Of a stretch of DNA of 62,178 nucleotides, positions 1 through 62,178 are shown piece after piece. This DNA is from Ruminococcus sp. GTDB lineage: Bacteria; Bacillota; Clostridia; Oscillospirales; Ruminococcaceae. The number at the start of each line of letters is the position of its first letter. Position 1 is the first letter of the stretch. Location: the NCBI GenBank assembly GCA_017478965.1, contig JAFVCV010000035.1:1-62178 (forward strand), written 5' to 3'. Both the position numbers and the translations under genes were made by a program. The notes beneath the pieces are model-generated. The model saw only the letters and a list, made by a program, of their open reading frames with translations. It ran no database searches and had not been told where the DNA came from.

Positions 1-489
1 ATTAAGGACGTGCGTCTCCACCTGATTTACCATAGGCACGATGTTTGCAAAGCTGGCAATGTCCACCAGTCTGTCGGGGTAAAAATTCGACACACCGATT
101 GCACGGAGGATTCCCTCGTTGTAAAGCTCCTCTAATGCACGGTATGCGTCGTAGTAGTCCGCAAAGGGCTGGTGCAGCAGCATGAGGTCGAGATAGTCTG
201 TTTTCAGCTTTTCAAGCGATGTGTAGACCGACTTTTTACACTCCTCATAGCCGTAATGCTCCACCCATACTTTAGTGGTGAGGAAAATATCCTCACGCTT
301 GATACCCGACTTTGCGATAGCTGCGCCGACTTCTTCCTCATTGAAGTAGCTCTGTGCCGTGTCGATCAGGCGGTAGCCCACCTCCAGCGCATCAGTCACA
401 CACCTCTCGCACTCGTCCTTTGTGACTTGATACACGCCGTAGCCGAGTATAGGCATTTTGATCCCGTTGTTAAGCTGTACATATTCCAT
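1..489 (-). CDS. Aldo/keto reductase, 3' end beyond the window
   Basis: The first 163 codons of an NADPH-dependent aldo/keto reductase of the 2,5-diketo-D-gluconate reductase type; the C-terminus lies outside the window. Family motifs are visible: YRLIDTAQSYFNEEEVG with the catalytic Asp and Tyr, TTKVW with the Lys, LLHQP with the His, and IGVSNF. Family members reduce small aldehydes and ketones in the cytoplasm; the substrate cannot be read from sequence. The ATG is preceded by GGAGGAATGAACT, which overlaps the end of the flavodoxin-like gene only 3 bp upstream, so the two are probably co-transcribed and translationally coupled. Confidence 0.9.
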   Translation of the reverse strand, partial: MEYVQLNNGIKMPILGYGVYQVTKDECERCVTDALEVGYRLIDTAQSYFNEEEVGAAIAKSGIKREDIFLTTKVWVEHYGYEECKKSVYTSLEKLKTDYLDLMLLHQPFADYYDAYRALEELYNEGILRAIGVSNFYPDRLVDIASFANIVPMVNQVETHVLN

Positions 490-492
490 AGT

Positions 493-1194
493 TCATTCCT
501 CCGTTATATATCCCTGACTTTTCAGCCAGTTAGTTACTTCATCAAGCGACGTATCGTTTCCATTAAAGCCTTCCTTAACTGTCGCACCGTCGCATCCCTC
601 TTTCAGCAGCTCATAGCCTGAATCCACACCGCTGCCCTGATTGGTACAGAACGGGACAATTGTCTTTCCGTTGACATCGTATTCCTCAAAGAAAGACCCG
701 ATCGGCATAGGGGCATTGAACCACCATACCGGAAATCCCACATAGATCGTATCATATTGGTCAAGGTTATCCGGCAGTCCTGTCAGCTTCGGACGGGTAT
801 TAAATTTTTCCTCCCAGAATGCACGATATGCGGTCAGTGCGTATGTCTTATAATAAAGCCTGTTTGTCTGAATGCTGTACAGGTCTGCACCAGTTGCCTG
901 CTGAAAAAGCCTTGCAACGTACTCCGTATTACCGTAAACATTTCCACCGTTATCCGTCCGCATACTTGCCGAGGAAACGGCATCTGTCTTGTCGAGGTCT
1001 ACCACATCTGCCTGAGAAAAATACACAACAAGCGACTTTGTGTCGCTTTCACCCTTAATTACAGCATTGTCTTTTGTATTCCTCTTACCGCCAAAGAAAA
1101 TTATAAGCGATATGATAACGAGTATCAACAGAACAACAAGCAGGGCTTTCAGTAACCCTTTTACCGTCAGTTTCTTAGCTGTCTTTTCTTCCAT
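493..1194 (-). CDS. Membrane-anchored flavodoxin-like protein
   Basis: A flavodoxin-fold protein with an N-terminal membrane anchor. A hydrophobic segment rich in Leu, Val and Ile covers about residues 10-30, followed by a hydrophilic linker and a flavodoxin_4-like domain with SLVVYFSQAD and the FMN-loop-like YDTIYVGFPVWWFNAP. Such proteins bind FMN and move electrons; the anchor suggests the domain sits at the membrane, probably outside the cytoplasm. The ATG chosen lies 3 nt after AGAGGTGGT; an in-frame ATG 27 bp upstream lacks a ribosome-binding site. It directly precedes the aldo/keto reductase gene, which suggests a joint redox function, but this is inference. Confidence 0.8.
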   Translation of the reverse strand: MEEKTAKKLTVKGLLKALLVVLLILVIISLIIFFGGKRNTKDNAVIKGESDTKSLVVYFSQADVVDLDKTDAVSSASMRTDNGGNVYGNTEYVARLFQQATGADLYSIQTNRLYYKTYALTAYRAFWEEKFNTRPKLTGLPDNLDQYDTIYVGFPVWWFNAPMPIGSFFEEYDVNGKTIVPFCTNQGSGVDSGYELLKEGCDGATVKEGFNGNDTSLDEVTNWLKSQGYITEE

Positions 1195-1313
1195 GATACC
1201 ACCTCTTTCTGTTATTATCATATCACAAAAAAAGCCGTTTGGGAAGTTCCGATTGGTTATATGGTTTTAACCTTTGGGTTATATATCCGAATGTTCAACT
1301 CTATCAACATGAA

Positions 1314-1355
1314 AAGGATATGTCTATGTGAATTGCTCACAGGGGACATATCCTT
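1314..1355 (-). terminator. Hairpin after the small unknown gene
   Basis: Arms AAGGATATGTC and GACATATCCTT enclose a second short stem (TGTGA/TCACA). On the minus strand the hairpin is followed by TTC and lies just past the stop of the 76-codon gene, so it probably ends that transcript before the flavodoxin gene. Confidence 0.5.
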
Positions 1356-1391
1356 ATTGCCTTTGTTATGATATAGTATCTATGCTGTTTA

Positions 1392-1622
1392 TTACTCTTG
1401 AACTTCTCTCATAAAAATCGTTCCGTCCTTGAAACCGACCTTGTATGCAGCCCTCATCTCAGCGACGGCGGTATCGCTTACGCAGTCGAGAATTTTATGG
1501 AACACATCAATCTGCTCATCATTCAGAGAATTTTCAAAGGGGATACAGAGCTTGTTGAACTCGTCAGAAAACTCAGCAGAGTGAATATCTCCCTGTCGAT
1601 AGTTGTAAAGTGCATCAATCAT
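1392..1622 (-). CDS. Small protein of unknown function
   Basis: A 76-residue, acidic, soluble protein with no recognised catalytic motif. It starts MIDALYNYRQGD and has alpha-helical character; the central stretch resembles small uncharacterised clostridial proteins often found with phage or plasmid genes, but I cannot name a family with certainty. The ATG at 1622 is preceded by GAAAGGA at about 10 nt; an in-frame ATG 45 bp upstream has no ribosome-binding site. It lies between host-like genes and the integrated element and may belong to either. Confidence 0.55.
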   Translation of the reverse strand: MIDALYNYRQGDIHSAEFSDEFNKLCIPFENSLNDEQIDVFHKILDCVSDTAVAEMRAAYKVGFKDGTIFMREVQE

Positions 1623-1725
1623 TTGTATTAGTCCTTTCGGTTTTAATGTGTAAAACCAATCGTCCAAACTTTACCAAATTATTGTTGCTAAGGTGTTGCC
1701 TACGGCACGCCCCTATACAAAACAC

Positions 1726-1765
1726 AGCCGCTTATTTATGCAATCAAACGCATAAACAAGCGGCT
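1726..1765. terminator. Bidirectional terminator-like hairpin after repressor 1
   Basis: AGCCGCTTATTTATGC pairs with GCATAAACAAGCGGCT, with one mismatch and an 8-nt loop; TTTT follows on the plus strand and GTGTTTT on the minus strand. It lies 11 bp past the stop of the first repressor gene and may mark the left side of the integrated element. Confidence 0.6.
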
Positions 1766-1776
1766 TTTTACATATT

Positions 1777-2103
1777 TTATTCATCGTCACTTGAAGCAAG
1801 AGCCTTAGCTTCGCCTAATATCATTCCCTGACTTTTGTCATTAAGCTTTCGATAATACGTTAACAACTGTATTTCATCATTTGAAAGAGATTCTTCTGTT
1901 GCGGAATCTTCTCCGGTTATCAGATATTGAATTGACACCCCAAGGCAATCTGAAATTTTAGATATTTTATCAACCGGCGGAAGAGAATTATTCTTTTTCC
2001 AAGCAGAAACTGTCTTCTCATTAACATCAATTATTTTAGAAAACTCTTTTTGCGACAACCCTTTTTGTGCTAAAATACCAAAAATTCGCTCTGTAATAGT
2101 CAT
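1777..2103 (-). CDS. Xre-family repressor 1
   Basis: A 108-residue cytoplasmic DNA-binding protein. Residues about 4-62 form a Cro/CI-type helix-turn-helix domain (KGLSQKEFSKIIDVNEKTVSAWKKNN, then PPVDKISKISDCLGVSIQYLITG); a short C-terminal helix may be for dimerisation. The start has AAGGGTG 7 nt upstream. Divergent from it is a consensus promoter with the palindrome AATCTAA-TATT-TTAGATT between -35 and -10, and a second near-copy closer to the gene. By analogy with phage and ICE repressors, this protein likely binds those sites, silences the rightward promoter and represses itself. Binding is inferred from position. Confidence 0.85.
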   Translation of the reverse strand: MTITERIFGILAQKGLSQKEFSKIIDVNEKTVSAWKKNNSLPPVDKISKISDCLGVSIQYLITGEDSATEESLSNDEIQLLTYYRKLNDKSQGMILGEAKALASSDDE

Positions 2104-2134
2104 TTATAAACACCCTTTTGTGCAAGTATACAAA

Positions 2135-2152
2135 AATCTAATAATTTGGATT
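2135..2152. promoter_or_regulatory. Operator-like palindrome, site 1A
   Basis: AATCTAATAATTTGGATT is an 18-bp inverted repeat with one mismatch. It shares its left half exactly with the site inside the neighbouring promoter and lies 32 bp upstream of repressor 1, where it would cover that gene's own promoter. Confidence 0.6.
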
Positions 2153-2158
2153 TTTGTA

Positions 2159-2187
2159 TTGACAAATCTAATATTTTAGATTATAAT
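2159..2187 (+). promoter_or_regulatory. Rightward promoter P1 with operator in its spacer
   Basis: TTGACA at 2159-2164 and TATAAT at 2182-2187 are separated by 17 bp. A perfect palindrome, AATCTAATATTTTAGATT at 2165-2182, fills the spacer and touches both hexamers. A protein bound here would exclude RNA polymerase. Downstream lies only a 7-codon reading frame (2267-2290, MKILIST) after a strong AAGGGGGGG Shine-Dalgarno, and then the antisense strand of repressor 2. Confidence 0.8.
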
Positions 2188-2279
2188 ATAATCAGAACAA
2201 GCAACAAAGCTGTTCAACATCTCAATAATATCACAATAAAGCCTTTAAGTCAAGGGGGGGATCACAATGAAAATACTTA

Positions 2280-2492
2280 TTAGTACTTGATCGGTATCTC
2301 TTCTTTTTCCGTTTTCATTATGATTTCTGTTTTTAAAACATCGGCTATCTCACAAAGCTCTTTGCTGCTGAAATTATCCCGGGACAGCTTATTGTTCAAA
2401 TTCTGCTTTGTTATGCCAAGTTGATTAGCAAGATCATTTTGGGTCATATTCAATTCTTTAAGACGTGTTTTTATGAATTCTGAAACAGTCAT
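2280..2492 (-). CDS. Xre-family repressor 2
   Basis: A 70-residue protein that is almost only a Cro/CI-type helix-turn-helix domain: FIKTRLKELNMTQNDLANQLGITKQNLNNKLSR followed by the stabilising helices. The ATG at 2492 is chosen because AAGGTGA lies 5 nt upstream; longer in-frame readings would run into the control region. It faces a consensus promoter at 2575-2603 that holds the palindrome TACACT-N4-AGTGTA, and a second copy lies just upstream of its own start. It probably represses itself and the gene at 2749. Its half-site differs from that of repressor 1, so the two switches should be specific. Confidence 0.8.
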   Translation of the reverse strand: MTVSEFIKTRLKELNMTQNDLANQLGITKQNLNNKLSRDNFSSKELCEIADVLKTEIIMKTEKEEIPIKY

Positions 2493-2507
2493 ATCATTCA
2501 CCTTATG

Positions 2508-2523
2508 TACACTTGATAGTGTA
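2508..2523. promoter_or_regulatory. Operator-like palindrome, site 2A
   Basis: TACACTTGATAGTGTA has perfect 6-bp inverted arms and lies 16 bp upstream of the repressor 2 start, a position suited to autorepression. A weaker third copy (TACACT-AATT-CGTTTA) is at 2550-2565. Confidence 0.65.
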
Positions 2524-2574
2524 TTTAAACAAATATCAAGATTAGCAAGTACACTAATTCGTTTATAATAACAA

Positions 2575-2603
2575 TTGACAAAGTACACTATTTAGTGTAT
2601 AAT
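2575..2603 (+). promoter_or_regulatory. Rightward promoter P2 with operator in its spacer
   Basis: TTGACA (2575-2580) and TATAAT (2598-2603) are 17 bp apart. The palindrome TACACTATTTAGTGTA at 2584-2599 fills most of the spacer and overlaps the -10. It drives the gene at 2749 and is built exactly like P1, with a different palindrome. Confidence 0.82.
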
Positions 2604-2748
2604 ATATTTAAGATAAGAAACACAAAACACCTTATCCCAAAGAACATTATAACAAATAAACAGCTGTCTGTCAACTTAGGAAGGAGGTATTTTAAATAAA
2701 AAACTTTATTAGCCCAAACACATTTAACTAAAAGAAAGGACAATTACT

Positions 2749-3564
2749 ATGAAAGAAAATTCTAATTCAACTAACAAAACCACCAACGAGATTGGTGAAA
2801 CCTCATGCGTTTTATATTTTGACGCTGAGGGAAACTTGAAAAAAATAGGCAATTTTGAGGTAAATCATCAAAACAATTTTATTAGGGCTACTATAAAATC
2901 AAATGTTCTTGTTCTTAAAGCCGTGCCGTCTTTTGGCTATGATGATACCATCGGAACGTATTACAAAAGTCTTGAAGACAGAAACTTTAAGAAGCTGATC
3001 TTCAATTATTGCGCCTACAAGAACGTTCCCGGGATCTATCTCTCAAAGATAGATGACTCAAATTACATGGACATTTACTTCAACAAAACGGATGTTACTG
3101 AAATCGTCAAAGCTGTCGGCGGCACTGTGGCTGAAATGCCCGACGATGATGAAAATGAAACTGAGCCTGTAATGCTTCATTCTGTTACCGACCTGTTTTA
3201 TTGGAGCCTTGACACGAATCCGAGAGCCTATATTTTTAACGACTCGGAGTACGTCGAGAACTACAGATCTGCGGCAAGCTGTATCAAGTCTTTAAAATCT
3301 TCAATTGATACTGCTGATTTTCAAAAGGTGACTATGCTTATAAAATATGCTGAAAAATTAATTGCTGCCATTTCAAGAAAGCAGTTTGAAAACGGATTTA
3401 ATTCGGGCAGAAAGCAGATGTCAAATTTATGGGAAACTGTCAATAATTCAGGAATCAAGAAGGAAAGTGCGGTAACTGAGATTGATCCATTTGATGATAC
3501 GTTTCAAAACGTGCAAGAAATGATAAGTTATATTAATGAAAAAAGGCACGCAGACGATTTCTAA
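2749..3564 (+). CDS. Element-encoded protein of unknown function
   Basis: A 271-residue soluble protein that I do not recognise. It has no signal peptide or membrane segment. The N-terminal 120 residues look like a mixed alpha/beta fold (SCVLYFDAEGNLKKIGNFEV near the start); an acidic linker (DDDENETEP) near 135-145 leads to a helical C-terminal half. AAAGGA lies upstream of the ATG. It is the first gene after the operator-controlled promoter P2, so it is probably silent while repressor 2 is active and may act when the element is induced. Low GC like its neighbours suggests it arrived with the element. Confidence 0.75.
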   Translation: MKENSNSTNKTTNEIGETSCVLYFDAEGNLKKIGNFEVNHQNNFIRATIKSNVLVLKAVPSFGYDDTIGTYYKSLEDRNFKKLIFNYCAYKNVPGIYLSKIDDSNYMDIYFNKTDVTEIVKAVGGTVAEMPDDDENETEPVMLHSVTDLFYWSLDTNPRAYIFNDSEYVENYRSAASCIKSLKSSIDTADFQKVTMLIKYAEKLIAAISRKQFENGFNSGRKQMSNLWETVNNSGIKKESAVTEIDPFDDTFQNVQEMISYINEKRHADDF

Positions 3565-3579
3565 TTCATATTGACAAAA

Positions 3580-3606
3580 GTCACCGGCGAGCTGATCGTC
3601 GGTGAC
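3580..3606. other. Strong hairpin after the unknown gene
   Basis: GTCACCGGCGA and TCGTCGGTGAC form an 11-bp stem with one G-T wobble and the loop GCTGA. No T-tract follows, so it may be a transcript-end or mRNA-stabilising structure and not a standard terminator. It directly abuts the inverted-repeat unit that follows. Confidence 0.5.
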
Positions 3607-3607
3607 C

Positions 3608-3709
3608 TATAGTAAACGACATTGAAATTGCTGCTTTGTGAATTTCGCAAAAGCATATATCGGACTATTGTTTGTTCTCAAAGTGCAATTTCTAATGTCT
3701 TTTACTATA
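3608..3709. repeat. 102-bp unit with near-perfect 24-bp terminal inverted repeats
   Basis: The left arm (3608-3631, starting TATAGTAAACGACATT) matches the reverse complement of 3685-3709 (starting TATAGTAAAAGACATT) except for one substitution and one inserted base. The arms enclose about 53 bp without a gene. The TA ends and size fit a MITE of the IS630/Tc1 type, which duplicates TA; a small invertible segment is another reading. It separates the two unknown element genes, and its right end supplies the A/T-rich sequence before the next gene. Confidence 0.6.
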
Positions 3710-3731
3710 ATAATATATCGGGAGGAATGAT

Positions 3732-4238
3732 ATGTTTATCAGTTTTGCTGATGAGAATTTTGTAAAAAATGTTAAAGAAGTCAACTATGAAAGGGCGATC
3801 GATCCGTTCAATCAAAAGCTGCATCTTTTCATCACGCTTGACGACGGAGAAAAGCAGATCAGAGGAAGGGTAAAAGGCGGCGCCGATTTTTTCAGAAACG
3901 TAACGATCATCAAAGAGCTTTTTTGTGAGCTCACTGTGAAAGGCATCGGTGTAATTCCGGAAGGTACTGTTGAGTGGGAGGAAGATATCTCAAAGCTGAC
4001 GGATAATTACAGCGACGTCTCGGATATCAGATTTCTGTTCAACAACAGATCGTCACTGATCGAAGGAAAAGTTACTCACATTGAGCACGACGAGGATATT
4101 GCGTATTTATACACAAGCAACAGTGACTATCCCTTGGGGTATTTCAACTTGATGTCGATCAATGACGAAACGATCGAGAGATGGAAGCACAAAGGCTATG
4201 TGATGTTGGACGATTATAAACTGTTTCATTTAATATGA
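3732..4238 (+). CDS. Element-encoded protein of unknown function
   Basis: A 168-residue soluble protein without recognised motifs. Alternating hydrophobic and charged stretches (HLFITLDDGEKQIRGRVKGG) suggest a beta-rich fold, and there is no signal peptide. The start has GGAGG 6 nt upstream. It lies between the inverted-repeat unit and a strong terminator, so it is probably the last gene of the P2 transcript or has its own promoter near 3700. Its presence with xis and int suggests an accessory or maintenance role for the element, but no function can be assigned. Confidence 0.72.
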   Translation: MFISFADENFVKNVKEVNYERAIDPFNQKLHLFITLDDGEKQIRGRVKGGADFFRNVTIIKELFCELTVKGIGVIPEGTVEWEEDISKLTDNYSDVSDIRFLFNNRSSLIEGKVTHIEHDEDIAYLYTSNSDYPLGYFNLMSINDETIERWKHKGYVMLDDYKLFHLI

Positions 4239-4245
4239 TTATTTT

Positions 4246-4278
4246 GCAGCACCGATTTGCGAAGGCAGTCGGTGCTGC
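4246..4278 (+). terminator. Intrinsic terminator before xis
   Basis: GCAGCACCGA pairs perfectly with TCGGTGCTGC around a 13-nt loop, followed by CTTTGTTTTT. It separates the unknown genes from the recombination genes. Confidence 0.8.
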
Positions 4279-4396
4279 CTTTGTTTTTGTTCGGATATTT
4301 TAATATTTTATACCAAATTGCTCCACTTTATTTCTGTGTTCATGAAAAAACTAATATAATAATATCAAGATCATGAACAGAGAGGAAGTGACTGTC

Positions 4397-4600
4397 TTGA
4401 AAAAGATAGAAGTACCCATCAGCGAAAAGTTTTGTCTTACGATCGAGGAATCGGCAGCGTATTTTGGAATCGGGGAGAACAAGCTTAGAGCCTTAGTTTC
4501 CAATGACCCTTATGCAGATTACATTCTTAAAATCGGTAAAAAGACGCTGATAAAAAGAGTGCTGTTTGAAAACTACATCAACAGTGTTGACAGCATTTGA
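4397..4600 (+). CDS. xis: Tn916-type excisionase (Xis), TTG start
   Basis: A 67-residue winged-helix DNA-binding protein that directs the integrase toward excision. The sequence aligns along its full length with Tn916 Xis: VPISEKFCLTIEESAAYFGI, then GENKLRAL and a C-terminal wing ending in FENYINSVDSI. The TTG at 4397 gives exactly the family length and start (LKKIEVPI compared with MKQTDIPI) and follows AGAGGAAG by 8 nt; an in-frame ATG at 4373 would add eight unrelated residues and has no ribosome-binding site. A terminator separates it from int, which starts 277 bp downstream. Confidence 0.85.
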   Translation: MKKIEVPISEKFCLTIEESAAYFGIGENKLRALVSNDPYADYILKIGKKTLIKRVLFENYINSVDSI

Positions 4601-4608
4601 TTTTTGAA

Positions 4609-4642
4609 AACACACCCTTGCTCACTCGGCAAAGGTGTGTTT
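4609..4642 (+). terminator. Intrinsic terminator after xis
   Basis: AACACACC and GGTGTGTT plus an inner TGC/GCA pair form a hairpin followed by TCATTTTC. The AT-rich stretch from here to the integrase start holds no gene and may contain integrase arm-type sites and the int promoter. Confidence 0.65.
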
Positions 4643-4877
4643 CATTTTCTTCCGAAAAAAAGGCAACACTCTCCATTATATATTATAACATAAAATTACA
4701 GAAGCTAAAAAACAGCGATTTTACGGCATTTTTTTGCATATGTTTATTCTTATTAAAATGAATTTCCCGTAAAAAGAAACATAATTACTCGGTTTCTTAT
4801 TTCTGTGAAAACTAATTTTCTATTATCATATAATAGGAACTTGAACTATTTATCACAGAATTAAGGAGAGTGAAATT

Positions 4878-6128
4878 ATGGCAAAGACAAGAAAAGACTC
4901 CAAAGGCAGGCTGCTCAGGACAGGCGAATATCAGCGCAGCGACGGTAGGTATGAGTTTAAGTTTACGGAGGACGGCATAAGGCACAGCGTTTACAGTTTC
5001 AGGCTTACCGATTCAGACCCTACGCCGTTTGGGAAAACTCCTGCCAAAAGCCTACGCACCTTAGAAAAGGAGATAGCCGAGCGCAAGTTTCAAAAAGTTA
5101 CATATTTTGAATCAAAGGTGACGCTGAATGATGCGGTTGACAGGTACTTTACGACGATAACCTCGCTCAGAGATTCTACGCTGAATAATTATCATTATAT
5201 GTATGACAGGTTTGTCAGAGACTCGCTTGGCACCTCAAAGCTTTCCGAACTCAGGTACAGTGATATTCTGATGTACTACAATTCACTGCTGGACAAGCGT
5301 GATATTGTGGTGAATACTTTGGACATCATACACAATGTTATCCACCCTGCGCTTACGATGGCGGTCAGGGACGGAATAATAAATTCAAACCCAAGTGACG
5401 GTATCATCGGTGAGATCAAAAAGAAACGCCATTGGTCTGACCCAAAAAGACATTCGCTGACGATAGAGCAGCAGAATGCACTTCTCGACTTTGTTTACAG
5501 TGAAAAGAAGTATTCACGCTGGGCGGCTTATATCTCGCTGCTGCTGGGTACGGGGCTCAGGGTCGGTGAATTTGTGTGCCTGCGCGAGTGCAATCTTGAT
5601 TTCAAAAACGGAATGATAAACATCTCACACTCATTGTCTTACAGAAAGGACAAGGACGGTAAGTGCCGCTTTCATATTTCAAAGGTCAAGACTGCGGCGG
5701 GAAAGAGAAGTATCCCGATGCTTGGCGATGTAAAAAATATTTTGCTTGATTTGGCGAAGAACAGCGATTGCAGTCAGGTGATCGACGGCTGTTCGGGGTT
5801 TATCATTCAGAACAAAAGCGGCGGTGTTTTGAATCCGAAAGACATAAACCAAGCGTTTGAAAGGATAGTGGATGCCTACAATAAGCGCGAGAAAAAGCTC
5901 GCTGCGGCTGAAAACAGAGAGCCTCTACTGCTGCCGCACATCAGCTGTCACATATTCAGGCACACCTTCTGCACAAGGCTGTGTGAGGAGCTGGACAAAG
6001 TCGATGTCATTCAAAAGATAATGGGTCACGCAGATATCCGCACCACGCTTGAAATCTACAACGAAGTCCACGACAGCAAAAAGAAGGTAGCCTTTGAAGC
6101 GCTTGAAGGCAGGATAAGAGTAATATGA
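4878..6128 (+). CDS. int: Tn916-type tyrosine recombinase (integrase)
   Basis: A 416-residue site-specific recombinase that integrates and excises the element. Residues about 10-70 match the Tn916-type arm-site DNA-binding domain (GEYQRSDGRYEFKFTEDG), 80-180 the SAM-like core-binding domain, and 195-410 the catalytic domain. The tyrosine recombinase residues are all present: R228 in GTGLRVGE, K271, H358 and R361 in HIFRH, H384 in GHADI and nucleophile Y394. The length is close to Tn916 Int (405 aa), so it looks intact. AAGGAGAG precedes the ATG. No conjugation genes are nearby, so the element could move only with outside help. Confidence 0.95.
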   Translation: MAKTRKDSKGRLLRTGEYQRSDGRYEFKFTEDGIRHSVYSFRLTDSDPTPFGKTPAKSLRTLEKEIAERKFQKVTYFESKVTLNDAVDRYFTTITSLRDSTLNNYHYMYDRFVRDSLGTSKLSELRYSDILMYYNSLLDKRDIVVNTLDIIHNVIHPALTMAVRDGIINSNPSDGIIGEIKKKRHWSDPKRHSLTIEQQNALLDFVYSEKKYSRWAAYISLLLGTGLRVGEFVCLRECNLDFKNGMINISHSLSYRKDKDGKCRFHISKVKTAAGKRSIPMLGDVKNILLDLAKNSDCSQVIDGCSGFIIQNKSGGVLNPKDINQAFERIVDAYNKREKKLAAAENREPLLLPHISCHIFRHTFCTRLCEELDKVDVIQKIMGHADIRTTLEIYNEVHDSKKKVAFEALEGRIRVI

Positions 6129-6137
6129 CAGAAAAAG

Positions 6138-6165
6138 CCCTCTCACAGTTTTATCCGTGAGAGGG
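6138..6165 (+). terminator. Hairpin after the integrase
   Basis: CCCTCTCAC pairs with GTGAGAGGG around a 10-nt loop, followed by ACTTATTAT. It lies 10 bp past the int stop. Confidence 0.65.
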
Positions 6166-6209
6166 ACTTATTATCTAAAAAAATGAAGCACATCCCGATT
6201 TCTTAGCGT

Positions 6210-6230
6210 TGTCGTAAATTTGTCGTAAAG
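6210..6230. repeat. Tandem GTCGTAAA motif at the right edge of the element
   Basis: GTCGTAAATTTGTCGTAAAG holds two copies of GTCGTAAA 11 bp apart, between int and lysS. Such short direct repeats next to an integrase gene can be recombinase arm sites. No matching long repeat was found on the left side; Tn916-type integrases do not need one. Confidence 0.35.
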
Positions 6231-6269
6231 TGGTGTTTGGTGCTTCAAAAGCGCGTAAATGCGCGGGTT

Positions 6270-7850
6270 TTAGTCGATGGACTTCATTGTCGGGAAAAGC
6301 AACACATCTCTGATGGCGGGCGAATTGGTCAGCAGCATCACTAGTCTGTCTATGCCATAACCTATTCCGCCGGTGGGCGGCATTCCTATCTCCAGCGCTC
6401 TCAGGAAGTCCTCGTCGATACGGTTGGCCTCATCATCGCCCTGGCTCAGCAGCTTCTCCTGCTCCACAAATCTTTCACGCTGGTCTATGGGGTCGTTGAG
6501 CTCGGAATAAGCATTGCACATCTCCCAGCCGTTTATAAAAAGCTCGAACCTTTCCACATAGTCCGGTGCGTCGGGCTTTCTCTTGGTCAGGGGCGATATT
6601 TCCACCGGGTGGTCCATGATGAATGTAGGCTGGATAAGGTGTTCCTCAACGAATTCTTCAAAGAACAGGTTCAGTATATCACCCTTCTTATGTCTCTGCT
6701 CATACTCAACATGGTGCTCGTCGGCGGCCTTTCTGGCCTCTTCGGTATCGGCTATCTTATCAAAGTCTACGCCGGAATACTTCTTCACGGCCTCAGTCAT
6801 GGTCAGTCTTTCAAAGGGCTTGCCGAGATCTATCTGGTGCTCTCCATAGGGAATAGTGGTATTCCCGCAGACATTCTCTGCCAGATGCCTGAACATCTCC
6901 TCGGTCAGGTCCATCATGCCGTGATAGTCGGTATAGGCCTGATACAGCTCCATAAGGGTGAACTCGGGGTTATGCCTTGCGTCAACGCCTTCATTGCGGA
7001 AGACCCGGCCTATCTCGTAAACTCTTTCCAGTCCGCCTACTATAAGTCTCTTCAGATAAAGCTCCAGGCTTATCCTGAGCTTCACGTCCTCGTCGAGGGC
7101 ATTATAGTGAGTCTCAAAAGGCCTTGCTGCTGCGCCGCCGGCGTTGGAGACCAGCATAGGCGTTTCGACCTCCATAAAGCCCTTATCATCGAGAAAACGC
7201 CTTATAGACGAGATTATCTGCGAACGCTTGATAAATGTCTCCTTGACCTCAGGATTGCAGATAAGGTCGGTATACCTCTGCCTGTACCTGGTGTCCTGGT
7301 CCTTCAGACCGTGCCACTTTTCCGGCAGGGGCATAAGGTTCTTGGAAAGCAGGGTAAAGCTTTCTGCATGGATAGAGATCTCCCCCATCCTGGTCCTGAA
7401 CACAAAGCCCTTTACGCCGACGATATCACCGATATCCCCCTTCTTAACATAGCGGTCGAAGTCCTCCTTCCCCACCTCGTTAAGACGGACATAGAGCTGT
7501 ATCTTGCCGCTCTTGTCACGAAGGTCCATAAAGCTGGCCTTGCCCATCATTCTCTTGCTCATGACCCTGCCGGCAACTGTGACTTCCACTCTGTTCTCTT
7601 CAAGCTTCGCCTTCAGAGCTTCTTCGTTGTCCCCTGCTGCCTTTTTAAGCTCGCTCTCCACAGCCTCGAACCTGGCCTTAGCCTCCTCAGCGCTTGCGGT
7701 GACGTCGAACTTTGTTATAACAAAAGGATCTGCGCCTTCAGCCTTCAGAGCGTCCAGCTTTTCCATCCTTATCCTCTTATACTCACTGACCTGCTCCTGA
7801 GTAAGCTCCTGCTCCTCAGTTTCAGGAGTATTCCTTACTTCCTCACTCAT
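6270..7850 (-). CDS. lysS: Lysyl-tRNA synthetase, class II
   Basis: A 526-residue enzyme that charges tRNA-Lys with lysine using ATP. An N-terminal Glu/Lys-rich extension is followed by the OB-fold anticodon-binding domain (about 90-200) and the class II catalytic core with FRNEGVDARHNPEFTLMELY (motif 2 area) and GIGYGIDRLVMLL (motif 3). The chosen ATG has GAAAGGA upstream; a longer reading would reach into the gene before it. It follows greA and a small lipoprotein gene on the same strand. The integrated element ends about 100 bp past its stop, and the C-terminus (FPTMKS) looks complete. Confidence 0.95.
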   Translation of the reverse strand: MSEEVRNTPETEEQELTQEQVSEYKRIRMEKLDALKAEGADPFVITKFDVTASAEEAKARFEAVESELKKAAGDNEEALKAKLEENRVEVTVAGRVMSKRMMGKASFMDLRDKSGKIQLYVRLNEVGKEDFDRYVKKGDIGDIVGVKGFVFRTRMGEISIHAESFTLLSKNLMPLPEKWHGLKDQDTRYRQRYTDLICNPEVKETFIKRSQIISSIRRFLDDKGFMEVETPMLVSNAGGAAARPFETHYNALDEDVKLRISLELYLKRLIVGGLERVYEIGRVFRNEGVDARHNPEFTLMELYQAYTDYHGMMDLTEEMFRHLAENVCGNTTIPYGEHQIDLGKPFERLTMTEAVKKYSGVDFDKIADTEEARKAADEHHVEYEQRHKKGDILNLFFEEFVEEHLIQPTFIMDHPVEISPLTKRKPDAPDYVERFELFINGWEMCNAYSELNDPIDQRERFVEQEKLLSQGDDEANRIDEDFLRALEIGMPPTGGIGYGIDRLVMLLTNSPAIRDVLLFPTMKSID

Positions 7851-7957
7851 GTATATTTTTCCTTTCTGTCCCGGCCCGTGCGCAGTCAGTCCCCTGTTAA
7901 AGCTAAGGAGGGGCAGCCCCTCCTTACGGTCATGACAAACTGCCAAGCCTTTGATAT

Positions 7958-8164
7958 TCATTCCGGCTGCTGTAAAGAATCAGGGTCAGCAGCTTTTTCC
8001 TCTTTCAGCGAAACGCCGCTGTCCTCCCCATCGGTGGCAATGCCGACATCGTAATGACCGGGCGCTGCTTCACTTTCAGGTGGAGGCCCGTAAACGCAGC
8101 CGTTAAGGTTCATGGCGGCTGAGAACAGCAGTGCAGCCACACACCCTTTTTGTCTTTTCTTCAT
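7958..8164 (-). CDS. Small putative lipoprotein between greA and lysS
   Basis: A 68-residue secreted protein. A basic N-terminus (MKKRQKG), a short hydrophobic stretch and the lipobox LNGC near residue 23 predict signal peptidase II cleavage and lipid anchoring. The mature part (CVYGPPPESE...) is short, acidic and Pro/Ser-rich, with no domain I recognise. AGAGGGTG lies 5 nt before the ATG. It is packed between greA, whose stop is 21 bp upstream, and lysS, so it is probably co-transcribed. The function is unknown. Confidence 0.7.
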   Translation of the reverse strand: MKKRQKGCVAALLFSAAMNLNGCVYGPPPESEAAPGHYDVGIATDGEDSGVSLKEEKAADPDSLQQPE

Positions 8165-8185
8165 CTGAGCACCCTCTGCCGCCGA

Positions 8186-8671
8186 CTATTCCTGTTCTTC
8201 CCTGGAGATCTCCATGACCTCGAACTTTATTATCCCCACAGGTGCCTCCACCTCGAAGATCTCGCCCACCTTCTTATGAAGGGCGGCCCTGCCGATAGGA
8301 GACTCGTCAGAGATCTTGCCGTTATCAGGATCAGACTCAGTAGAACCCACTATCTGGAGACTCTCTATCTCATTGAGTTCCAGGTCTTTGAGTTTCACAT
8401 AGGAACCGACTCCCACCTCATGGATAGAGATGTCTTCATCGTCAACAACGGTAGCGTTTGCTATCAGCAGCTCCAGCTCATTTATCCTGGATTCCAGTAT
8501 GGCCTGCTCGTTCTTGGCCTCGTCATACTCGGCGTTCTCGGACAAGTCGCCGAAGGACCTGGCCTCTTTCAGTTTCTGAGCGACCTCTTTACGTTTGATC
8601 GTTACCAGATATTCTCTCTCATCTACCAGTTTCTGATAACCGGCCTTGGATACAGTCTTGTTGATTTCCAT
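8186..8671 (-). CDS. greA: Transcript cleavage factor GreA
   Basis: A 161-residue cytoplasmic factor that rescues backtracked RNA polymerase by stimulating cleavage of the nascent RNA. The N-terminal coiled coil carries the conserved tip with the acidic catalytic pair (GDLSENAEYDEAK), and the C-terminal FKBP-like domain contains SPIGRAALHKKVGEIFEV. Length and order match the family. The ATG has AGGGAG upstream, and a perfect -35/-10 promoter lies 84 bp before it. It leads the greA-lipoprotein-lysS transcript. Confidence 0.96.
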   Translation of the reverse strand: MEINKTVSKAGYQKLVDEREYLVTIKRKEVAQKLKEARSFGDLSENAEYDEAKNEQAILESRINELELLIANATVVDDEDISIHEVGVGSYVKLKDLELNEIESLQIVGSTESDPDNGKISDESPIGRAALHKKVGEIFEVEAPVGIIKFEVMEISREEQE

Positions 8672-8754
8672 ATTAGATACACTCCCTGCAATATATTTTG
8701 GTCCCGTCCTGAGGGAAATTTTCCCTGCGGGCGATATGCTGTTATCAAATCATT

Positions 8755-8783
8755 ATTATACATCATTTTTCCCGTTTTGTCAA
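8755..8783 (-). promoter_or_regulatory. greA promoter, in the 361-bp greA/EAL gap
   Basis: On the minus strand TTGACA (8778-8783) and TATAAT (8755-8760) are 17 bp apart. The gap 8672-9032 holds this promoter, an 80-nt greA leader with a small GGGAAA/TTTCCC hairpin, and the divergent promoter at 8966; no further gene was seen. Confidence 0.85.
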
Positions 8784-8965
8784 GTAAAAAAGCCAGTTCC
8801 CGCAGGACGTCAGGTATTTTGCCAAGGGCGAAAACTATTGAGCTCTCCGAAAAAATTGCGAAAACGTTTTTGTTTATCTAATAATTAATTTGACTAAATC
8901 TTAAATACTTCTTTGTGCAAAGTGCTAAAAATGTTATTTTCAATGTGAAATAAATGTTAACTCAG

Positions 8966-8994
8966 TTGTAATTTTCCATTTTCTGTGGTATAAT
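8966..8994 (+). promoter_or_regulatory. Promoter of the EAL-domain gene
   Basis: TTGTAA (8966-8971) and TATAAT (8989-8994) are 17 bp apart, 38 bp before the start codon. No c-di-GMP riboswitch fits in so short a leader. Confidence 0.75.
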
Positions 8995-9032
8995 CATGAT
9001 AGGGTAAGTATCTGTCCAGGGGAGGTGATGAT

Positions 9033-10700
9033 ATGCAGCCCAAGTTAAGTGATATCGAGCTTTCTTCATTCGACAGCAGACTGTTTGAAGGCTTTGCGAG
9101 CACCTCGCTCAAACGCTATGTGTATATGTGCGACATGACTACCAACATTTCAAGATGGTCCCGAAACGCTGTGGAATACTTCGGCCTGCCGGACGAATAT
9201 ATGTATGACGCCGGCTCTCTATGGGCTGAGCATATACATCCTGATGACAGGCAGATGTACCTTGACGACATCGGCGCAGTTTTCGATGGCCGGCAGCTAA
9301 AGCATGAGATCGACTATCGGGCCAGGAACGATAACGGAGAATATGTTCTGTGTACCTGTCACGGTGTGGTCATGAAGGGGAAGGACGGCGAACACGATCT
9401 TTTCGTGGGGACATTGGAGAACCATGGGATAGCAGACAATGTTGACGCTGCCACCAGTCTTTACAACGTATATGAATTTTTACAGTATATAAAGGAGCTG
9501 AAGGAAGGCGGCAGGAGCGCTCTGGAGCTTCTTATAGGCATCAACAGCTTCTCAGAGATAAACGATATGTACAGCTACGCTTTCGGGGACCGGGTGCTCA
9601 ACAGCGTAGGAGTCAGGCTTCAGGAGATACTGGGGAACAGCAGAAGGATATACCGCATGGACGGAGTGAAGTTCGCTGTGTTTTTCCCGGAGGCTGAGAT
9701 ACCGGAGATCTATGATATCTACAGAAAGATACAGTATGAAATGAAGTATAACGTTTTCGTTGACGGCATAAGGATACCCATAAGCGTTTCTGCCGGAGCG
9801 GTGCTGCTCAGCGGAGATTTTGACGAATTCTCAGCCCAGGGGAGCGCAAGGTATGCGCTGGAGCATTCCAAGGTCGTGGAGCATGGGGAGCTATATGTTT
9901 TCGACGACGAACTCAAAGGCACCAACCGCAAAAAGCTGGAGCTCATCAGTGCGATGAGGAAGTCCATGCTGGCGGGATATGATGGGTTCTTTATGTGCTA
10001 TCAGCCGCTCATCTCCTCGGAGAAAGAAAAGCTCATCGGGGCAGAGGCTCTGCTCAGATGGCAGGGAGAGGGCTTCGGGGTGGTCATGCCGGGGGTGTTC
10101 ATACCGCTGTTAGAGAACGACCCGAGCTTTTTTGACCTTGGCAACTGGATACTCAGAAAAGCCATGAGCGAGAGTCTCCATCTGGTCGAGAACGATCCGG
10201 AGTTCGTGCTAAATGTGAATATTTCCTACACGCAGCTTTCTCATCAGCTTTTCAGGGAATCTGTGAAGGCGATAATGAGCGAAACGGGGTTCCCGGCGGG
10301 GAACCTGTGCATGGAGCTTACGGAGAGCTGCCGTCAGCTGGATAAGAGCTTTTTAGCAAGGCAGATAAACTTTCTGACGGGGCTGGGGATAAAGATCGCC
10401 ATAGATGATTTTGGCACGGGGTTCTCATCACTGAACCTGCTCAGCGAGCTGCCTGTGGAGACGCTGAAATTCGACCGTGGGTTCACTAAGGACATAATCA
10501 CAAATAAGGTCAACCAGACCATCATCAAAGCCATAACCGAGTGTGCTAAGGAGCTGCACGTCCATGTCTGTCTGGAGGGCATGGAGAACCGTGAGATGAT
10601 AGAGTTTTCAAAACGGTTCTGTGTATACAGCTATCAGGGATATTACTACTCCAGGCCCATAGTCATCAAACAGTTCGATGAGCTTTATTATGGGGCGTGA
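9033..10700 (+). CDS. PAS-GGDEF(degenerate)-EAL c-di-GMP phosphodiesterase
   Basis: A 555-residue cytoplasmic signalling protein. Residues about 30-130 resemble a PAS_3 sensor (WAEHIHPDDRQMY). Residues 140-295 form a GGDEF-fold domain whose signature is DGVKF (210-214) in place of GGDEF, so cyclase activity is unlikely. Residues 310-545 form an EAL domain with the metal and catalytic residues kept: E338 in EAL, N396, E428 in ELTES, D458-D459 in DDFGTG, K479, E515 and Q535. It should therefore degrade c-di-GMP, perhaps with GTP binding in the GGDEF remnant as a regulator. c-di-GMP often controls type IV pili, and a pilus locus lies 30 kb away; that link is inference. Confidence 0.9.
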   Translation: MQPKLSDIELSSFDSRLFEGFASTSLKRYVYMCDMTTNISRWSRNAVEYFGLPDEYMYDAGSLWAEHIHPDDRQMYLDDIGAVFDGRQLKHEIDYRARNDNGEYVLCTCHGVVMKGKDGEHDLFVGTLENHGIADNVDAATSLYNVYEFLQYIKELKEGGRSALELLIGINSFSEINDMYSYAFGDRVLNSVGVRLQEILGNSRRIYRMDGVKFAVFFPEAEIPEIYDIYRKIQYEMKYNVFVDGIRIPISVSAGAVLLSGDFDEFSAQGSARYALEHSKVVEHGELYVFDDELKGTNRKKLELISAMRKSMLAGYDGFFMCYQPLISSEKEKLIGAEALLRWQGEGFGVVMPGVFIPLLENDPSFFDLGNWILRKAMSESLHLVENDPEFVLNVNISYTQLSHQLFRESVKAIMSETGFPAGNLCMELTESCRQLDKSFLARQINFLTGLGIKIAIDDFGTGFSSLNLLSELPVETLKFDRGFTKDIITNKVNQTIIKAITECAKELHVHVCLEGMENREMIEFSKRFCVYSYQGYYYSRPIVIKQFDELYYGA

Positions 10701-10731
10701 CGGGGCACAGTCCCCGATCGGTACGATATAG

Positions 10732-10766
10732 AAAACGGACAGCGTTTTATAGGCGCTGTCCGTTTT
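10732..10766. terminator. Terminator shared by the EAL gene and the pdaA-like gene
   Basis: AAAACGGACAGCG pairs with CGCTGTCCGTTTT. T-runs follow on both strands, so it can end both convergent transcripts. Confidence 0.88.
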
Positions 10767-10877
10767 TTTATACCTGCCGGTGGGCGTAGTTTTACTATGG
10801 GGCTGTTTCTTAATAAAAATTTGCTTGGCGCCTTTCCAAAAACTATTATTACGGCACGTTTTATGAGTTGCGAGCTG

Positions 10878-11702
10878 TTACTCAAACTCAAAGCCTCTGG
10901 CTCTTATGGCGTCTATCATGTCGCCCATGACATTGGCATTTGTTTGCGAAACTGAGTGGAGAAGATAGATGGCGCCTGGGTGTGCGGCATTAGTAAGCTT
11001 TTCCAGTGCGGCTTTGGGGTCGGGCTGGGCGTTGACGTCCCAGTCAGCATAAGCAAAGCTCCAGAGCACTGTCTCATAGCCGCAGTCCTTTGTAACTGCC
11101 AGGGAGAAGTCGGAGTATTCACCCATAGGCGGGCGGAACTCGGTCATTTCTACCCCGAAATTACTCTTCATATACTCATGAAAGTCCATTATCTCCGAGC
11201 GGCACTGCTCTTCATCAAGGTCAGGCATAGAATAATGGTGGACAGAGTGGTTAGCCACGGTGTGTCCGTCCTCTATCATGCGCTTTACTATCTCAGGGTT
11301 CCTTTCAGCATAGTCCTGCACAAGGAAAAATGTGGCCTTGACGTTCTTCTCCTTCAGAGTGTCAAGTATCTGCATGGTGAACCCGTTCTCATATCCCTGG
11401 TCGAATGTCAGTGTGATCTTGTCGGTATCCTCGTTTATGGCCTTTGCTCCAAGTTTCCCGCAGGCTGCATTAAGGTCCAGAGCGCCCTGGGGCCTGTTCT
11501 CGCTGTCGAACTGAACGCCCTGGCCGTAGCCGTGCTTTTCGTGGGAAAGCTCACTTTTGTTCACCTTTGCCTCTACAGGCTCCACAGCGGCGGTAGTTGT
11601 TATACTGCCGGAGCCTTCACCTTTACCGTCCCCTACCCCGGCGCAGGCGGAAAGCGACACCGCCAGGGCAGCTGATAATATGCACAGAGTTTCTCTTCTC
11701 AT
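10878..11702 (-). CDS. pdaA: PdaA-like polysaccharide deacetylase lipoprotein
   Basis: A 274-residue NodB-family deacetylase. It has a lipoprotein signal with lipobox LSAC near residue 19, a Thr/Glu-rich linker, and a catalytic domain from about 90 with LTFDQGYENG (metal-binding motif 1 in the PdaA form), NHSVHH (motif 2), RPPMGEYS (motif 3) and IYLLHSVS near the end. The closest named family is PdaA, which makes muramic delta-lactam in spore cortex peptidoglycan; the family assignment is firm, the cortex role is inferred. Unlike typical PdaA it appears lipid-anchored. It is a single-gene unit with a terminator on each side. Confidence 0.85.
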   Translation of the reverse strand: MRRETLCILSAALAVSLSACAGVGDGKGEGSGSITTTAAVEPVEAKVNKSELSHEKHGYGQGVQFDSENRPQGALDLNAACGKLGAKAINEDTDKITLTFDQGYENGFTMQILDTLKEKNVKATFFLVQDYAERNPEIVKRMIEDGHTVANHSVHHYSMPDLDEEQCRSEIMDFHEYMKSNFGVEMTEFRPPMGEYSDFSLAVTKDCGYETVLWSFAYADWDVNAQPDPKAALEKLTNAAHPGAIYLLHSVSQTNANVMGDMIDAIRARGFEFE

Positions 11703-11734
11703 ATCGACTGTTTACCTCCCGAAATAAAAAAATC

Positions 11735-11757
11735 ACCGGCCCCGTAAAAGGGCCGGT
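11735..11757 (-). terminator. Second terminator between ireB and the pdaA-like gene
   Basis: ACCGGCCC pairs with GGGCCGGT, followed on the minus strand by GATTTTTTTA. It lies 33 bp before the pdaA-like start and would shield that gene from upstream transcription. Confidence 0.75.
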
Positions 11758-11811
11758 ATTATTTTCTCACCCCATGCAGGGCTTATCCGTGGAAAGCACT
11801 GGCACAAAAAA

Positions 11812-11834
11812 CGGAAGGCCTCAAAGACCTTCCG
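11812..11834 (-). terminator. ireB terminator
   Basis: CGGAAGG pairs with CCTTCCG, followed on the minus strand by TTTTTT, 10 bp past the ireB stop. Confidence 0.85.
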
Positions 11835-11844
11835 CCTGTTACCG

Positions 11845-12093
11845 TCATTTCTCTTTCAGATAGTTCTTCACCATCTCCTGCAAAAGCTCATCTCTGTCAA
11901 TATGACGGATCAGGCTCCTTGCATTGTTATAGGTGGTTATGTAGGTCGGATCCTCAGAAAGGATATAACCTACTATCTGATTTATAGGATTGTAACCTTT
12001 TTCTTTAAGGGCGTCATAAACCTCTGTAAGCGTCTTTTTAAGCTCCGACTCCTTATCTCTGGTCACAGAAAACTCCATTGTCCGTTCGTTCAT
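11845..12093 (-). CDS. ireB: IreB-family regulatory phosphoprotein
   Basis: An 82-residue protein of the IreB family (formerly UPF0297). The family signature [20 protein letters not shown] is fully present, followed by [20 protein letters not shown]. In Enterococcus, IreB is a substrate of the Ser/Thr kinase IreK and lowers cephalosporin resistance; here the same role is only inferred. The start has AGGAGT upstream, and a clear promoter lies 36 bp before the ATG. It is commonly near housekeeping genes in Firmicutes and here lies next to pheT as its own transcript. Confidence 0.93.
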
Positions 12094-12128
12094 ATTATCA
12101 CTCCTAACTGTGAATCGTTCACGCTTAT

Positions 12129-12157
12129 ATTATACCCTATTTTTTGAAAAATAACAA
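12129..12157 (-). promoter_or_regulatory. ireB promoter
   Basis: On the minus strand TTGTTA (12152-12157) and TATAAT (12129-12134) are 17 bp apart. Confidence 0.75.
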
Positions 12158-12258
12158 GGGGATAAACACAATTTCATTAAATATACACAAATTGTTCCGA
12201 AAAATTTTTACTAGCCCTCACAGGAGGCCGCCGGACAACGGGTGGGACCCGGAAGAGC

Positions 12259-14670
12259 TTATCTCAGCTCTGCACCAAGCTCTGACAGGTCCCTGATGAC
12301 TCTCTCCATAGCCTTGTCAGCCTGCTCATCGGTAAGAGTGCATTCAAGCGACCTCATGGATATGGAGTAGGAAACGGACTTCTTGCCCTCTGCTATCTGC
12401 TCGCCTCTGTAGACGTCTAAAAGGTTCACCTTTTCAAGTATGCCGCCCACGGCCTTGCGGATCACCTTTTCAAGCTCTGCCACCGGCACGCTCTCATCGC
12501 ATACCACTGACAGGTCCCTGGTGGTCGCCGGGAACTTAGGCAGAGGTCTGTAGGTCCTGGTGAGCTTTGCCACCTCCATAAGCTCGGGAACGTTTATCTT
12601 TGCCACATAGGTCCTGCACTCCAGGCCGTAGTTCTCCATTACTGCCGGGTGGAGCTCACCGAAGATACCGACCTCGGTGCCGCCGGCCTTTACTACAGCC
12701 GATCTGCCAGGGTGGAGAGCGCTGACCTCGTCAAAGGTACAGCTGCTGTCAGGCCTTGAATACTCAGCATTCTCTACGCCTGCGGTCCTCATGATACCCT
12801 CGACCATGCCCTTTAAAGTATAGAAATCAACGCTGTCGCCGGTGTCATAGAAACCTATGCCAAGCCTTGCAGGCTCTGTCGGCAGGGCTTCTCCCGTTAC
12901 GGGGATATACTCATTTCCCAGCTCGAAAACATAGCACTCCGGGTTGCGGTAGCTATAGTTGCGGCCTATGACCTCAAGCACCGAGGGCAGGATAGTGGTC
13001 CTCATGACGCTGGTGTCCTCTCCCAGGGGGTTCATGATAGTCACTGTGTTCCTGAGCTTTGAGTCCTCAGGCAGTCTTATCTTATCGAAATACTTAGGCG
13101 AGATGAACGAGAAAGTCTCTATCTCGTTAAGTCCCATGGCAACAGCGGCCTTTTTGAGCATAAGCTCGAACTTCTGCTTGGGGGTGCGCTGCGCTCTGGC
13201 GATACCTCTGATGATGGTATCGGGTATCTCATTATAGCCGTATATCCTGGCGACCTCTTCTGCGATATCGGACTTATTGCCGATATCCACCCTGAACCAT
13301 GGGGCATAGACATAGCCGTCCTTCACGGTGAATTCAAGCTTTTCCAGAATCCTCACCATTTCGCTCTCGGGGATATCAGTGCCAAGAAAACCGTTTATCC
13401 ATGCGCTGTCAAACACCACCTTAGGCGGCTCCTCACTCTGATAGTTCTCCTCGACGAAGTCCCTTACTACCTCGCCGGCGCCCAGCTCCTCCACCAGCTC
13501 GCAGGCTCTCATGATAGCCTCATAGCACTCATGGGGGTCAAGTCCCTTGTCGTATCTTGAAGATGCGTCAGTCCTCATGCCTAGCTTTTTGGCAGTGGTG
13601 GCAACGCTGGCGCCGTCAAAGCAGGCGCTCTCGAAGACTACGGTCTGGGTATCGTCCATTATACCGCTGTACTCGCCGCCCATAACGCCTGCTACGGCTA
13701 CGGGCTTCTTAGCGTCAGCGATGACCAGCATCTCCTCAGAAAGCGCTCTCTCCACACCGTCAAGGGTAGTGATAGTCTCCCCTGCCCTGGCGTTTCTCAC
13801 ATTTATCTCTGCGCCCTCCACGTATCTCAGGTCGAAGGCGTGCATAGGTCTGCCATATTCGAGCATGACGAAATTTGTGATGTCAACGAAATTGTTTATA
13901 GGGCGAACGCCGCTGGCCCTGAGCCTTTCCCTCATCCAGCGTGGAGAAGGTCCTATCTTCACGTTCTTGACGATGGCTCCGATATACCTCTTGCAAAGGT
14001 CTGTATTGTGAATCTTTACTTTCAGCATGGAGCTGATGTCACCGTCAATGCCCTTGAACTCCGGCTTTTTAACTTTCAGCTCCTTGCCGAAGGTAGCTGC
14101 GGTCTCTCTGGCCAGGCCTATGACGGACATACAGTCCGGTCGGTTTGAGGTTATCTCGAACTCCACCGTTGTGTCGTTAAAGCCGATGGCCTCTCTGATA
14201 TCCTTTCCCACGGTCCTGTCGCAGTCCTCGCCCAGTATGAATATGCCGTCCTCTATGGCATAAGGGAAGTCGTGGACATTCAGTCCCAGCTCGCTCAGAG
14301 AGCAGAGCATACCGTTAGAGGCCTCGCCTCTGAGCTTGCCCTTTGTGATCTTCACAGGCTTGCCGTCGTGAAGGACAGTGGACTTATGCTTTGCCACCGG
14401 TACGAAGTCGTCCTTCTTTACATTCTGTGCGCCGGTCACTATCTGAACCGGTTCTCCCTCGCCAACGTCCACCTGCGTGATGAACATATGGTCGGAATTG
14501 GGGTGAGGCACGATCTCCCTGACCTGGCCCACTACCACGTTTTCAAGATAGTCGCCCTCCTCACCGTAACATTCAACTTTAGAGCCGGACAGGGTCACGC
14601 CCGACACAAAATCCTTTATCGGCATATCGCAGTCAACATAGTCTGCCAGCCATCTCATTGAAAGGTCCAT
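12259..14670 (-). CDS. pheT: Phenylalanyl-tRNA synthetase beta subunit
   Basis: An 803-residue subunit of the (alpha-beta)2 phenylalanyl-tRNA synthetase, which charges and proofreads tRNA-Phe. Visible parts are the N-terminal EMAP-like tRNA-binding domain (IVPHPNSDHMFITQVDVGEG, about 53-72), the B3/B4 editing domain (FVDITNFVMLEYGRPMHAFD), the B5 domain (SDIAEEVARIYGYNEIPD), a catalytic-like domain, and the C-terminal anticodon-binding fold (YRPLPKFPATTRDLSVV). Length is normal. GGAGG lies before the ATG. It is separated from pheS by one unknown membrane-protein gene on the same strand, which is unusual for the pheST pair. Confidence 0.96.
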   Translation of the reverse strand: MDLSMRWLADYVDCDMPIKDFVSGVTLSGSKVECYGEEGDYLENVVVGQVREIVPHPNSDHMFITQVDVGEGEPVQIVTGAQNVKKDDFVPVAKHKSTVLHDGKPVKITKGKLRGEASNGMLCSLSELGLNVHDFPYAIEDGIFILGEDCDRTVGKDIREAIGFNDTTVEFEITSNRPDCMSVIGLARETAATFGKELKVKKPEFKGIDGDISSMLKVKIHNTDLCKRYIGAIVKNVKIGPSPRWMRERLRASGVRPINNFVDITNFVMLEYGRPMHAFDLRYVEGAEINVRNARAGETITTLDGVERALSEEMLVIADAKKPVAVAGVMGGEYSGIMDDTQTVVFESACFDGASVATTAKKLGMRTDASSRYDKGLDPHECYEAIMRACELVEELGAGEVVRDFVEENYQSEEPPKVVFDSAWINGFLGTDIPESEMVRILEKLEFTVKDGYVYAPWFRVDIGNKSDIAEEVARIYGYNEIPDTIIRGIARAQRTPKQKFELMLKKAAVAMGLNEIETFSFISPKYFDKIRLPEDSKLRNTVTIMNPLGEDTSVMRTTILPSVLEVIGRNYSYRNPECYVFELGNEYIPVTGEALPTEPARLGIGFYDTGDSVDFYTLKGMVEGIMRTAGVENAEYSRPDSSCTFDEVSALHPGRSAVVKAGGTEVGIFGELHPAVMENYGLECRTYVAKINVPELMEVAKLTRTYRPLPKFPATTRDLSVVCDESVPVAELEKVIRKAVGGILEKVNLLDVYRGEQIAEGKKSVSYSISMRSLECTLTDEQADKAMERVIRDLSELGAELR

Positions 14671-14708
14671 TATTTATCCTCCAAACTTATCTTTTCTCAG
14701 CCGCACTT

Positions 14709-15248
14709 TTAAAGCGCAGGGCCGTTTTTGTAATGCTCTATCATTTCGTTGAAACGGTCTTTTTCTTTAAGGAAAGTGCCCCAGTCCTTGACGCTTATAT
14801 CAACACCGGGCCTGCCGTTATTAAACTCGATATTCACCAGCAAAGACTTTTGTCCGCTGACCGTCACGGTATATGCGCTGATATTCCCGATACTGTCATA
14901 CCTTATCAGCTCATAGGCTCCCGGAGCGCACAGATACCTTTCGGTAAAGTAAAAAGTGCTCCAGTACATAGGCTCAGGGGCGCTGGAGCCAAGGCTTTGG
15001 AAATCTTCCCTTGACATTCCCTGTAACTGTGCCTTTAGCTTTGGCATTTTAAATATCAGCGACTTGCCGCCCTGGAGTATCATCAGCACTCCGAAAAGGC
15101 TAAGCAGCACATTCAGAACACTTATGACTGCCGTGAAAAGCAGGATACCCGCTATGAAAAGCAGCACCCCCACAACGATATAGACGATATTCTTACCGCC
15201 CTGTTTTGCGCATATCTGATAGAACCAGTTGTCCTTATAGTCGTTCAT
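14709..15248 (-). CDS. Unknown two-helix membrane protein between pheS and pheT
   Basis: A 179-residue protein with two adjacent membrane segments (about 20-42 and 43-65: IVYIVVGVLLFIAGILLF and the following Leu/Val-rich helix) and a soluble C-terminal domain of about 110 residues with beta-strand character. No catalytic motif or family was recognised. The start has GAGGAAG 6 nt upstream; it begins 20 bp after pheS and ends 38 bp before pheT, so it shares their transcript and probably their tRNA-Phe control. Similar small membrane proteins with a short intracellular sensor-like domain recur in this window. Confidence 0.7.
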   Translation of the reverse strand: MNDYKDNWFYQICAKQGGKNIVYIVVGVLLFIAGILLFTAVISVLNVLLSLFGVLMILQGGKSLIFKMPKLKAQLQGMSREDFQSLGSSAPEPMYWSTFYFTERYLCAPGAYELIRYDSIGNISAYTVTVSGQKSLLVNIEFNNGRPGVDISVKDWGTFLKEKDRFNEMIEHYKNGPAL

Positions 15249-15268
15249 TCCAGTCTTCCTCAGATCCG

Positions 15269-16288
15269 TCAGAACTGTTCCAGAAATCTCATGTCGTTAT
15301 CGTAGAGCAGACGCATATCGTTTATGGAATATCTTCCCATGGTTATCCTTTCCAGGCCGATGCCGAAAGCGAAACCGCTGTAAACCTCCGGGTCGATGCC
15401 GCAGTCGGCCAGGACCTTGGGGTGTACCATTCCGGAACCCAGAAGCTCTACCCAGCCCTCCTGCTTGCACATTGAGCAGCCCTTGCCGTGGCAGTTGAAG
15501 CACATCAGGTCCACCTCTGCGGAAGGCTCCGTATATGGGAAGTGGTGGGGTCTGAAACGTACCCTGGCCTCTTCGCCGTAAAGTCTCTTCATCAACAGCT
15601 CCAGGGTGCCTTTAAGATCAGCCATAGTGATGCCCTTGTCGATGACCAGGCCCTCTATCTGATGGAAAAGAGGCGAATGGGTGGCGTCAACGGCGTCAGA
15701 ACGGTATACTCTGCCGGGGGAGATTATCCTTATGGGCGGTCTCATCTTCTCCATGGTCCTTATCTGTACTGACGAGGTCTGGGTCCTGAGAAGGACGTTC
15801 TCATTTATGTAGAAAGTGTCCTGAGTATCTCTTGCGGGGTGGTGCTTAGGCATATTCAGAGCCTCAAAGCAGTAGTGGTCAGTCTCGACCTCGGGGCCTT
15901 CCACGATGTCAAAGCCCATGCCAAGGAATACCTCCTCCACCTGTTCAAGAGTAACATCCAGTGGATGTGAGCGGCCTATCTTCTGCATCTTGCCGGGCAT
16001 GGTGACATCAAGGGTCTCAGCGGCCAGCCTCATCTGCTCGGCTGCACTTTTCAGTTCCTCACGCCTTCTGTTGACGGCGGCCTCGATATCGGACCTGACC
16101 TTATTGGCCAGCTGGCCGATGACGGGCCTTTCCTCAGCGGAGAGCTTGCCCATCTGCTTTAATATCTGGGTCAGCTCGCCCTTCTTGCCAAGGAACTTTA
16201 CCCTGAACTCTTCAAGTCTCTTAGGGTCGCTTATCTTGGAAAGCTCCTTCTTGGCAGAACCTTCGATCCTGTTCAACTGTTCTTTCAT
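15269..16288 (-). CDS. pheS: Phenylalanyl-tRNA synthetase alpha subunit
   Basis: A 339-residue catalytic subunit of class II phenylalanyl-tRNA synthetase. An N-terminal coiled coil for tRNA binding (1-95) precedes the core with the [20 protein letters not shown] start, [10 protein letters not shown] (motif 2 area), the GSGMVHP loop and [18 protein letters not shown] (motif 3). Length is as expected. The ATG has AGGAGG 8 nt upstream. A 340-nt leader with a terminator lies before it and is probably a tRNA-Phe T-box switch. Confidence 0.96.
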
Positions 16289-16329
16289 TTTTATCCTCCT
16301 AATATATTTTCTTTGGATCTATGATCTTG

Positions 16330-16628
16330 AAACAAAAAAGCCTTGCCCCGAAACAGGACAAGACTGACCTTACGCACAGCTTGCTATGCTGACTTTTCAT
16401 CAGCATCGACCACCCTGAGAACCAACATTCTCTTTCCCCCTAACGCAGGCTTTACGTCTGTGCTTACAAGCATAGCCTTCGGCACAGCCACTCACGAGTG
16501 AACTTCGGCAGACCACGAAATAGGCGGCTCACAGCAACGTCCGTTCTCATACGGCGTGCCGCCCTCTCTGAAAGTCGTTCTGATCGGCTTACTCTCTCGG
16601 TCACGGTGTTTAAAGTGATATTCAATAT
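16330..16628 (-). ncRNA. Candidate T-box leader (tRNA-Phe) upstream of pheS
   Basis: A structured leader of about 300 nt lies between a consensus promoter and pheS, in the gap 16289-16689. It contains GAGAGAGTAAG (AGTA-type motif), CAGAGAG followed by GTATGAGAACGG (stem I distal-loop-like), a candidate specifier UUC at 16519-16517 (a Phe codon), and CAGGGTGGTCGATG, whose UGGU can pair with the ACCA end of tRNA-Phe. It ends in a terminator hairpin. T-box leaders raise expression when the cognate tRNA is uncharged. The T-box sequence departs from the usual GGGTGGNACCGCG, so the call depends on the whole arrangement. Confidence 0.65.
16334..16363 (-). terminator. Leader terminator before pheS
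   Basis: GTCTTGTCCTG and CGGGGCAAGGC pair with two wobbles, followed on the minus strand by TTTTTTG. It lies 46 bp before the pheS start and would be the regulated terminator of the T-box. Confidence 0.75.
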
Positions 16629-16634
16629 ACAGTC

Positions 16635-16663
16635 ATTATAGCACACTGCCGCACATTTTTCAA
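16635..16663 (-). promoter_or_regulatory. Promoter of the pheS leader
   Basis: On the minus strand TTGAAA (16658-16663) and TATAAT (16635-16640) are 17 bp apart, at the 5' end of the structured leader. Confidence 0.78.
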
Positions 16664-16689
16664 GCGCCAGAAAGCCGTTAACAGAAATT

Positions 16690-17163
16690 TTACATATGCT
16701 TGTTCCTCACTGACCTTGGTGCAAATGCGGGGTATCCCTCTTCCTCTTTAAGTCTCAGTATGCCCCGTGATATTACATGGAAGATGATATTCACCACTGC
16801 AAAGATCAGGCATATGAAGGCCACGTTTTTCTCTTTGCCAAGGGGTATCAGCAGCAGATACAAAACGGCTATGATGAGGAAAACATAGGGCTCCCGTTTA
16901 GAGTATACCACAAATGAGAGCGGCACGACAGCAAGCAGCAGCAGCGCCCCCGCTGTGCCGAAAAGCTTATCCGTTGCTGCAAGCATATTGTACAGCTCGA
17001 GAGTGAGGACAAAGAAATTCTCCACTAGCATAAGGTCGTTGAAAAGCTTCTTGTACTTATCCATTCTGCCCCTCATCGCCTGCATACGTTCGTTGTACTC
17101 AATATCCTCAAACATCTCAGCCACCTGCTGGGGGGTATATTTGTTTTCAGGCTCGTTCGTCAT
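16690..17163 (-). CDS. Unknown membrane protein
   Basis: A 157-residue protein. The N-terminal 45 residues are charged (KYTPQQVAEMFEDIEYNERM), followed by about four hydrophobic segments (near 50-70, 70-90, 93-110 and 115-135) and a basic tail. No family was recognised. The ATG at 17163 overlaps the stop of the DMT transporter gene (ATGA) and has AGGAGG upstream, so translation is coupled to the transporter. An upstream in-frame start would read through the transporter's end and is rejected. Confidence 0.7.
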   Translation of the reverse strand: MTNEPENKYTPQQVAEMFEDIEYNERMQAMRGRMDKYKKLFNDLMLVENFFVLTLELYNMLAATDKLFGTAGALLLLAVVPLSFVVYSKREPYVFLIIAVLYLLLIPLGKEKNVAFICLIFAVVNIIFHVISRGILRLKEEEGYPAFAPRSVRNKHM

Positions 17164-18059
17164 TTGCCATGTTCCTCCTGCGTATGCCACACATTGTTGT
17201 ATAAAAACACCAGAACTGCCATGGCGACAATTATGAAATATCCTAAAAAGCTCCATTTATCAGGAACGTCGCCAAAGAACACAAAGCCTAAGGCGGTGGT
17301 GAAGATGAGCTGGCTGTAGTCGTATACCGAGATCTCCCTGGCGGGAGCATAGCTGTAGGCGGCGGTGATAGTGAACTGCCCGCCTGCCGCTGCGGCGCCG
17401 GCGCCTATAAGACAAAGGAGCTGGGCCGCCGTCATGGGGTGGAACTGAACTATCATGAACGGCAGGGTGAAAAGGCAGGAAAAACCGGAAAAATATGCTA
17501 CTATCACCGGTCCCTTGACCCCGTGCTGGCCAAGGTATCTTACACAGGTATAGGCAAGGCCAGCGCCCATTCCGCCGAAAAAGCCCGCCATGGCCGGCAC
17601 AAGCTCCACATTGGCAAAGCTGGGCTTTATTATGAACAGGCTGCCGACAAAAGCGCCGGCAACGGTAAGGATCTGAAATGGAGTCAGTTTTTCTTTCAGG
17701 AAGATGAAGGAAAATACTATTACAAAAAAGGGCGACATTTTATTAAGCATTGATGCGTCCGACAGTACCAGCTTATCAATAGCATAGAAGTTCCCCACCA
17801 TGCCAAGGGTGCCGGCAAAGGCCCTTACGAAAATGACCGCCTTGTTCTTTTTCCCCGGTATCTCAAAGCGGGTATGGCTCTTCACCATAGAGCCTACGGC
17901 TATGAAAAGCGCCACGAAGTTGCGGAAAAAGACCTTCTGCATCGTCGGCAGGTCACTGCCGGCCATTCGCACGAAGGCGAACATAAAAGCAAAGCTGAAG
18001 GCTGAGAGGATTATGTAAAAAATGCCCTTATAGCGGTTATTGATCCTGAGCTTTGCCAT
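17160..18059 (-). CDS. DMT-superfamily (EamA) transporter
   Basis: A 299-residue integral membrane protein with about ten hydrophobic helices in two EamA repeats. The first repeat includes the ASMLNKMSPFFVIVFSFIFLKEKLTPFQ stretch of the family (strong LKEKLT signature), and the second ends with FFGDVPDKWSFLGYFIIV. Such proteins export or import metabolites and amino acids; the substrate is unknown. The ATG at 18059 (MAKLRIN) is preferred over one 15 bp earlier because of the GAGAGTGAG ahead of it. The start overlaps the end of the DUF3783 gene, and the next membrane-protein gene overlaps its stop. Confidence 0.88.
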   Translation of the reverse strand: MAKLRINNRYKGIFYIILSAFSFAFMFAFVRMAGSDLPTMQKVFFRNFVALFIAVGSMVKSHTRFEIPGKKNKAVIFVRAFAGTLGMVGNFYAIDKLVLSDASMLNKMSPFFVIVFSFIFLKEKLTPFQILTVAGAFVGSLFIIKPSFANVELVPAMAGFFGGMGAGLAYTCVRYLGQHGVKGPVIVAYFSGFSCLFTLPFMIVQFHPMTAAQLLCLIGAGAAAAGGQFTITAAYSYAPAREISVYDYSQLIFTTALGFVFFGDVPDKWSFLGYFIIVAMAVLVFLYNNVWHTQEEHGK

Positions 18060-18486
18060 TTTTCTCACTCTCATTCTCCAGTATCTTCTTTGCAGCCTTG
18101 TCCATATTTTTCATATACTCATGCTCCCGGCCCAGCTCCTCGGCCAGATATTTTACCTGCCAGTTTTTATTGTGGTCAGTGAGTATCGCTTTAAGCGGTA
18201 TGATACACCCACGCTGCCTGAGGGTGGTGACTGTGTAGTTGAGACTGCTGCCGTCGTAGCCGGAGAAAATCAGCATTTCCTCCCTCACCTCTTCACTTTC
18301 CCCGCAGGTCACAAAACCCGGCAGGCCAAAGAGATATCCCAGTTTTTCTTCTGCGCAGTCTGCGGGAGCCTTGATATACTCTCCCCCGCCCTTTACTACT
18401 GTCTCGATAAGGGTCTTTTCCTTCTCTTCGGGGATATTGATACCCACGGCCCTGCGCTTGGGCGGGGCGGAGATCTTAGCCTTCAT
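18037..18486 (-). CDS. DUF3783-domain protein
   Basis: A 149-residue cytoplasmic protein. The N-terminal half is variable; the C-terminal half matches DUF3783: EEMLIFSGYDGSSLNYTVTT, then IPLKAILTDHNKNW and LAEELGREHEYM. The domain is common in Firmicutes and has no known function. AAGGAGG lies before the ATG. It overlaps the start of the DMT transporter by about 20 bp and lies 15 bp downstream of another unknown gene, so four genes (19146 to 16690) probably form one operon. Confidence 0.8.
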   Translation of the reverse strand: MKAKISAPPKRRAVGINIPEEKEKTLIETVVKGGGEYIKAPADCAEEKLGYLFGLPGFVTCGESEEVREEMLIFSGYDGSSLNYTVTTLRQRGCIIPLKAILTDHNKNWQVKYLAEELGREHEYMKNMDKAAKKILENESEKNGKAQDQ

Positions 18487-18501
18487 AATTATCCTCCTTG
18501 T

Positions 18502-19146
18502 TCACAGCCCGTGCTTGTGGAGCTTGTCCCATTTAAGGTCCTCCTCACTGTACCAGCTGTCGTCATCTGTGATCTCTTTGTAGTTTTTCTTTGGATACTT
18601 TATCTTTTCCCAATAGTCGTTTATCAGTCTGAGCTTAGATGCAGTGTCTGCAAATCTCAGCACCGCCGCAGCGCCTTTAAGCTCGTATGGTCGTGCTCCG
18701 TCCTTTCTGGTGCTTAACGTAAAGCGTGACCTTTCCTGTGAAGAAAAGGCGATGTTGAGCCGGCCACGGTTGTCCTGCCAGCTTTTTTCTATCTCGTCGA
18801 AATATATGACGCAGCTGAGCTTTCTGCCGCTAAGGCTGTTGTTCTGGCAATGCTCCAGCCGGTCCTCATAGATGCGGGTGTAAAGTTCCGTATCCCTGGA
18901 AAGGGAATAGTATCTGTAGAGCAGGGCGCCTACTGCGAAATTGCCCACGGAGATCAGCATCAGCAGTATCTTCACCGGGGCTGCCGGGACCAGAAAAGAC
19001 AAAGCAAATATAAGGGCAGCCAGGACCATGTTCTTATACATCTGCCGGCGCATCTTAGTATGCTCGGCTATATCGTTCACTGCCTTGGCCTGCTTTTCGG
19101 CTCTTGAAAGCTTCGGCGGGAATTCATACAGGGGTCTTTCGTCCAT
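18502..19146 (-). CDS. Unknown two-helix membrane protein
   Basis: A 214-residue protein with a charged N-terminus, two membrane helices (about 38-56 and 60-78: LAALIFALSFLVPAAPVKIL and the following segment) and a C-terminal soluble domain of about 130 residues (LSCVIYFDEIEKSWQDNRG) that resembles YcxB-like or PH-like beta folds; this is weak. The ATG at 19146 lies 7 nt after GGGAG; a GTG 6 bp earlier is too close to it. A TATAAT box at 19187-19192 lies 41 bp upstream. It is the first gene of a four-gene operon with DUF3783 and the DMT transporter. Confidence 0.72.
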   Translation of the reverse strand: MDERPLYEFPPKLSRAEKQAKAVNDIAEHTKMRRQMYKNMVLAALIFALSFLVPAAPVKILLMLISVGNFAVGALLYRYYSLSRDTELYTRIYEDRLEHCQNNSLSGRKLSCVIYFDEIEKSWQDNRGRLNIAFSSQERSRFTLSTRKDGARPYELKGAAAVLRFADTASKLRLINDYWEKIKYPKKNYKEITDDDSWYSEEDLKWDKLHKHGL

Positions 19147-19301
19147 AGGCACGCTCCCTTCATATAAAATATACGCTTACCATAGTATTATAACACAGTG
19201 TGACGAAAAAGTAAAGCCCGCCGGGAAAGTCAGCTGGGCCGGACAAAATATTAAAGGGCTGTGAATTTTTATCGTCAGGCATTTTTTTCGGTCCTGGGTA
19301 C

Positions 19302-19330
19302 TTGTTAAATCGGACAGATTGTGTTATAAT
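19302..19330 (+). promoter_or_regulatory. Promoter of the NYN-domain gene
   Basis: TTGTTA (19302-19307) and TATAAT (19325-19330) are 17 bp apart. A leader of about 90 nt follows with a small CCCTT/AAGGG hairpin. Confidence 0.75.
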
Positions 19331-19428
19331 GTATAGGATAGTATGCGTATGCCGAGGATAAAAGTGCAGGCGCATGGAAAAATACTGCCCTTTTATGAGA
19401 AAGGGCTGACAGTGAGGATAAACTTATT

Positions 19429-21141
19429 ATGAAAGTATATTTAGTCGATTTTGAAAACGTTAAAAGCAAAGGCCTGACAGGCATCAACAACCTGACAGAA
19501 TATGACAGGGTGATAATCTTTTACAGCGAAAATGCAGACACCATCAGCTTTGAGATGCACCAGAAGGTCATGATGTCCAAGGCTGATGTGGAGTATTTCA
19601 AGGTCCATGTGGGCGGCAAGAACGCTCTGGATTTTCAGCTCTCAACGCTGCTCGGCTATCTGGTCGGGTCGAAGGCTTATACCCATCTTTTCATCATCAG
19701 CAATGACAAGAGCTTTGATTTCCTGCACGATTTCTGGCACGGGAAATATATCGCTTCGCCGGAATGTGTGGTCTACAGGACCAGGACCATATCTTCTGCA
19801 CTGACCTACACAGGCGCCAAGAAAACTGCGGCCAATGAAGAGGAGGAGCCGGAGAATGATACAGAGCTGAGTGAGAGCGCTGTCGTTATCCGGCCGGAAA
19901 GCGCAGAGGGCGAGGAGCTTATCTATGAGGCCGTTGTGGAGAAGGAGGATAAAATAAGGGAGGAGCCGGAGGAAAATGCTCCGGAAAGAGTCCGTGCCGA
20001 CGGCAGGAGAAGGGGCAGAGAACGCAGCGAGCGGACCTCTGACAGGCGCAGCGACCGCAGAAGGGGCGACAGGCGTGAGGAGCACGAAGCTCATGATGCT
20101 CATGATAAAGACGAGGGTGCCAGGAAGACTGTTTCGCTCAACGACAGCGAGCTTTTTGAGATGTATATGAAGGGCCTGTCCGGCAGCAGCGAGCCTGCTG
20201 AAGAGAAGAACAGCGCTGCTGAAGAGCTCGTGGATAAGGCTGAGGAGAGCAATGTGAACGTTCCTGAGGAGAAGACCGAGGGTGTGCCGATAGAGTCGCT
20301 GGCACTTGACAGTGCGGCAGAGGTCAGAGAGGACAGCGCTGCGGCTGAGACTGAAAAAAAGGCTGAAGAAAAGACTCAGGAGCCATTGGGGCCTGAGAAC
20401 GTGGCGGAACGCAGGCAGCCTGAAAAGAAGAAAAGGCAGAACGGCAGGAGGACATTCTCCCTGGCCCTCAGGAACGCCATAAAGCCCGCAGGCGTCGAGG
20501 AATGGCAGATCAGAAAGATCGAGGAATTCATGATACAGGCAGAGACTAAGGAGGATCTGCACAATTCAATGGCTAAGGAATTCAAGCAGCAGGCTACAGA
20601 GTTCTATAAGCTGTTAAGGCCTAAGTTCCTGCGGCTCAAGGAGCTTTACTATCAGGAGCACCCGGAGGCAAGGCCGGAGAGCGATGAGATTGAGAACAAG
20701 CTCAAGGACGTCACAGTGGTCAGCGAGAGAGCTGAGAGTGAAGAGAGTGCGGTGAGCGCAGACTCTGAGGGGACAGCAGAGAGCGCTGAGGTCACAGAAA
20801 CCGCTGAAAGAACTGATGCTGTGCAGGAAGCCGAGGAAAGCGCACCGGCCGAGGAGCAGCAGGAAGAAGCAAAGCCGGCTAAAAAGTCCCGCAGCAGACA
20901 AAGCAGGGGCAGGAAAAAGGCTGAGGAGAAGAAGTCTGCGGAGGGAATTGACCCTGTGGTGGCAGGACTGCTGGAGGGAATGTGCAGCGAGGAGGAGCTT
21001 TCGACCACCAACGAGCTTTTCCTGACCGCAGAGACCAGGCAGAAGTTCTACATACGCATGGTGAAGGCATTTGGCAAGGGCAAGGGCATACAGCTGTACA
21101 ACGCAGTAAAGGCTGAATATGCAGCCCGGAGCAGGAAATAG
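19429..21141 (+). CDS. NYN/PIN-like nuclease-domain protein with duplicated C-terminal module
   Basis: A 570-residue protein. Residues 1-125 form a PIN-like NYN domain (VDFENVKSKG, GGKNALDFQLSTLLGYLVG, FIISNDKSFDFL) with acidic residues D7, D68, D93 and D97 that fit a metal-dependent RNA nuclease. A long low-complexity region follows (about 130-340 and 420-500), rich in Glu, Ala, Arg and Ser. Two related helical modules of about 60 residues lie at about 342-410 and 507-570, both with a pattern of an acidic helix, ETK or ETR, and a basic helix. It has its own promoter and terminator. RNA processing is inferred; no partner is visible. Confidence 0.82.
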   Translation: MKVYLVDFENVKSKGLTGINNLTEYDRVIIFYSENADTISFEMHQKVMMSKADVEYFKVHVGGKNALDFQLSTLLGYLVGSKAYTHLFIISNDKSFDFLHDFWHGKYIASPECVVYRTRTISSALTYTGAKKTAANEEEEPENDTELSESAVVIRPESAEGEELIYEAVVEKEDKIREEPEENAPERVRADGRRRGRERSERTSDRRSDRRRGDRREEHEAHDAHDKDEGARKTVSLNDSELFEMYMKGLSGSSEPAEEKNSAAEELVDKAEESNVNVPEEKTEGVPIESLALDSAAEVREDSAAAETEKKAEEKTQEPLGPENVAERRQPEKKKRQNGRRTFSLALRNAIKPAGVEEWQIRKIEEFMIQAETKEDLHNSMAKEFKQQATEFYKLLRPKFLRLKELYYQEHPEARPESDEIENKLKDVTVVSERAESEESAVSADSEGTAESAEVTETAERTDAVQEAEESAPAEEQQEEAKPAKKSRSRQSRGRKKAEEKKSAEGIDPVVAGLLEGMCSEEELSTTNELFLTAETRQKFYIRMVKAFGKGKGIQLYNAVKAEYAARSRK

Positions 21142-21154
21142 ACGAACTGACAAG

Positions 21155-21176
21155 GGGCGGCGCTGCCGCCCTTTTT
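21155..21176 (+). terminator. Terminator after the NYN gene
   Basis: GGGCGGC-GCT-GCCGCCC followed by TTTTT, 13 bp past the stop. Confidence 0.9.
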
Positions 21177-21200
21177 GTATAGGGAAATGAGGGTGTAAAA

Positions 21201-21836
21201 ATGACGCTTAAAGAAAAAAAGGCCCTGGCGGCGGAGGTCATAGGCGTTCTGGAGGCGGTCTACCCGGAGGCAGTGTGCTCGCTTACATATTCACAGCCCC
21301 ACGAGCTGATGATAGCGGGCCGACTGTCGGCACAGTGTACAGATGCAAGGGTGAACCTGGTCACAAAGGAGCTATTTGAGAAGTACAGGACAATAGAGGA
21401 TTTTGCCGGCGCCGATGTGGAGGACATTGAAAGGATCATCAAGACCTGCGGGCTTTATAAGACCAAGGCCCTTTCAATAGTGACCATGTGCAGGCAGATA
21501 ATGGAGGAACACGGCGGTGAGATACCCCGGACCCTGGAAGAGCTGACAAAGCTCTCGGGCATTGGCCGCAAGACCGCCAATCTTATCATGGGGGACGTAT
21601 ACCGTGAGCCGGCGGTGGTGACGGACACCCACTGCATACGGATCTGTTCAAGGATAGGCCTTACCAAGGGGAAGGAACCGGCGAAGGTCGAGGAGCAGCT
21701 ATGGAAGATACTGCCAAAGGAGAAGTCCTCGGACTTTTGTCACAGGCTGGTGCTCTTCGGCAGAGAATACTGCAAGGCCAGGGGACCTAGGTGCAGCGAA
21801 TGTCCTCTGCTGGGGATATGCAGGCAGATAATATAA
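21201..21836 (+). CDS. nth: Endonuclease III
   Basis: A 211-residue base-excision repair DNA glycosylase and AP lyase for oxidised pyrimidines. The helix-hairpin-helix LSGIGRKTANLIMGD holds the catalytic Lys (K124), and VVTDTHCIRICSRIG holds the catalytic Asp (D142). A C-terminal [4Fe-4S] cluster is formed by C191, C198, C201 and C207 (C-X6-C-X2-C-X5-C). Length matches E. coli Nth. GAGGGTG lies before the ATG. It stands alone between two terminators. Confidence 0.96.
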   Translation: MTLKEKKALAAEVIGVLEAVYPEAVCSLTYSQPHELMIAGRLSAQCTDARVNLVTKELFEKYRTIEDFAGADVEDIERIIKTCGLYKTKALSIVTMCRQIMEEHGGEIPRTLEELTKLSGIGRKTANLIMGDVYREPAVVTDTHCIRICSRIGLTKGKEPAKVEEQLWKILPKEKSSDFCHRLVLFGREYCKARGPRCSECPLLGICRQII

Positions 21837-21842
21837 AAATGG

Positions 21843-21869
21843 CCCGCAGGGGGAAGGTCCCTCTGCGGG
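21843..21869. terminator. Terminator between nth and the aldolase-like gene
   Basis: CCCGCAG and CTGCGGG with an inner GGGGA/TCCCT stem; TATTTTTT follows on the plus strand and CCATTTTTA on the minus strand. It can end both convergent genes. Confidence 0.88.
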
Positions 21870-21875
21870 TATTTT

Positions 21876-22850
21876 TTAATCCATAGCAACTATCTCTTTG
21901 TAGAACTCAGTGTAATCCTTACGTCTCTCGTTGGTGAAAGCGATGGCGGTCCTGGGATGCTGGTTGAGCAGACCGGTCATGAGGTACTGAAGATCGTAGC
22001 CCCACAAAACGCCCTCTTCACGGAGCTTTGTCATATGCTCGTCGATAAACTTTATAACAGGGTAAACGTTGTACTTAGGATTTTTCAGGAAACCTAAGAG
22101 CAGCTCCATGGCACAGTTGCCGGCGCCACGGCCCATCGAAGAATATGTAGCGTCAAGCCAGTCAATGCCGTCGCCAACGGCCTCGATGGTATTCGCAAAG
22201 GCAAGCTGCTGATTGTTGTGAGCGTGGATACCTACCTTCTTGCCGTATTTCTCAGCAAATTCCACATAGAGGGCCGCAAGTCTCTGGAGCTGTTCGGGAT
22301 ACATGGCACCGAAACTGTCAACGATATAGAAAACGTCCACAGGGGTCTTGCCGAGGATATCCAGAGCCGACCTCAGGTCGCCCTCCTGTGCGGTGGAGAT
22401 AGCCATAATATTACAGCTCACCTCATAACCCTTCTTCTTGGCGTCCTCGATCATGTCCACGGCGGTGGGTATCTGATTGAGGTAAGTAGCGACCCGGATA
22501 AGGTCCACCACGCTCTCGCTCTTGTCGGGGATATCGTTCTTATAGTCGCATCTGCCAACATCGGCCATTATTGCTATCTTCAGGTCGGTGTCGTTGTCCC
22601 CTACCACGGCCCTCAGGTCCTCTTCGTTGCAGAACTTCCATTTGCCGAATTTGTTGACGTCGAACATCTCCTTGTTTGCCTTATAGCCGAATTCCATATA
22701 GTCAACGCCAGCCTTCAGGTTAGCGAGATAGAGGTCATGAACGAACTTATCGCTGAAATTGAAATTGTTTACCAGGCCGCCGTCCCTCAGCGTTGCGTCC
22801 ACGACCTTGACACTGTCCCTGTAATTCATCAGGTTTGTGATCTCTTTCAT
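21876..22850 (-). CDS. DRE-TIM metallolyase-family aldolase-like enzyme
   Basis: A 324-residue cytoplasmic enzyme of the HMG-CoA lyase / isopropylmalate synthase-like TIM-barrel family. The signature DATLRDGG near residue 18 and the metal ligands in GIHAHNNQQLAFAN are present; the active-site Asp and both His of HAHN are kept. The C-terminus lacks a regulatory or DmpG communication domain, so it is a single-domain enzyme. It resembles the aldolase part of 4-hydroxy-2-oxovalerate aldolase, but the substrate is unknown. AAGGAGAGG lies before the ATG. The upstream region has an operator-like palindrome and a direct repeat, so it is likely regulated. Confidence 0.82.
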   Translation of the reverse strand: MKEITNLMNYRDSVKVVDATLRDGGLVNNFNFSDKFVHDLYLANLKAGVDYMEFGYKANKEMFDVNKFGKWKFCNEEDLRAVVGDNDTDLKIAIMADVGRCDYKNDIPDKSESVVDLIRVATYLNQIPTAVDMIEDAKKKGYEVSCNIMAISTAQEGDLRSALDILGKTPVDVFYIVDSFGAMYPEQLQRLAALYVEFAEKYGKKVGIHAHNNQQLAFANTIEAVGDGIDWLDATYSSMGRGAGNCAMELLLGFLKNPKYNVYPVIKFIDEHMTKLREEGVLWGYDLQYLMTGLLNQHPRTAIAFTNERRKDYTEFYKEIVAMD

Positions 22851-22866
22851 ATTGATCCTCTCCTTA

Positions 22867-22882
22867 AACTAATATTTTAGTT
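22867..22882. promoter_or_regulatory. Operator-like palindrome before the aldolase-like gene
   Basis: AACTAATATTTTAGTT is a perfect 16-bp palindrome directly upstream of the Shine-Dalgarno of the aldolase-like gene. Behind it, ACTTTAAATCG occurs twice (22897-22907, 22913-22923) 16 bp apart. Binding here would block the transcript of this gene; no regulator gene is adjacent. Confidence 0.5.
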
Positions 22883-22931
22883 AATTTCACTATTTCACTT
22901 TAAATCGCTTAGACTTTAAATCGGTAAAGTT

Positions 22932-22960
22932 ATTATATCACCTTTCGCTGAAAATTTCAA
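22932..22960 (-). promoter_or_regulatory. Promoter of the aldolase-like gene
   Basis: On the minus strand TTGAAA (22955-22960) and TATAAT (22932-22937) are 17 bp apart. Confidence 0.75.
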
Positions 22961-23065
22961 GCATATAACCGATTGTTTTCATATTGTTAACACTATCCTA
23001 ATATTTCTTTCTGATTTGCAGATAAACATTCCCCTGCACCCATAACGGGCCGCAAGGGAAGTTTA

Positions 23066-24415
23066 TCATTTATCCATATCTTCAGTCTGCAAGGGCAGCT
23101 CAACAGTAAAGCATACGCCGCCTTCAAACAGATTGTCAACGCTGACACTGCCGTCACTGAGGTCCACTATCCTCTTCACCAGAGCCAGGCCCAGGCCGTT
23201 GCCTTCGGTGGCCCGGGAACGGTCCCCCTGGTAGAATTTCTCAAATATCTTCTCCTTCTTGTCCGCCGGGATACTGGGGCCGTTATCTGAGATCTTTACC
23301 ACTATGCCGCTGCCCCCACGGAAAAGCTTGACCTTTATCTCTCCGCCCACTGGGGTGAACTTGATGGCGTTATTTATGATGTTCTGCCAGATCTGCCCCA
23401 TCAGGTCCTCATTCCCCACAAAGAAAATGTCCTCCAGGGAAATGTCAAGATTGATGTCCTTCTTGGACCACTCCGGCTCCAGCATAAGGATTATCTTCCT
23501 TATCTGCTCGTCTATCCTGAATTTTTTCTTCTTGCCGATCGTGGTCTGGTTCTCCAGCTTAGTCAGGTTCAGTATATTTGAGGAAAGCTTCGACAGCCTG
23601 GAAGTTTCGTCAATGATTATCTGGGTATACTCCTTCCTGTCTGCCGGCGTCAGGCTCTCGTCCTGCAAAAGCTTGGCAAAGCCCTGTATGGAAGCCAGGG
23701 GTGTCTTGAACTCGTGCGAAACGTTTGAGATAAAGTCCCCTCTCAGAGTCTCGATACCCGAAAGTTCCTGAGCCATCTTATTGAAGTTCCTTTGCAGGGT
23801 GCCGTACTCATTATCGGCACTCTCCCTTACTCTCACGGAGAAATTGCCCCTTGCGACCTCTGAAGTCGCCCGGCTCAGGTCGTGTATAGGCTGGAGCATG
23901 GTCCTGCCCACAAAGGTGGTGATGACGGTGCCTATAACTATGCTGACCAGCAGAGCGATTATGGTGACGAAATTCACTACCCAGAAAACGTTCTCGCTTG
24001 TGAAAGTGTCCACCATTATGTAGTTATCCGAGATAACGGTTATCATTGTGGCATTAGGCACCACGCCCTCGGTAGAAACAGCATAGCCCAGCTTGTCGAT
24101 CTCCTGCTTATAATACATTACGTCCCGGCTGTCCTTGCTGAGCTCTTTTATCTTGTAATTATTGGTATTCAGAGTATCAAGTATCTCCTTATACTCAAAT
24201 CCCTTAGCCTCCAGCTGCTTGGCAGAGTTGGCAAAGCTCACCAGCTGGTTGGATGCATTCTCCTTCATGATAGGGCTGAAGATCATCAGCAGGGCCGTTA
24301 TGGATATACTTGCCGCCACCAGCATGACCATGAAAAACATGAGCGCAAGCTTGAACTGCATGGTCATCTTCGTATCATGGGAGATATTTTTCTTCATATC
24401 CTTTATATTCTTCAT
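23066..24415 (-). CDS. Sensor histidine kinase (PhoR/ResE-like)
   Basis: A 449-residue membrane sensor kinase. TM1 is about 21-47, an extracytoplasmic sensor about 48-145, TM2 about 146-170, and HAMP about 171-223. The HisKA domain carries H234 in NVSHEFKTPL, and the ATPase domain has the N box (QNIINNAIKFTP), G1 (ISDNGPSIP), the F box (EKIFEKFY) and G2 (NGLGLALVKRIV), so it looks active. It autophosphorylates and passes phosphate to the regulator encoded just upstream (4-bp gap). The signal cannot be read from the sensor; a phosphate-type role is suggested only by Pho-like boxes beyond the regulator gene. Confidence 0.93.
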   Translation of the reverse strand: MKNIKDMKKNISHDTKMTMQFKLALMFFMVMLVAASISITALLMIFSPIMKENASNQLVSFANSAKQLEAKGFEYKEILDTLNTNNYKIKELSKDSRDVMYYKQEIDKLGYAVSTEGVVPNATMITVISDNYIMVDTFTSENVFWVVNFVTIIALLVSIVIGTVITTFVGRTMLQPIHDLSRATSEVARGNFSVRVRESADNEYGTLQRNFNKMAQELSGIETLRGDFISNVSHEFKTPLASIQGFAKLLQDESLTPADRKEYTQIIIDETSRLSKLSSNILNLTKLENQTTIGKKKKFRIDEQIRKIILMLEPEWSKKDINLDISLEDIFFVGNEDLMGQIWQNIINNAIKFTPVGGEIKVKLFRGGSGIVVKISDNGPSIPADKKEKIFEKFYQGDRSRATEGNGLGLALVKRIVDLSDGSVSVDNLFEGGVCFTVELPLQTEDMDK

Positions 24416-24419
24416 GGCA

Positions 24420-25094
24420 CTACTGCTTGACAGCCTTATATCCCAGACCCCTGACGGTCACTATAGAAAAAGCCTCCGCACTGCCATACCGCTCACGCAA
24501 ACGTTTTACATGAACATCCACCGTTCTTTCGTCCACGTCCTTATCCATTCCCCACAGCTCATCGAGGAGCTGTCTGCGGGTAAATATCTTATTCGGATAG
24601 GAGAGGAGCTTGAACAGCAGCTTGAACTCCATCTGCGGTATAGTCTCTCCGGGCTTGCCGTCGAAGGACACTGTCTGGGCATCATAGTCCAGCACACAGT
24701 TGCCAACTGTCATCGTATGCTCGGTAGCCATCTTGGAGCGGCGCAGCAAAGCGCCCACTCGAAGTATCATCTCATTTATATCAATGGGCTTTACCATATA
24801 GTCGTCGGTCCCGGCCATAAAGCCCTCCTGCTTGTCTTCAAAGCTCTCCTTAGCCGTTACCATCAGCACCGGCAGCTGGTAATTTGCCGCACGCAGCTGT
24901 CTGGTCAGCTCATAGCCGTCCATATTCGGCATCATGACGTCAGAGATCACCAGGTCTATATTAGTTTTTTCCAGCACATCAAGAGCGTCCATACCGTCGC
25001 AGGCGGTAAACGGCTGATAGCCATGCTGTTTAAGGGCCGCAGACATAAGGCGGCGCAGGCTGAGATCGTCCTCCACAACTAATATCTGAAACAT
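24420..25094 (-). CDS. OmpR/PhoB-type response regulator
   Basis: A 224-residue two-domain regulator. The receiver domain (1-118) has E8-D9-D10, the phosphorylation site D52 in LVISDVMMP, T80 and K102 in VKPID. The winged-helix DNA-binding domain (128-224) has RRQLLDELWG and RTVDVHVKRLRERYG. Winged-helix regulators of this class bind direct repeats spaced 10-11 bp, which matches the TTCAT repeats in the adjoining gap. It is the partner of the histidine kinase downstream and may also regulate itself. Confidence 0.94.
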   Translation of the reverse strand: MFQILVVEDDLSLRRLMSAALKQHGYQPFTACDGMDALDVLEKTNIDLVISDVMMPNMDGYELTRQLRAANYQLPVLMVTAKESFEDKQEGFMAGTDDYMVKPIDINEMILRVGALLRRSKMATEHTMTVGNCVLDYDAQTVSFDGKPGETIPQMEFKLLFKLLSYPNKIFTRRQLLDELWGMDKDVDERTVDVHVKRLRERYGSAEAFSIVTVRGLGYKAVKQ

Positions 25095-25372
25095 AGGTCT
25101 TCACTCGCTTTCATATTCTTCTTCATTTTCTGCCACAGGCCCGTACCTGACGGGTCCACGGTCTGCACTTGATCCCCCATCATAGAGTTTATCATATTAT
25201 TGTGAAAATTCAATGAAATTCTTATGTGTTTTAATATAATTTTTGTCCTTTAATATAGACGTTTCCGGGTAAAAGAGCCGAAAAAGGCCGAAACAAGGGG
25301 ACTTAAACGTTATACTGCCCTCCGGGTGCGAAAAGTGGCAACTATACGGTCTTTTCAAAAAAGTTCTGGAAA

Positions 25373-25404
25373 TTCATTTTGGGTTCATATTAGGGTGTTA
25401 TATT
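25373..25404 (+). promoter_or_regulatory. Pho-box-like promoter 1 (in the 820-bp gap beside the two-component genes)
   Basis: TTCAT at 25373 and 25384, exactly 11 bp apart, precede TATATT at 25399-25404. The second repeat continues as TTCATATTAGGGTGTTATATT. There is no good -35 apart from the repeats, as in activator-dependent Pho promoters. The gap 25095-25913 holds two such promoters, two structured RNA candidates and two terminators, and no convincing protein gene. Confidence 0.68.
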
Positions 25405-25411
25405 GTATTCA

Positions 25412-25575
25412 ATGAAGAAGAAAGTACTGCGGCGGCCTGATGATAAAGCCTATTGTTCAGTGGACCTTTATTGCTGTGTATCCAGGATGCACAGGTTTCC
25501 CTCATGCGATCCCCCAAGTCGCTTTTCATTCGCTGTTCACTAGGTTTTATCATCAGACTGCGGCGTGACCTTTAA
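25412..25575 (+). ncRNA. Candidate structured RNA 1
   Basis: Downstream of Pho-like promoter 1 the sequence folds into a closed structure. CTGATGATAAAGCCTA (25437-25452) pairs with TAGGTTTTATCATCAG (25541-25556) in a 16-bp stem; then AGTGGAC pairs with GTTCACT; inside are a hairpin CTGTGTATC/GGATGCACAG and a small GCGA/TCGC hairpin. ACTGCGGCG occurs on both sides of the closing stem. No protein frame fits. No Rfam family was recognised, and the 3' end is not defined, because the AT-rich hairpin at 25597-25640 lacks a T-run. Length and function are open. Confidence 0.55.
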
Positions 25576-25596
25576 GGTGACGTTAAGATGGTTAAA

Positions 25597-25640
25597 CGTT
25601 TTCGTTTGTTCAAAAAATATTTTCAAATTTAAACGAAAAC
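25597..25640. repeat. AT-rich inverted repeat between the two RNA candidates
   Basis: GTTTTCGTTT and AAACGAAAAC are perfect 10-bp inverted arms 24 bp apart, with an inner AAAATATTTT palindrome. It may end RNA 1 inefficiently or be a regulator site for promoter 2, which starts 12 bp on. Confidence 0.5.
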
Positions 25641-25651
25641 CTTTAGTCCAG

Positions 25652-25683
25652 TTCATGCAGAGTTCATATTAGTGTGTTATATT
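25652..25683 (+). promoter_or_regulatory. Pho-box-like promoter 2
   Basis: TTCAT at 25652 and 25663 (11 bp apart) precede TATATT at 25678-25683. The distance from the second TTCAT to the -10 is 15 bp, the same as in promoter 1, and GTTCATATTAG-GTGTTATATT is shared except for one base. Both promoters therefore belong to one regulon. Confidence 0.7.
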
Positions 25684-25689
25684 TAGTAC

Positions 25690-25849
25690 AGTTAAGAGAG
25701 AACAGCAAAAAATTGGTGCTTGGCAAAGCTTGCGGATATTTAAAATAGTGCGTAATATCGTTGGTTTTGCCAATTACCAAATCCCTTTCATAATTCTATA
25801 AGAAAATTAATGCTCATTTCATGCCGATAAGAAATGAGTATTAATTTTT
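25690..25849 (+). ncRNA. Candidate small RNA 2
   Basis: A transcript of about 160 nt from Pho-like promoter 2 would fold into three nested stems: TTGG with CCAA, TTGGCAAA (25719-25726) with TTTGCCAA, and GATATT with AATATC. It ends at a strong terminator whose 18-bp stem (25803-25820 with 25831-25848) is followed by TTTTTG. Only a 10-codon frame without a ribosome-binding site is present. Promoter, internal fold and terminator together support a discrete small RNA, possibly a post-transcriptional arm of the adjacent two-component system. Confidence 0.65.
25803..25849 (+). terminator. Terminator of small RNA 2
   Basis: An 18-bp stem with a single G-T wobble, loop ATGCCGATAA, then TTTTTG. Confidence 0.88.
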
Positions 25850-25870
25850 GTCCGGAAAAGACAGCAGTTG

Positions 25871-25903
25871 AAAGTCCGCAGGCACAGGTCTGCGGACTTT
25901 TTT
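25871..25903 (+). terminator. Second terminator before the HAD gene
   Basis: AAAGTCCGCAG and CTGCGGACTTT with T6 on the plus strand. It backs up the previous terminator and lies at the end of the minus-strand HAD gene. Confidence 0.8.
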
Positions 25904-25913
25904 GCGTCTATTT

Positions 25914-26672
25914 CTATCTAAAGGTTTTCGCTTTTTGCATGACTGAGCGCACCACAAACTCCCCAAAGTCACCGCCGCCGTTGAAAACGCTTTTGTGGGC
26001 GGCCTCAGAAAGAGCAGCTAGGTCCGCAGGCATCAGGGACAGGTCAGCAATATCAAGCATCGACAGATCAATAGTGCTGTCCCCGGCAGCAATGAGATAC
26101 AGGTCTTTTTCGCTGCCAAGCAGCCTTTTCAGTGCGCCGCCCTTGGTGAAACAGGGAGGCAGGAAATAGACCTTCCTGCCGGAGATGACCACGTTCAGTC
26201 CCTTTACATCGCTGTACCGTGCCAGGTAGTCCTCCGCTCTTTCACGGTCGGCGGCAGAGATGTAAAGATACATATCGTCTACGATACGGCTGACGTTGAT
26301 ATCCTTCGCTCCCTCCAGTCCGGCTTTCAGCTCCTCCATCAGCGGCATCAGCTCACGTGCTTTCGCAAGGCTGGCAGCCTGCCAGTCCGGGTCGGGCTGA
26401 CCGTCAGTGAGCAATATGCCTCCGTTGGTCGTGATCGCCCTTTTGCAGCTTACAGGCAGCTTTATCCTTCTATATTGTTCCACCGAGCGGGTAGTTACCG
26501 GAATTATCTCTATACTTTCCCCCAGCTCTCTCAGGCCCTGAAAGGCGCCGCAGCTCATGTAGCCCTGGGCTTTGTCTCTCAGCAGCTCCACCAGGATATC
26601 CCCCGGGACCTTATGGGAAAAGCTGTGGATAAGGGTGTTGTCCAGGTCGCAGGCTAAAACTATCTTTTTCAT
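25914..26672 (-). CDS. HAD-family phosphatase of the Ter cluster
   Basis: A 252-residue cytoplasmic haloacid dehalogenase-fold hydrolase. Motif I is ACDLDNTLIHS (nucleophile D13-type DxD), motif II is PVTTRS, and motif III/IV is GDSTIDLSML. A cap domain of the Cof type lies between. It begins 1 nt after the StiP gene stop, so it is translationally coupled. In Ter-linked biosynthetic clusters, HAD phosphatases accompany two phosphoribosyltransferases and are predicted to act on a nucleotide-like product; that pathway is a published prediction and has not been shown here. Confidence 0.9.
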   Translation of the reverse strand: MKKIVLACDLDNTLIHSFSHKVPGDILVELLRDKAQGYMSCGAFQGLRELGESIEIIPVTTRSVEQYRRIKLPVSCKRAITTNGGILLTDGQPDPDWQAASLAKARELMPLMEELKAGLEGAKDINVSRIVDDMYLYISAADRERAEDYLARYSDVKGLNVVISGRKVYFLPPCFTKGGALKRLLGSEKDLYLIAAGDSTIDLSMLDIADLSLMPADLAALSEAAHKSVFNGGGDFGEFVVRSVMQKAKTFR

Positions 26673-26673
26673 A

Positions 26674-27726
26674 TCAGTTATCCGCCAGGTCCTTTATAAG
26701 CCCGCAGGCACGGTAATGTCTGAGAGGGTACTCGATCAGCTCAACGCCCTTTTCCTCAGCCAGGCGGTACAGGTGGCCAAGATGGTCGCTGTCATCAAGA
26801 CTGTGTACCAGCACCTTCCAGGGCAGTCTTCTCAGAAGGACCCTGGTGGCCTCGCCAATGCTGGGCTTTACAAGATTTACGTCCCTTATGCCGAAATCAT
26901 TGCATATGCCCTGAACTTCTTCACAGGCAGAGCCAGAGGAAGTCTTTATGTCCTCTTTTTTGTACTCCTTATAATCAAAGTCCCGCTCTATCCGTTCTAT
27001 AAAGGTATAGGTCAGGTCCTTAGGGATAAGCTCTCTATAGAAGGCCGCACCGTGGAAATCGTTTTCGCCGATGATGTCGCTGCGCAGAAAAGTCCTGCTC
27101 AGGAGTCCCGAAACGGTGGAATTAAGGCAGCTGCTGGCGATAAGGAAATCGTCGTGAGTGCCGCATTTTTCAGAAAGCTGCGCCGGGTCGGAAAGCACCG
27201 CAAGTCCTGCACTTACCCCGGGGAAGTCCTTCATCGCTTCGTCAAGCACCCGGCTGATGGCTCCCTTGCCGGTCCAGCCGTCAACGAACTGAAGGTCCTG
27301 GGGGCTGTGGCGGTCAAGAATATACTTCATGGCATTTTTATCAATGCCCCGTCCCCTTATTATGGAGACAGTATAGTGGGCAGGCTCAAAGCCGTACTTA
27401 GCTTTCAGATAACGTTTAAGGAGTATCCCCACAGGTGTGCCTGCTCTGGCAAGAGACACCAGAACGGTCCTGTCGCCCTTTTCCTCATAGATCTGCTGGG
27501 CAAGCCTTCCCACAGACTCTGCGGTCATAGCGCTGTAAAGCTCCATGGCCTGAAAAAAAGCCTGCATATATTTTTCAGAAGGCTCGTATTCGATGGGCAG
27601 CATTTCGCAGTAGTGCCTGCCGGACTGTATCAGACGCTCCCTTTCCTCGGTGCTCTGGGGCTTGACAAGGCCGGTAATATCTTTCAGGAGGACCGTAACG
27701 TCCTCAGGCTTATAGGTACCAAACAT
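26674..27726 (-). CDS. StiP/PRTase_1-type protein with C-terminal PELOTA domain
   Basis: A 350-residue cytoplasmic protein of the StiP family (also described as a phosphoribosyltransferase-like domain, PRTase_1). The main domain holds LVSLARAGTPVGILLKRYL, SIIRGRGIDKNAM and QFVDGWTGKGAISRVL, which form the PRPP-like loop region; FIASSC near residue 200 carries the conserved Cys. The last 90 residues (VRDVNLVKPSIGEATRVLLRR, then WKVLVHSLDDSDHLGHLYRLAEE) fit a PELOTA-type RNA-binding domain. Its ATG overlaps the stop of the phosphoribosyltransferase gene (TGATG). Enzymatic role uncertain: protease and phosphoribosyltransferase readings both exist for the family. Confidence 0.85.
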   Translation of the reverse strand: MFGTYKPEDVTVLLKDITGLVKPQSTEERERLIQSGRHYCEMLPIEYEPSEKYMQAFFQAMELYSAMTAESVGRLAQQIYEEKGDRTVLVSLARAGTPVGILLKRYLKAKYGFEPAHYTVSIIRGRGIDKNAMKYILDRHSPQDLQFVDGWTGKGAISRVLDEAMKDFPGVSAGLAVLSDPAQLSEKCGTHDDFLIASSCLNSTVSGLLSRTFLRSDIIGENDFHGAAFYRELIPKDLTYTFIERIERDFDYKEYKKEDIKTSSGSACEEVQGICNDFGIRDVNLVKPSIGEATRVLLRRLPWKVLVHSLDDSDHLGHLYRLAEEKGVELIEYPLRHYRACGLIKDLADN

Positions 27727-28910
27727 CAGATCACCACCATTTCTACTCGTTTTCTGACGCCCGCATATTTCAGCACCCCGGCCAGATACTCTGCATTTTT
27801 CATATCAAGTTCCTCAGCGTCAGTGACTATCAGCACCCCGTCATACTTTTTCAGATCATAGACGAAGGTGGTCCTGCCGCCGTCATACAGACTAGGCAGC
27901 TTATAGCCCACGGTGATGGGATATCCCTTTTCGCTGCTTACGCCGATGGGACTGCGGGTGGTGGCATGAAAGCTGACCTTCTTGAAAAGGCCGCTATTCT
28001 CCAGTTTTTCCGCTATTTTTAGCCCGGCGTACATACATTCCTCAGTCCCCAGGACCAGCAGATCAGCCCCAAGTGTGGGCTTTACATACTCCGGTGCGAT
28101 GGCGTAGTCGGGGTAAAAGTCAAACAGTTTATCCAGGTAATCCCCTATCCTCATGCCGGTGCGAAAACCCCTCTGCATTTCCGGGCACTTCCTGCGGCTG
28201 ATGCCGTCAAGATAGACAAAAAAACCATTTCTGCTGCGCTCCCTTTCCTCATAGTCCTCCAGTGCGGTGAACTCCAGCTCCCTGGGTTCATCTATCTCTA
28301 TTGGGGCCACAGACTCGGAATAGTCGATATTTTCAAGTCTCAGCAGACTCTCGCAGATGATGCCTGCGCTGTTCATCAGACCCTCGTTCTCATCACTGAG
28401 CCGGTTTATCACAGAGGCAGCGACTATCTTCTTTCCCTCCAGCCCCGGGAACCTGACTCTGAGCTTTTCCATCATGTTCATCAGAGTCTTGCCGGTAGAG
28501 ATCTCATCGTCCACAAAAATAACGTTCTCTACGCCGCTGAGATTTTCCTCAAAGGGAGCCGCCGCCATTTTCTGCTCGGTAGCATGGCTGTGCTCCTCCT
28601 CAAAAATGATCCACTCCCCTACTCCCTCCAGGTCCTCACGGGTGGTGTGGATATAAAAACAATCCCGGCCAAAGCACTCGGCAACTGCGGCACCCACTGC
28701 GGTAGCAGTTTCGGCAAAGCCCACCACCAGTGTGGGGCCGGGATATTTTTCCCTGAGCTTATCCCCCAGAGTGTGCAGCATGGTCAGGCAGGCCGCAGGA
28801 CTAACAGGCATATGCTTGCCCTGGAGATGGTCAACCAGCAGATAGGTCCTTTTGGTATTATGGTGCCTTTTAGCCAGGCGGAAAAGGTCTTTTTCTTCAA
28901 AATCAGGCAT
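27726..28910 (-). CDS. Phosphoribosyltransferase with C-terminal TRSP domain
   Basis: A 394-residue cytoplasmic protein. The N-terminal 230 residues are a PRTase_2-type phosphoribosyltransferase with VGFAETATAVG and the PRPP-binding motif VIFVDDEISTGKTLMN. The C-terminal part (about 240-394) is the TRSP domain, which contains the FRTGMRIGDY and TRSPIGVSSEKGYPI stretches and the three-residue TRSP signature. Families and their pairing with StiP and a HAD phosphatase are typical of Ter-linked operons, where they are predicted to make a nucleoside-like metabolite. GAAAGGA precedes the ATG. Confidence 0.9.
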   Translation of the reverse strand: MPDFEEKDLFRLAKRHHNTKRTYLLVDHLQGKHMPVSPAACLTMLHTLGDKLREKYPGPTLVVGFAETATAVGAAVAECFGRDCFYIHTTREDLEGVGEWIIFEEEHSHATEQKMAAAPFEENLSGVENVIFVDDEISTGKTLMNMMEKLRVRFPGLEGKKIVAASVINRLSDENEGLMNSAGIICESLLRLENIDYSESVAPIEIDEPRELEFTALEDYEERERSRNGFFVYLDGISRRKCPEMQRGFRTGMRIGDYLDKLFDFYPDYAIAPEYVKPTLGADLLVLGTEECMYAGLKIAEKLENSGLFKKVSFHATTRSPIGVSSEKGYPITVGYKLPSLYDGGRTTFVYDLKKYDGVLIVTDAEELDMKNAEYLAGVLKYAGVRKRVEMVVI

Positions 28911-28997
28911 TCTCGCTATTTCCTTTCAAATCGTTCTCATGGTCCTCTGTCAGCGGGGCGGGGTACCGTCCGGCTGAAACAGGATCACTTTCCGCAT

Positions 28998-29064
28998 ATC
29001 CACAAATTACCCCGACTTACAAGATATTCTTAGTAAGCCGGGGAATAAGTCCGTCTTTGTGGAT
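28998..29064. other. Nested hairpin between the P-type ATPase and phosphoribosyltransferase genes
   Basis: ATCCACAAA (28998-29006) pairs with TTTGTGGAT (29056-29064). Inside it CCCCGACTTAC pairs with GTAAGCCGGGG (29010-29043). No T-run follows on the minus strand, so it is more likely an mRNA processing or stabilising structure, or a weak attenuator splitting the Ter operon. Confidence 0.55.
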
Positions 29065-29071
29065 CAGCGCA

Positions 29072-31807
29072 TTATTTGTCTGCCTTGCCTGCGCCGAAGC
29101 AAGCCTTTCTCAGCATATCCACCGGGATCATGGTGGCGGCCAGAACGATGACTACCAGCCAGCCGGTGATGCCGAAGGGAACGCAGCTGAACATATTTCC
29201 TATCCACTGGAAAGGCGCCAGGGGGATAAGTCCGCAGTTAACTATAACTGCCTGCACAGCAACGATCGCCAGCATAGTCTTGACAAAGCCAGGGTTCAGT
29301 TTCAGTCCCTTAAAGATACCGAAACCGTCGTCTCTGACATTAAATCCGTTGAACAGCGCTGCTAAGATGAACAGCACGAAATAAGCGGTCTTGTGCATAG
29401 CCTCTTCTATAGGCACGTCCTTAAAGGTCTCGGCGTAGCTGTCAAGATAGCTCGATGACAGGTGGCCGGTGCCTGTGAACAGGTCTGCAAAGAAAGGCAC
29501 CTTGAAGAACACAAAGCTTATGATGGTGAGCCATGCTCCCATAATGCCGATCTGTATGGCCATAGGTTTGCTGATTATGCTCTCGTCCCTGCGTCTGGGA
29601 GCCTCGTGCATATACTTCTCCAGCGCCGGCTCATTGCCCAGCATGATGGCGCCCAGGCCGTCCATTACCAGGTTAACGAACAGCAGGTGAGTTACCTTCA
29701 GCGGCTCCTCAACGCCGATGAACGGTCCGATAGCTGAAACTATTACGGCAGCCACGTTTATTACCAGCTGGAACTTACAGAATTTAAGGATATTGTGGTA
29801 GATAGTTCTGCCGTAAAGTATAGCGTCCTTGATGGACTTGAAGTTGTCGTCGATAATGACGATCTCGCCGGCCTCCTTGGCGGCTTCGGTACCGCTGCCC
29901 ATTGCAAAGCCCACGTCTGCCTTTTTGAGGGCGGGGCTGTCGTTTACGCCGTCGCCTGTCATACCGACTACCAGGTTCATCTCCTGGCATATCCTTACCA
30001 TTCTTGACTTATCAGTAGGCAGCGCTCTTGCGATGACCCTGATGTCTCTTACTATCTTCTTCACCTCATCGTCAGACATCTGATTGAGCTCCGCAGATGA
30101 AAGTGCGATATCCTTATCAGACTTGATAAGGCCTGCGTCCTTGGCGATAGCTTTTGCAGTCTCGAGACGGTCGCCGGTTATCATAACTACCTGTATGCCG
30201 GCGTCCTGAACCTCCTTGATGGCCTCCTTGGCCTCGGGTCTTACATCGTCTCTGATGCCTACCAGGCCGATGATGACAACGTCGTCATTTATCTGGTTCT
30301 CCACCATAGGTTTCTCTGAATATCCAAAGCTCAGCACACGCATAGCCTTGTTGGCCAGAGAGTCTATCTTAGCATTGAGAACGTCCATATCAATGGGTCT
30401 TACCTTGCCGTCAGCGTCCAGATAGCTCTTGGCCTTTGCCAGCAGTCTCTCGGGAGCGCCCTTATAGAAGGTCTTGCCCAGGTTGTCGATACGGGACTGG
30501 CTGAACTTATTGGCGGAATTGAAGCCCTGATAGGTAGTGACCTCATATTCCTTATTGTCTTTAAGGGAATTGAAGTCTGCCTCACCGATGAAATGCATAA
30601 GCGCCTGGTCGGTAAAGTTGCCGCCGATGACATTATGATTGCCGTCAAACAGAGACTGTGTGTTCTTGCCGATAGAGATATCCAGCAGTGTCTTTACCTG
30701 CTTATGGTCGCTGAGCTTGTCGTTGGGGATCACATTGCCGTCGGCAGTAAAGAACTCGACGACCTCAAGCTTGCCCTTGGTGATGGTACCGGTCTTATCG
30801 CTGAACAGAACGTTCAGAGAACCGGCAGTCTCGATACCCACGGCTTTACGGACCAGCACGTTGTGGTCCAGCATCTTGCTGGTGTTCTGCATAAGCACCA
30901 GAGAGATCATAAGAGGAAGTCCCTCAGGAACTGCGCAGACAACTATCAGTATGGCGATGGAAACGCCGTCAACTATCTTCTTGATGACCTCAGATGCGCC
31001 CAGTGCGAAGAAGTCGGCAGGTCCGCCTGCCTTGATGATAAAGTAGATGATGTAGACTATAGCGATGACGATAGCGGAAACATAGCCAAAAACTGAGATC
31101 TGGTTAGCCAGCTTAGCCAGCTTTACCTTCAGAGGAGAATCCGGTTCATCTTCGTTCATTTCCTCTGCCATGCGGCCCATCATGGTCTTCAGGCCGACAT
31201 TTCTTACATCGAGTATACCCTCGCCGTCGATACAGACAGCACCTCTGAACAGCGAATGCTCGTCCACAAAGGTATCGCCTGTGATATCAGAGGACATCTC
31301 GAAGCCCTCATCGGCTGCGGTCTTCCTGCACTCCTCGGCCTCGCCGTTAAGAGCGCTGTTGTCCACCTTGATATTGCCGCTTACAAGAACGCCGTCTGCG
31401 GGTATCTTATCGCCGCTTTGCAGCAGTATCTTATCCCCTACGACAACATCGTCAACTTCGATGACGTTAATGTTACCGTCACGTCTTGCCTTACACTTGT
31501 CCTTTTCGGTGCTTGCCTTCAGCTCGCTGTACTTCTGGTCGCTGGCCACATTGGTCTTGGCCGAAACAAATGCAACGATGAGCACGGCAACGATAGTGCC
31601 GATAGGCTCATAGGGCTCCGCCAGCTTGAATATCGCCATGACTATCATCAGCGCAGCGATAGCAAGCAGTATCTTTATCATAGGGTCGCTGAATGTCTCT
31701 AAAAACTCCTTCAGAAATGTTGTAGGCTCAGCCTCGGGTATGGCATTCGAGCCGTTCTTGGCCCGTGATTCCTCAACTTCCTTACTGGTCAATCCGTTAA
31801 GATTCAT
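29072..31807 (-). CDS. Ca2+-type (P2) cation-transporting ATPase
   Basis: A 911-residue P-type ATPase with about ten membrane helices. The phosphorylated Asp is D337 in FSDKTGTITKG; the hinge motif is MTGDGVNDSPALKKAD; the actuator loop is NGEAEE in place of TGES. M4 has the PEGLP motif (VCAVPEGLPLM) and M6 has VNLVMDGLGAIMLG, both of the calcium-pump type. It probably exports Ca2+, perhaps Mn2+. It lies between the terD and phosphoribosyltransferase genes in the same direction; TerD proteins bind Ca2+, so a calcium-linked stress response is a plausible inference. AAGGAG precedes the ATG. Confidence 0.93.
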   Translation of the reverse strand: MNLNGLTSKEVEESRAKNGSNAIPEAEPTTFLKEFLETFSDPMIKILLAIAALMIVMAIFKLAEPYEPIGTIVAVLIVAFVSAKTNVASDQKYSELKASTEKDKCKARRDGNINVIEVDDVVVGDKILLQSGDKIPADGVLVSGNIKVDNSALNGEAEECRKTAADEGFEMSSDITGDTFVDEHSLFRGAVCIDGEGILDVRNVGLKTMMGRMAEEMNEDEPDSPLKVKLAKLANQISVFGYVSAIVIAIVYIIYFIIKAGGPADFFALGASEVIKKIVDGVSIAILIVVCAVPEGLPLMISLVLMQNTSKMLDHNVLVRKAVGIETAGSLNVLFSDKTGTITKGKLEVVEFFTADGNVIPNDKLSDHKQVKTLLDISIGKNTQSLFDGNHNVIGGNFTDQALMHFIGEADFNSLKDNKEYEVTTYQGFNSANKFSQSRIDNLGKTFYKGAPERLLAKAKSYLDADGKVRPIDMDVLNAKIDSLANKAMRVLSFGYSEKPMVENQINDDVVIIGLVGIRDDVRPEAKEAIKEVQDAGIQVVMITGDRLETAKAIAKDAGLIKSDKDIALSSAELNQMSDDEVKKIVRDIRVIARALPTDKSRMVRICQEMNLVVGMTGDGVNDSPALKKADVGFAMGSGTEAAKEAGEIVIIDDNFKSIKDAILYGRTIYHNILKFCKFQLVINVAAVIVSAIGPFIGVEEPLKVTHLLFVNLVMDGLGAIMLGNEPALEKYMHEAPRRRDESIISKPMAIQIGIMGAWLTIISFVFFKVPFFADLFTGTGHLSSSYLDSYAETFKDVPIEEAMHKTAYFVLFILAALFNGFNVRDDGFGIFKGLKLNPGFVKTMLAIVAVQAVIVNCGLIPLAPFQWIGNMFSCVPFGITGWLVVIVLAATMIPVDMLRKACFGAGKADK

Positions 31808-31867
31808 ACACTAAAAACTCCTTAATGGCCGCCTATTTAGCCCGGCGGCGCTTTTATTCAGTCGGAA

Positions 31868-31898
31868 AATAAGGAGAAACAAAATGTTTCTCCTTATT
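31868..31898 (-). terminator. Hairpin between terD and the ATPase
   Basis: AATAAGGAGAAACA and TGTTTCTCCTTATT form a perfect 14-bp stem with a 3-nt loop, followed on the minus strand by TTTTCC. It may lower read-through from the terD genes into the ATPase gene. Confidence 0.65.
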
Positions 31899-31923
31899 AA
31901 GACTATCCAGAAATTTGTACTTA

Positions 31924-32562
31924 TCAGGTATACCTCTTCGCAAGATCCGAGATGCTCGCATCTGTGGTACCCTGGCCTATGGCATTGAACTTCCACTCAT
32001 TGTTATGCCTGTATATCTCCCCGAAGACCATTGCGGTTATGCCCGAGTAGTTCTCCGTCAGATTATACCTGCATATCTCGCTGTTGTTGCGTGCATCAAC
32101 TAGCCTTATATAAGCATTCTGTATCATGCCGAAATGCTGGTTCTTCTGAACTGCGTGATAGATATTGACCGTTACAACGATCTTATCATACTGCTGCGGG
32201 ACCTTGGAGAGTTCCACCACGATCTGCTCGTCGTCACCCTCGCCCTCGCCGGTCAGGTTATCGCCCATGTGGGCCACTGTGCCGGTCTGATGGGTCAGGT
32301 TGCCGTAGTACACGATATCGTTCTTATTGGTCAGCTTGCCGCCTACGAGCAGGAAAGCCGAGGCATCGCAGTCTATGGTGTCGCCGCCTATAGCCTGCAT
32401 ACTGCCGCTGGACCCGCCGCCGAATATTGAAGAAAAAATGCCTTTCTTCTCGGTCTTCTTCGGGGCAGCCTCATCCCAGCCAAGACCTACGATGACCTTT
32501 GAAAGTCCGGCACTCTCCTTAGAAAGGCTGACCTTCTGGCCCTTCTGCAAATTAATTGACAT
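31924..32562 (-). CDS. TerD-family protein with an internal insertion
   Basis: A 212-residue cytoplasmic beta-sandwich protein. Family features are INLQKGQKVSLSKESAGLSK, IVGLGWD, CDASAFLL, YYGNLTH and the Ca2+-binding acidic loop LTGEGEGDDEQI, then WKFNAIGQG. Between GLGWD and the conserved strand it carries an insertion of about 25 residues that is basic and Gly/Ser-rich (KKTEKKGIFSSIFGGGSS), absent from its neighbour. TerD proteins bind Ca2+ and take part in tellurite and general stress resistance. It starts 32 bp after the second terD gene. Confidence 0.93.
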   Translation of the reverse strand: MSINLQKGQKVSLSKESAGLSKVIVGLGWDEAAPKKTEKKGIFSSIFGGGSSGSMQAIGGDTIDCDASAFLLVGGKLTNKNDIVYYGNLTHQTGTVAHMGDNLTGEGEGDDEQIVVELSKVPQQYDKIVVTVNIYHAVQKNQHFGMIQNAYIRLVDARNNSEICRYNLTENYSGITAMVFGEIYRHNNEWKFNAIGQGTTDASISDLAKRYT

Positions 32563-32594
32563 ACTGCATCTACTCCTTCAGGACTTGTCCCTTT

Positions 32595-33176
32595 TTATTC
32601 AGCGTCGATGCCGTAGTGACCGCAAAGTGCAGCCAGGCCGCCCTGGAAACCGCTGCCGATGGCGTTGAACTTCCACTCGGTGCCGTGTCTGTACAGCTCG
32701 CCTACAACTATAGCAGTCTCTATGGAGAAGTCCTCTCCCAGGTCATACCTGATGAGCTCCTGCCCTGTGGTCTGGTCAACTATACGTGCGAAAGAGTTAG
32801 CCACCTGGCCGAAATTCTGCCTTCTGTTATCAGCGTCATAAATGGTAACAGTGAATGCTATCTTAGCGATATTTGCAGGGATAAGGCTCAGGTCTATCAT
32901 GATCTGCTCATCGTCGCCGTCGCCGCCGCCGGTGAGGTTATCGCCCATGTGCTTAACGGAACCGCTTGCGTGCTCAAGATTGCCGTAGAAGATGAACTCC
33001 TTTTCGGTGGGGCAGCGTCCGCTCTCATCTACCATGAAGGCTGCTGTATCCAGGTCGAAATCAGCGCCGGAATCGAAAGCATTAACGTCCCAGCCAAGGC
33101 CTACCATTATATTCTTCAGTCCGGGGTTCCCCTTTGTCAAGCTAACTTTCTGTCCTTTACTCAAATTGATCGGCAT
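32595..33176 (-). CDS. terD: TerD-family protein
   Basis: A 193-residue TerD of canonical form: [47 protein letters not shown] and the Ca2+-binding [16 protein letters not shown], then [14 protein letters not shown]. Acidic residues typical of the two TerD calcium sites are kept. AAAGGAGG lies before the ATG. It follows telA after 193 bp that hold a small AGTCTGA/TCAGACT hairpin. With the next TerD it forms a pair like the yceCDE genes of Bacillus subtilis. Confidence 0.95.
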
Positions 33177-33369
33177 AATAAAGTCCTCCTTTAATTTTGT
33201 TTCTTTTATTTTAGTCTGAACGGGTCAGACTTAAAAGCCTTGAAAACTCAGCTGAGTATAAGCTGTGCAGATCTGCCCGCCCGTTGTCCTGATATGAATA
33301 TATTACCAGAGATCAGGCGGAAAGTCTACCAACTTAAAATGGAAATTCCGCAACGGTGCGTTGCATGAT

Positions 33370-34560
33370 CTACTTTCTCTTGTCAGGCACCTTATACTGG
33401 CTGTTGAACTCGTCCTTGATGACCTGAAGTCTCTTCTGGTCATCGGCACGTTTAGCTCTGGCCTCTTCCTCGATGCGCTGTGTCTCACCGATGCCGTCCA
33501 TGATGGTCTTCCATGTAGTCTCCAGAGTCTCTATCTGGATAGAGCTGCCCGATGCCATCTTAGCTGTCATCTTGGACTGTTCAACGGTATTCTTGGCATT
33601 CTTTATCAGCAGCTCGTTGGTCTTCTCGTCAAGAGCCGCCATAGACTCTGCCTGTATCTTCTGTCTCTTCAGCAGGATAGCCTGAGCAAGTGCCTGCTTG
33701 AAGATAGGCAGAGTGATGATGAAGGCAGAATTGATCTTTCTCACCAGATTATAGTTGCTGAACTCCATGGTCTTCAGCATAGGTATGGACTGCATAGCCA
33801 CGTTCTCTGCGACCCTCAGGTCCTGCGTCCTCTGTTCGAGCATCATAAGTGCCTGCTGCATACTCTGTATCTCGAACTGGATGGAATTATCGCCGGTCTC
33901 AGCCATTTTCTGCTGAAGTTCTGCGATATACGCCTCTATCTCCTTGCAGCCCTGCTCGCCGGCCAGGATATACTTCACCAGGTCGTGATAGAAGCCCACA
34001 TTGGCGTCGAACATAGTATTGAGCTTGCGGTTTGACTGCTTGATCTCGTCCTCATACTTTCTCAGCTGGACATAGATCTTATCAACCTCGTCGCCCATGG
34101 TATGATACTTAGCAAGTATCTGGTCGAGCTTTTTCTTCATATTGCCGAAGAGCTTATTGAACAGCGACGGATTATCCTTTATCTCCTCGATATCGAACTG
34201 CGACATAATCTTCGCCAGGGTATTGAGCAGATCGCTGGTCTCGTCAAGCTGGGTCATGCTCATGCTGTTGAGCACCTGGTCCGAGGCCTTGGAGATCTCA
34301 TCAGCGGCCTCTGCGCCGAAGTTCACGATAGTATCCATATTGTGGATCTCGATGGTGCTGACCAGTCTGTCCACCTCTTCTGAATTGACCAGCTCTGCGG
34401 TCATCTGGTCTCTGTCCGCAACGATATCGTACTGCTCAACAGGAACGATATCCGTGGTTGCAGCAGGTGCGACCTGAACGTTCATAGCAGGTGAACCGGT
34501 GGCGGTAGCTGTTGGCTGCGGCTGAGCAGCCGGCTTTGTAAAATCAAGTCCCATAGTCAT
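33370..34560 (-). CDS. telA: TelA-family toxic anion resistance protein
   Basis: A 396-residue, mostly alpha-helical cytoplasmic protein of the TelA/KlaA family (B. subtilis YceH). The N-terminal 60 residues are Pro/Ala-rich and variable; the rest shows the family heptad-like pattern (KKLDQILAKYHTMGDEVDK, ETTWKTIMDGIGETQRIEEE). The family is linked to tellurite resistance and works with TerD proteins; its molecular action is unknown. The start overlaps the yceG stop (ATGA), so they are coupled. A second ATG two codons later fits the AGAGG ribosome-binding site better. Confidence 0.93.
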   Translation of the reverse strand: MTMGLDFTKPAAQPQPTATATGSPAMNVQVAPAATTDIVPVEQYDIVADRDQMTAELVNSEEVDRLVSTIEIHNMDTIVNFGAEAADEISKASDQVLNSMSMTQLDETSDLLNTLAKIMSQFDIEEIKDNPSLFNKLFGNMKKKLDQILAKYHTMGDEVDKIYVQLRKYEDEIKQSNRKLNTMFDANVGFYHDLVKYILAGEQGCKEIEAYIAELQQKMAETGDNSIQFEIQSMQQALMMLEQRTQDLRVAENVAMQSIPMLKTMEFSNYNLVRKINSAFIITLPIFKQALAQAILLKRQKIQAESMAALDEKTNELLIKNAKNTVEQSKMTAKMASGSSIQIETLETTWKTIMDGIGETQRIEEEARAKRADDQKRLQVIKDEFNSQYKVPDKRK

Positions 34561-36830
34561 TTACCTCTCTTAAATATTCTCTCACGCCATGATAACGTGG
34601 GTTTTTTGAACACAAAACTCTTCATATCCGGCACCTGAAGGTCGTACTTATACTCACCTATCTGATGCTCCTCCATGGCCGGCCTTGTGAAATGCCTTTC
34701 TACGCTCTGATAGCCTGTAGGCACGAATATCACTATATCAAATCCGACAAGGTTTAGAAAACCTATTATTATAGCGTCTTCCACAGAAATAGTCTCTTCT
34801 CCGGTGACGATATAGATGAGCTTGGGGTTGAGCTTTGTAAAGTCAAAGCTCTGTATCCGCCTGACGATCTCAGGGCTGAGGTTGAGCACGGTAGCAACGA
34901 TCGTATACTCCATGCCGTTCTCAAAGGTCCCCTTTATAAGGGTGCTGTCTATCAGCAGCTGGAGCTTGTCGAGGATATAGTCCTGCACCTCTTCCCTCAG
35001 ATGACCGTACTTATAGCTGTGATGGTTCTTTATGATATTCTTCTGCACCTTGCCCCGTTTATAGAACTCGGTGCTGTAGCTTTTCATCTCATTATACTCG
35101 TTCTGCTCGATATAGGGGGGCTGGCTTATAAAAAGCGGCTCCGGCTCGATACTGAGCATTTCCTTTATGGTGCCCCAGTACTTGTTCAGGTCCCCGTCCT
35201 TTACTCCCGAGACTTTAGCGAACAGCACCGGCATATTGACCACATCGTCCACCGTACTGAAATTGGGCCTGTACTTCAGCTCTTCCTTCCACAGAAGAGC
35301 GACCTCCTCATACATGGTCTTCAGGGTGACGGTATTGGCCCTTGAATACTGCTGGTTCCGGTAGATGCCCGAGTCCTGATACATCAGGGTATCCAGCTCC
35401 CTTTCCGCATGGTAAGCCACAGTACCCATCTGTAGCTGTGCCGATTCCACGGGGAATTTAGCCACCTTCATACTGCTCACATTGCTCTGCTCATACAGCA
35501 GCTTATCCTCCAGACAGCACGGTTCGCTGAGATTAGGGGCCAGTATCAGCACATCGCAGGGGATCCTGCCGAGTATCTTCATGAACATGGCCTCATTGGA
35601 ATTCTTGCACCCGCCCATATAGATAAAGCAGGCGATATCCGGCATTTTCCACGTCTCGAAGAGCTGTGCCAAATATCTTTTCAGCCAGCATATCATATAG
35701 ATGCCCTTGTTCACCAGCTTGTTCAGATTGCTCCCCACAGCTTCCTCCAGCATCACATCTATGAAAGCTTTCACGATGACCCTTTGCAGCTCCTGATTAG
35801 GGTATTTTATCTGAGAGGCCAGATCGCTGATGAGCTGGTCCTGTCTGGTATAATTGCGGCGGGTGACGCTGTTTATCTCGTTCGGCGTGGGCAAAGGTAT
35901 GCTTCCGTCCGCCACCACCACTCTCCTGCCGCTGTTTTTCATCTCTATATACATCCTGAACAGTTCATCCTGGTAAGTGAGCTTATCCCACACGCCGTTT
36001 ATCCGGCAATAGACGTTATAGAACAGTCCCGGGTCGCTGCCCCTGGCGGGCGGCATTATCCTGTAATCGTCCAGCCCCTTGCCGGTTATCCAGGCATTGG
36101 TGCAGTTCTTGACCTTAGGGGGCTGACCGTACATCCTTTCCTTCTGCTGCTGAGCAGCCAGGCTGTCTCTCATGGATTTTATACAGTAGCCCTCCGGGAA
36201 CGGTTTTCCGCCAGGAAGGTCGAGCTTATCGGAATTCTCCGACTTGGGGTCCAGTTTAAGATAGCTGTCGTCGCCCTTATACTCCAGCAGGACTACATCG
36301 CACCCGGCCTTGGCCAGCACCATGATTATCAGCAGCTCATAATTGCTTATATCCCCCTCATAGAGTATCTTGGGCACCTTATTGTCCCCAAGCTTGCTGA
36401 CGATGCTCTCGAACCGATAGTAGAGCCAGCACATGAACTTGATATAGGCATTTTTCAGCATATTGTCGTTCTTGCCGGAATTCTTGAGTCCCTCCAGGGT
36501 ACTGTACATAGCCTCGCAGACTGTAGTCCGCTGGTAATTGCTCATTCTGGGCAGCCATTTTTTCAGGCTCAGGTCGATGAACCTCACATCAAATGAAAAA
36601 TTCATGCCCATGATCTCTTCATAATATGCCAGGTTCTTATTGTCGGGATTAGGTATCCTTCCCTCTATGATAACGCCGCTGCGTCTGGCGGCCTCGTAAT
36701 ACTTCTTTATAAAGCTGTCCACAGCGTCGTTATAGGCAGTTATCCTGTAAAAATAGACGCCCTTGGGCTTTCGCTGGTCAAGCTCATTGAAATAGTCATC
36801 CAGTTGTGTGATCTTCTTATGCTCAAACAT
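34557..36830 (-). CDS. yceG: YceG-family Ter-cluster protein
   Basis: A 757-residue protein of the B. subtilis YceG family (yceCDEFGH operon), always found with TerD and TelA. The sequence shows two similar halves: ISNYELLIIMVLAKAGCDVVLLEYKGDDSYLKLD and, near the end, ISVEDAIIIGFLNLVGFDIVIFVPTGYQSVERHF, both with a hydrophobic strand after a short acidic helix. There are no membrane segments. The function is unknown; sensing or scaffolding is a guess. The ATG at 36830 is preferred because AAAAGGA lies 9 nt upstream; a TTG 9 bp earlier touches that site. It is the first gene of the Ter operon. Confidence 0.88.
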   Translation of the reverse strand: MFEHKKITQLDDYFNELDQRKPKGVYFYRITAYNDAVDSFIKKYYEAARRSGVIIEGRIPNPDNKNLAYYEEIMGMNFSFDVRFIDLSLKKWLPRMSNYQRTTVCEAMYSTLEGLKNSGKNDNMLKNAYIKFMCWLYYRFESIVSKLGDNKVPKILYEGDISNYELLIIMVLAKAGCDVVLLEYKGDDSYLKLDPKSENSDKLDLPGGKPFPEGYCIKSMRDSLAAQQQKERMYGQPPKVKNCTNAWITGKGLDDYRIMPPARGSDPGLFYNVYCRINGVWDKLTYQDELFRMYIEMKNSGRRVVVADGSIPLPTPNEINSVTRRNYTRQDQLISDLASQIKYPNQELQRVIVKAFIDVMLEEAVGSNLNKLVNKGIYMICWLKRYLAQLFETWKMPDIACFIYMGGCKNSNEAMFMKILGRIPCDVLILAPNLSEPCCLEDKLLYEQSNVSSMKVAKFPVESAQLQMGTVAYHAERELDTLMYQDSGIYRNQQYSRANTVTLKTMYEEVALLWKEELKYRPNFSTVDDVVNMPVLFAKVSGVKDGDLNKYWGTIKEMLSIEPEPLFISQPPYIEQNEYNEMKSYSTEFYKRGKVQKNIIKNHHSYKYGHLREEVQDYILDKLQLLIDSTLIKGTFENGMEYTIVATVLNLSPEIVRRIQSFDFTKLNPKLIYIVTGEETISVEDAIIIGFLNLVGFDIVIFVPTGYQSVERHFTRPAMEEHQIGEYKYDLQVPDMKSFVFKKPTLSWRERIFKRGK

Positions 36831-36876
36831 CTGATCCAATCCTTTTCCACAAAAAAGGTCATAATATCTCTATGCT

Positions 36877-36906
36877 ATTATAACCCTTTTTACCTTAAAA
36901 AGTCAA
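36877..36906 (-). promoter_or_regulatory. Ter-operon promoter
   Basis: On the minus strand TTGACT (36901-36906) and TATAAT (36877-36882) are 18 bp apart, about 47 bp before yceG. It probably drives yceG-telA-terD-terD and, by read-through, the ATPase and biosynthetic genes. Confidence 0.78.
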
Positions 36907-37087
36907 GAGTTATTCATAATTTCTTCCCCGATTTGGCAATTTGAATATATGCTCTGTAACTATATTATGCACTTTCACAAATAAAAACGCTAAAACTTTG
37001 TGGAAAACTAACAGTCAGTTTTACAAGCCTTTCCAGGGGCCGCATTACAGTACATTTTTCAGGACTATTTATGTTCGGGCAGCAAAA

Positions 37088-37111
37088 AGCGGCGCCTTTG
37101 CAGGCGCCGCT
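37088..37111 (-). terminator. Alpha-xylosidase terminator
   Basis: AGCGGCGCC and GGCGCCGCT form a perfect 9-bp stem, followed on the minus strand by TTTTTGC, 18 bp past the GH31 stop. Confidence 0.9.
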
Positions 37112-37129
37112 GACGTCGTATTTATGGCG

Positions 37130-39475
37130 TTAAAGCTCGATGATGACCTTTCCGCCGCCGACGGAGGGCTTTATATCTACCCTCTTGTCCGTATTCGCAA
37201 TGCTGATGGTAAAGCCGGCCTTAGTCTCAGTGTACTCACACTGGATAGTGTTTCCGCTCCTGGCGGCCTTCAGCTCGAAGACCTTATTGGCCTCGGTATC
37301 GTATACTGGGCACACCGCAGTCCTGCCCTCCTCCAGCTCGAACACCCTGAAATCGGTACCGTCCAGATAATCGTACTCAAAATCTCTCTTGAAGCTGCCG
37401 AAGGGGATAATGCTGTTAGGCCTTGCAAGGGCAGGTATCTCAAAATAGCTGCACTTGTGGGTATACCATCTGCCGCCGTCGAACACCTTCCCGGTGATGA
37501 TATCGGTCCATCTGCCCTCAGGGACATAGTACTGGGCGATACCCTCTTCATTGAGAACGGGAGCCACCAGGATACTGTCGCCCAGCATATACTGTCTGTC
37601 AAGAGTCAGACAAGCGGGATCGTCAGCAAAGTCGATGACCATGGCCCTCATCATTGTCACGCCCACAGTATGGGTCTTGATAGCCTGTGCCCACAGGTAC
37701 GGCATGAGCTTGCCTTTTTCATTTGTGAAGAACCTCAGCACGTCGCAGCTCTCCTCATCGAAGAGCCACGGCACCCTATAGCTCTGATTGCCGTGGAGCC
37801 TGGAGTGGGTGGAGAACAGGCCAAAGGCGGCCCATCTCTTATAGATATCAGGTGTAGCGGTGGCCTCAAAGCCGGCCATATCATGAGAGGTAAAGCCAAA
37901 GCCTGAGATACACAGGCTCAGGCAGCCCCTGATGACCTCAGCCATGGAATTATAGGTGCCGGAGCAGTCGCCGCCCCAGTGAACGGGAAAATTCTGTCCC
38001 CCGGCGGTAGCAGAGCGGGCAAACAGGCAGGCCTTGTTCTCGCCGTAGTGATCCTTGAGCACGCTGAATACGGTCTGATTATAGAGATAGGTATAGAAAT
38101 TGTGCATTTTTATCGGGTCGGAGCCGTCATAATATACAACGTCCCTGGTGGGTATCCTCTCGCCGAAGTCGGTCTTGAAGGTATCTACGCCCATTTCACA
38201 GAGCTTTCTCAGATACCCCGCATACCACTGGCAAGCCTCAGGATTGGTGAAGTCAACGATCGCCATACCGGGCTGCCACTCGTCGCACTGGAACACCGAA
38301 CCATCCTTGCGCTTGATGAAGTATCCGCCGGCCATGCCCTCGTCAAAGAGCCTGGACCTCTGGCCGATGTATGGATTGATCCACACACAGGTCTTCAGAC
38401 CCTTGGTGTCATGGAGCCTTTTCAGCAGGCCCTCGGGGTCAGGGAACTGTTCCTTATCCCACTCAAAGTTGCACCATTCCAGTCCTTTCATCCAGAAGCA
38501 GTCAAAATGGAAGACCTGCAGGGGGATATCCCGCTCGGCCATGCCGTCGATAAAGCCGGAGATGGTCTTTTCGTCATAGCTGGTGGTAAAGGAGGAAGTC
38601 AGCCACAGGCCAAAGGAAAATGCCGGAGGCAGGGCAGGCTTGCCGGTCAGGTCAGTATAGCCCTTCATTACCTCAGTCAGGTCCTCTCCGCCGAATACAT
38701 AATATTCCAGGCTCTCTCCGGGCAGAGTAAAGCTGACCTTGGAGACGGTGTCAGAGCATACCTCGAAGCTGACCTTGTCGGTGCTGTTGACAAATATGCC
38801 GTAGCCACGGGAGCTTACATAGAAAGGCACGCTTTTATAGCTCTGGTCAGAGCAGGTGCCGCCGTCGGCATTCCATATCTCAACATTCTGACCGTTCTTG
38901 GTAAATGTGGTGAACTTCTCGCCGAACCCGTAGAAATACTCGCCCACTGTAGTATCCAGCTGTTCTCTGATATAGGTCCTGCGGCTGTCTGCGGGATAGC
39001 TCCAGAAAGTCTCATCAGCCTGTGCAGCCAGACGGGCCTGCTGCTTGAAAGCGCTCTCGAAGATGACTCCTGTGGACCTCCAGCCGCCGCTGGTAAGCTT
39101 TTTATCCTTATAATAATAGGTCACAGACCAGCTCTCCCTGGAGACTACCACCCTGGTGTTCCCGGAGATAAGCTCAGCGCACTTATCGTCTATCCTTACC
39201 TCAGGCTTGAAGCTGCCCTTATTCAGCGGGAAATGGGGGCCGTTGTCGGCATATCCCTTATGGTGGACTATACCTACCTTTATACAGTTTTCCAGATCGG
39301 ATGTATAGCTTATCTCCAGGTTTGCGCTGCCCAGCAGCTTATACCTTTCCCTCCCGGCAAATGGGGTTGCTACCACGATAAAGCCGTTCTCGACCTCATG
39401 TATCTCAAAGGCCTGCACGGCATAATTGACCTCGAACCCTCTCTGGTTGAGCCAGAACCCGTCAGCAAATTTCAT
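37130..39475 (-). CDS. yicI: Alpha-xylosidase, GH31 (YicI type)
   Basis: A 781-residue cytoplasmic glycoside hydrolase that releases alpha-linked xylose from xyloglucan oligosaccharides and isoprimeverose. The catalytic nucleophile is D436 in FKTDFGERIP and the acid/base is D503 in HWGGDCSGT, 67 residues apart, as in E. coli YicI (D416/D482). YicI-type features include an N-terminal beta-sandwich with YFYGFGEKFTTFTKNGQ, the catalytic barrel and C-terminal sandwich domains. There is no signal peptide. GGAGG precedes the ATG. Together with the GH94 gene at the window end it suggests growth on plant cell-wall oligosaccharides. Its upstream region has a cre-like site. Confidence 0.94.
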   Translation of the reverse strand: MKFADGFWLNQRGFEVNYAVQAFEIHEVENGFIVVATPFAGRERYKLLGSANLEISYTSDLENCIKVGIVHHKGYADNGPHFPLNKGSFKPEVRIDDKCAELISGNTRVVVSRESWSVTYYYKDKKLTSGGWRSTGVIFESAFKQQARLAAQADETFWSYPADSRRTYIREQLDTTVGEYFYGFGEKFTTFTKNGQNVEIWNADGGTCSDQSYKSVPFYVSSRGYGIFVNSTDKVSFEVCSDTVSKVSFTLPGESLEYYVFGGEDLTEVMKGYTDLTGKPALPPAFSFGLWLTSSFTTSYDEKTISGFIDGMAERDIPLQVFHFDCFWMKGLEWCNFEWDKEQFPDPEGLLKRLHDTKGLKTCVWINPYIGQRSRLFDEGMAGGYFIKRKDGSVFQCDEWQPGMAIVDFTNPEACQWYAGYLRKLCEMGVDTFKTDFGERIPTRDVVYYDGSDPIKMHNFYTYLYNQTVFSVLKDHYGENKACLFARSATAGGQNFPVHWGGDCSGTYNSMAEVIRGCLSLCISGFGFTSHDMAGFEATATPDIYKRWAAFGLFSTHSRLHGNQSYRVPWLFDEESCDVLRFFTNEKGKLMPYLWAQAIKTHTVGVTMMRAMVIDFADDPACLTLDRQYMLGDSILVAPVLNEEGIAQYYVPEGRWTDIITGKVFDGGRWYTHKCSYFEIPALARPNSIIPFGSFKRDFEYDYLDGTDFRVFELEEGRTAVCPVYDTEANKVFELKAARSGNTIQCEYTETKAGFTISIANTDKRVDIKPSVGGGKVIIEL

Positions 39476-39642
39476 ATAGATTACCTCCTGAAAGCAGAAT
39501 TGTAAATATTCCTATATCAATAAATGAAAGCAGGCAGACTTCACTGCCGGTGCCCATTTGTTAAATATAGTTTATACTATTTTCCACCAAAAAGCAATAG
39601 TAAAAAAGTGAATAATGGTAAGTTTTTAAGCTTTCCCCCAAA

Positions 39643-39672
39643 AATATACTTAATATTTTATGAATAGGTCAA
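39643..39672 (-). promoter_or_regulatory. Candidate promoter of the alpha-xylosidase gene
   Basis: On the minus strand TTGACC (39667-39672) and TATATT (39643-39648) are 18 bp apart, about 170 bp before the start. The gap 39476-39782 holds this promoter, the cre-like site and the pilT terminator; no gene was seen. Confidence 0.55.
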
Positions 39673-39698
39673 AGTTGGATAAAAGATTTTTGCTATGT

Positions 39699-39713
39699 AT
39701 GTAATCGTTATCA
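39699..39713. promoter_or_regulatory. cre-like (CcpA/LacI-type) site
   Basis: ATGTAATCGTTATCA fits all fixed positions of the cre consensus WTGNAANCGNWNNCW. It lies 27 bp upstream of the candidate -35 of the alpha-xylosidase gene, a position compatible with carbon-source control by CcpA or another LacI-family protein. Which protein binds is unknown. Confidence 0.55.
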
Positions 39714-39747
39714 TTTATTCTTGCCGTCCCTGGACTGAAACAAAAAA

Positions 39748-39769
39748 ACGGCCCCGTGGGCGGGGCCGT
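39748..39769 (-). terminator. pilT terminator
   Basis: ACGGCCCC and GGGGCCGT, followed on the minus strand by TTTTTTG, 14 bp past the pilT stop. Confidence 0.92.
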
Positions 39770-39782
39770 CTGCATATTTCTA

Positions 39783-40850
39783 TCAACCCTGAGCGATATA
39801 TCTCTTCAGGTCGTTGGGGTTTACGCATTTTTCCAGAGCGACTTCCATAGCGATGGTCCTGGTCTTGACCAGCTTTGCAAGCTCCTGGTCCATGGTCTGC
39901 ATTCCCTGGGCACGTCCGGTCTGCATAGCGGAGCCGATGAGGTGTACCTTATCGTCACGTATCATAGCCTTGATAGAGTCGGTGGCGTTAAGTATCTCGC
40001 AGCAGGCCACACGGCTGGTGCCGTCAAAGGTACGGCAGAGGGTCTGTGTACAGATACCTACCAGTACCGATGCGAGCTGTGTTCTGATCTGATGCTGCTG
40101 GTGTGCAGGGAAAACGTCGATGATACGGTCGATGGTCGATGCGGCGTCGGTGGTATGCAGAGTTGACATAACAAGGTGGCCGGTCTCGGCTGCGGTTACG
40201 GCTGCTTCGATAGTCTCGAAGTCACGCATTTCGCCGACGAGTATGATATCCGGGTCCTCACGGAGGGCTGCACGAAGCGCCATGGAGAAGCTGGGAACAT
40301 CAGGCCCGATCTCTCTCTGGTTTATCATACATCTCTTATGCTGGTGAACATACTCGATAGGGTCCTCAACAGTGATGATATGTGAAGACTTATGGATATT
40401 AACATGGTCGATCATTGCGGCCAGGGTGGTAGACTTACCGGAACCGGTAGGGCCGGTAACAAGCACCAGTCCACGGGGTCTCATAACGAACTCAGCCAGA
40501 ACAGGAGGCAGGTCCAGGTCAGTCAGGGTCGGTATATCGTTTCTCAGCAGACGAAGAGCGATAGCAGTATTTCCTCTCTGATGGTAAACGTTGACTCTGT
40601 GACGGAAGCCTCTTGAAGAAACGTAGGTAAAGTCCGTATCTATACGGTCCTTTATCTGCTGTCTCTGCTTATCGTTACACATATCCTCGCAGATCTTCAG
40701 TATTTCGATCTCGGTCATATCGGGATACGAAGAAAGCTTTCTCAGGTTGCCGCCCTGTCTTACTATAGGGGGGATACCAACTGTAAAATGCAAGTCCGAG
40801 CAGCCCAGTGCTCTTGATTCGTCAAGTATCTTATTAATATCAACTGACAT
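39783..40850 (-). CDS. pilT: Type IV pilus retraction ATPase PilT
   Basis: A 355-residue hexameric ATPase that depolymerises the pilus for retraction and twitching. The N-terminal PAS-like domain (1-100) precedes the RecA-like core with Walker A GPTGSGKS (133-140), the Asp box, AIRALREDPD-like ALREDPDIILVGEMRD (Walker B) and the His box GHLVMSTLHTTDA. The PilT-specific AIRNLIRE-type C-terminal segment is only partly kept. GGAGG precedes the ATG. It lies 102 bp downstream of pilB; a second prediction of the pair is that this pilus can retract. Confidence 0.94.
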   Translation of the reverse strand: MSVDINKILDESRALGCSDLHFTVGIPPIVRQGGNLRKLSSYPDMTEIEILKICEDMCNDKQRQQIKDRIDTDFTYVSSRGFRHRVNVYHQRGNTAIALRLLRNDIPTLTDLDLPPVLAEFVMRPRGLVLVTGPTGSGKSTTLAAMIDHVNIHKSSHIITVEDPIEYVHQHKRCMINQREIGPDVPSFSMALRAALREDPDIILVGEMRDFETIEAAVTAAETGHLVMSTLHTTDAASTIDRIIDVFPAHQQHQIRTQLASVLVGICTQTLCRTFDGTSRVACCEILNATDSIKAMIRDDKVHLIGSAMQTGRAQGMQTMDQELAKLVKTRTIAMEVALEKCVNPNDLKRYIAQG

Positions 40851-40952
40851 AGATTTTTTACCTCCAAACGATCTGATTTGTTGTTATATAAATGTGTCCA
40901 CACCCGCAGGCAGCTGACACAAAAATATCTGTAAAGCTCACCCGTATCAGGG

Positions 40953-42632
40953 TCAGACAGCGTATGTAACACGGACCAGCTCTTCCATCGAGGTCCTGCC
41001 CTCCTGCACCAGCTTAGAAACGTTGTCTCTCAGCAGCAGACAGCCTTCTTCCTTGGCAAGCACCTGTATCTGCTCAGACTTAGCGCCGGCGGCGATGATC
41101 TCCTTCATCTTAGGAGTAGCCAGAAGTATCTCATGGATAGCGGTACGGCCAGTATAACCGGTGTTCTTGCACTTAGGGCAGCCCACGGGTTCATATACCG
41201 GCACAGGAGTATCAAGGTCGATCTGCATAAGCTCATTGTCCTCACGGTCAGACATCTTCTGTTTCTTGCAGTCGGGACAGAGGACCTTGGTAAGTCTCTG
41301 GGCAACGACGCCGATAAGCGAAGTGGCGACCATGTAAGCGTCAACGCCCATATCCACAAGTCTGGTAACAGTAGATGCAGCGTCGTTGGTATGAAGTGTT
41401 GAAAGCACAAGGTGTCCTGTGATAGCGGCTCTGATACCGATCTCAGCTGTCTCGGTATCACGCATCTCACCTATCATTATGATGTCAGGGTCCTGACGGA
41501 GAATGGAACGCAGAGCAGCCGCAAATGTCATGCCGGCCTTCTCATTTATCTGACACTGATTGATATTGTTTATCTTTTTTTCTACAGGGTCCTCAACAGT
41601 GATAACGTTGAGGTTAGGCTTAGCGATCTCACCAAGTGCGGCGTAAAGGGTGGTAGACTTACCGGAACCTGTAGGACCCGTTACAAGTACAACGCCCTGA
41701 GGCACTTTAAGGCAGGAAACAAATCTCTTATAGTTATAGTCGGTCATACCGAGGTCCTGTATCTTTCTGACCGAGCTGTCGCCGGCCAGGATACGGAGAA
41801 CGACCTTCTCGCCGTAGACCATAGGAAGATTGGACACACGAAGGTCCACGGTGGTGCCGTCGATGACCTGTGACATACGTCCGTCCTGAGGTATACGCTT
41901 TTCAGCGATATTCATGCCGGAAAGTATCTTAAATCTTGTGACAAGAGAAACATGGAGCCTGGTATCAAGGGTCATCATTTCGATAAGGTCACTGTTGACA
42001 CGGATCCTGATCTTAGTCTCATTCTTGAACGGTTCGATGTGGATATCGGTGCAGTCCTGTCTGTAGGCTTGTTCTACTATGGCAGTGGCAAGCTTAACGA
42101 TAGGCGCATTCTCGATCCTGTCCTGAGACAGGTCAAGCTCCATATCCTCCTCGCCCTCGGCCTTTTCCTGAGTAGCGGCATCGACCACTTCATCGACCTG
42201 GCCGGCGGAATACATACGGCCGATGGCCTTGTTTATGGACGACTTGGTGGCGAGCAATGCAGTGATATTGCAGCCTGTTATCATTCTCAGGTCTTCAAAA
42301 ACGTAGAAGTTCACCGGGTCATTGGTGGCGACCATCATACGTTTGCCGACCTTGTTTACTGCAATGACGTTATACTTTCTTGCAGTCTGCTCGGGTATCC
42401 TCTTGACGATATCCGGCTGCAGCTCGGTGGCGTCAAGGTCGATATACTGGACGTTGAGCCTTTCGGCAAGGGTCTTGGCAAAATCAACGTCGCTGACATA
42501 TTTCATTTCAATGATAACGTCACCGAAGAGTTTGCCCTTTTCTGTTTTCTGCTTTTCCAATACCTCCTGGAGCTGCTGCTCAGTGATAAGTCCCTTTTCA
42601 ACAAGGTATTGTCCAATTGGTCCGTTTCTCAT
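40953..42632 (-). CDS. pilB: Type IV pilus extension ATPase PilB
   Basis: A 559-residue assembly ATPase that powers pilus extension. It has an N-terminal MshE-like domain (IGQYLVEKGLITEQQLQEVL; MshE-type N domains can bind c-di-GMP), then the catalytic core with GPTGSGKST (Walker A), LRSILRQDPDIIMIGEMRDTETA (Asp box and Walker B region) and STLHTNDAASTVTR (His box), and the tetra-Cys zinc site CPDCKK...CPKCKNTG. The start ATG has ACAGGAG upstream; a longer reading into the leader (99 bp more) is rejected. It lies divergent from pilD and before pilT. Confidence 0.95.
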   Translation of the reverse strand: MRNGPIGQYLVEKGLITEQQLQEVLEKQKTEKGKLFGDVIIEMKYVSDVDFAKTLAERLNVQYIDLDATELQPDIVKRIPEQTARKYNVIAVNKVGKRMMVATNDPVNFYVFEDLRMITGCNITALLATKSSINKAIGRMYSAGQVDEVVDAATQEKAEGEEDMELDLSQDRIENAPIVKLATAIVEQAYRQDCTDIHIEPFKNETKIRIRVNSDLIEMMTLDTRLHVSLVTRFKILSGMNIAEKRIPQDGRMSQVIDGTTVDLRVSNLPMVYGEKVVLRILAGDSSVRKIQDLGMTDYNYKRFVSCLKVPQGVVLVTGPTGSGKSTTLYAALGEIAKPNLNVITVEDPVEKKINNINQCQINEKAGMTFAAALRSILRQDPDIIMIGEMRDTETAEIGIRAAITGHLVLSTLHTNDAASTVTRLVDMGVDAYMVATSLIGVVAQRLTKVLCPDCKKQKMSDREDNELMQIDLDTPVPVYEPVGCPKCKNTGYTGRTAIHEILLATPKMKEIIAAGAKSEQIQVLAKEEGCLLLRDNVSKLVQEGRTSMEELVRVTYAV

Positions 42633-42806
42633 ATCAAAACTCCTGTCCCCCGCTGCTTTGTGGGCCTTCCCACTGCGGGCAAATAAATGTTTTTCGGCGG
42701 CGCTGTCACAGCAAGATGAAGAGCCTGGCAAGGTCCAAGGGCCATCGTCAGACCTCCAGCTGCGGCAGAGCCTTTTTGAATAAATTCTTAAAAAATTAAT
42801 ACTCTA

Positions 42807-42835
42807 TTGTAATTTTGAATGAACTGTGTTAAAAT
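42807..42835 (+). promoter_or_regulatory. pilD promoter
   Basis: TTGTAA (42807-42812) and TAAAAT (42830-42835) are 17 bp apart, 49 bp before the pilD start. The gap 42633-42883 also holds the GC-rich, structured pilB leader; no c-di-GMP aptamer sequence was found there. Confidence 0.6.
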
Positions 42836-42883
42836 AATAGTACGAAATACTATTCGCAAATAAACCGAAAGGAGGATATCCTA

Positions 42884-43723
42884 ATGGACATTATAACGGT
42901 ATACTACATAGTGATGTACGTTTTCGTTTTCCTGTTCGGCATTTGTATCGGCAGCTTTCTTAACGTCTGCATCTACCGTCTGCCAATAAACGAGAGCCTT
43001 ACCAAGAAGAACTCTCACTGCATGACCTGCGGGACGCCTATCAGAAAACGTGACCTTATACCCATTGTCAGCTGGTGCTGTCTGAGGGGCAAATGCCACG
43101 CCTGCGGCGCACGTATCTCCCCGAGATACACTGTAGTCGAGGCCCTCAACGGCGTGCTCTATCTTGTAGTTTTCATGCTCAATGACATCGTCAGTCCTGT
43201 CAGACTGCTCCATGCTGCACTGGTCAGCCTGATGTTCTCGGCGCTGATAGTGGTCTTTTTCATGGACTGGGACACTCAGCTCATAAATCTTTATGTTGTG
43301 CTTTTCATCGCCATAGTTGCCATACCCGAAATGCTCTTCTGTGAGAGGGCCACAGGTGTTGACATCAGATCTCATATCATCGGAGCATTCGTTGTGAGCA
43401 TACCTCTGCTGATACTTTCAAAAGCGTCTCACGAGAAAGCTATGGGAATGGGTGATGTTTACCTGATGGCAGCCGGCGGTCTTTTCCTTGGTATCCAGGG
43501 AGTACTGATAGCAATGCTCATTGCTTTGCTCAGCGGTTCGGTCTGCGGCATCATCATCAAGTACGCCACCAGCAGTTCCAAGTTCGCCTTTGGTCCCTAC
43601 CTGAGCATAGGTATCGCCATCGCCGCACTCTGGGGCGGACAGCTGGGAGACCTTTACATGAGGTTGACGGGCCTTGAAGAGATTCTCAACGAGAGCGCCG
43701 AAATGGCAATGCTGCTTATGTAA
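42884..43723 (+). CDS. pilD: Prepilin peptidase / N-methylase PilD
   Basis: A 279-residue polytopic membrane aspartyl protease that cleaves prepilins after Gly and methylates the new N-terminus. The N-terminal methylase part has GSFLNVCIYRLP and the zinc Cys pairs CMTCG and CHACGARIS; the peptidase Asp residues lie in FFMDWDTQLI and GMGDVYL. About eight hydrophobic helices are seen. AAGGAGG lies before the ATG. It is the only plus-strand gene in the pilus locus and is flanked by pilB and the giant prepilin gene. Its substrates are likely the two GFTLVE proteins encoded next to it. Confidence 0.95.
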   Translation: MDIITVYYIVMYVFVFLFGICIGSFLNVCIYRLPINESLTKKNSHCMTCGTPIRKRDLIPIVSWCCLRGKCHACGARISPRYTVVEALNGVLYLVVFMLNDIVSPVRLLHAALVSLMFSALIVVFFMDWDTQLINLYVVLFIAIVAIPEMLFCERATGVDIRSHIIGAFVVSIPLLILSKASHEKAMGMGDVYLMAAGGLFLGIQGVLIAMLIALLSGSVCGIIIKYATSSSKFAFGPYLSIGIAIAALWGGQLGDLYMRLTGLEEILNESAEMAMLLM

Positions 43724-43731
43724 GCTGCCCA

Positions 43732-43756
43732 ATACCGCCGTTAACTCCGGCGGTAT
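43732..43756 (+). terminator. pilD terminator
   Basis: ATACCGCCG and CGGCGGTAT, then TTTTTTT, 9 bp past the stop. Confidence 0.92.
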
Positions 43757-43817
43757 TTTTTTGCACTCATGTTAAGGTTTAATATTAAAACTTAACTTTA
43801 TTAACAATATGGTGCTC

Positions 43818-43853
43818 AAAAAATCCTCCGGGTCTCTCTCCCGGGGGATTTTT
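43818..43853 (-). terminator. Terminator of the pilin subunit operon
   Basis: AAATCCTCCGGG and CCCGGGGGATTT with T-runs on both strands, preceded on the minus strand by a second stem AAGCGGCT/AGCCGCTT at 43859-43880. It lies about 40 bp past the giant prepilin stop. Confidence 0.85.
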
Positions 43854-43894
43854 TCAGCAAGCGGCTGAGCCAGCCGCTTGTGAATTATTGTTTA

Positions 43895-46549
43895 TTACTC
43901 AACCGTAATGTAGCTTACCTTAAAGTTTGCATCATAAGATCCTGTCTTGTAGATAAACATATCATTATTTGTCCAAAGCTTGGTAGACTGACCGGCTTTA
44001 AGACCGTCCTTAACAGTAATAATAATCGTATCACCACTAACATCGACAGTACAATTCATTCCGTCCTTAGGACCGATATTGGCCTTCTGTCCTGCATCGA
44101 CATCACCAGTCATCTTTATCTTGATCTTAAACTCACCGACATCACTGGAGCTAGAATTCTTAACATCCAGTCTAAGTAAATAAACTGCCTGGCCCCAGTT
44201 ATTTGTGGAACCATTCTGAGTGATCTGGATAGCAGTGGATGGGCTTACCGAACCGCCTTCTTCGCCGCCGGACTCGCCGCCTTCTTCGCCGCCAGACTCG
44301 CCGCCTTCTTCTCCGCCACCTTCCTCAGCAGGGAATTCAGAACCGTAAGAAACAGCGCCATCGCTGAGTCTGACATAAACATCAACACTATTTTCGCCGC
44401 ATATCTCACTCATGTTGAGGGTAGCTGAACCAATGGGTCCCCAGGGAGAGCCCGCATAGGTAGTAAATGTGATCTTAACATCATTATCAGTATGAACATT
44501 CTGGTCATAGTAGAAATAAACCGTTTGATCCTTAAATCCAGACGAGTTGATCTCCATATTAGAAACACCGTAGTTCTCATCGCTGGTCTGACCACTGGCC
44601 TTAACGAAATTGAACCTTGTGGAAGTGCTCTTATTCCCGTTCAAAACGCTGGCACTAATATTGGTAAATTCCGTATCAAGGTGGAAATTCACCTCGGTGT
44701 ACTTCATACTTGGCACGTAGCCCTCTTCACCAGGCATTACCTTAGGAACTTCTTTATAAACAGGATCAAATACAACATCAGAAGTAACAATTACATCCTT
44801 TGGTTCCTTGCCCTCATCATTTTCCCATTTCCAGAATCTCCAGTTCTTACCGCCGCTTTCGCCTTCAAATTCAGTACCTGCAAGTGACGGTACATCTGCT
44901 GTATTCGCAAGCTTACCTTCATAAACATCGTAAGTGATACCGCCCACAATATTACCACCGCTGGTCTTGTACCTATAGGTCACATGATACTTAGGCAGCT
45001 CTTCATAAACTGCATAATAGTAGTAGTCAGTCTTCATATTGAACTCGGTCGCCTGGGTATACTTGGTAGTGGTGCCGTTTCTGGTTATCTGATAAGCGAA
45101 CTCATCAGGGATAACGCCGTCGCTGTCAGCCTTATCGGCAGGTATGAACCATTTGCTGTCGTCGATAGCATCAGCTGCGGGAACAACATCAGGATACCAG
45201 CCGATAAACTTATAGCCATCGGGTGCGTCAGGTGTTGAGATATTTGAGACCATATTGCCGGCCTCAGCATCAGCAGTCACCTTGAAACCTGCCTTGGAAT
45301 ACTGGGTATAAGAGCTCTGGTCGTTGGGTTCTCCTACCTTGGTGTTGCCCGAAGTGTAGGGTGCATAGAACTCAACATATGCGTCATATGTAATCATATC
45401 GCCGTCGTTGAAGAACGGATAGAAGCTCACATTCTTATTGAATGTAACGCCGCCGTAGTTCTCCTCCGTCAGTTCAGTATCATCAGCGCAGTTCTTAAAG
45501 CCCTGCATGGTGTAATACTTGCCGTCCTTAGAGTAGCTCTTGCAGCCCTCGATCTCCAGCCAGGGGTCTGTCATAGAAACTTCAAAGGACTCATCAGTTT
45601 TGAGGTCGAAGGAAGCCAGTTCAACACCGCCAACCTTGCTGCTCATGAGCTTGACCTTGATGGTCTTTGCAGAAGACTTCTCGCCAGCGTCCTTGGTGTA
45701 GAACACGTAGGTGAACTTCTGGCTGCCGTCATAAAACTTCTGCTGTTCGGAGGTCAGCCCGACAGGGATACTCTCCTTGCCGAAATCATCGTAAGTGATC
45801 GCATCGCCGAGCAGATGGCCTTCGGAATCTGTTCTGTTAGTGAAATACTGGAGATTCCAGTTAGAGTTTATAGACCTCTGCTTGCCGCCGATACCGAGCT
45901 TGTTGATATTGACAAGCTCCATATCCCTTACCTGATTGTAAGCGGTCTTTCTGAAAACATAACCTGTGCCGTTTACGAATTCAGGTCTGATTAGCTGCAT
46001 ACTTATCCTCAGACTAAGGTTCTTGTTGTTGGTATCCTTATTCATGTTGAAGATAGTTTTAAAGTCGCTGTAGAGCGCCTCAGAGCTTACGAAAGAAAGC
46101 TTGTTGAGGTCGATGGCGCCGGTACCTATGCTCATCTGCATGAGCTGACCGGTAGCGCCCTTTCTTCTCCAGGTCGTAGATTCAGGGTCATAGTCCGAAA
46201 GGACACTGCCTCTGACATTGTTGTTGTCGATAACGATAACGTCGGTAAATGCAACAGCTTTTGAATACTCATTTATCTTGTCATCGCTTGTAAGTAAATG
46301 TCCGTTTTTAACTTTAGGAACACCCTCGTAGTCTTCAAGCACCAGAACATTCGTAGCGTATCTCAGTTCGCTTTCCAGCGAGGACATAACGGTGGTGCCC
46401 ACGTCGTTTGCGTCTGAAATTGCCAAAGTCCTGTTGTAAAATCTGTTGATGGGCTGGATAAAATTCAGTATCGCACCAAGTATCATGACCATAATGGTCG
46501 ATACTATGACCAGCTCGACAAGGGTAAAACCTTTTCTGTTCTTATTCAC
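43895..46549 (-). CDS. Giant type IV prepilin-like protein, GTG start
   Basis: An 884-residue prepilin-like protein, several times longer than a normal pilin. The class III signal NRKGFTLVELVIVS predicts cleavage after G7, leaving F1 and E5 of the mature protein. An N-terminal pilin-like part reaches about 230; next come beta-rich regions with several InlB/flagellar-type repeats (GYKFIGWYPD, NWRFWKWEND), then a Glu/Gly/Ser linker (about 740-770) and a C-terminal module of about 115 residues that starts SVSPSTAIQITQNGS and has NNWGQAVYLLRLDV. It could display an adhesin-like or carbohydrate-binding tip on the pilus; that is inference. GGGGGG precedes the GTG. Confidence 0.88.
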   Translation of the reverse strand: MNKNRKGFTLVELVIVSTIMVMILGAILNFIQPINRFYNRTLAISDANDVGTTVMSSLESELRYATNVLVLEDYEGVPKVKNGHLLTSDDKINEYSKAVAFTDVIVIDNNNVRGSVLSDYDPESTTWRRKGATGQLMQMSIGTGAIDLNKLSFVSSEALYSDFKTIFNMNKDTNNKNLSLRISMQLIRPEFVNGTGYVFRKTAYNQVRDMELVNINKLGIGGKQRSINSNWNLQYFTNRTDSEGHLLGDAITYDDFGKESIPVGLTSEQQKFYDGSQKFTYVFYTKDAGEKSSAKTIKVKLMSSKVGGVELASFDLKTDESFEVSMTDPWLEIEGCKSYSKDGKYYTMQGFKNCADDTELTEENYGGVTFNKNVSFYPFFNDGDMITYDAYVEFYAPYTSGNTKVGEPNDQSSYTQYSKAGFKVTADAEAGNMVSNISTPDAPDGYKFIGWYPDVVPAADAIDDSKWFIPADKADSDGVIPDEFAYQITRNGTTTKYTQATEFNMKTDYYYYAVYEELPKYHVTYRYKTSGGNIVGGITYDVYEGKLANTADVPSLAGTEFEGESGGKNWRFWKWENDEGKEPKDVIVTSDVVFDPVYKEVPKVMPGEEGYVPSMKYTEVNFHLDTEFTNISASVLNGNKSTSTRFNFVKASGQTSDENYGVSNMEINSSGFKDQTVYFYYDQNVHTDNDVKITFTTYAGSPWGPIGSATLNMSEICGENSVDVYVRLSDGAVSYGSEFPAEEGGGEEGGESGGEEGGESGGEEGGSVSPSTAIQITQNGSTNNWGQAVYLLRLDVKNSSSSDVGEFKIKIKMTGDVDAGQKANIGPKDGMNCTVDVSGDTIIITVKDGLKAGQSTKLWTNNDMFIYKTGSYDANFKVSYITVE
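44253..44323 (-). repeat. 24-bp tandem repeat in the prepilin linker
   Basis: Three copies (44253-44276, 44277-44300, 44301-44323, the last degenerate) of a 24-bp unit encode GGESGGEE-type residues in the linker before the C-terminal module. The unit is a multiple of three, so slippage would change linker length without a frameshift. Confidence 0.75.
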
Positions 46550-46564
46550 AAAACGCCCCCCTTA

Positions 46565-47350
46565 TCAGCCTTCTTCAGGTTCTTCAGACTCTTCTGCCTC
46601 AGGCTCTTCATACTCACCTGCAAGCCAGTCCTTATAAGTGCTGTCGTTCCAATACTCATCATAATCTCTGTAATAGATACGGCAGATATTGTCGCTGTCC
46701 TTAAATTCCTCCAGGTTCAGATCAACGCTGTGATCGTGACCTTCTTCGTCGTTTACGGTTATAGTGATGCTGTCTGTCCATTCAGTACCTGCCTCCAGCT
46801 TTTCTACGCCGAACCTCAGGTCCTCCTGGTCAGCCCTCAGGCCGTTGGTGGCATTGGTAGGCAGCATCGAGTTCTTCTCGTTGTTGAAGTAGCTGAACTT
46901 AGCCGCATCAGACTCGATATGCCAGTCAACATCCTCGCCGGAGAGATTTTTGAGTATCACCCATCTCTCGCTCTCCCCAAGGGGCAGCTGGTCGTCACTG
47001 GAGAAGAAACCTAGCTGAAGCACCTGGTCCTCGTCGGTGTACTTGGACTGATAGCCATACATCTTATCGTAGGTTATGGTGCCTTCACCAAAGGCATACT
47101 CCATCTTGAACTTATTGTCACCGCCCGGATAAAGCTGGTTCACTGCTGCGGCGCCGAAATCAACGGCGCCGGAGTAGCTCTCCAGAACAGTGGTCTGCTT
47201 ATTTGACTGGTCCATTCTTTTCTTGGACTTGGTCTGCGCTTTCATGCTCGCAGCGGCGCACATACAGAAGCCTGTAGTGGCAATTGCAAAGATCATCGAA
47301 GCGACAAGTACTTCAACAAGGGTAAAACCTTTCTTATTCTGATTTTTCAT
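46565..47350 (-). CDS. Type IV prepilin-like protein (PilV/minor pilin type)
   Basis: A 261-residue prepilin with the class III signal KKGFTLVEVLVASMIFA, cleaved after G8, followed by a hydrophobic helix to about residue 30 and a globular domain of about 200 residues. The C-terminus is acidic (EEPEAEESEEPEEG). A candidate Cys pair lies in the helix (CMCAAA). Minor pilins of the PilV type prime pilus assembly at the tip. It lies 16 bp upstream of the giant prepilin and 16 bp downstream of the PilX-like gene, so the three are one transcript. Confidence 0.86.
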   Translation of the reverse strand: MKNQNKKGFTLVEVLVASMIFAIATTGFCMCAAASMKAQTKSKKRMDQSNKQTTVLESYSGAVDFGAAAVNQLYPGGDNKFKMEYAFGEGTITYDKMYGYQSKYTDEDQVLQLGFFSSDDQLPLGESERWVILKNLSGEDVDWHIESDAAKFSYFNNEKNSMLPTNATNGLRADQEDLRFGVEKLEAGTEWTDSITITVNDEEGHDHSVDLNLEEFKDSDNICRIYYRDYDEYWNDSTYKDWLAGEYEEPEAEESEEPEEG

Positions 47351-47365
47351 TGTTCATACCCCCGA

Positions 47366-50068
47366 TCAGTAATTAGCGTAGTTGATGACTCTGAAGCTTG
47401 CGGTCAGCTTGTTCTTGCCGCCCTTTACCTTACTGAGCATCGACTGATCGTTGACTTCCTGATAGATGATAGTATTGTTGTTTGCATTTGTATCGATCTT
47501 TCCGCAGATACAAGCGCCGATGACGGTTGCATTGGAGTTGCCGTTGACATTGAGCTTGCTTGTGATCTCATCGACCATGGACAGAGTCTCGTTGCCCTTG
47601 CCGAGCTTGATGGTAGCCTCAGGTGCGTAGATCGTACCCTGGATAAGGCACTCATTGTCGTTTGCAAGGCCGAAGGTAGAGCCCTGAGTACACAGGAAGA
47701 TTATGTTGCCCTTTCCTGCGTTGTAATTAACGGTATCGTCCATGTTCTTGTAGGTGAAGTTGACCTTCTTGCCGCTCTCACTTGCGCAGTAGCAGGCCAG
47801 GTCAACGATGCTTATCTGGTTAGAGGAATCGAAGTAGAAGGTCGGTCTCTTGAAAGTCGTCTTGAAAGTAGTATCAGACGAATCATGCTCGCCGTTCTCA
47901 TCTTCGTACTCGTAATACTTATAGCCCTTGCGGCCCTTCCAGTTATCCTCATCGTTCGGATCGTAATCATCATAGAGGTCGCCTATGCCGGAATCGGTAA
48001 CGAAGTAAACGAAATGCTTGCCCTCGTCGTCGCCGTTAACAAGGATATTGAACTTGCCATAGTAGGTATTTGAAGGAGTAGCGCCTGTGCCGCTCTCCAT
48101 CAGAACTACGATATCCTTGTCTGCTGCATCAAGGTCGATAAGGATATTCACGAACTGGTTGTCTCTGTTAGAGATCGGATCGCCGCCGAAAACGCAGCTC
48201 TCGGTGATGTAGTAGTCTATACTTACCTTCTCATTGGTCTTGGGGTCAGTAAATTCCTTCTTGCTTGCATCTCCGCTGAGCACACCGGGAACCGCCCAGT
48301 ATTCAGGATCGTTGAAATAACGGTACTTAGCGTCCTTAGTCGATTCGTCATACGTGCAGGCGCCGGAGCCGCCGTCTACAGTGAACTTCTTGACGTCAAC
48401 TACCTCATAGCCGTCTACGAGGACATAGTTGCCGTCGCCGTCCTTCTTATACATATCCATATAGGTATCTTTTATGGTAGAAACGCCGTCACGGAGGAGC
48501 AGGTCCTCAGGATAGTAAGCATAAGGTCTGGTAGACTTTGAAGAGGCGCTGATGGCAGGTCTCTGCTGTCTGCCGGTGTTCTTGCTGGCATCCCATGTGC
48601 TGGGGAGTTCCTGGAACACGCCGGCATTTATGAGTGCCTGGATATTTCCGTTGGCATTGGAATTGGTGTAGCAGAAATCGCAGTTATAGTTCTGCACATC
48701 AGCAACGGTAGTAGGAGGATTATGCAGATAGATCTTGTTTCCTCTTTCGATCCAGGTACTGAATACGTCCTTTGCGCCCTCATATCCGGTCTCAATAATG
48801 ATCTTGCCGTCGCAGTAGATATCGCCGTGGATATCAGGCATACCCTGATTTCTGATAAGGATATCGCCGTTGAACTCGCCGGTGCCCTCGAAGGTATAGA
48901 TATTACCGTAGAGAGTAGAGGGGTTCGTACCGCCGTCTTTTGTCATCTCTGCCTTATAGCTGGAATTGCCCGAGGCCATTGCTTCCTTGATACTGTCCCA
49001 TCTGTCGGAATCAATGCCCTCAGGGGTGCCGAAGCATATAAGGGACGCATAGATATCCACCTGATGGTCGTCATCGTAACCGAAAGCTGTGCCGGAAGCT
49101 CCGCAGGCAATAAGAGCTTCGCCGACGTTAAGATAGTTTATGTCGTTGTATGCGTAGGATTTATCCTTATTTACCAGGTCAGGATAAAGCTTTACGCAGT
49201 TGTTGTCGATCCTCATGGACCTGGTGACAGTCAGATTACAGCCGGCAGGCTCGTCGTAGTCCTGATTAGCCTCTCTGGCTGCCCTAGCTGCCTCTGCATC
49301 ATAGTTGAGGTTGTTCTTCAGCTCAAAATGGTTAGCAGTATAGAGCGAACCGTTGATAGTCATAGCGCCGCTGAAATAAGGGTTGTTGGAAGAACCCAGT
49401 TCATAAACGACGTTAGCCGATGATGACTTTGAGTTACTGGACTCAGTCTGACCAACAACGTTCAGGTTGTTGATATTGAGAGCAGCGTCAGGGCTGGTGC
49501 CAGCGAACTCAAGGGCGTTGTTGAGCTTGCTCTGCGCAGTGGGCTGTGTATACTTCAGATAAGCAACAACAGTCCTCACCTCGCCCAGGTAGTTGGCTGT
49601 GGAAACGACTCTCATCTTATTGGTGCCCTCAGCGTAAACGCTGATGTTGCAGTCGCCCAGACTTCTCCTGGTTATGCCCTTCTCTTCCAGATTGCCGTAC
49701 TCATCGTACTTATCATAGAGCGGCTTACCGTTCGAGCTGATAGCGACTTTTACTGTGTTGTCGCCGGCAGCGATAGCCTGAAGCTCCTTGACGTTGTTTT
49801 CCGCCATAGTAGCCAGCTCATCCCACTTGCCGGCATTTGCCAATGCAGTCTCCTCCTTATAGACGTCCTTCTCATAGTGGCTGATAAAGCCTTCGAGACA
49901 AGACGACGCCATAAAGTAGGCTTGTTTCTGGCGGTATTCCTTGTTGGTCCTTATGCGGGTATGATTGACAAGTGCAAGTGCCGCTGCAATAATTATCGAC
50001 ATCATGACCGACATAACGAGAGCCGCAAGTAATGCCGCACCCTGACGGGACTTTGATCTTTGCCTCAT
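47366..50068 (-). CDS. Very large PilX-like pilus protein
   Basis: A 900-residue protein with a PilX-like N-terminus: RQGAALLAALVMSVMMSIII, a hydrophobic helix without the GFTLVE cleavage site, then NHTRIRTNKEYRQKQAYFMASSC as in pilus-assembly PilX. The long remainder (about 60-900) is mostly beta-rich and Asn/Asp/Gly-rich, with repeated stretches such as NIYTFEGTGEFNGDILIRNQ and a C-terminal NGNSNATVIGACICG region that looks like a polymer or adhesin-type beta-helix. The ATG at 50068 has AAAGGTGG 5 nt upstream. Normal PilX is below 250 aa, so this is an expanded form. Confidence 0.8.
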   Translation of the reverse strand: MRQRSKSRQGAALLAALVMSVMMSIIIAAALALVNHTRIRTNKEYRQKQAYFMASSCLEGFISHYEKDVYKEETALANAGKWDELATMAENNVKELQAIAAGDNTVKVAISSNGKPLYDKYDEYGNLEEKGITRRSLGDCNISVYAEGTNKMRVVSTANYLGEVRTVVAYLKYTQPTAQSKLNNALEFAGTSPDAALNINNLNVVGQTESSNSKSSSANVVYELGSSNNPYFSGAMTINGSLYTANHFELKNNLNYDAEAARAAREANQDYDEPAGCNLTVTRSMRIDNNCVKLYPDLVNKDKSYAYNDINYLNVGEALIACGASGTAFGYDDDHQVDIYASLICFGTPEGIDSDRWDSIKEAMASGNSSYKAEMTKDGGTNPSTLYGNIYTFEGTGEFNGDILIRNQGMPDIHGDIYCDGKIIIETGYEGAKDVFSTWIERGNKIYLHNPPTTVADVQNYNCDFCYTNSNANGNIQALINAGVFQELPSTWDASKNTGRQQRPAISASSKSTRPYAYYPEDLLLRDGVSTIKDTYMDMYKKDGDGNYVLVDGYEVVDVKKFTVDGGSGACTYDESTKDAKYRYFNDPEYWAVPGVLSGDASKKEFTDPKTNEKVSIDYYITESCVFGGDPISNRDNQFVNILIDLDAADKDIVVLMESGTGATPSNTYYGKFNILVNGDDEGKHFVYFVTDSGIGDLYDDYDPNDEDNWKGRKGYKYYEYEDENGEHDSSDTTFKTTFKRPTFYFDSSNQISIVDLACYCASESGKKVNFTYKNMDDTVNYNAGKGNIIFLCTQGSTFGLANDNECLIQGTIYAPEATIKLGKGNETLSMVDEITSKLNVNGNSNATVIGACICGKIDTNANNNTIIYQEVNDQSMLSKVKGGKNKLTASFRVINYANY

Positions 50069-50177
50069 AATTACCACCTTTCATAAATTCAAAATTACCT
50101 TTTTACCTTTTTCTGATCTTAACTTTTTACACACCAATGACCGCTGCGGCCCTGACCGTCCCGACCGTTGCGGGCAT

Positions 50178-50206
50178 TTATTACCACTTTTTTCCTTTTG
50201 TGACAA
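50178..50206 (-). promoter_or_regulatory. Internal promoter before the pilin subunit genes
   Basis: On the minus strand TTGTCA (50201-50206) and TAATAA (50178-50183) are 17 bp apart, about 110 bp before the PilX-like gene. It would allow the pilin subunits to be made apart from the assembly genes. Confidence 0.5.
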
Positions 50207-50221
50207 GGAAATCTTTATAGC

Positions 50222-50262
50222 ATTATTTGGCAGACCCGAAAATTTCCGGTCCACCAAATAAT
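50222..50262. other. Hairpin in the pilO/PilX-like spacer
   Basis: ATTATTTGG pairs with CCAAATAAT, and an inner ACCCG/CGGGT-type stem continues it. It has no T-run. It lies in a 260-bp gap that also has a near-repeat GACCGCTGCGG / GACCGTTGCGG (50138 and 50159 region); a role in differential mRNA stability is possible. Confidence 0.5.
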
Positions 50263-50328
50263 AAACTATCTTCTCTGACCAGGCCGCCGATGCGTTTGTT
50301 CCGAATACACCGGCCGCTGCCAAGTAAT

Positions 50329-51054
50329 TTACCTTACAGGAGCAGGCAGTTCTCTCAGAACATAGAGGAGCAGTGAGATGTTAGCCTTCAGCTCATCTTC
50401 GTCCTTGCCTTCTTCGTTGGTGTGAGGTATATTCAGAGACTGAACTACGATGGTCCTCTGGTCGTTGGACTTTTTCAGCTCATCACAGAACTTCTTGATA
50501 TTGTCCATAGAACCTGTGAACTCGAAGTTGATGCTATAGGAACCGATAGCTACGGGAGCAGCAACGGGGCCCTCTACCTCTTCGGTCTTCTCTTCCTCAG
50601 CGGGCTTAGGCTCCTCGCCGATCTTATAGTTCTGCTTCTCATAGTCAAGTACCTGCTTATCCATACCGGCAGTAGGTATAGGCTTGGTGTAGCTGTAAGG
50701 AGCAAGTCTGGCAGAGCCGTAACCGGAGATGACCATATTGTTGTTTATCAGCTCATCGGTAGCCAGCAGATCGTCGATCAGCTGGGTAGCTTCCTGAGCC
50801 TCCTGATACTTATAGAATGTAGCTGTCAGTGTCTTAACATCTGCATAAGCTGCATCTATCCTGTCATCAAGGTCAGCGTCCTTCTTGATCTTATCCTGGA
50901 GATCCTGAAGAGTTACCCTTGCACTGTCAAGCTCGTTCTGAGCTGACTGGACGTCTTCAATGGCAGGCTTTACAAAGAACATTATGCCCACTGCCCAGAC
51001 CAGAAGCACGATTAGTACTGTAAGTACGATCTTATCACGATAATTCAGTTTCAT
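50329..51054 (-). CDS. pilO: Type IV pilus inner-membrane protein PilO
   Basis: A 241-residue bitopic protein of the pilus alignment complex. A short cytoplasmic N-terminus leads to one helix (IVLTVLIVLLVWAVGIMFFV, about 10-30), a coiled coil (30-90: QNELDSARVTLQDLQDKIKK) and a C-terminal ferredoxin-like PilO domain (SYSINFEFTGSMDNIKKFCDEL, about 165-235), interrupted by a Glu/Pro-rich insert at about 145-165. The ATG at 51054 is preferred: AAGGTGA lies 7 nt upstream, while an earlier in-frame ATG touches it. It overlaps the pilM-pilN stop codon region. Confidence 0.88.
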   Translation of the reverse strand: MKLNYRDKIVLTVLIVLLVWAVGIMFFVKPAIEDVQSAQNELDSARVTLQDLQDKIKKDADLDDRIDAAYADVKTLTATFYKYQEAQEATQLIDDLLATDELINNNMVISGYGSARLAPYSYTKPIPTAGMDKQVLDYEKQNYKIGEEPKPAEEEKTEEVEGPVAAPVAIGSYSINFEFTGSMDNIKKFCDELKKSNDQRTIVVQSLNIPHTNEEGKDEDELKANISLLLYVLRELPAPVR

Positions 51055-51056
51055 AT

Positions 51057-52538
51057 TCATTCACCTTCTTCTGTATTAAGTGTAAGGGTTATGTTGCCGA
51101 TGGTGACCTTTGTATCATCCTCACCTGAACCGGTATAACCTGTATATGTGCAGTTTCCTACATAGTCGATATCCAGCAGAGCATCGATGAGCACCTTAAC
51201 ATCGTCCTGCTCGTTGACCTTTACGTCGTTGATGGTTATAGAACCGCCGACGCTGAAAGAAAATCCCTTATATGTAGCCTCGTGTTCGTCCATAACTGCA
51301 TCGAGCTTTTCGAGCCTCGTGCTGTCCATTGTAGGAAGAGTATCCAGGTCAGCCTGAGCAGTCTGTACATACTCCTTATAAGTCTCGATGATCTTCAGTC
51401 TGTTCCTTCTGATCTCGTTTTCCTTATATATCACACGGCACTTCTCTATCTCCACATTGACCTGCTCAGTCTCATCCTTGATGGAGCTTACCCTCAGGTT
51501 GATGAAGAAAGTGACAGCTGCGATAACGATAGCAGAGGCAGCTGCGAGTATGCCTGCGGTAGTCAGCATAGAGCCTATGCCGGAGCCCGAACCTGTGTCA
51601 GAGCTGTGCTGCACTTCGAGGAGGTTGATCCTTTCAGTCGCCTTGTTCCTTCTGTAGAGTGCGCCGATAGCGTTAGCGAAAACGGTGAACTCAAAGTTCT
51701 CAAAGCCGGAGATCTGAGATGGTGTACTGAGGACCGAAGCCTTGATATCCAGGCCGTCCAGAGCGTCAACTATCTTTATATAGTCCTCGATATAGCCGTA
51801 GAGGATAACGTTCTCCAGGCCCGTGCCGCCTCTTGCCTTATTGAACTGCTCCATCCTGAATATGTTCTCATTCAGAGCCTCCAGAACATAGTCCTCGGAG
51901 TCATACTCATCAGGAGAGATAGGCACATATCTTGCGAAAGCCATCTGGCCGTTCTCAAACAAGGTCAGGCCCAGGAAGTTATTGTCGAGCTGGCACACCA
52001 GCAGAGGCATCTTATCAATGTTGGACTTATCTGCGAGAACTATTCTCGAGATGGAGTTACAGCCTATGTTGACTGATCTGAGGTTGATGCCCATTACCTG
52101 GAAGAGCTTTCTGAAGCCTTCAACTATAGAGGTCGGGCAGGCGGTGGCGAGCACCTTAACTGCACCGGGGCTGTCCTCACCGGCCTCGCCCACAACTGTA
52201 TAGGATATGGAATACTCATTGGAGATACCCATTTCCTGGCTCATATGGTTCTGTACCATTGTCAGGAACTCGCTGCCCTTAGCCTTAGGAACTACGAGCT
52301 CCTTGAAAACGATGTTGCTGGAAGAGAATGTAACGATCGCATCTCTGTCCATCATCTGCTCCGACTTCAGACCTGTAAGCACCAGATCCGACAGGCCGGA
52401 AAGATTGACTACCTCGCCGTTCACTATCATGTCCTCAGGGACCTGAATTGTGAGAGAACGTTCGATTCGGATTTTGTTTGCTGAGTTATCACCTTTTACG
52501 ATATTAATTTGTCTATCGGAAAAATCAAATGATAGCAT
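51057..52538 (-). CDS. pilM: PilM-PilN fusion protein
   Basis: A 493-residue fusion of two pilus alignment-complex proteins usually encoded separately. Residues 1-310 form an actin-like PilM domain (SFDFSDRQINIVKG, LVCQLDNNFLGLTLFENGQ, VILYGYIEDYIKI), which is cytoplasmic. A hydrophobic helix at about 330-355 crosses the membrane, followed by a coiled coil (EQVNVEIEKCRVIYKENEIR) and a PilN-like domain to the end. In other bacteria the PilN N-terminus binds PilM, so fusion would make this tether permanent. AGGTGAAGG precedes the ATG. It sits between pilC and pilO. Confidence 0.85.
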   Translation of the reverse strand: MLSFDFSDRQINIVKGDNSANKIRIERSLTIQVPEDMIVNGEVVNLSGLSDLVLTGLKSEQMMDRDAIVTFSSSNIVFKELVVPKAKGSEFLTMVQNHMSQEMGISNEYSISYTVVGEAGEDSPGAVKVLATACPTSIVEGFRKLFQVMGINLRSVNIGCNSISRIVLADKSNIDKMPLLVCQLDNNFLGLTLFENGQMAFARYVPISPDEYDSEDYVLEALNENIFRMEQFNKARGGTGLENVILYGYIEDYIKIVDALDGLDIKASVLSTPSQISGFENFEFTVFANAIGALYRRNKATERINLLEVQHSSDTGSGSGIGSMLTTAGILAAASAIVIAAVTFFINLRVSSIKDETEQVNVEIEKCRVIYKENEIRRNRLKIIETYKEYVQTAQADLDTLPTMDSTRLEKLDAVMDEHEATYKGFSFSVGGSITINDVKVNEQDDVKVLIDALLDIDYVGNCTYTGYTGSGEDDTKVTIGNITLTLNTEEGE

Positions 52539-52647
52539 TTATTCCTTCACCTCAATATAAAATATTTTGCATTTTCTGCATTGTTTATTTTGGTCGATAA
52601 GCATAAGACCGATATAATACAGAGCCGAGCTTTCCGGCCCGCTGATA

Positions 52648-53844
52648 TTATTCGTTCTCCAGCTCTGCGATACCGCCGTAGAGCATCGGGAAGATGGCCG
52701 CAAGTACAAGACCTATGCCAAGACCGAGTATGATTATCATAAGCGGTTCCATAAGTCCTACCAGACGTCCTACCGCTGCATCGGCTTCTTCTTCGTAGAA
52801 GTCGGCGGTCTTCTCAAGTATCTCGTCGAGTGCGCCCGATTCCTCACCAACATAGATGATCGAGCAGAACATACCTTCAAAAATCTCAGTCTTTGTAAGC
52901 GCCGTCGATACAGGAGAGCCTTGCTTTACCTCATCGACCACCTGAAGGAACATTTTGTCAATATACGTATTATTCAGTATCCTGGAAGATCTTTCAAGAC
53001 AGTCTACCATAGGGATACCGCTGGAGTAAAGAGAGGAAAGCGTCCTTGCGAAACGTCCCTCTGCGATCTTTACCATAAGGGGGCCTACCAGAGGCATCTT
53101 GATCTTGATGAAATCGAACTTCATCCTGACCGACTCTACCTTCATAGCGTAGATCCACACGAAGACCAGAACGCCTACGACTATCAGCAGTATGTACCAC
53201 TTGTCAATGATGAAGTCGCTGAATCCGAACAGTGCTTTCTGCAAAACATTGAGCTTATCCTCAGGCATCATGCTTGCGAATATAGGGAGTATGAACACGC
53301 TCATTGCGATGACCAGCACGATGACGAGCACCAGCAGCACCATAGGATAGATCATAGCGCCCTTTACCTTATTGTTCAGCTTATTGGTATTGGCGTAGTA
53401 TTCCTGAAGTCTCTTCATCGTTATATCCAGCGAACCTGAGATCTCGCCGGCGTCCACCATCGAAATGAAGAAGTCAGGGAAACAGCCCCTCTTAGCATTC
53501 AGGGCATTCGTAAAGCTCTCGCCCTTCTGAACACTTTCATAAACGTCACGCCAGACAGCCTTAGGACCTTTTTTCTCTTCCTCCTTATAGAGGATGTCCA
53601 GCGCCTTTACGATGGTCAGACCCGAAGACATCATCGCAGCCAGCTGTCTGCAGGCATATGCAAGCTCAGGTATCTTGAACTTGTGCGCTGTCTTTCTCGT
53701 TCCGCCTAACGCTTCGTTGTAGCTGATGCAGAACAAGCCCTGCTCATGTATCTTATCAAGCAGTTCCTGCTCATTATCCGCCTCATAGGTACCTTTTATG
53801 GTCTTACCTGTGGTATCCTTGGCGACATAGGCATAAGTTTTCAT
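52648..53844 (-). CDS. pilC: Type IV pilus platform protein PilC
   Basis: A 398-residue polytopic platform protein (GspF family) that couples PilB and PilT to pilus growth. Two GspF repeats are present: the first has YACRQLAAMMSSGLTIVKALD and the second FARTLSSLYSSGIPMVDCLE, each followed by EISGSL- or ESGALDEIL-type turns. Helices are near 170-190, 220-240 and 375-395. The chosen ATG has GGAGGTG 11 nt upstream; an ATG 51 bp earlier lacks a site. It heads the pilC-pilMN-pilO unit behind a consensus promoter. Confidence 0.94.
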   Translation of the reverse strand: MKTYAYVAKDTTGKTIKGTYEADNEQELLDKIHEQGLFCISYNEALGGTRKTAHKFKIPELAYACRQLAAMMSSGLTIVKALDILYKEEEKKGPKAVWRDVYESVQKGESFTNALNAKRGCFPDFFISMVDAGEISGSLDITMKRLQEYYANTNKLNNKVKGAMIYPMVLLVLVIVLVIAMSVFILPIFASMMPEDKLNVLQKALFGFSDFIIDKWYILLIVVGVLVFVWIYAMKVESVRMKFDFIKIKMPLVGPLMVKIAEGRFARTLSSLYSSGIPMVDCLERSSRILNNTYIDKMFLQVVDEVKQGSPVSTALTKTEIFEGMFCSIIYVGEESGALDEILEKTADFYEEEADAAVGRLVGLMEPLMIIILGLGIGLVLAAIFPMLYGGIAELENE

Positions 53845-53945
53845 ATTTGTAGATACACCTCCACTATAATTCATGCTTTGAGGTTTCTGCCGCACGGCAA
53901 GCTGAACAGAATGCTGACGCAGTAACTACAAAACATATTTTTATC

Positions 53946-53974
53946 ATTATATCATTTTTTTCGATTTTACGCAA
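53946..53974 (-). promoter_or_regulatory. pilC operon promoter
   Basis: On the minus strand TTGCGT (53969-53974) and TATAAT (53946-53951) are 17 bp apart, about 100 bp before pilC. Confidence 0.75.
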
Positions 53975-54152
53975 GTGATAAATCGAAAATTTTTGCAATT
54001 TTATTCACAAATTAATCAATATTTTTTTAGTCACTTTTCACAAATAAGTACAATCATTTACTTAATTCATCTTTGTATCGATTTACAAGTCACTTTTTTT
54101 GGACACATACCAATAAAATCACAAAATAAAATTGTATATATTGTACACATCG

Positions 54153-54815
54153 CTAAAAATCATCGTCCTCATCTTCATCGTCCTCAGCGTACTCCTCCGC
54201 CGCCTCACGCAGTTTCCTGGCGGTCTCATGGCGGTTCAGATAGGGGGCTTTATGTGATTTAACATACTTTTTAAATGATAAAACATATACAAAAAACGCC
54301 GTGCCGAGCATTATTGCCGAGCCGATGACCACGCCGGTAAGATAATTTGAAACCTTTTCTATGGCCCAGCTGCACGGGTAATAGAGTATCAGATAGAACA
54401 CCCTGCCCTTGCCCTCATCATGAAAAGAATCCCTGAATATAGCCGGGATAAAATAGATGAGGAACACCATTATCAGCGAGCTTGCCACCCCGGTAGAGTC
54501 CGCCGCATTATCGCTGCCCCAGATATCGTATGCCGTATGTTTCCTGCCGTCGTCATAAAGCACCCAGGAAAGCACCCCGCAGACCACTGTCATGGCTATG
54601 ACAGAGCTGACGGTGGGATCGTTGAAAAAGTTCTTCACATTCACCAGGCTATACGGCAGGAACGTGACCACAGCCGGTATCAGCACCTTGCCGGTAAAGG
54701 CCCCCAGCAGCACCACGGCCAGAAAAAGCCCCAGTCTGCTGAGCGTATACACTACTATAAACTGCAAAAAATCCAGCTTAGGCACCCCTGCCTGTTCTCC
54801 TCTGGGACCTGTCAT
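54153..54815 (-). CDS. Unknown polytopic membrane protein with acidic tail
   Basis: A 220-residue protein with about five hydrophobic segments (near 17-43, 45-62, 68-88, 108-128 and 155-180) and a C-terminal tail rich in Asp and Glu (EEYAEDDEDEDDDF). No family was recognised. AAGGAG precedes the ATG. It ends about 200 bp from the pilC promoter and lies directly downstream of recG on the same strand (71-bp gap), so it is probably co-transcribed with recG, which gives no functional hint. Confidence 0.68.
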   Translation of the reverse strand: MTGPRGEQAGVPKLDFLQFIVVYTLSRLGLFLAVVLLGAFTGKVLIPAVVTFLPYSLVNVKNFFNDPTVSSVIAMTVVCGVLSWVLYDDGRKHTAYDIWGSDNAADSTGVASSLIMVFLIYFIPAIFRDSFHDEGKGRVFYLILYYPCSWAIEKVSNYLTGVVIGSAIMLGTAFFVYVLSFKKYVKSHKAPYLNRHETARKLREAAEEYAEDDEDEDDDF

Positions 54816-54886
54816 CGTTTTTCTCCTTCCATATCTGCGTAAAAAGCAGTATTCTTGTCTGTCAAGTATTTTTACTTACTGTCAAG

Positions 54887-56923
54887 TCAATTATCTGACA
54901 CATTTTCCTCGAACAGCAGTTCCGTCATTTCTTTAAGCCCCTTGTGTTCGCTGCTGTCAAGCTGCGGGTCTTTACTCATCAGTTCCCTGGCAGTATCCTG
55001 GGCTTTATGCAGTATCTCCAGGTCCTCAGTCATGTCAGCTATCTTCAGCTTTGGCAGACCGTGCTGTCTGCTGCCGAAAAAGTCTCCGGGGCCTCTTAGT
55101 TTCAGGTCCTCCTGCGAGATGGCAAAGCCGTCATTGGTCCCTGAAAGGACTCTCAAACGTTTTTTTACTTCCTCCGTCGGGTTGTCGGTTATAAGTATGC
55201 AGCACGACTTATACTTCCCTCTTCCAACTCTGCCTCTGAGCTGATGGAGCTGCGAAAGGCCGAACCTGTCTGAATTCTCTATGACCATCACCGCCGCATT
55301 GGGCACATCTACTCCTACCTCCACCACCGTGGTGGACACCAGCAGGTCTATCTCATGAGCTTTGAACCTTGCCATAATGCTTTCCTTTTCGGCGGAGCTG
55401 AGCCTGCCGTGGAGGAGGCCCACCCGATACTCCTTAAACGGGCCTTTTTTCATATTCTCAGCGTATTCCTTAACGCTTTTGAGCTCACTGTCGCTGTCCT
55501 CTATCATGGGGCAGACTATATAGGCCTGCCGGCCCTCGTCAAGATACTTCCTCACATAGCCGAAAGCCCTTTCTCTTACGGACCCGGCCACCGCATAGGT
55601 CTCCACCGGCATTCTTCCCTTAGGCAGCTCGCTGAGCACACTTATGTCCAGGTCCCCATATATCATCAGAGCCAGGGTCCTGGGTATGGGTGTGGCAGAC
55701 ATCACCAGCTTGTGGGGGCCGTCGCCCTTTTGGGCAAGCATGGCCCGCTGTTCTACGCCGAACCTGTGCTGTTCGTCAGTAATGACCAGGCCGAGCTTTC
55801 TGAACACCGTGTCCTTCTGGACCAGGGCGTGGGTGCCTACTATGACAGAGAATTCTCCGTTCTCGATGCCCTCCTTGGCAAGCCTTTTCTGTTTAGCGGT
55901 CATCGACCCGGTCAGCAGCACCACCTTAGCCCCAAGGCCTTCCAGAAATCCCCTCAGAGTCTCATAATGCTGGTCTGCAAGTATCTCAGTGGGGGCCATC
56001 AGCGCAGTCTGGCAGCCGTTTTTGAAAGCAAAATAAGCAGCGCCTGCGGCCACGGCAGTTTTGCCGGAACCGACGTCCCCCTGGATAAGCCTGTTCATCG
56101 GGGACTGTTCCTGCATATCCCTTATACAGTCCTCGATGGCAGCCCGCTGGCAGCCGGTCAGTTCAAAGGGAAGACTGCTGTAAAACTCCTCCATATCCTG
56201 CGGTCCCATCTTGCAGCCGCTTATCTCCCTGCTGCGTTTTTTCAGCATCAGCATACCCAGCTGCAAAGTCAGCAGCTCATCGAAGACCAGCCTTTGCTTG
56301 GCGATGGAACAGGTATGGCTGTCAACGGGAAAATGTATATTCTGCAAGGCATACTCCAGTGAGCACAGCCCGTTATCCCTCATTATATCCTTAGGCAGCG
56401 GCTCATAGATGGAGCTGTTGAATATCTCCAGGGCGCTGCGGACGTTCTGCCTCAGCATTTTCTGGGTCAGTCCCTCGGTAAGACTGTAGACAGGCTGCAC
56501 AGGCGAAGTTCCCTCCACAGGGTATATCTGCGGGGAGCTTATCTCCTTCCTCAGCAGGTTCCCGCTGAGTTTTCCCACAAAATAGTATTCCTTCCCGATC
56601 TCAAGGCTCTGAAAGACATACCCGGTATTATACACCATCAGCGTAGCGTCCCCGGTGTCGTCGGTGATGACGGCCTTATATACCACCAGCCCTTTTCTTA
56701 TCCGGGCCGCCTGCATTTTCCTGACCACCCTGCATTTTACAACACAGTTCTCATTCAGCGGAGCCGCTGCAAGACTTACATATTCGCCAAGGTCGATATA
56801 ATATCTTGGGAAATGGTAAAGCAGGTCATAGACTGTAAAGACGCCCAGCTTTTCATAGAGCCTGCTGCGTGCCTCACCCACGCCTTTAAGATACATGACC
56901 GGTTTTGCCAGGTCTTTGAGCAT
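54887..56923 (-). CDS. recG: ATP-dependent DNA helicase RecG
   Basis: A 678-residue helicase that remodels stalled replication forks and Holliday junctions. The wedge (OB-fold) domain occupies about 50-160, and the two RecA-like domains follow: Walker A LIQGDVGSGKTAVA, the DEQH-type box VITDEQHRFG, SATPIPRTL, and motifs V-VI in LVSTTVVEVGVDVPNA and QLRGRVGRG. The TRG-like C-terminal region is present. Length is normal. It has its own promoter and a short leader with a CAGGCCC/GGGCCTG hairpin. Confidence 0.97.
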   Translation of the reverse strand: MLKDLAKPVMYLKGVGEARSRLYEKLGVFTVYDLLYHFPRYYIDLGEYVSLAAAPLNENCVVKCRVVRKMQAARIRKGLVVYKAVITDDTGDATLMVYNTGYVFQSLEIGKEYYFVGKLSGNLLRKEISSPQIYPVEGTSPVQPVYSLTEGLTQKMLRQNVRSALEIFNSSIYEPLPKDIMRDNGLCSLEYALQNIHFPVDSHTCSIAKQRLVFDELLTLQLGMLMLKKRSREISGCKMGPQDMEEFYSSLPFELTGCQRAAIEDCIRDMQEQSPMNRLIQGDVGSGKTAVAAGAAYFAFKNGCQTALMAPTEILADQHYETLRGFLEGLGAKVVLLTGSMTAKQKRLAKEGIENGEFSVIVGTHALVQKDTVFRKLGLVITDEQHRFGVEQRAMLAQKGDGPHKLVMSATPIPRTLALMIYGDLDISVLSELPKGRMPVETYAVAGSVRERAFGYVRKYLDEGRQAYIVCPMIEDSDSELKSVKEYAENMKKGPFKEYRVGLLHGRLSSAEKESIMARFKAHEIDLLVSTTVVEVGVDVPNAAVMVIENSDRFGLSQLHQLRGRVGRGKYKSCCILITDNPTEEVKKRLRVLSGTNDGFAISQEDLKLRGPGDFFGSRQHGLPKLKIADMTEDLEILHKAQDTARELMSKDPQLDSSEHKGLKEMTELLFEENVSDN

Positions 56924-57001
56924 ACTGTATTTTCACCGCCGATCGGATAGATAAACTTTCTCATTTCAGGCCCAGCGAAGGGCCTGCCCCTTTATACTAT
57001 T

Positions 57002-57030
57002 ATTATAGCACATTTGACCAGAAATTTCAA
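57002..57030 (-). promoter_or_regulatory. recG promoter
   Basis: On the minus strand TTGAAA (57025-57030) and TATAAT (57002-57007) are 17 bp apart. Confidence 0.75.
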
Positions 57031-57057
57031 GGGGGTATTTGAGAAAAATAAACAAAA

Positions 57058-57088
57058 ATCCCACAGATAACAAAAGGTCATCTGTGGG
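57058..57088 (-). terminator. pyrG terminator
   Basis: TCCCACAGAT and ATCTGTGGGA form a 10-bp stem, followed on the minus strand by TTTTTG, about 30 bp past the pyrG stop. Confidence 0.9.
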
Positions 57089-57116
57089 AGATAACTATTA
57101 TATCCGTTTTGGGACT

Positions 57117-58751
<1,635 letters not shown>

Positions 58752-58979
58752 TTATTCCACTTCACAAACCCACATTATATAATAACAGATTTTTTCTTAA
58801 ATTACAATAGTCACCGGGGGGACAAAGTAAATTTTTTTTGAACTTCCCTTCATCAGAGGCTGAGAAGTTTCCCGGGAAATACCTCCCGGCGGGCAAATAA
58901 TACGGCTTCTGGGGCTTTTAATGAGTCAAATGTCTAAAAAATCACTGGTGCGGGGCTGTAAATTCGTTACATTTACTTG

Positions 58980-59008
58980 TTGTTTTTAAGAAGAAAATAA
59001 AGTATAAT
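58980..59008 (+). promoter_or_regulatory. Promoter of the LCP gene, in the 385-bp pyrG/LCP gap
   Basis: TTGTTT (58980-58985) and TATAAT (59003-59008) are 17 bp apart, about 105 bp before the start codon. The gap 58728-59112 also holds the divergent pyrG promoter (TATAAT on the minus strand near 58780). No gene was seen in it. Confidence 0.65.
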
Positions 59009-59112
59009 AAGATTTGTGCATGGCTATGTGTGATCTATCGGGGCCTGCACGTCTATAAGACCATTTTTTTGGATAAGAGGAAAAGATAACAGACCTGAAA
59101 CGAGGGATCAAA

Positions 59113-60525
59113 TTGAACGGTAACAGTCGTCAGAATGAAAGACGAGCTGCCTCTTCGGGCGACCTGACAGAGCTTATACAAAACGCCATAGACAGAAAAA
59201 AGGCGGTGGGTCCCCTGAAAGAGGAAACGGTCCGCAGGGAGGAACGGCTTTCCGGTGGGAACAACAATAAAAACAACGGCAGAAAACGCTCGGCCAACAG
59301 GCAGGGCGGCTGGAGCATGAGGAAAAAGACCGGGGTAGTGCTGGGGTTCATTTTCCTAGGGCTGGTGGCCGTTATGGGTATCGGCGTAGGGCTTTTCTTT
59401 CACTATACCAACCTTTTCGACCGCAGCAGCGACACCACCATTAATTCCGGCGCACAGCCCTTCAACAGCAGCGAATATGTTGACGGAGAGGACACCATCG
59501 ACCCGGTGGCCCTGGAGGCTGAGCTGAAAAAGCAGCTTGGCAACGTGCAGTCACCGATCACGGACGAGAACGTCATGAATATCCTGCTCATCGGCGAGGA
59601 CATCAGAGACACCGAGAACCAGGATAGGGGCAACACGGACGTCATGATGATAATTTCCATAAACCATGAGCAGGGCACCATCACCCTGACCTCGCTGATG
59701 AGGGATATGTGGGTATACATGGAAAAATATAACGAGAGCGGCAAGCTCAATTCGGCCTACTGGCATGAGGGGGCCACCTATCTCAAAGAAGTCATAGAGG
59801 ATTATTTCGGCATAAAGATAGACAGGCACGTCAAGGTCAATTTCAGGCAGTTCATCGACATAGTCGAGGCCGTCGGCGGACTTGACCTGGAGGTGAGCTA
59901 TACCGAGGCAAGGGCCATGATGGACCCGCTTGACGAGCAGAACCATTATCTGGGCTATAAGAGGGAGACGGATTACATCGACCTTGAACAGTACGGCGTT
60001 GACCCGGCGACACAGTCCTTCACCTGGGGGGACGAGGACGAGCCGAAGATAAAAATGCACCTTAACGGCAACCAGGCCCTTTCCTACGCAAGGATAAGGT
60101 ACGACTGCGGCGACGACTATGGCAGGACCATGAGACAGCGGATAGTCATACAGGAGGTCATAAAGAAGGCCAAGGACCTTAACTTTATCCAGCTGGATTC
60201 CCTGGCTAACAAGGTATTCCCGGAAGTACAGACGGATATCACCGACGGCGAGTTCGCATCGCTGCTTTTAAATGCTTTTGACTATATGAAGTATGATATC
60301 CAGCAGCTGAGGATACCGGCGGACAATTACTACCGCAACCAGGTCATTGCGAATATGCAGGTGCTGACGCCGAATTTCCAGGCGAATATGGCGATAATGA
60401 AATATGTCATCTACGGCGACAAGACCAATGCGGAGGACGCCGCAGAGCAGTACGAAAAGGAGATCGCTGACGGGACGTTCTATGAGAACAACAGCCTACC
60501 GGAGGTACCCTATTACTGGTGGTAA
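59113..60525 (+). CDS. LytR-CpsA-Psr family protein, TTG start
   Basis: A 470-residue bitopic enzyme that attaches anionic polymers to peptidoglycan. Residues 1-72 are cytoplasmic and basic, 73-96 form the membrane helix (GVVLGFIFLGLVAVMGIGVG), and the LCP domain spans about 145-370: RGNTDVMMIISIN, LTSLMRDMWVYM with the conserved Arg, LNSAYWHEGATYL, VGGLDLEV, and ALSYARIRYDCGDDYGRTMRQR. The TTG start lies 6 nt after CGAGGGA; no ATG fits before residue 69. It has its own promoter and terminator. Confidence 0.93.
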   Translation: MNGNSRQNERRAASSGDLTELIQNAIDRKKAVGPLKEETVRREERLSGGNNNKNNGRKRSANRQGGWSMRKKTGVVLGFIFLGLVAVMGIGVGLFFHYTNLFDRSSDTTINSGAQPFNSSEYVDGEDTIDPVALEAELKKQLGNVQSPITDENVMNILLIGEDIRDTENQDRGNTDVMMIISINHEQGTITLTSLMRDMWVYMEKYNESGKLNSAYWHEGATYLKEVIEDYFGIKIDRHVKVNFRQFIDIVEAVGGLDLEVSYTEARAMMDPLDEQNHYLGYKRETDYIDLEQYGVDPATQSFTWGDEDEPKIKMHLNGNQALSYARIRYDCGDDYGRTMRQRIVIQEVIKKAKDLNFIQLDSLANKVFPEVQTDITDGEFASLLLNAFDYMKYDIQQLRIPADNYYRNQVIANMQVLTPNFQANMAIMKYVIYGDKTNAEDAAEQYEKEIADGTFYENNSLPEVPYYWW

Positions 60526-60531
60526 TAAACA

Positions 60532-60564
60532 AAGCGGACAGCAGGAAATGCTGTCCGCTTTTTT
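60532..60564. terminator. Terminator between the LCP gene and the RHH gene
   Basis: AAGCGGACAGC and GCTGTCCGCTT, then TTTTTT on the plus strand; it can also end the minus-strand RHH gene that stops 6 bp away. Confidence 0.9.
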
Positions 60565-60569
60565 GTACT

Positions 60570-60749
60570 CTATTTATCCCCGTCGTCATCGTCCTCGATG
60601 TTGTCAACTGCGTAGTTAAGGCACTGTATCACAAGCTGGTTCAGCGAAAGATTGTTCTCAAAAGCCAGCTTGTCCAGCTTTTCAACAAGCTCTACAGGCA
60701 GGCGGAACGATTTACTGACTGTATCATATCCCTTTTGTATTTTCCACAT
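60570..60749 (-). CDS. Small ribbon-helix-helix (Arc/CopG-like) protein
   Basis: A 59-residue protein: TVSKSFRLPVELVEKLDKLA then NNLSLNQLVIQCLNYAVDN, the beta-strand and two helices of a ribbon-helix-helix DNA-binding domain, and an acidic tail (EDDDDG). GAGGTG lies 8 nt before the ATG, and TATAAT occurs just upstream (minus strand). RHH proteins of this size act as dimeric repressors or antitoxins; no toxin gene is adjacent, so a stand-alone regulator is more likely. AATGTATACAATT in the shared upstream region could be its operator. Confidence 0.75.
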   Translation of the reverse strand: MWKIQKGYDTVSKSFRLPVELVEKLDKLAFENNLSLNQLVIQCLNYAVDNIEDDDDGDK

Positions 60750-60835
60750 AATTACAACACCTCTTCATTATATTATGCAATATCTTTTGTCTAATGTATA
60801 CAATTATTTTGTTTTTATTTTGTATTACATCTGTG

Positions 60836-60864
60836 TTGCAATAATAATTTTATTGTGATATAAT
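60836..60864 (+). promoter_or_regulatory. Promoter of the lipoprotein gene
   Basis: TTGCAA (60836-60841) and TATAAT (60859-60864) are 17 bp apart, 23 bp before the start codon, divergent from the RHH gene. Confidence 0.8.
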
Positions 60865-60887
60865 TATAGTACGAAAGGGGTGGTTTT

Positions 60888-61574
60888 ATGACCATATCAA
60901 AGAAAATATCTATCCTGTGTGCAATGGCAATTGCCTTAGCTATGTCCGGTTGCGGCGAAACCTCAGATGATGGCGGCAGCACTGCCGAGAGCACGGCAGC
61001 TACAGCTACACAAACCGATGAGGTCGAAGTACAGGCAGGTGACTCCTCAACAGAACAAGCTGAAGAAAAGCCATTGGTAGATCCCGATAGGAAAACAAAC
61101 GTAAGAGATCTGTGCTGGGGCGACTCCATAGAAATTGTAAAAAGTATAGAAGGAGAACCTATCAGCGGAGATGATGAGGGATTAGATTATGAAGTTGAAT
61201 TATGCGGCATTAAATCAGATATGCTTCTTAGCTTTGACAAAGATGGCTTGTATGATGCTTTTTACACATTTGATGACAAGGGAGGAACTCAAGCCAGTGT
61301 CATGTATAGCAGATACTGCACTATTACCGACAAGCTGACTGAAAAATACGGCGCACCCAAACATGAAGAGCTGGAACTTAACGATCTGATAAAGTATTGT
61401 GATACTAAATATGAGGCAATAGAATTAGGTTATTTATCAATTTACGACACATGGACGAATACAGACGGCTCAAATATCAGTGCAGGTATTCTAAGACATA
61501 ATTACAATATAAGCATTTTTGTTGATTTTACCGATGAAAATTACGTCGAACCCGAAAAAGACGCCGGGTTCTGA
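60888..61574 (+). CDS. Putative lipoprotein of unknown function
   Basis: A 228-residue secreted protein. The signal peptide ends in the lipobox AMSGC near residue 22, followed by a Thr/Ser/Ala/Glu-rich spacer of about 45 residues typical of surface lipoproteins, then a domain from about 65 (RKTNVRDLCWGDSIEIVKS) that resembles small repeated clostridial surface domains of unknown role. AAAGGGGTGG precedes the ATG. It is the sole gene between its promoter and the bidirectional terminator. Possible control by the adjacent RHH protein is inferred only from position. Confidence 0.78.
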   Translation: MTISKKISILCAMAIALAMSGCGETSDDGGSTAESTAATATQTDEVEVQAGDSSTEQAEEKPLVDPDRKTNVRDLCWGDSIEIVKSIEGEPISGDDEGLDYEVELCGIKSDMLLSFDKDGLYDAFYTFDDKGGTQASVMYSRYCTITDKLTEKYGAPKHEELELNDLIKYCDTKYEAIELGYLSIYDTWTNTDGSNISAGILRHNYNISIFVDFTDENYVEPEKDAGF

Positions 61575-61583
61575 CCCACAAAA

Positions 61584-61611
61584 AAAGACCGTCCCACCCG
61601 GGACGGTCTTT
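61584..61611. terminator. Terminator between the lipoprotein and GH94 genes
   Basis: AAAGACCGTCCC and GGGACGGTCTTT with the loop ACCC; T-rich sequence follows on both strands, so both convergent genes end here. Confidence 0.9.
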
Positions 61612-61622
61612 CTTATTCTTTA

Positions 61623-62178
61623 TCAGCCAAGGACTATCGTTACCTTGGTGTTCTCTGTCATCTTGCACTCGCAGAGGAAGTTGCCCTCGATGACCTCGCC
61701 GTTGACAGTCATGGACTTCACGCCGCTCTCAACGTGGTCCGGGTTCTGGATATCGATCGAGAGGTGCTTGCCTCTGAAATTCTTTTCGATCCTGAAACCG
61801 TCCCACTCCGAGGGGATAGAGGGGCTGATGACAAGGCCCTCTGCATTGGGTCTCATGCCGCAGATGCCCTCAACGCAGCCTACCATTACGGTAGAACCTG
61901 TGCCGGTCAGCCAGTGAACGTGGCTCCTGCCGGCATAAGGCGACCTGGTGGACTCGGTGAACTGGCCGTGAACATACGGCTCCAGAACTCTCTGCTTCGC
62001 TTTGTCGTTCATGCTTGCCGGTGCGCTCTCCAGGAAATACTCAAAGGCCCTGTTGCGGTGACCCATCAGTGACTCGGCCAGGATTATCCAGCCCTGAGTC
62101 TGGGAGAAGATACCGCCGTTCTCCTTAGTGTCGGGGTTAAAGATGTGCATAAGTGCGCCGTCAAAATAGTGGTCAACA
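61623..62178 (-). CDS. GH94 glycoside phosphorylase, C-terminal part (5' end beyond the window)
   Basis: The last 184 codons of a GH94 (cellobiose phosphorylase-family) enzyme, open at the window end. Family landmarks are DTKENGGIFSQTQGW, the HVHWLTGTGSTVMVGCVEGICGMRP stretch of the alpha/alpha barrel and the C-terminal SPSIPSEWDGFRIEKNFRG lobe. These enzymes cleave cellobiose or related oligosaccharides with phosphate, saving ATP; the exact substrate needs the missing N-terminal part. There is no sign of secretion in the visible region. It ends at a bidirectional terminator shared with the lipoprotein gene. Confidence 0.9.
   Translation of the reverse strand, partial: VDHYFDGALMHIFNPDTKENGGIFSQTQGWIILAESLMGHRNRAFEYFLESAPASMNDKAKQRVLEPYVHGQFTESTRSPYAGRSHVHWLTGTGSTVMVGCVEGICGMRPNAEGLVISPSIPSEWDGFRIEKNFRGKHLSIDIQNPDHVESGVKSMTVNGEVIEGNFLCECKMTENTKVTIVLG

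Follow-up and report, generated by a model that had tools for sequence, protein, structure and literature searches.

A small-RNA family predicted in Ruminococcus, with direct-repeat promoters and a neighbouring OmpR/PhoB-class two-component system

What is encoded by the two structured segments that lie next to a two-component system in this Ruminococcus genome, what switches them on and how might they act? The window, i.e. the whole stretch of 62,178 nucleotides that was analysed, is contig C50 of a 2.69 Mb genome of 92.8% completeness. A first-pass annotation of its positions 25095 to 25913, made from the letters alone, had proposed two promoters of the same design, each followed by a structured RNA. 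Both promoters were found as described: in each of them two TTCAT repeats are 11 bp apart, TATATT follows at 15 bp counted from the start of the second TTCAT, and the string TTCATATTAG-GTGTTATATT is common to the two. The features of the locus are collected in Table 1.

Table 1. Features of the regulator and small-RNA locus, in window positions.
Feature	Position	Strand	Basis and remarks
Sensor histidine kinase gene (HAMP-HisKA-HATPase)	23066..24415	-	Pfam; downstream of the regulator
OmpR/PhoB-class response regulator gene	24420..25094	-	Pfam Response_reg and Trans_reg_C; divergent from the RNAs
Candidate autoregulatory site: TTCATTGAATTTTCAC then TATGAT	25179..25217, limits approximate	-	Box-like motif
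Promoter 1: TTCAT-N6-TTCAT (TTCAT at 25373 and 25384) then TATATT (at 25399)	25373..25404	+	Motif reading; genome-wide pattern search
R1 domain (RNA 1), closing stem around C-rich segments	25411..25575, ends approximate	+	Folding; covariation in 17 relatives
R1 closing stem	25437-25452 with 25541-25556	+	Corresponding stem covaries in 17 relatives
C-rich stretch TTTCCCTC in the R1 domain	25496..25503	+	Motif reading
C-rich hairpin GCGATCCCCCAAGTCGC, candidate seed in loop	25506..25522	+	Motif search finds this hairpin at R1 copies
Promoter 2: TTCAT-N6-TTCAT (TTCAT at 25652 and 25663) then TATATT (at 25678)	25652..25683	+	Motif reading; genome-wide pattern search
R2 RNA (RNA 2)	25690..25855, start estimated from the -10 box	+	DNA similarity; folding
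R2 closing stem, TTGGTGCTTGGCAAAGC... with ...GTTTTGCCAATTACCAA	25713..25780	+	Folding; corresponding stem covaries in relatives
Single-stranded core TCCCTTTCATAATTC, nearly constant, candidate main seed	25782..25796	+	Alignment of copies
R2 terminator-type hairpin, 19 pairs, U-rich 3' arm	25802..25849	+	Folding; covariation
Second GC-rich terminator-like hairpin, T6 tail	25872..25903	+	Read from sequence

The genome was searched for the complete promoter design with a degenerate pattern, allowing at most 3 mismatches. Three sites were detected in the 2.69 Mb, versus none with the reversed pattern used as control, and all three are located at these RNAs: two in the window and one at a paralogue (C18:8416-8617), the one further copy of this genome, for which no regulator match was found in the surrounding 3.2 kb. 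Seven other genomes searched with 2 mismatches yielded 19 promoter sites, 17 in arrays of such RNAs and two, both in R. bicirculans, outside arrays. A search of 247 genomes of the bacterial family that made no use of the core resulted in 15 sites in 9 genomes of 4 genera, the control giving 0; where it reached arrays beyond the genus, these have the core itself or a sequence close to it. Among the fetched loci, which were mostly retrieved by their core and are not independent, the core follows 70 of 72 promoter sites, the other two being at the regulator gene.

A palindromic AAACGTTT-like motif was also noticed at window positions 25305 and 25594, as well as 5' of the RNA promoters of relatives. 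Of 79 promoter sites, which are related copies, 22 have it in the 120 nt preceding them, versus 0.95% of shuffles, and its position relative to the promoter is often -59 or -36 to -49. Perhaps it is the site of a second regulator. The 7-mer AAACGTT has 11 occurrences on the + strand of the window.

Both segments fold better than their shuffled counterparts, with z-scores of -5.6 for RNA 2, -6.3 for RNA 1 and -9.0 for the whole stretch 25095-25913. The long closing stem attributed to RNA 1 was confirmed. RNA 2 does end in a terminator-type hairpin, whose stem had been given as 18 bp and in fact comprises 19 pairs (25802-25820 with 25831-25849, the last pair being G-U). A simple terminator scan did not report this hairpin, and its single match, the C-rich hairpin at 25506-25522, corresponds to the chance level (1 found, 0.7 expected). 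In the 17 relatives aligned below, the latter hairpin keeps 4 of its 4 pairs, three of which never vary while one shows a two-sided change in 2 sequences. The window's R1 carries C-rich motifs of the kind found 5' of the core in relatives; its R2 does not.

The division into two separate RNAs did not stand, and neither did the hypothesis that they are unrelated: R1 and R2 share transcripts in relatives and appear as parts of one modular family. Six loci (L038, L039, L040, L044, L061 and L073) exhibit an R1 domain and a separate R2 domain under a single recognised promoter, and in a further group of loci the R1 hairpin is placed inside an R2-type closing stem. Because these six loci join R1 and R2 under one promoter and R1 has no evident terminator of its own, RNA 1 most probably extends into RNA 2; the latter has a promoter of its own in addition. 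In four loci (L045:2482-2623, L062, L043 and L057), an extra promoter of the same design is located about 140 bp upstream of a compound RNA; it would drive a short leader lacking a core of its own.

No known family was recognised by the first-pass annotation. The covariance models of Rfam 15 gave 0 matches over the gathering threshold in the whole window, the highest-scoring weak match being SpR14_sRNA (25.6 bits versus a threshold of 50, E 0.38). DNA similarity to the window sequence was detected in 27 of 29 Ruminococcus genomes and in 0 of 71 genomes of other genera. The two genomes missed, G007 and G012, are among the 27 of 29 that contain the core complement within 1 mismatch, a tally of sites that are not all confirmed RNA genes; the two lacking it, G019 and G025, have DNA-similarity matches that stop at contig ends. 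The RNA family is also present in a few other genera of this bacterial family. Core carriers include, by record, Ruminococcus albus 8, KH2T6 and AR67 and R. bicirculans 80/3. The copies are single or organised in arrays of up to five, and a recognised TTCAT-N6-TTCAY-type promoter precedes 70 of 76. R. albus strains encode five R2 copies about 300 bp apart, each with its hairpin and most with their own promoter; some species have one copy only.

These numbers should be read with the sampling in mind. Many RNAs within one genome are recent duplicates, and the named loci and the genome set overlap, so that the counts are not independent events. The searches that do not rest on the core alone are the DNA similarity to the window and the promoter searches of its own genome, the seven others and the 247. 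Two chance core-like matches (in L045 and L065) were dropped before counting. A covariance-model match in G041 (39.7 bits) was discarded as probably due to chance, its locus having no core, and one in G000 is the same hairpin on the opposite strand. Taken together, the comparison of sequences makes it nearly certain that a new small-RNA family extends across the genus Ruminococcus, together with its regulator. To our knowledge, no small-RNA family of this kind has been described in Ruminococcus, and the literature matches listed, in a search covering articles without their supplements, contained none.

The constant part of the family consists of the single-stranded TCCCTTTCATAATTC followed by a terminator-type hairpin. 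Out of 70 distinct core-hairpin stretches, 59 were aligned, 11 near-duplicates being left out by hand. In this alignment, 12 of the 16 consensus hairpin pairs change on both sides; in the core, one copy has A for T and three have an inserted AA, a constancy that is partly built in because the named loci were fetched by the core pattern. The core is slightly more variable in other genera (e.g. TTCCTTTCATAATTC and ATCCTTTCATAATTC). The 5' part is modular and is made either of a closing stem around the hairpin GCGATTCCCCAAGTCGC, or of other hairpins showing CCCCAA or CUUCCCUC, or of almost nothing, the core starting at most 100 nt from the box in 11 transcripts. C-rich motifs were found 5' of the core in 55 of the 70 transcripts, versus 19.9 expected, and CCCCAA in 33 of 70, versus 1.7 expected.

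The comparative folding that the first-pass annotation had called for was carried out on 17 of the 25 long transcripts; the other eight, which belong to the R. albus type or to a type with another inner hairpin, have an inner part that could not be aligned. The stems covary among these full-length relatives: 98.1% of the structure cells are paired, versus 90.5% in shuffles, and two-sided changes affect 65 cells, whereas shuffles give 22.7 and slid controls 2-6. Standard pair types, however, are no more numerous than in shuffles (37 versus 36.9), and other covariation measures are inflated by the kinship of the sequences. Pairing between the purine-rich 5' end and the core was rejected as a general rule, the mean longest stretch over 61 RNAs being 5.46 versus 5.20 in shuffles. 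The mean energy of this pairing is -5.7 versus -5.1 in shuffles and 8 of the 61 RNAs reach the 5% level; a subgroup of the RNAs may pair in this way.

The absence of a credible protein frame was borne out by comparing 60 of the 70 transcripts: the RNAs contain + strand frames of 20-46 codons, none of which is conserved in start and sequence among relatives. Small peptides encoded by the transcripts were therefore considered very improbable. It is true that in many copies a frame crossing the core terminates as ...IPFIIL-stop, that frames over the R1 hairpin contain ...AIPQVA..., among them one in the window that starts at an ATG and has 42 codons, and that some transcripts have frames of 46-56 codons. 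However, throughout these 60 transcripts starts, lengths and N-termini vary between copies and clades, and a ribosome-site-like sequence is missing from most frames.

A structured RNA closed by a terminator-type hairpin could also be a cis-acting leader or attenuator of a downstream gene, and a mechanically called + strand frame of 111 codons (25834-26169) begins within the hairpin. Yet this frame is mostly antisense to the HAD-like gene at 25914-26672 (-), the copies of the family are arranged in tandem, most of them having a separate promoter and hairpin, and it is the upstream regulator that is conserved beside the RNAs, not the window's downstream neighbours. Such a leader is hardly credible here, even less so than a peptide. 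The neighbours 3' of the RNAs occupy 25914-32562 on the opposite strand. They start with this HAD-like phosphatase gene, named from weak matches only, and continue with StiP-PELOTA, PRTase_2-TRSP, a cation P-type ATPase and a TerD protein, the gene of the latter being adjoined by a second TerD-like frame. The set looks like a tellurite-type stress operon.

The regulator of the window belongs to the OmpR/PhoB class, both the receiver and the winged-helix output domain being detected with Pfam, and the kinase gene follows the regulator gene in the loci reaching that far. In 33 of the 41 named stretches a homologue of the regulator is encoded divergently beside the RNAs; the remaining 8 end, by stretch or by contig, on the side where it would lie. 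Five genomes belonging to other genera (G102, G137, G179, G209 and G257) have regulators of 71-80% identity next to their arrays. With one mismatch allowed, the box-like motif is present 5' of 16 of 32 regulator genes, versus 2.9% of shuffles; none was seen among the R. albus loci, and in two relatives the regulator's own promoter matches the full RNA-promoter pattern. The conserved promoter and the fixed divergent neighbourhood agree with the earlier proposal that the adjacent regulator may drive the RNAs, and activation by it is likely. The genome-wide promoter sites, the divergent neighbourhood and the boxes 5' of regulator genes further suggest that this promoter type serves the regulator to control the RNAs and in many cases its own gene, with few other targets; sites with other spacings and repression sites would escape the search.

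The first-pass annotation had linked the promoters to phosphate. Phosphate-starvation RNAs under a PhoB/PhoR pair would account for the 11-bp direct repeats with TTCAT, and PhoB is the best-scoring NCBIfam model for the regulator among the best 25 of 97 matching. However, this score, 187.5 bits, is far below the PhoB cut-off of 296.2, and the regulator is below the cut-off of every model among those 25. PhoU was searched for in this genome, 92.8% complete, and no match exceeded the family cut-off; two below it sit in open frames of about 600 codons. The full-design promoter occurs at no other gene found in this genome, none of its three sites being at a phosphate gene. As the regulator stays below the NCBIfam cut-offs shown and no PhoU exceeds its own, the phosphate reading was dropped, and we hold it to be improbable.

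Because of their anatomy and of the analogy with LhrC and the csRNAs, we lean slightly towards regulator-activated, trans-acting small RNAs that would block translation initiation through C-rich seeds. The phosphorylated regulator would bind the TTCAT-N6-TTCAY boxes just upstream of the -10 box and turn on transcription of the RNAs. These would expose single-stranded C-rich seeds: UCCCUUUCAUAAUUC, which precedes the terminator hairpin and hardly varies, and, further 5' in many transcripts, CCCCAA or motifs of the CCCUC type. The seeds would pair with the ribosome-binding and start regions of mRNAs, whose translation would be blocked, a step that the same analogy renders somewhat probable. Several copies with their own promoters would provide a higher dose and varied 5' seeds.

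The strongest target lead is an excisionase-like gene, named by resemblance, whose leader is complementary to the core variant of its clade. Six such leaders were identified (one each in G006, G009, G012 and G020, two in G016), and in all six the complement spans an AAAGGGA ribosome site, whose end is 8-9 nt from the ATG. The perfect stretch between core and leader is 21 nt in G006, 22 nt in G020 and 19 nt in G009, and the core-complement search gave 19 nt for G012 and G016. The ribosome site is different in near copies of the leader, namely in G010 (19 nt) and before another G012 gene. The excisionase-like genes with a core-complement leader of 19-22 nt are loci L096-L103. Being closely related, these cases probably reflect one event; the other excisionase-family genes fetched do not have this leader, only L176 and L187 showing a related but shorter stretch. 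In the window's own genome, the 20-nt core complement is matched within 3 mismatches by the two RNA genes only, and pairing of the whole core with a stable RNA was rejected, no complement with up to 3 mismatches lying outside the RNA genes.

Complements of the core were also searched as 14-mers in the 29 genomes, resulting in 138 rows, 62 exact and 76 with one mismatch. The exact rows comprise the 6 excisionase leaders and 56 taken as RNA genes without individual reading; one of the 76 is an RNA gene (in G013), leaving 75 sites outside RNA genes. Against these 75, the reversed core gave 23 sites, a scrambled core 11 and its reversed form 83, and a second scramble keeping ATGAAAGGGA gave 48, its reversed form 34. 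Since the controls span 11 to 83, no genome-wide excess can be claimed. Among 40 of the 75 sites inspected by eye, about 23 are at plausible translation starts, as expected from a motif resembling ribosome sites. Near-complements of the core were observed at start regions of what we take to be an HPr-like gene (L193, L212 and L216) and an ECF-transporter-like gene (L188, L204 and L214), in three genomes each.

Besides the absence of an extended target in the window's own genome and of a C-rich motif 5' of its R2 core, one property of the RNAs counts against translation blocking: the 15-nt core varies less than csRNA anti-initiation regions do, and so constant a stretch could be a protein site. 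RsmY and RsmZ titrate RsmA. Here, core and loops might bind an RNA-binding protein that the many copies would titrate, as would befit RNAs that are regulator-linked and multi-copy and share a short single-stranded motif of almost no variation. For the constant nonamer of csRNAs, the authors who described it regard a protein site as an attractive hypothesis (PMC3091779). On the other hand, conservation of unpaired sequence falls on C-rich motifs, which are complementary to ribosome-binding sequences, and the same CCCCAA is presented by different hairpins. Titration of a protein thus seems rather unlikely, although less so than the phosphate reading.

A family that combines an invariable regulator, a single promoter design and a seed of almost constant sequence offers a ready system for learning which signal is sensed in Ruminococcus, a genus whose members include fibre degraders of the rumen and gut, and how regulation proceeds there after transcription. 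We put forward only tentatively, with more doubt than confidence, that this is a two-component system having small RNAs as its only outputs besides itself, a fixed cassette in several genera with one almost constant 15-nt seed, aimed in one clade at the excisionase of an apparent mobile element.

Among known systems, RsmY and RsmZ bind their protein through GGA motifs, whereas the conserved unpaired motifs of the Ruminococcus RNAs are C-rich. In Pseudomonas, the two-component system of GacA, which controls RsmY/RsmZ, is described as acting exclusively through small RNAs (PMC4132741). The csRNAs of streptococci, under CiaRH, are several related RNAs with a direct-repeat promoter of 11-bp period; their anti-initiation sequence is located in unpaired regions, and 16 of 61 predicted members consist of the terminator stem-loop only (PMC3091779 and PMC8186281). 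The Ruminococcus RNAs likewise are several related RNAs under a direct-repeat promoter of 11-bp period and carry unpaired sequence that would be of anti-initiation type. In contrast, the + strand of 25095-25913 lacks the CiaR repeat TTTAAG-N5-TTTAAG. The nonamer [A/C]UCCUAAA[A/C] occurs in 0 of 70 transcripts and nowhere in the window region; it is missing from some csRNAs too (PMC3091779). Conservation inside csRNA anti-initiation regions is described there as 'rather limited' (PMC3091779), whereas the C-rich core of the Ruminococcus RNAs is nearly constant.

The five RNAs LhrC1-5 of Listeria monocytogenes differ hardly at all from one another, are encoded at two loci (lhrC1-4 and lhrC5) and need LisRK (PMC4132741). 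LhrC binds lapB mRNA, whose Shine-Dalgarno sequence it is predicted to cover, and impedes lapB translation; UCCC motifs in loops and between stems are said to characterise Shine-Dalgarno-covering small RNAs of low-GC bacteria (PMC4132741 for both statements). The likeness lies in multi-copy RNAs tied to a two-component system, with UCCC-type seeds in loops and between two stems. Such seeds are present in the window, where R2 has the core only and R1 the others. The Ruminococcus family differs in its organism and in having no Rfam match at gathering, and was compared with LhrC by description only. Rfam holds an LhrC model. The best explanation by analogy is that the Ruminococcus RNAs would work like LhrC and the csRNAs, membership in either not being claimed. 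If true, this would be a third case, besides csRNAs and LhrC, of a two-component system controlling multi-copy C-rich small RNAs.
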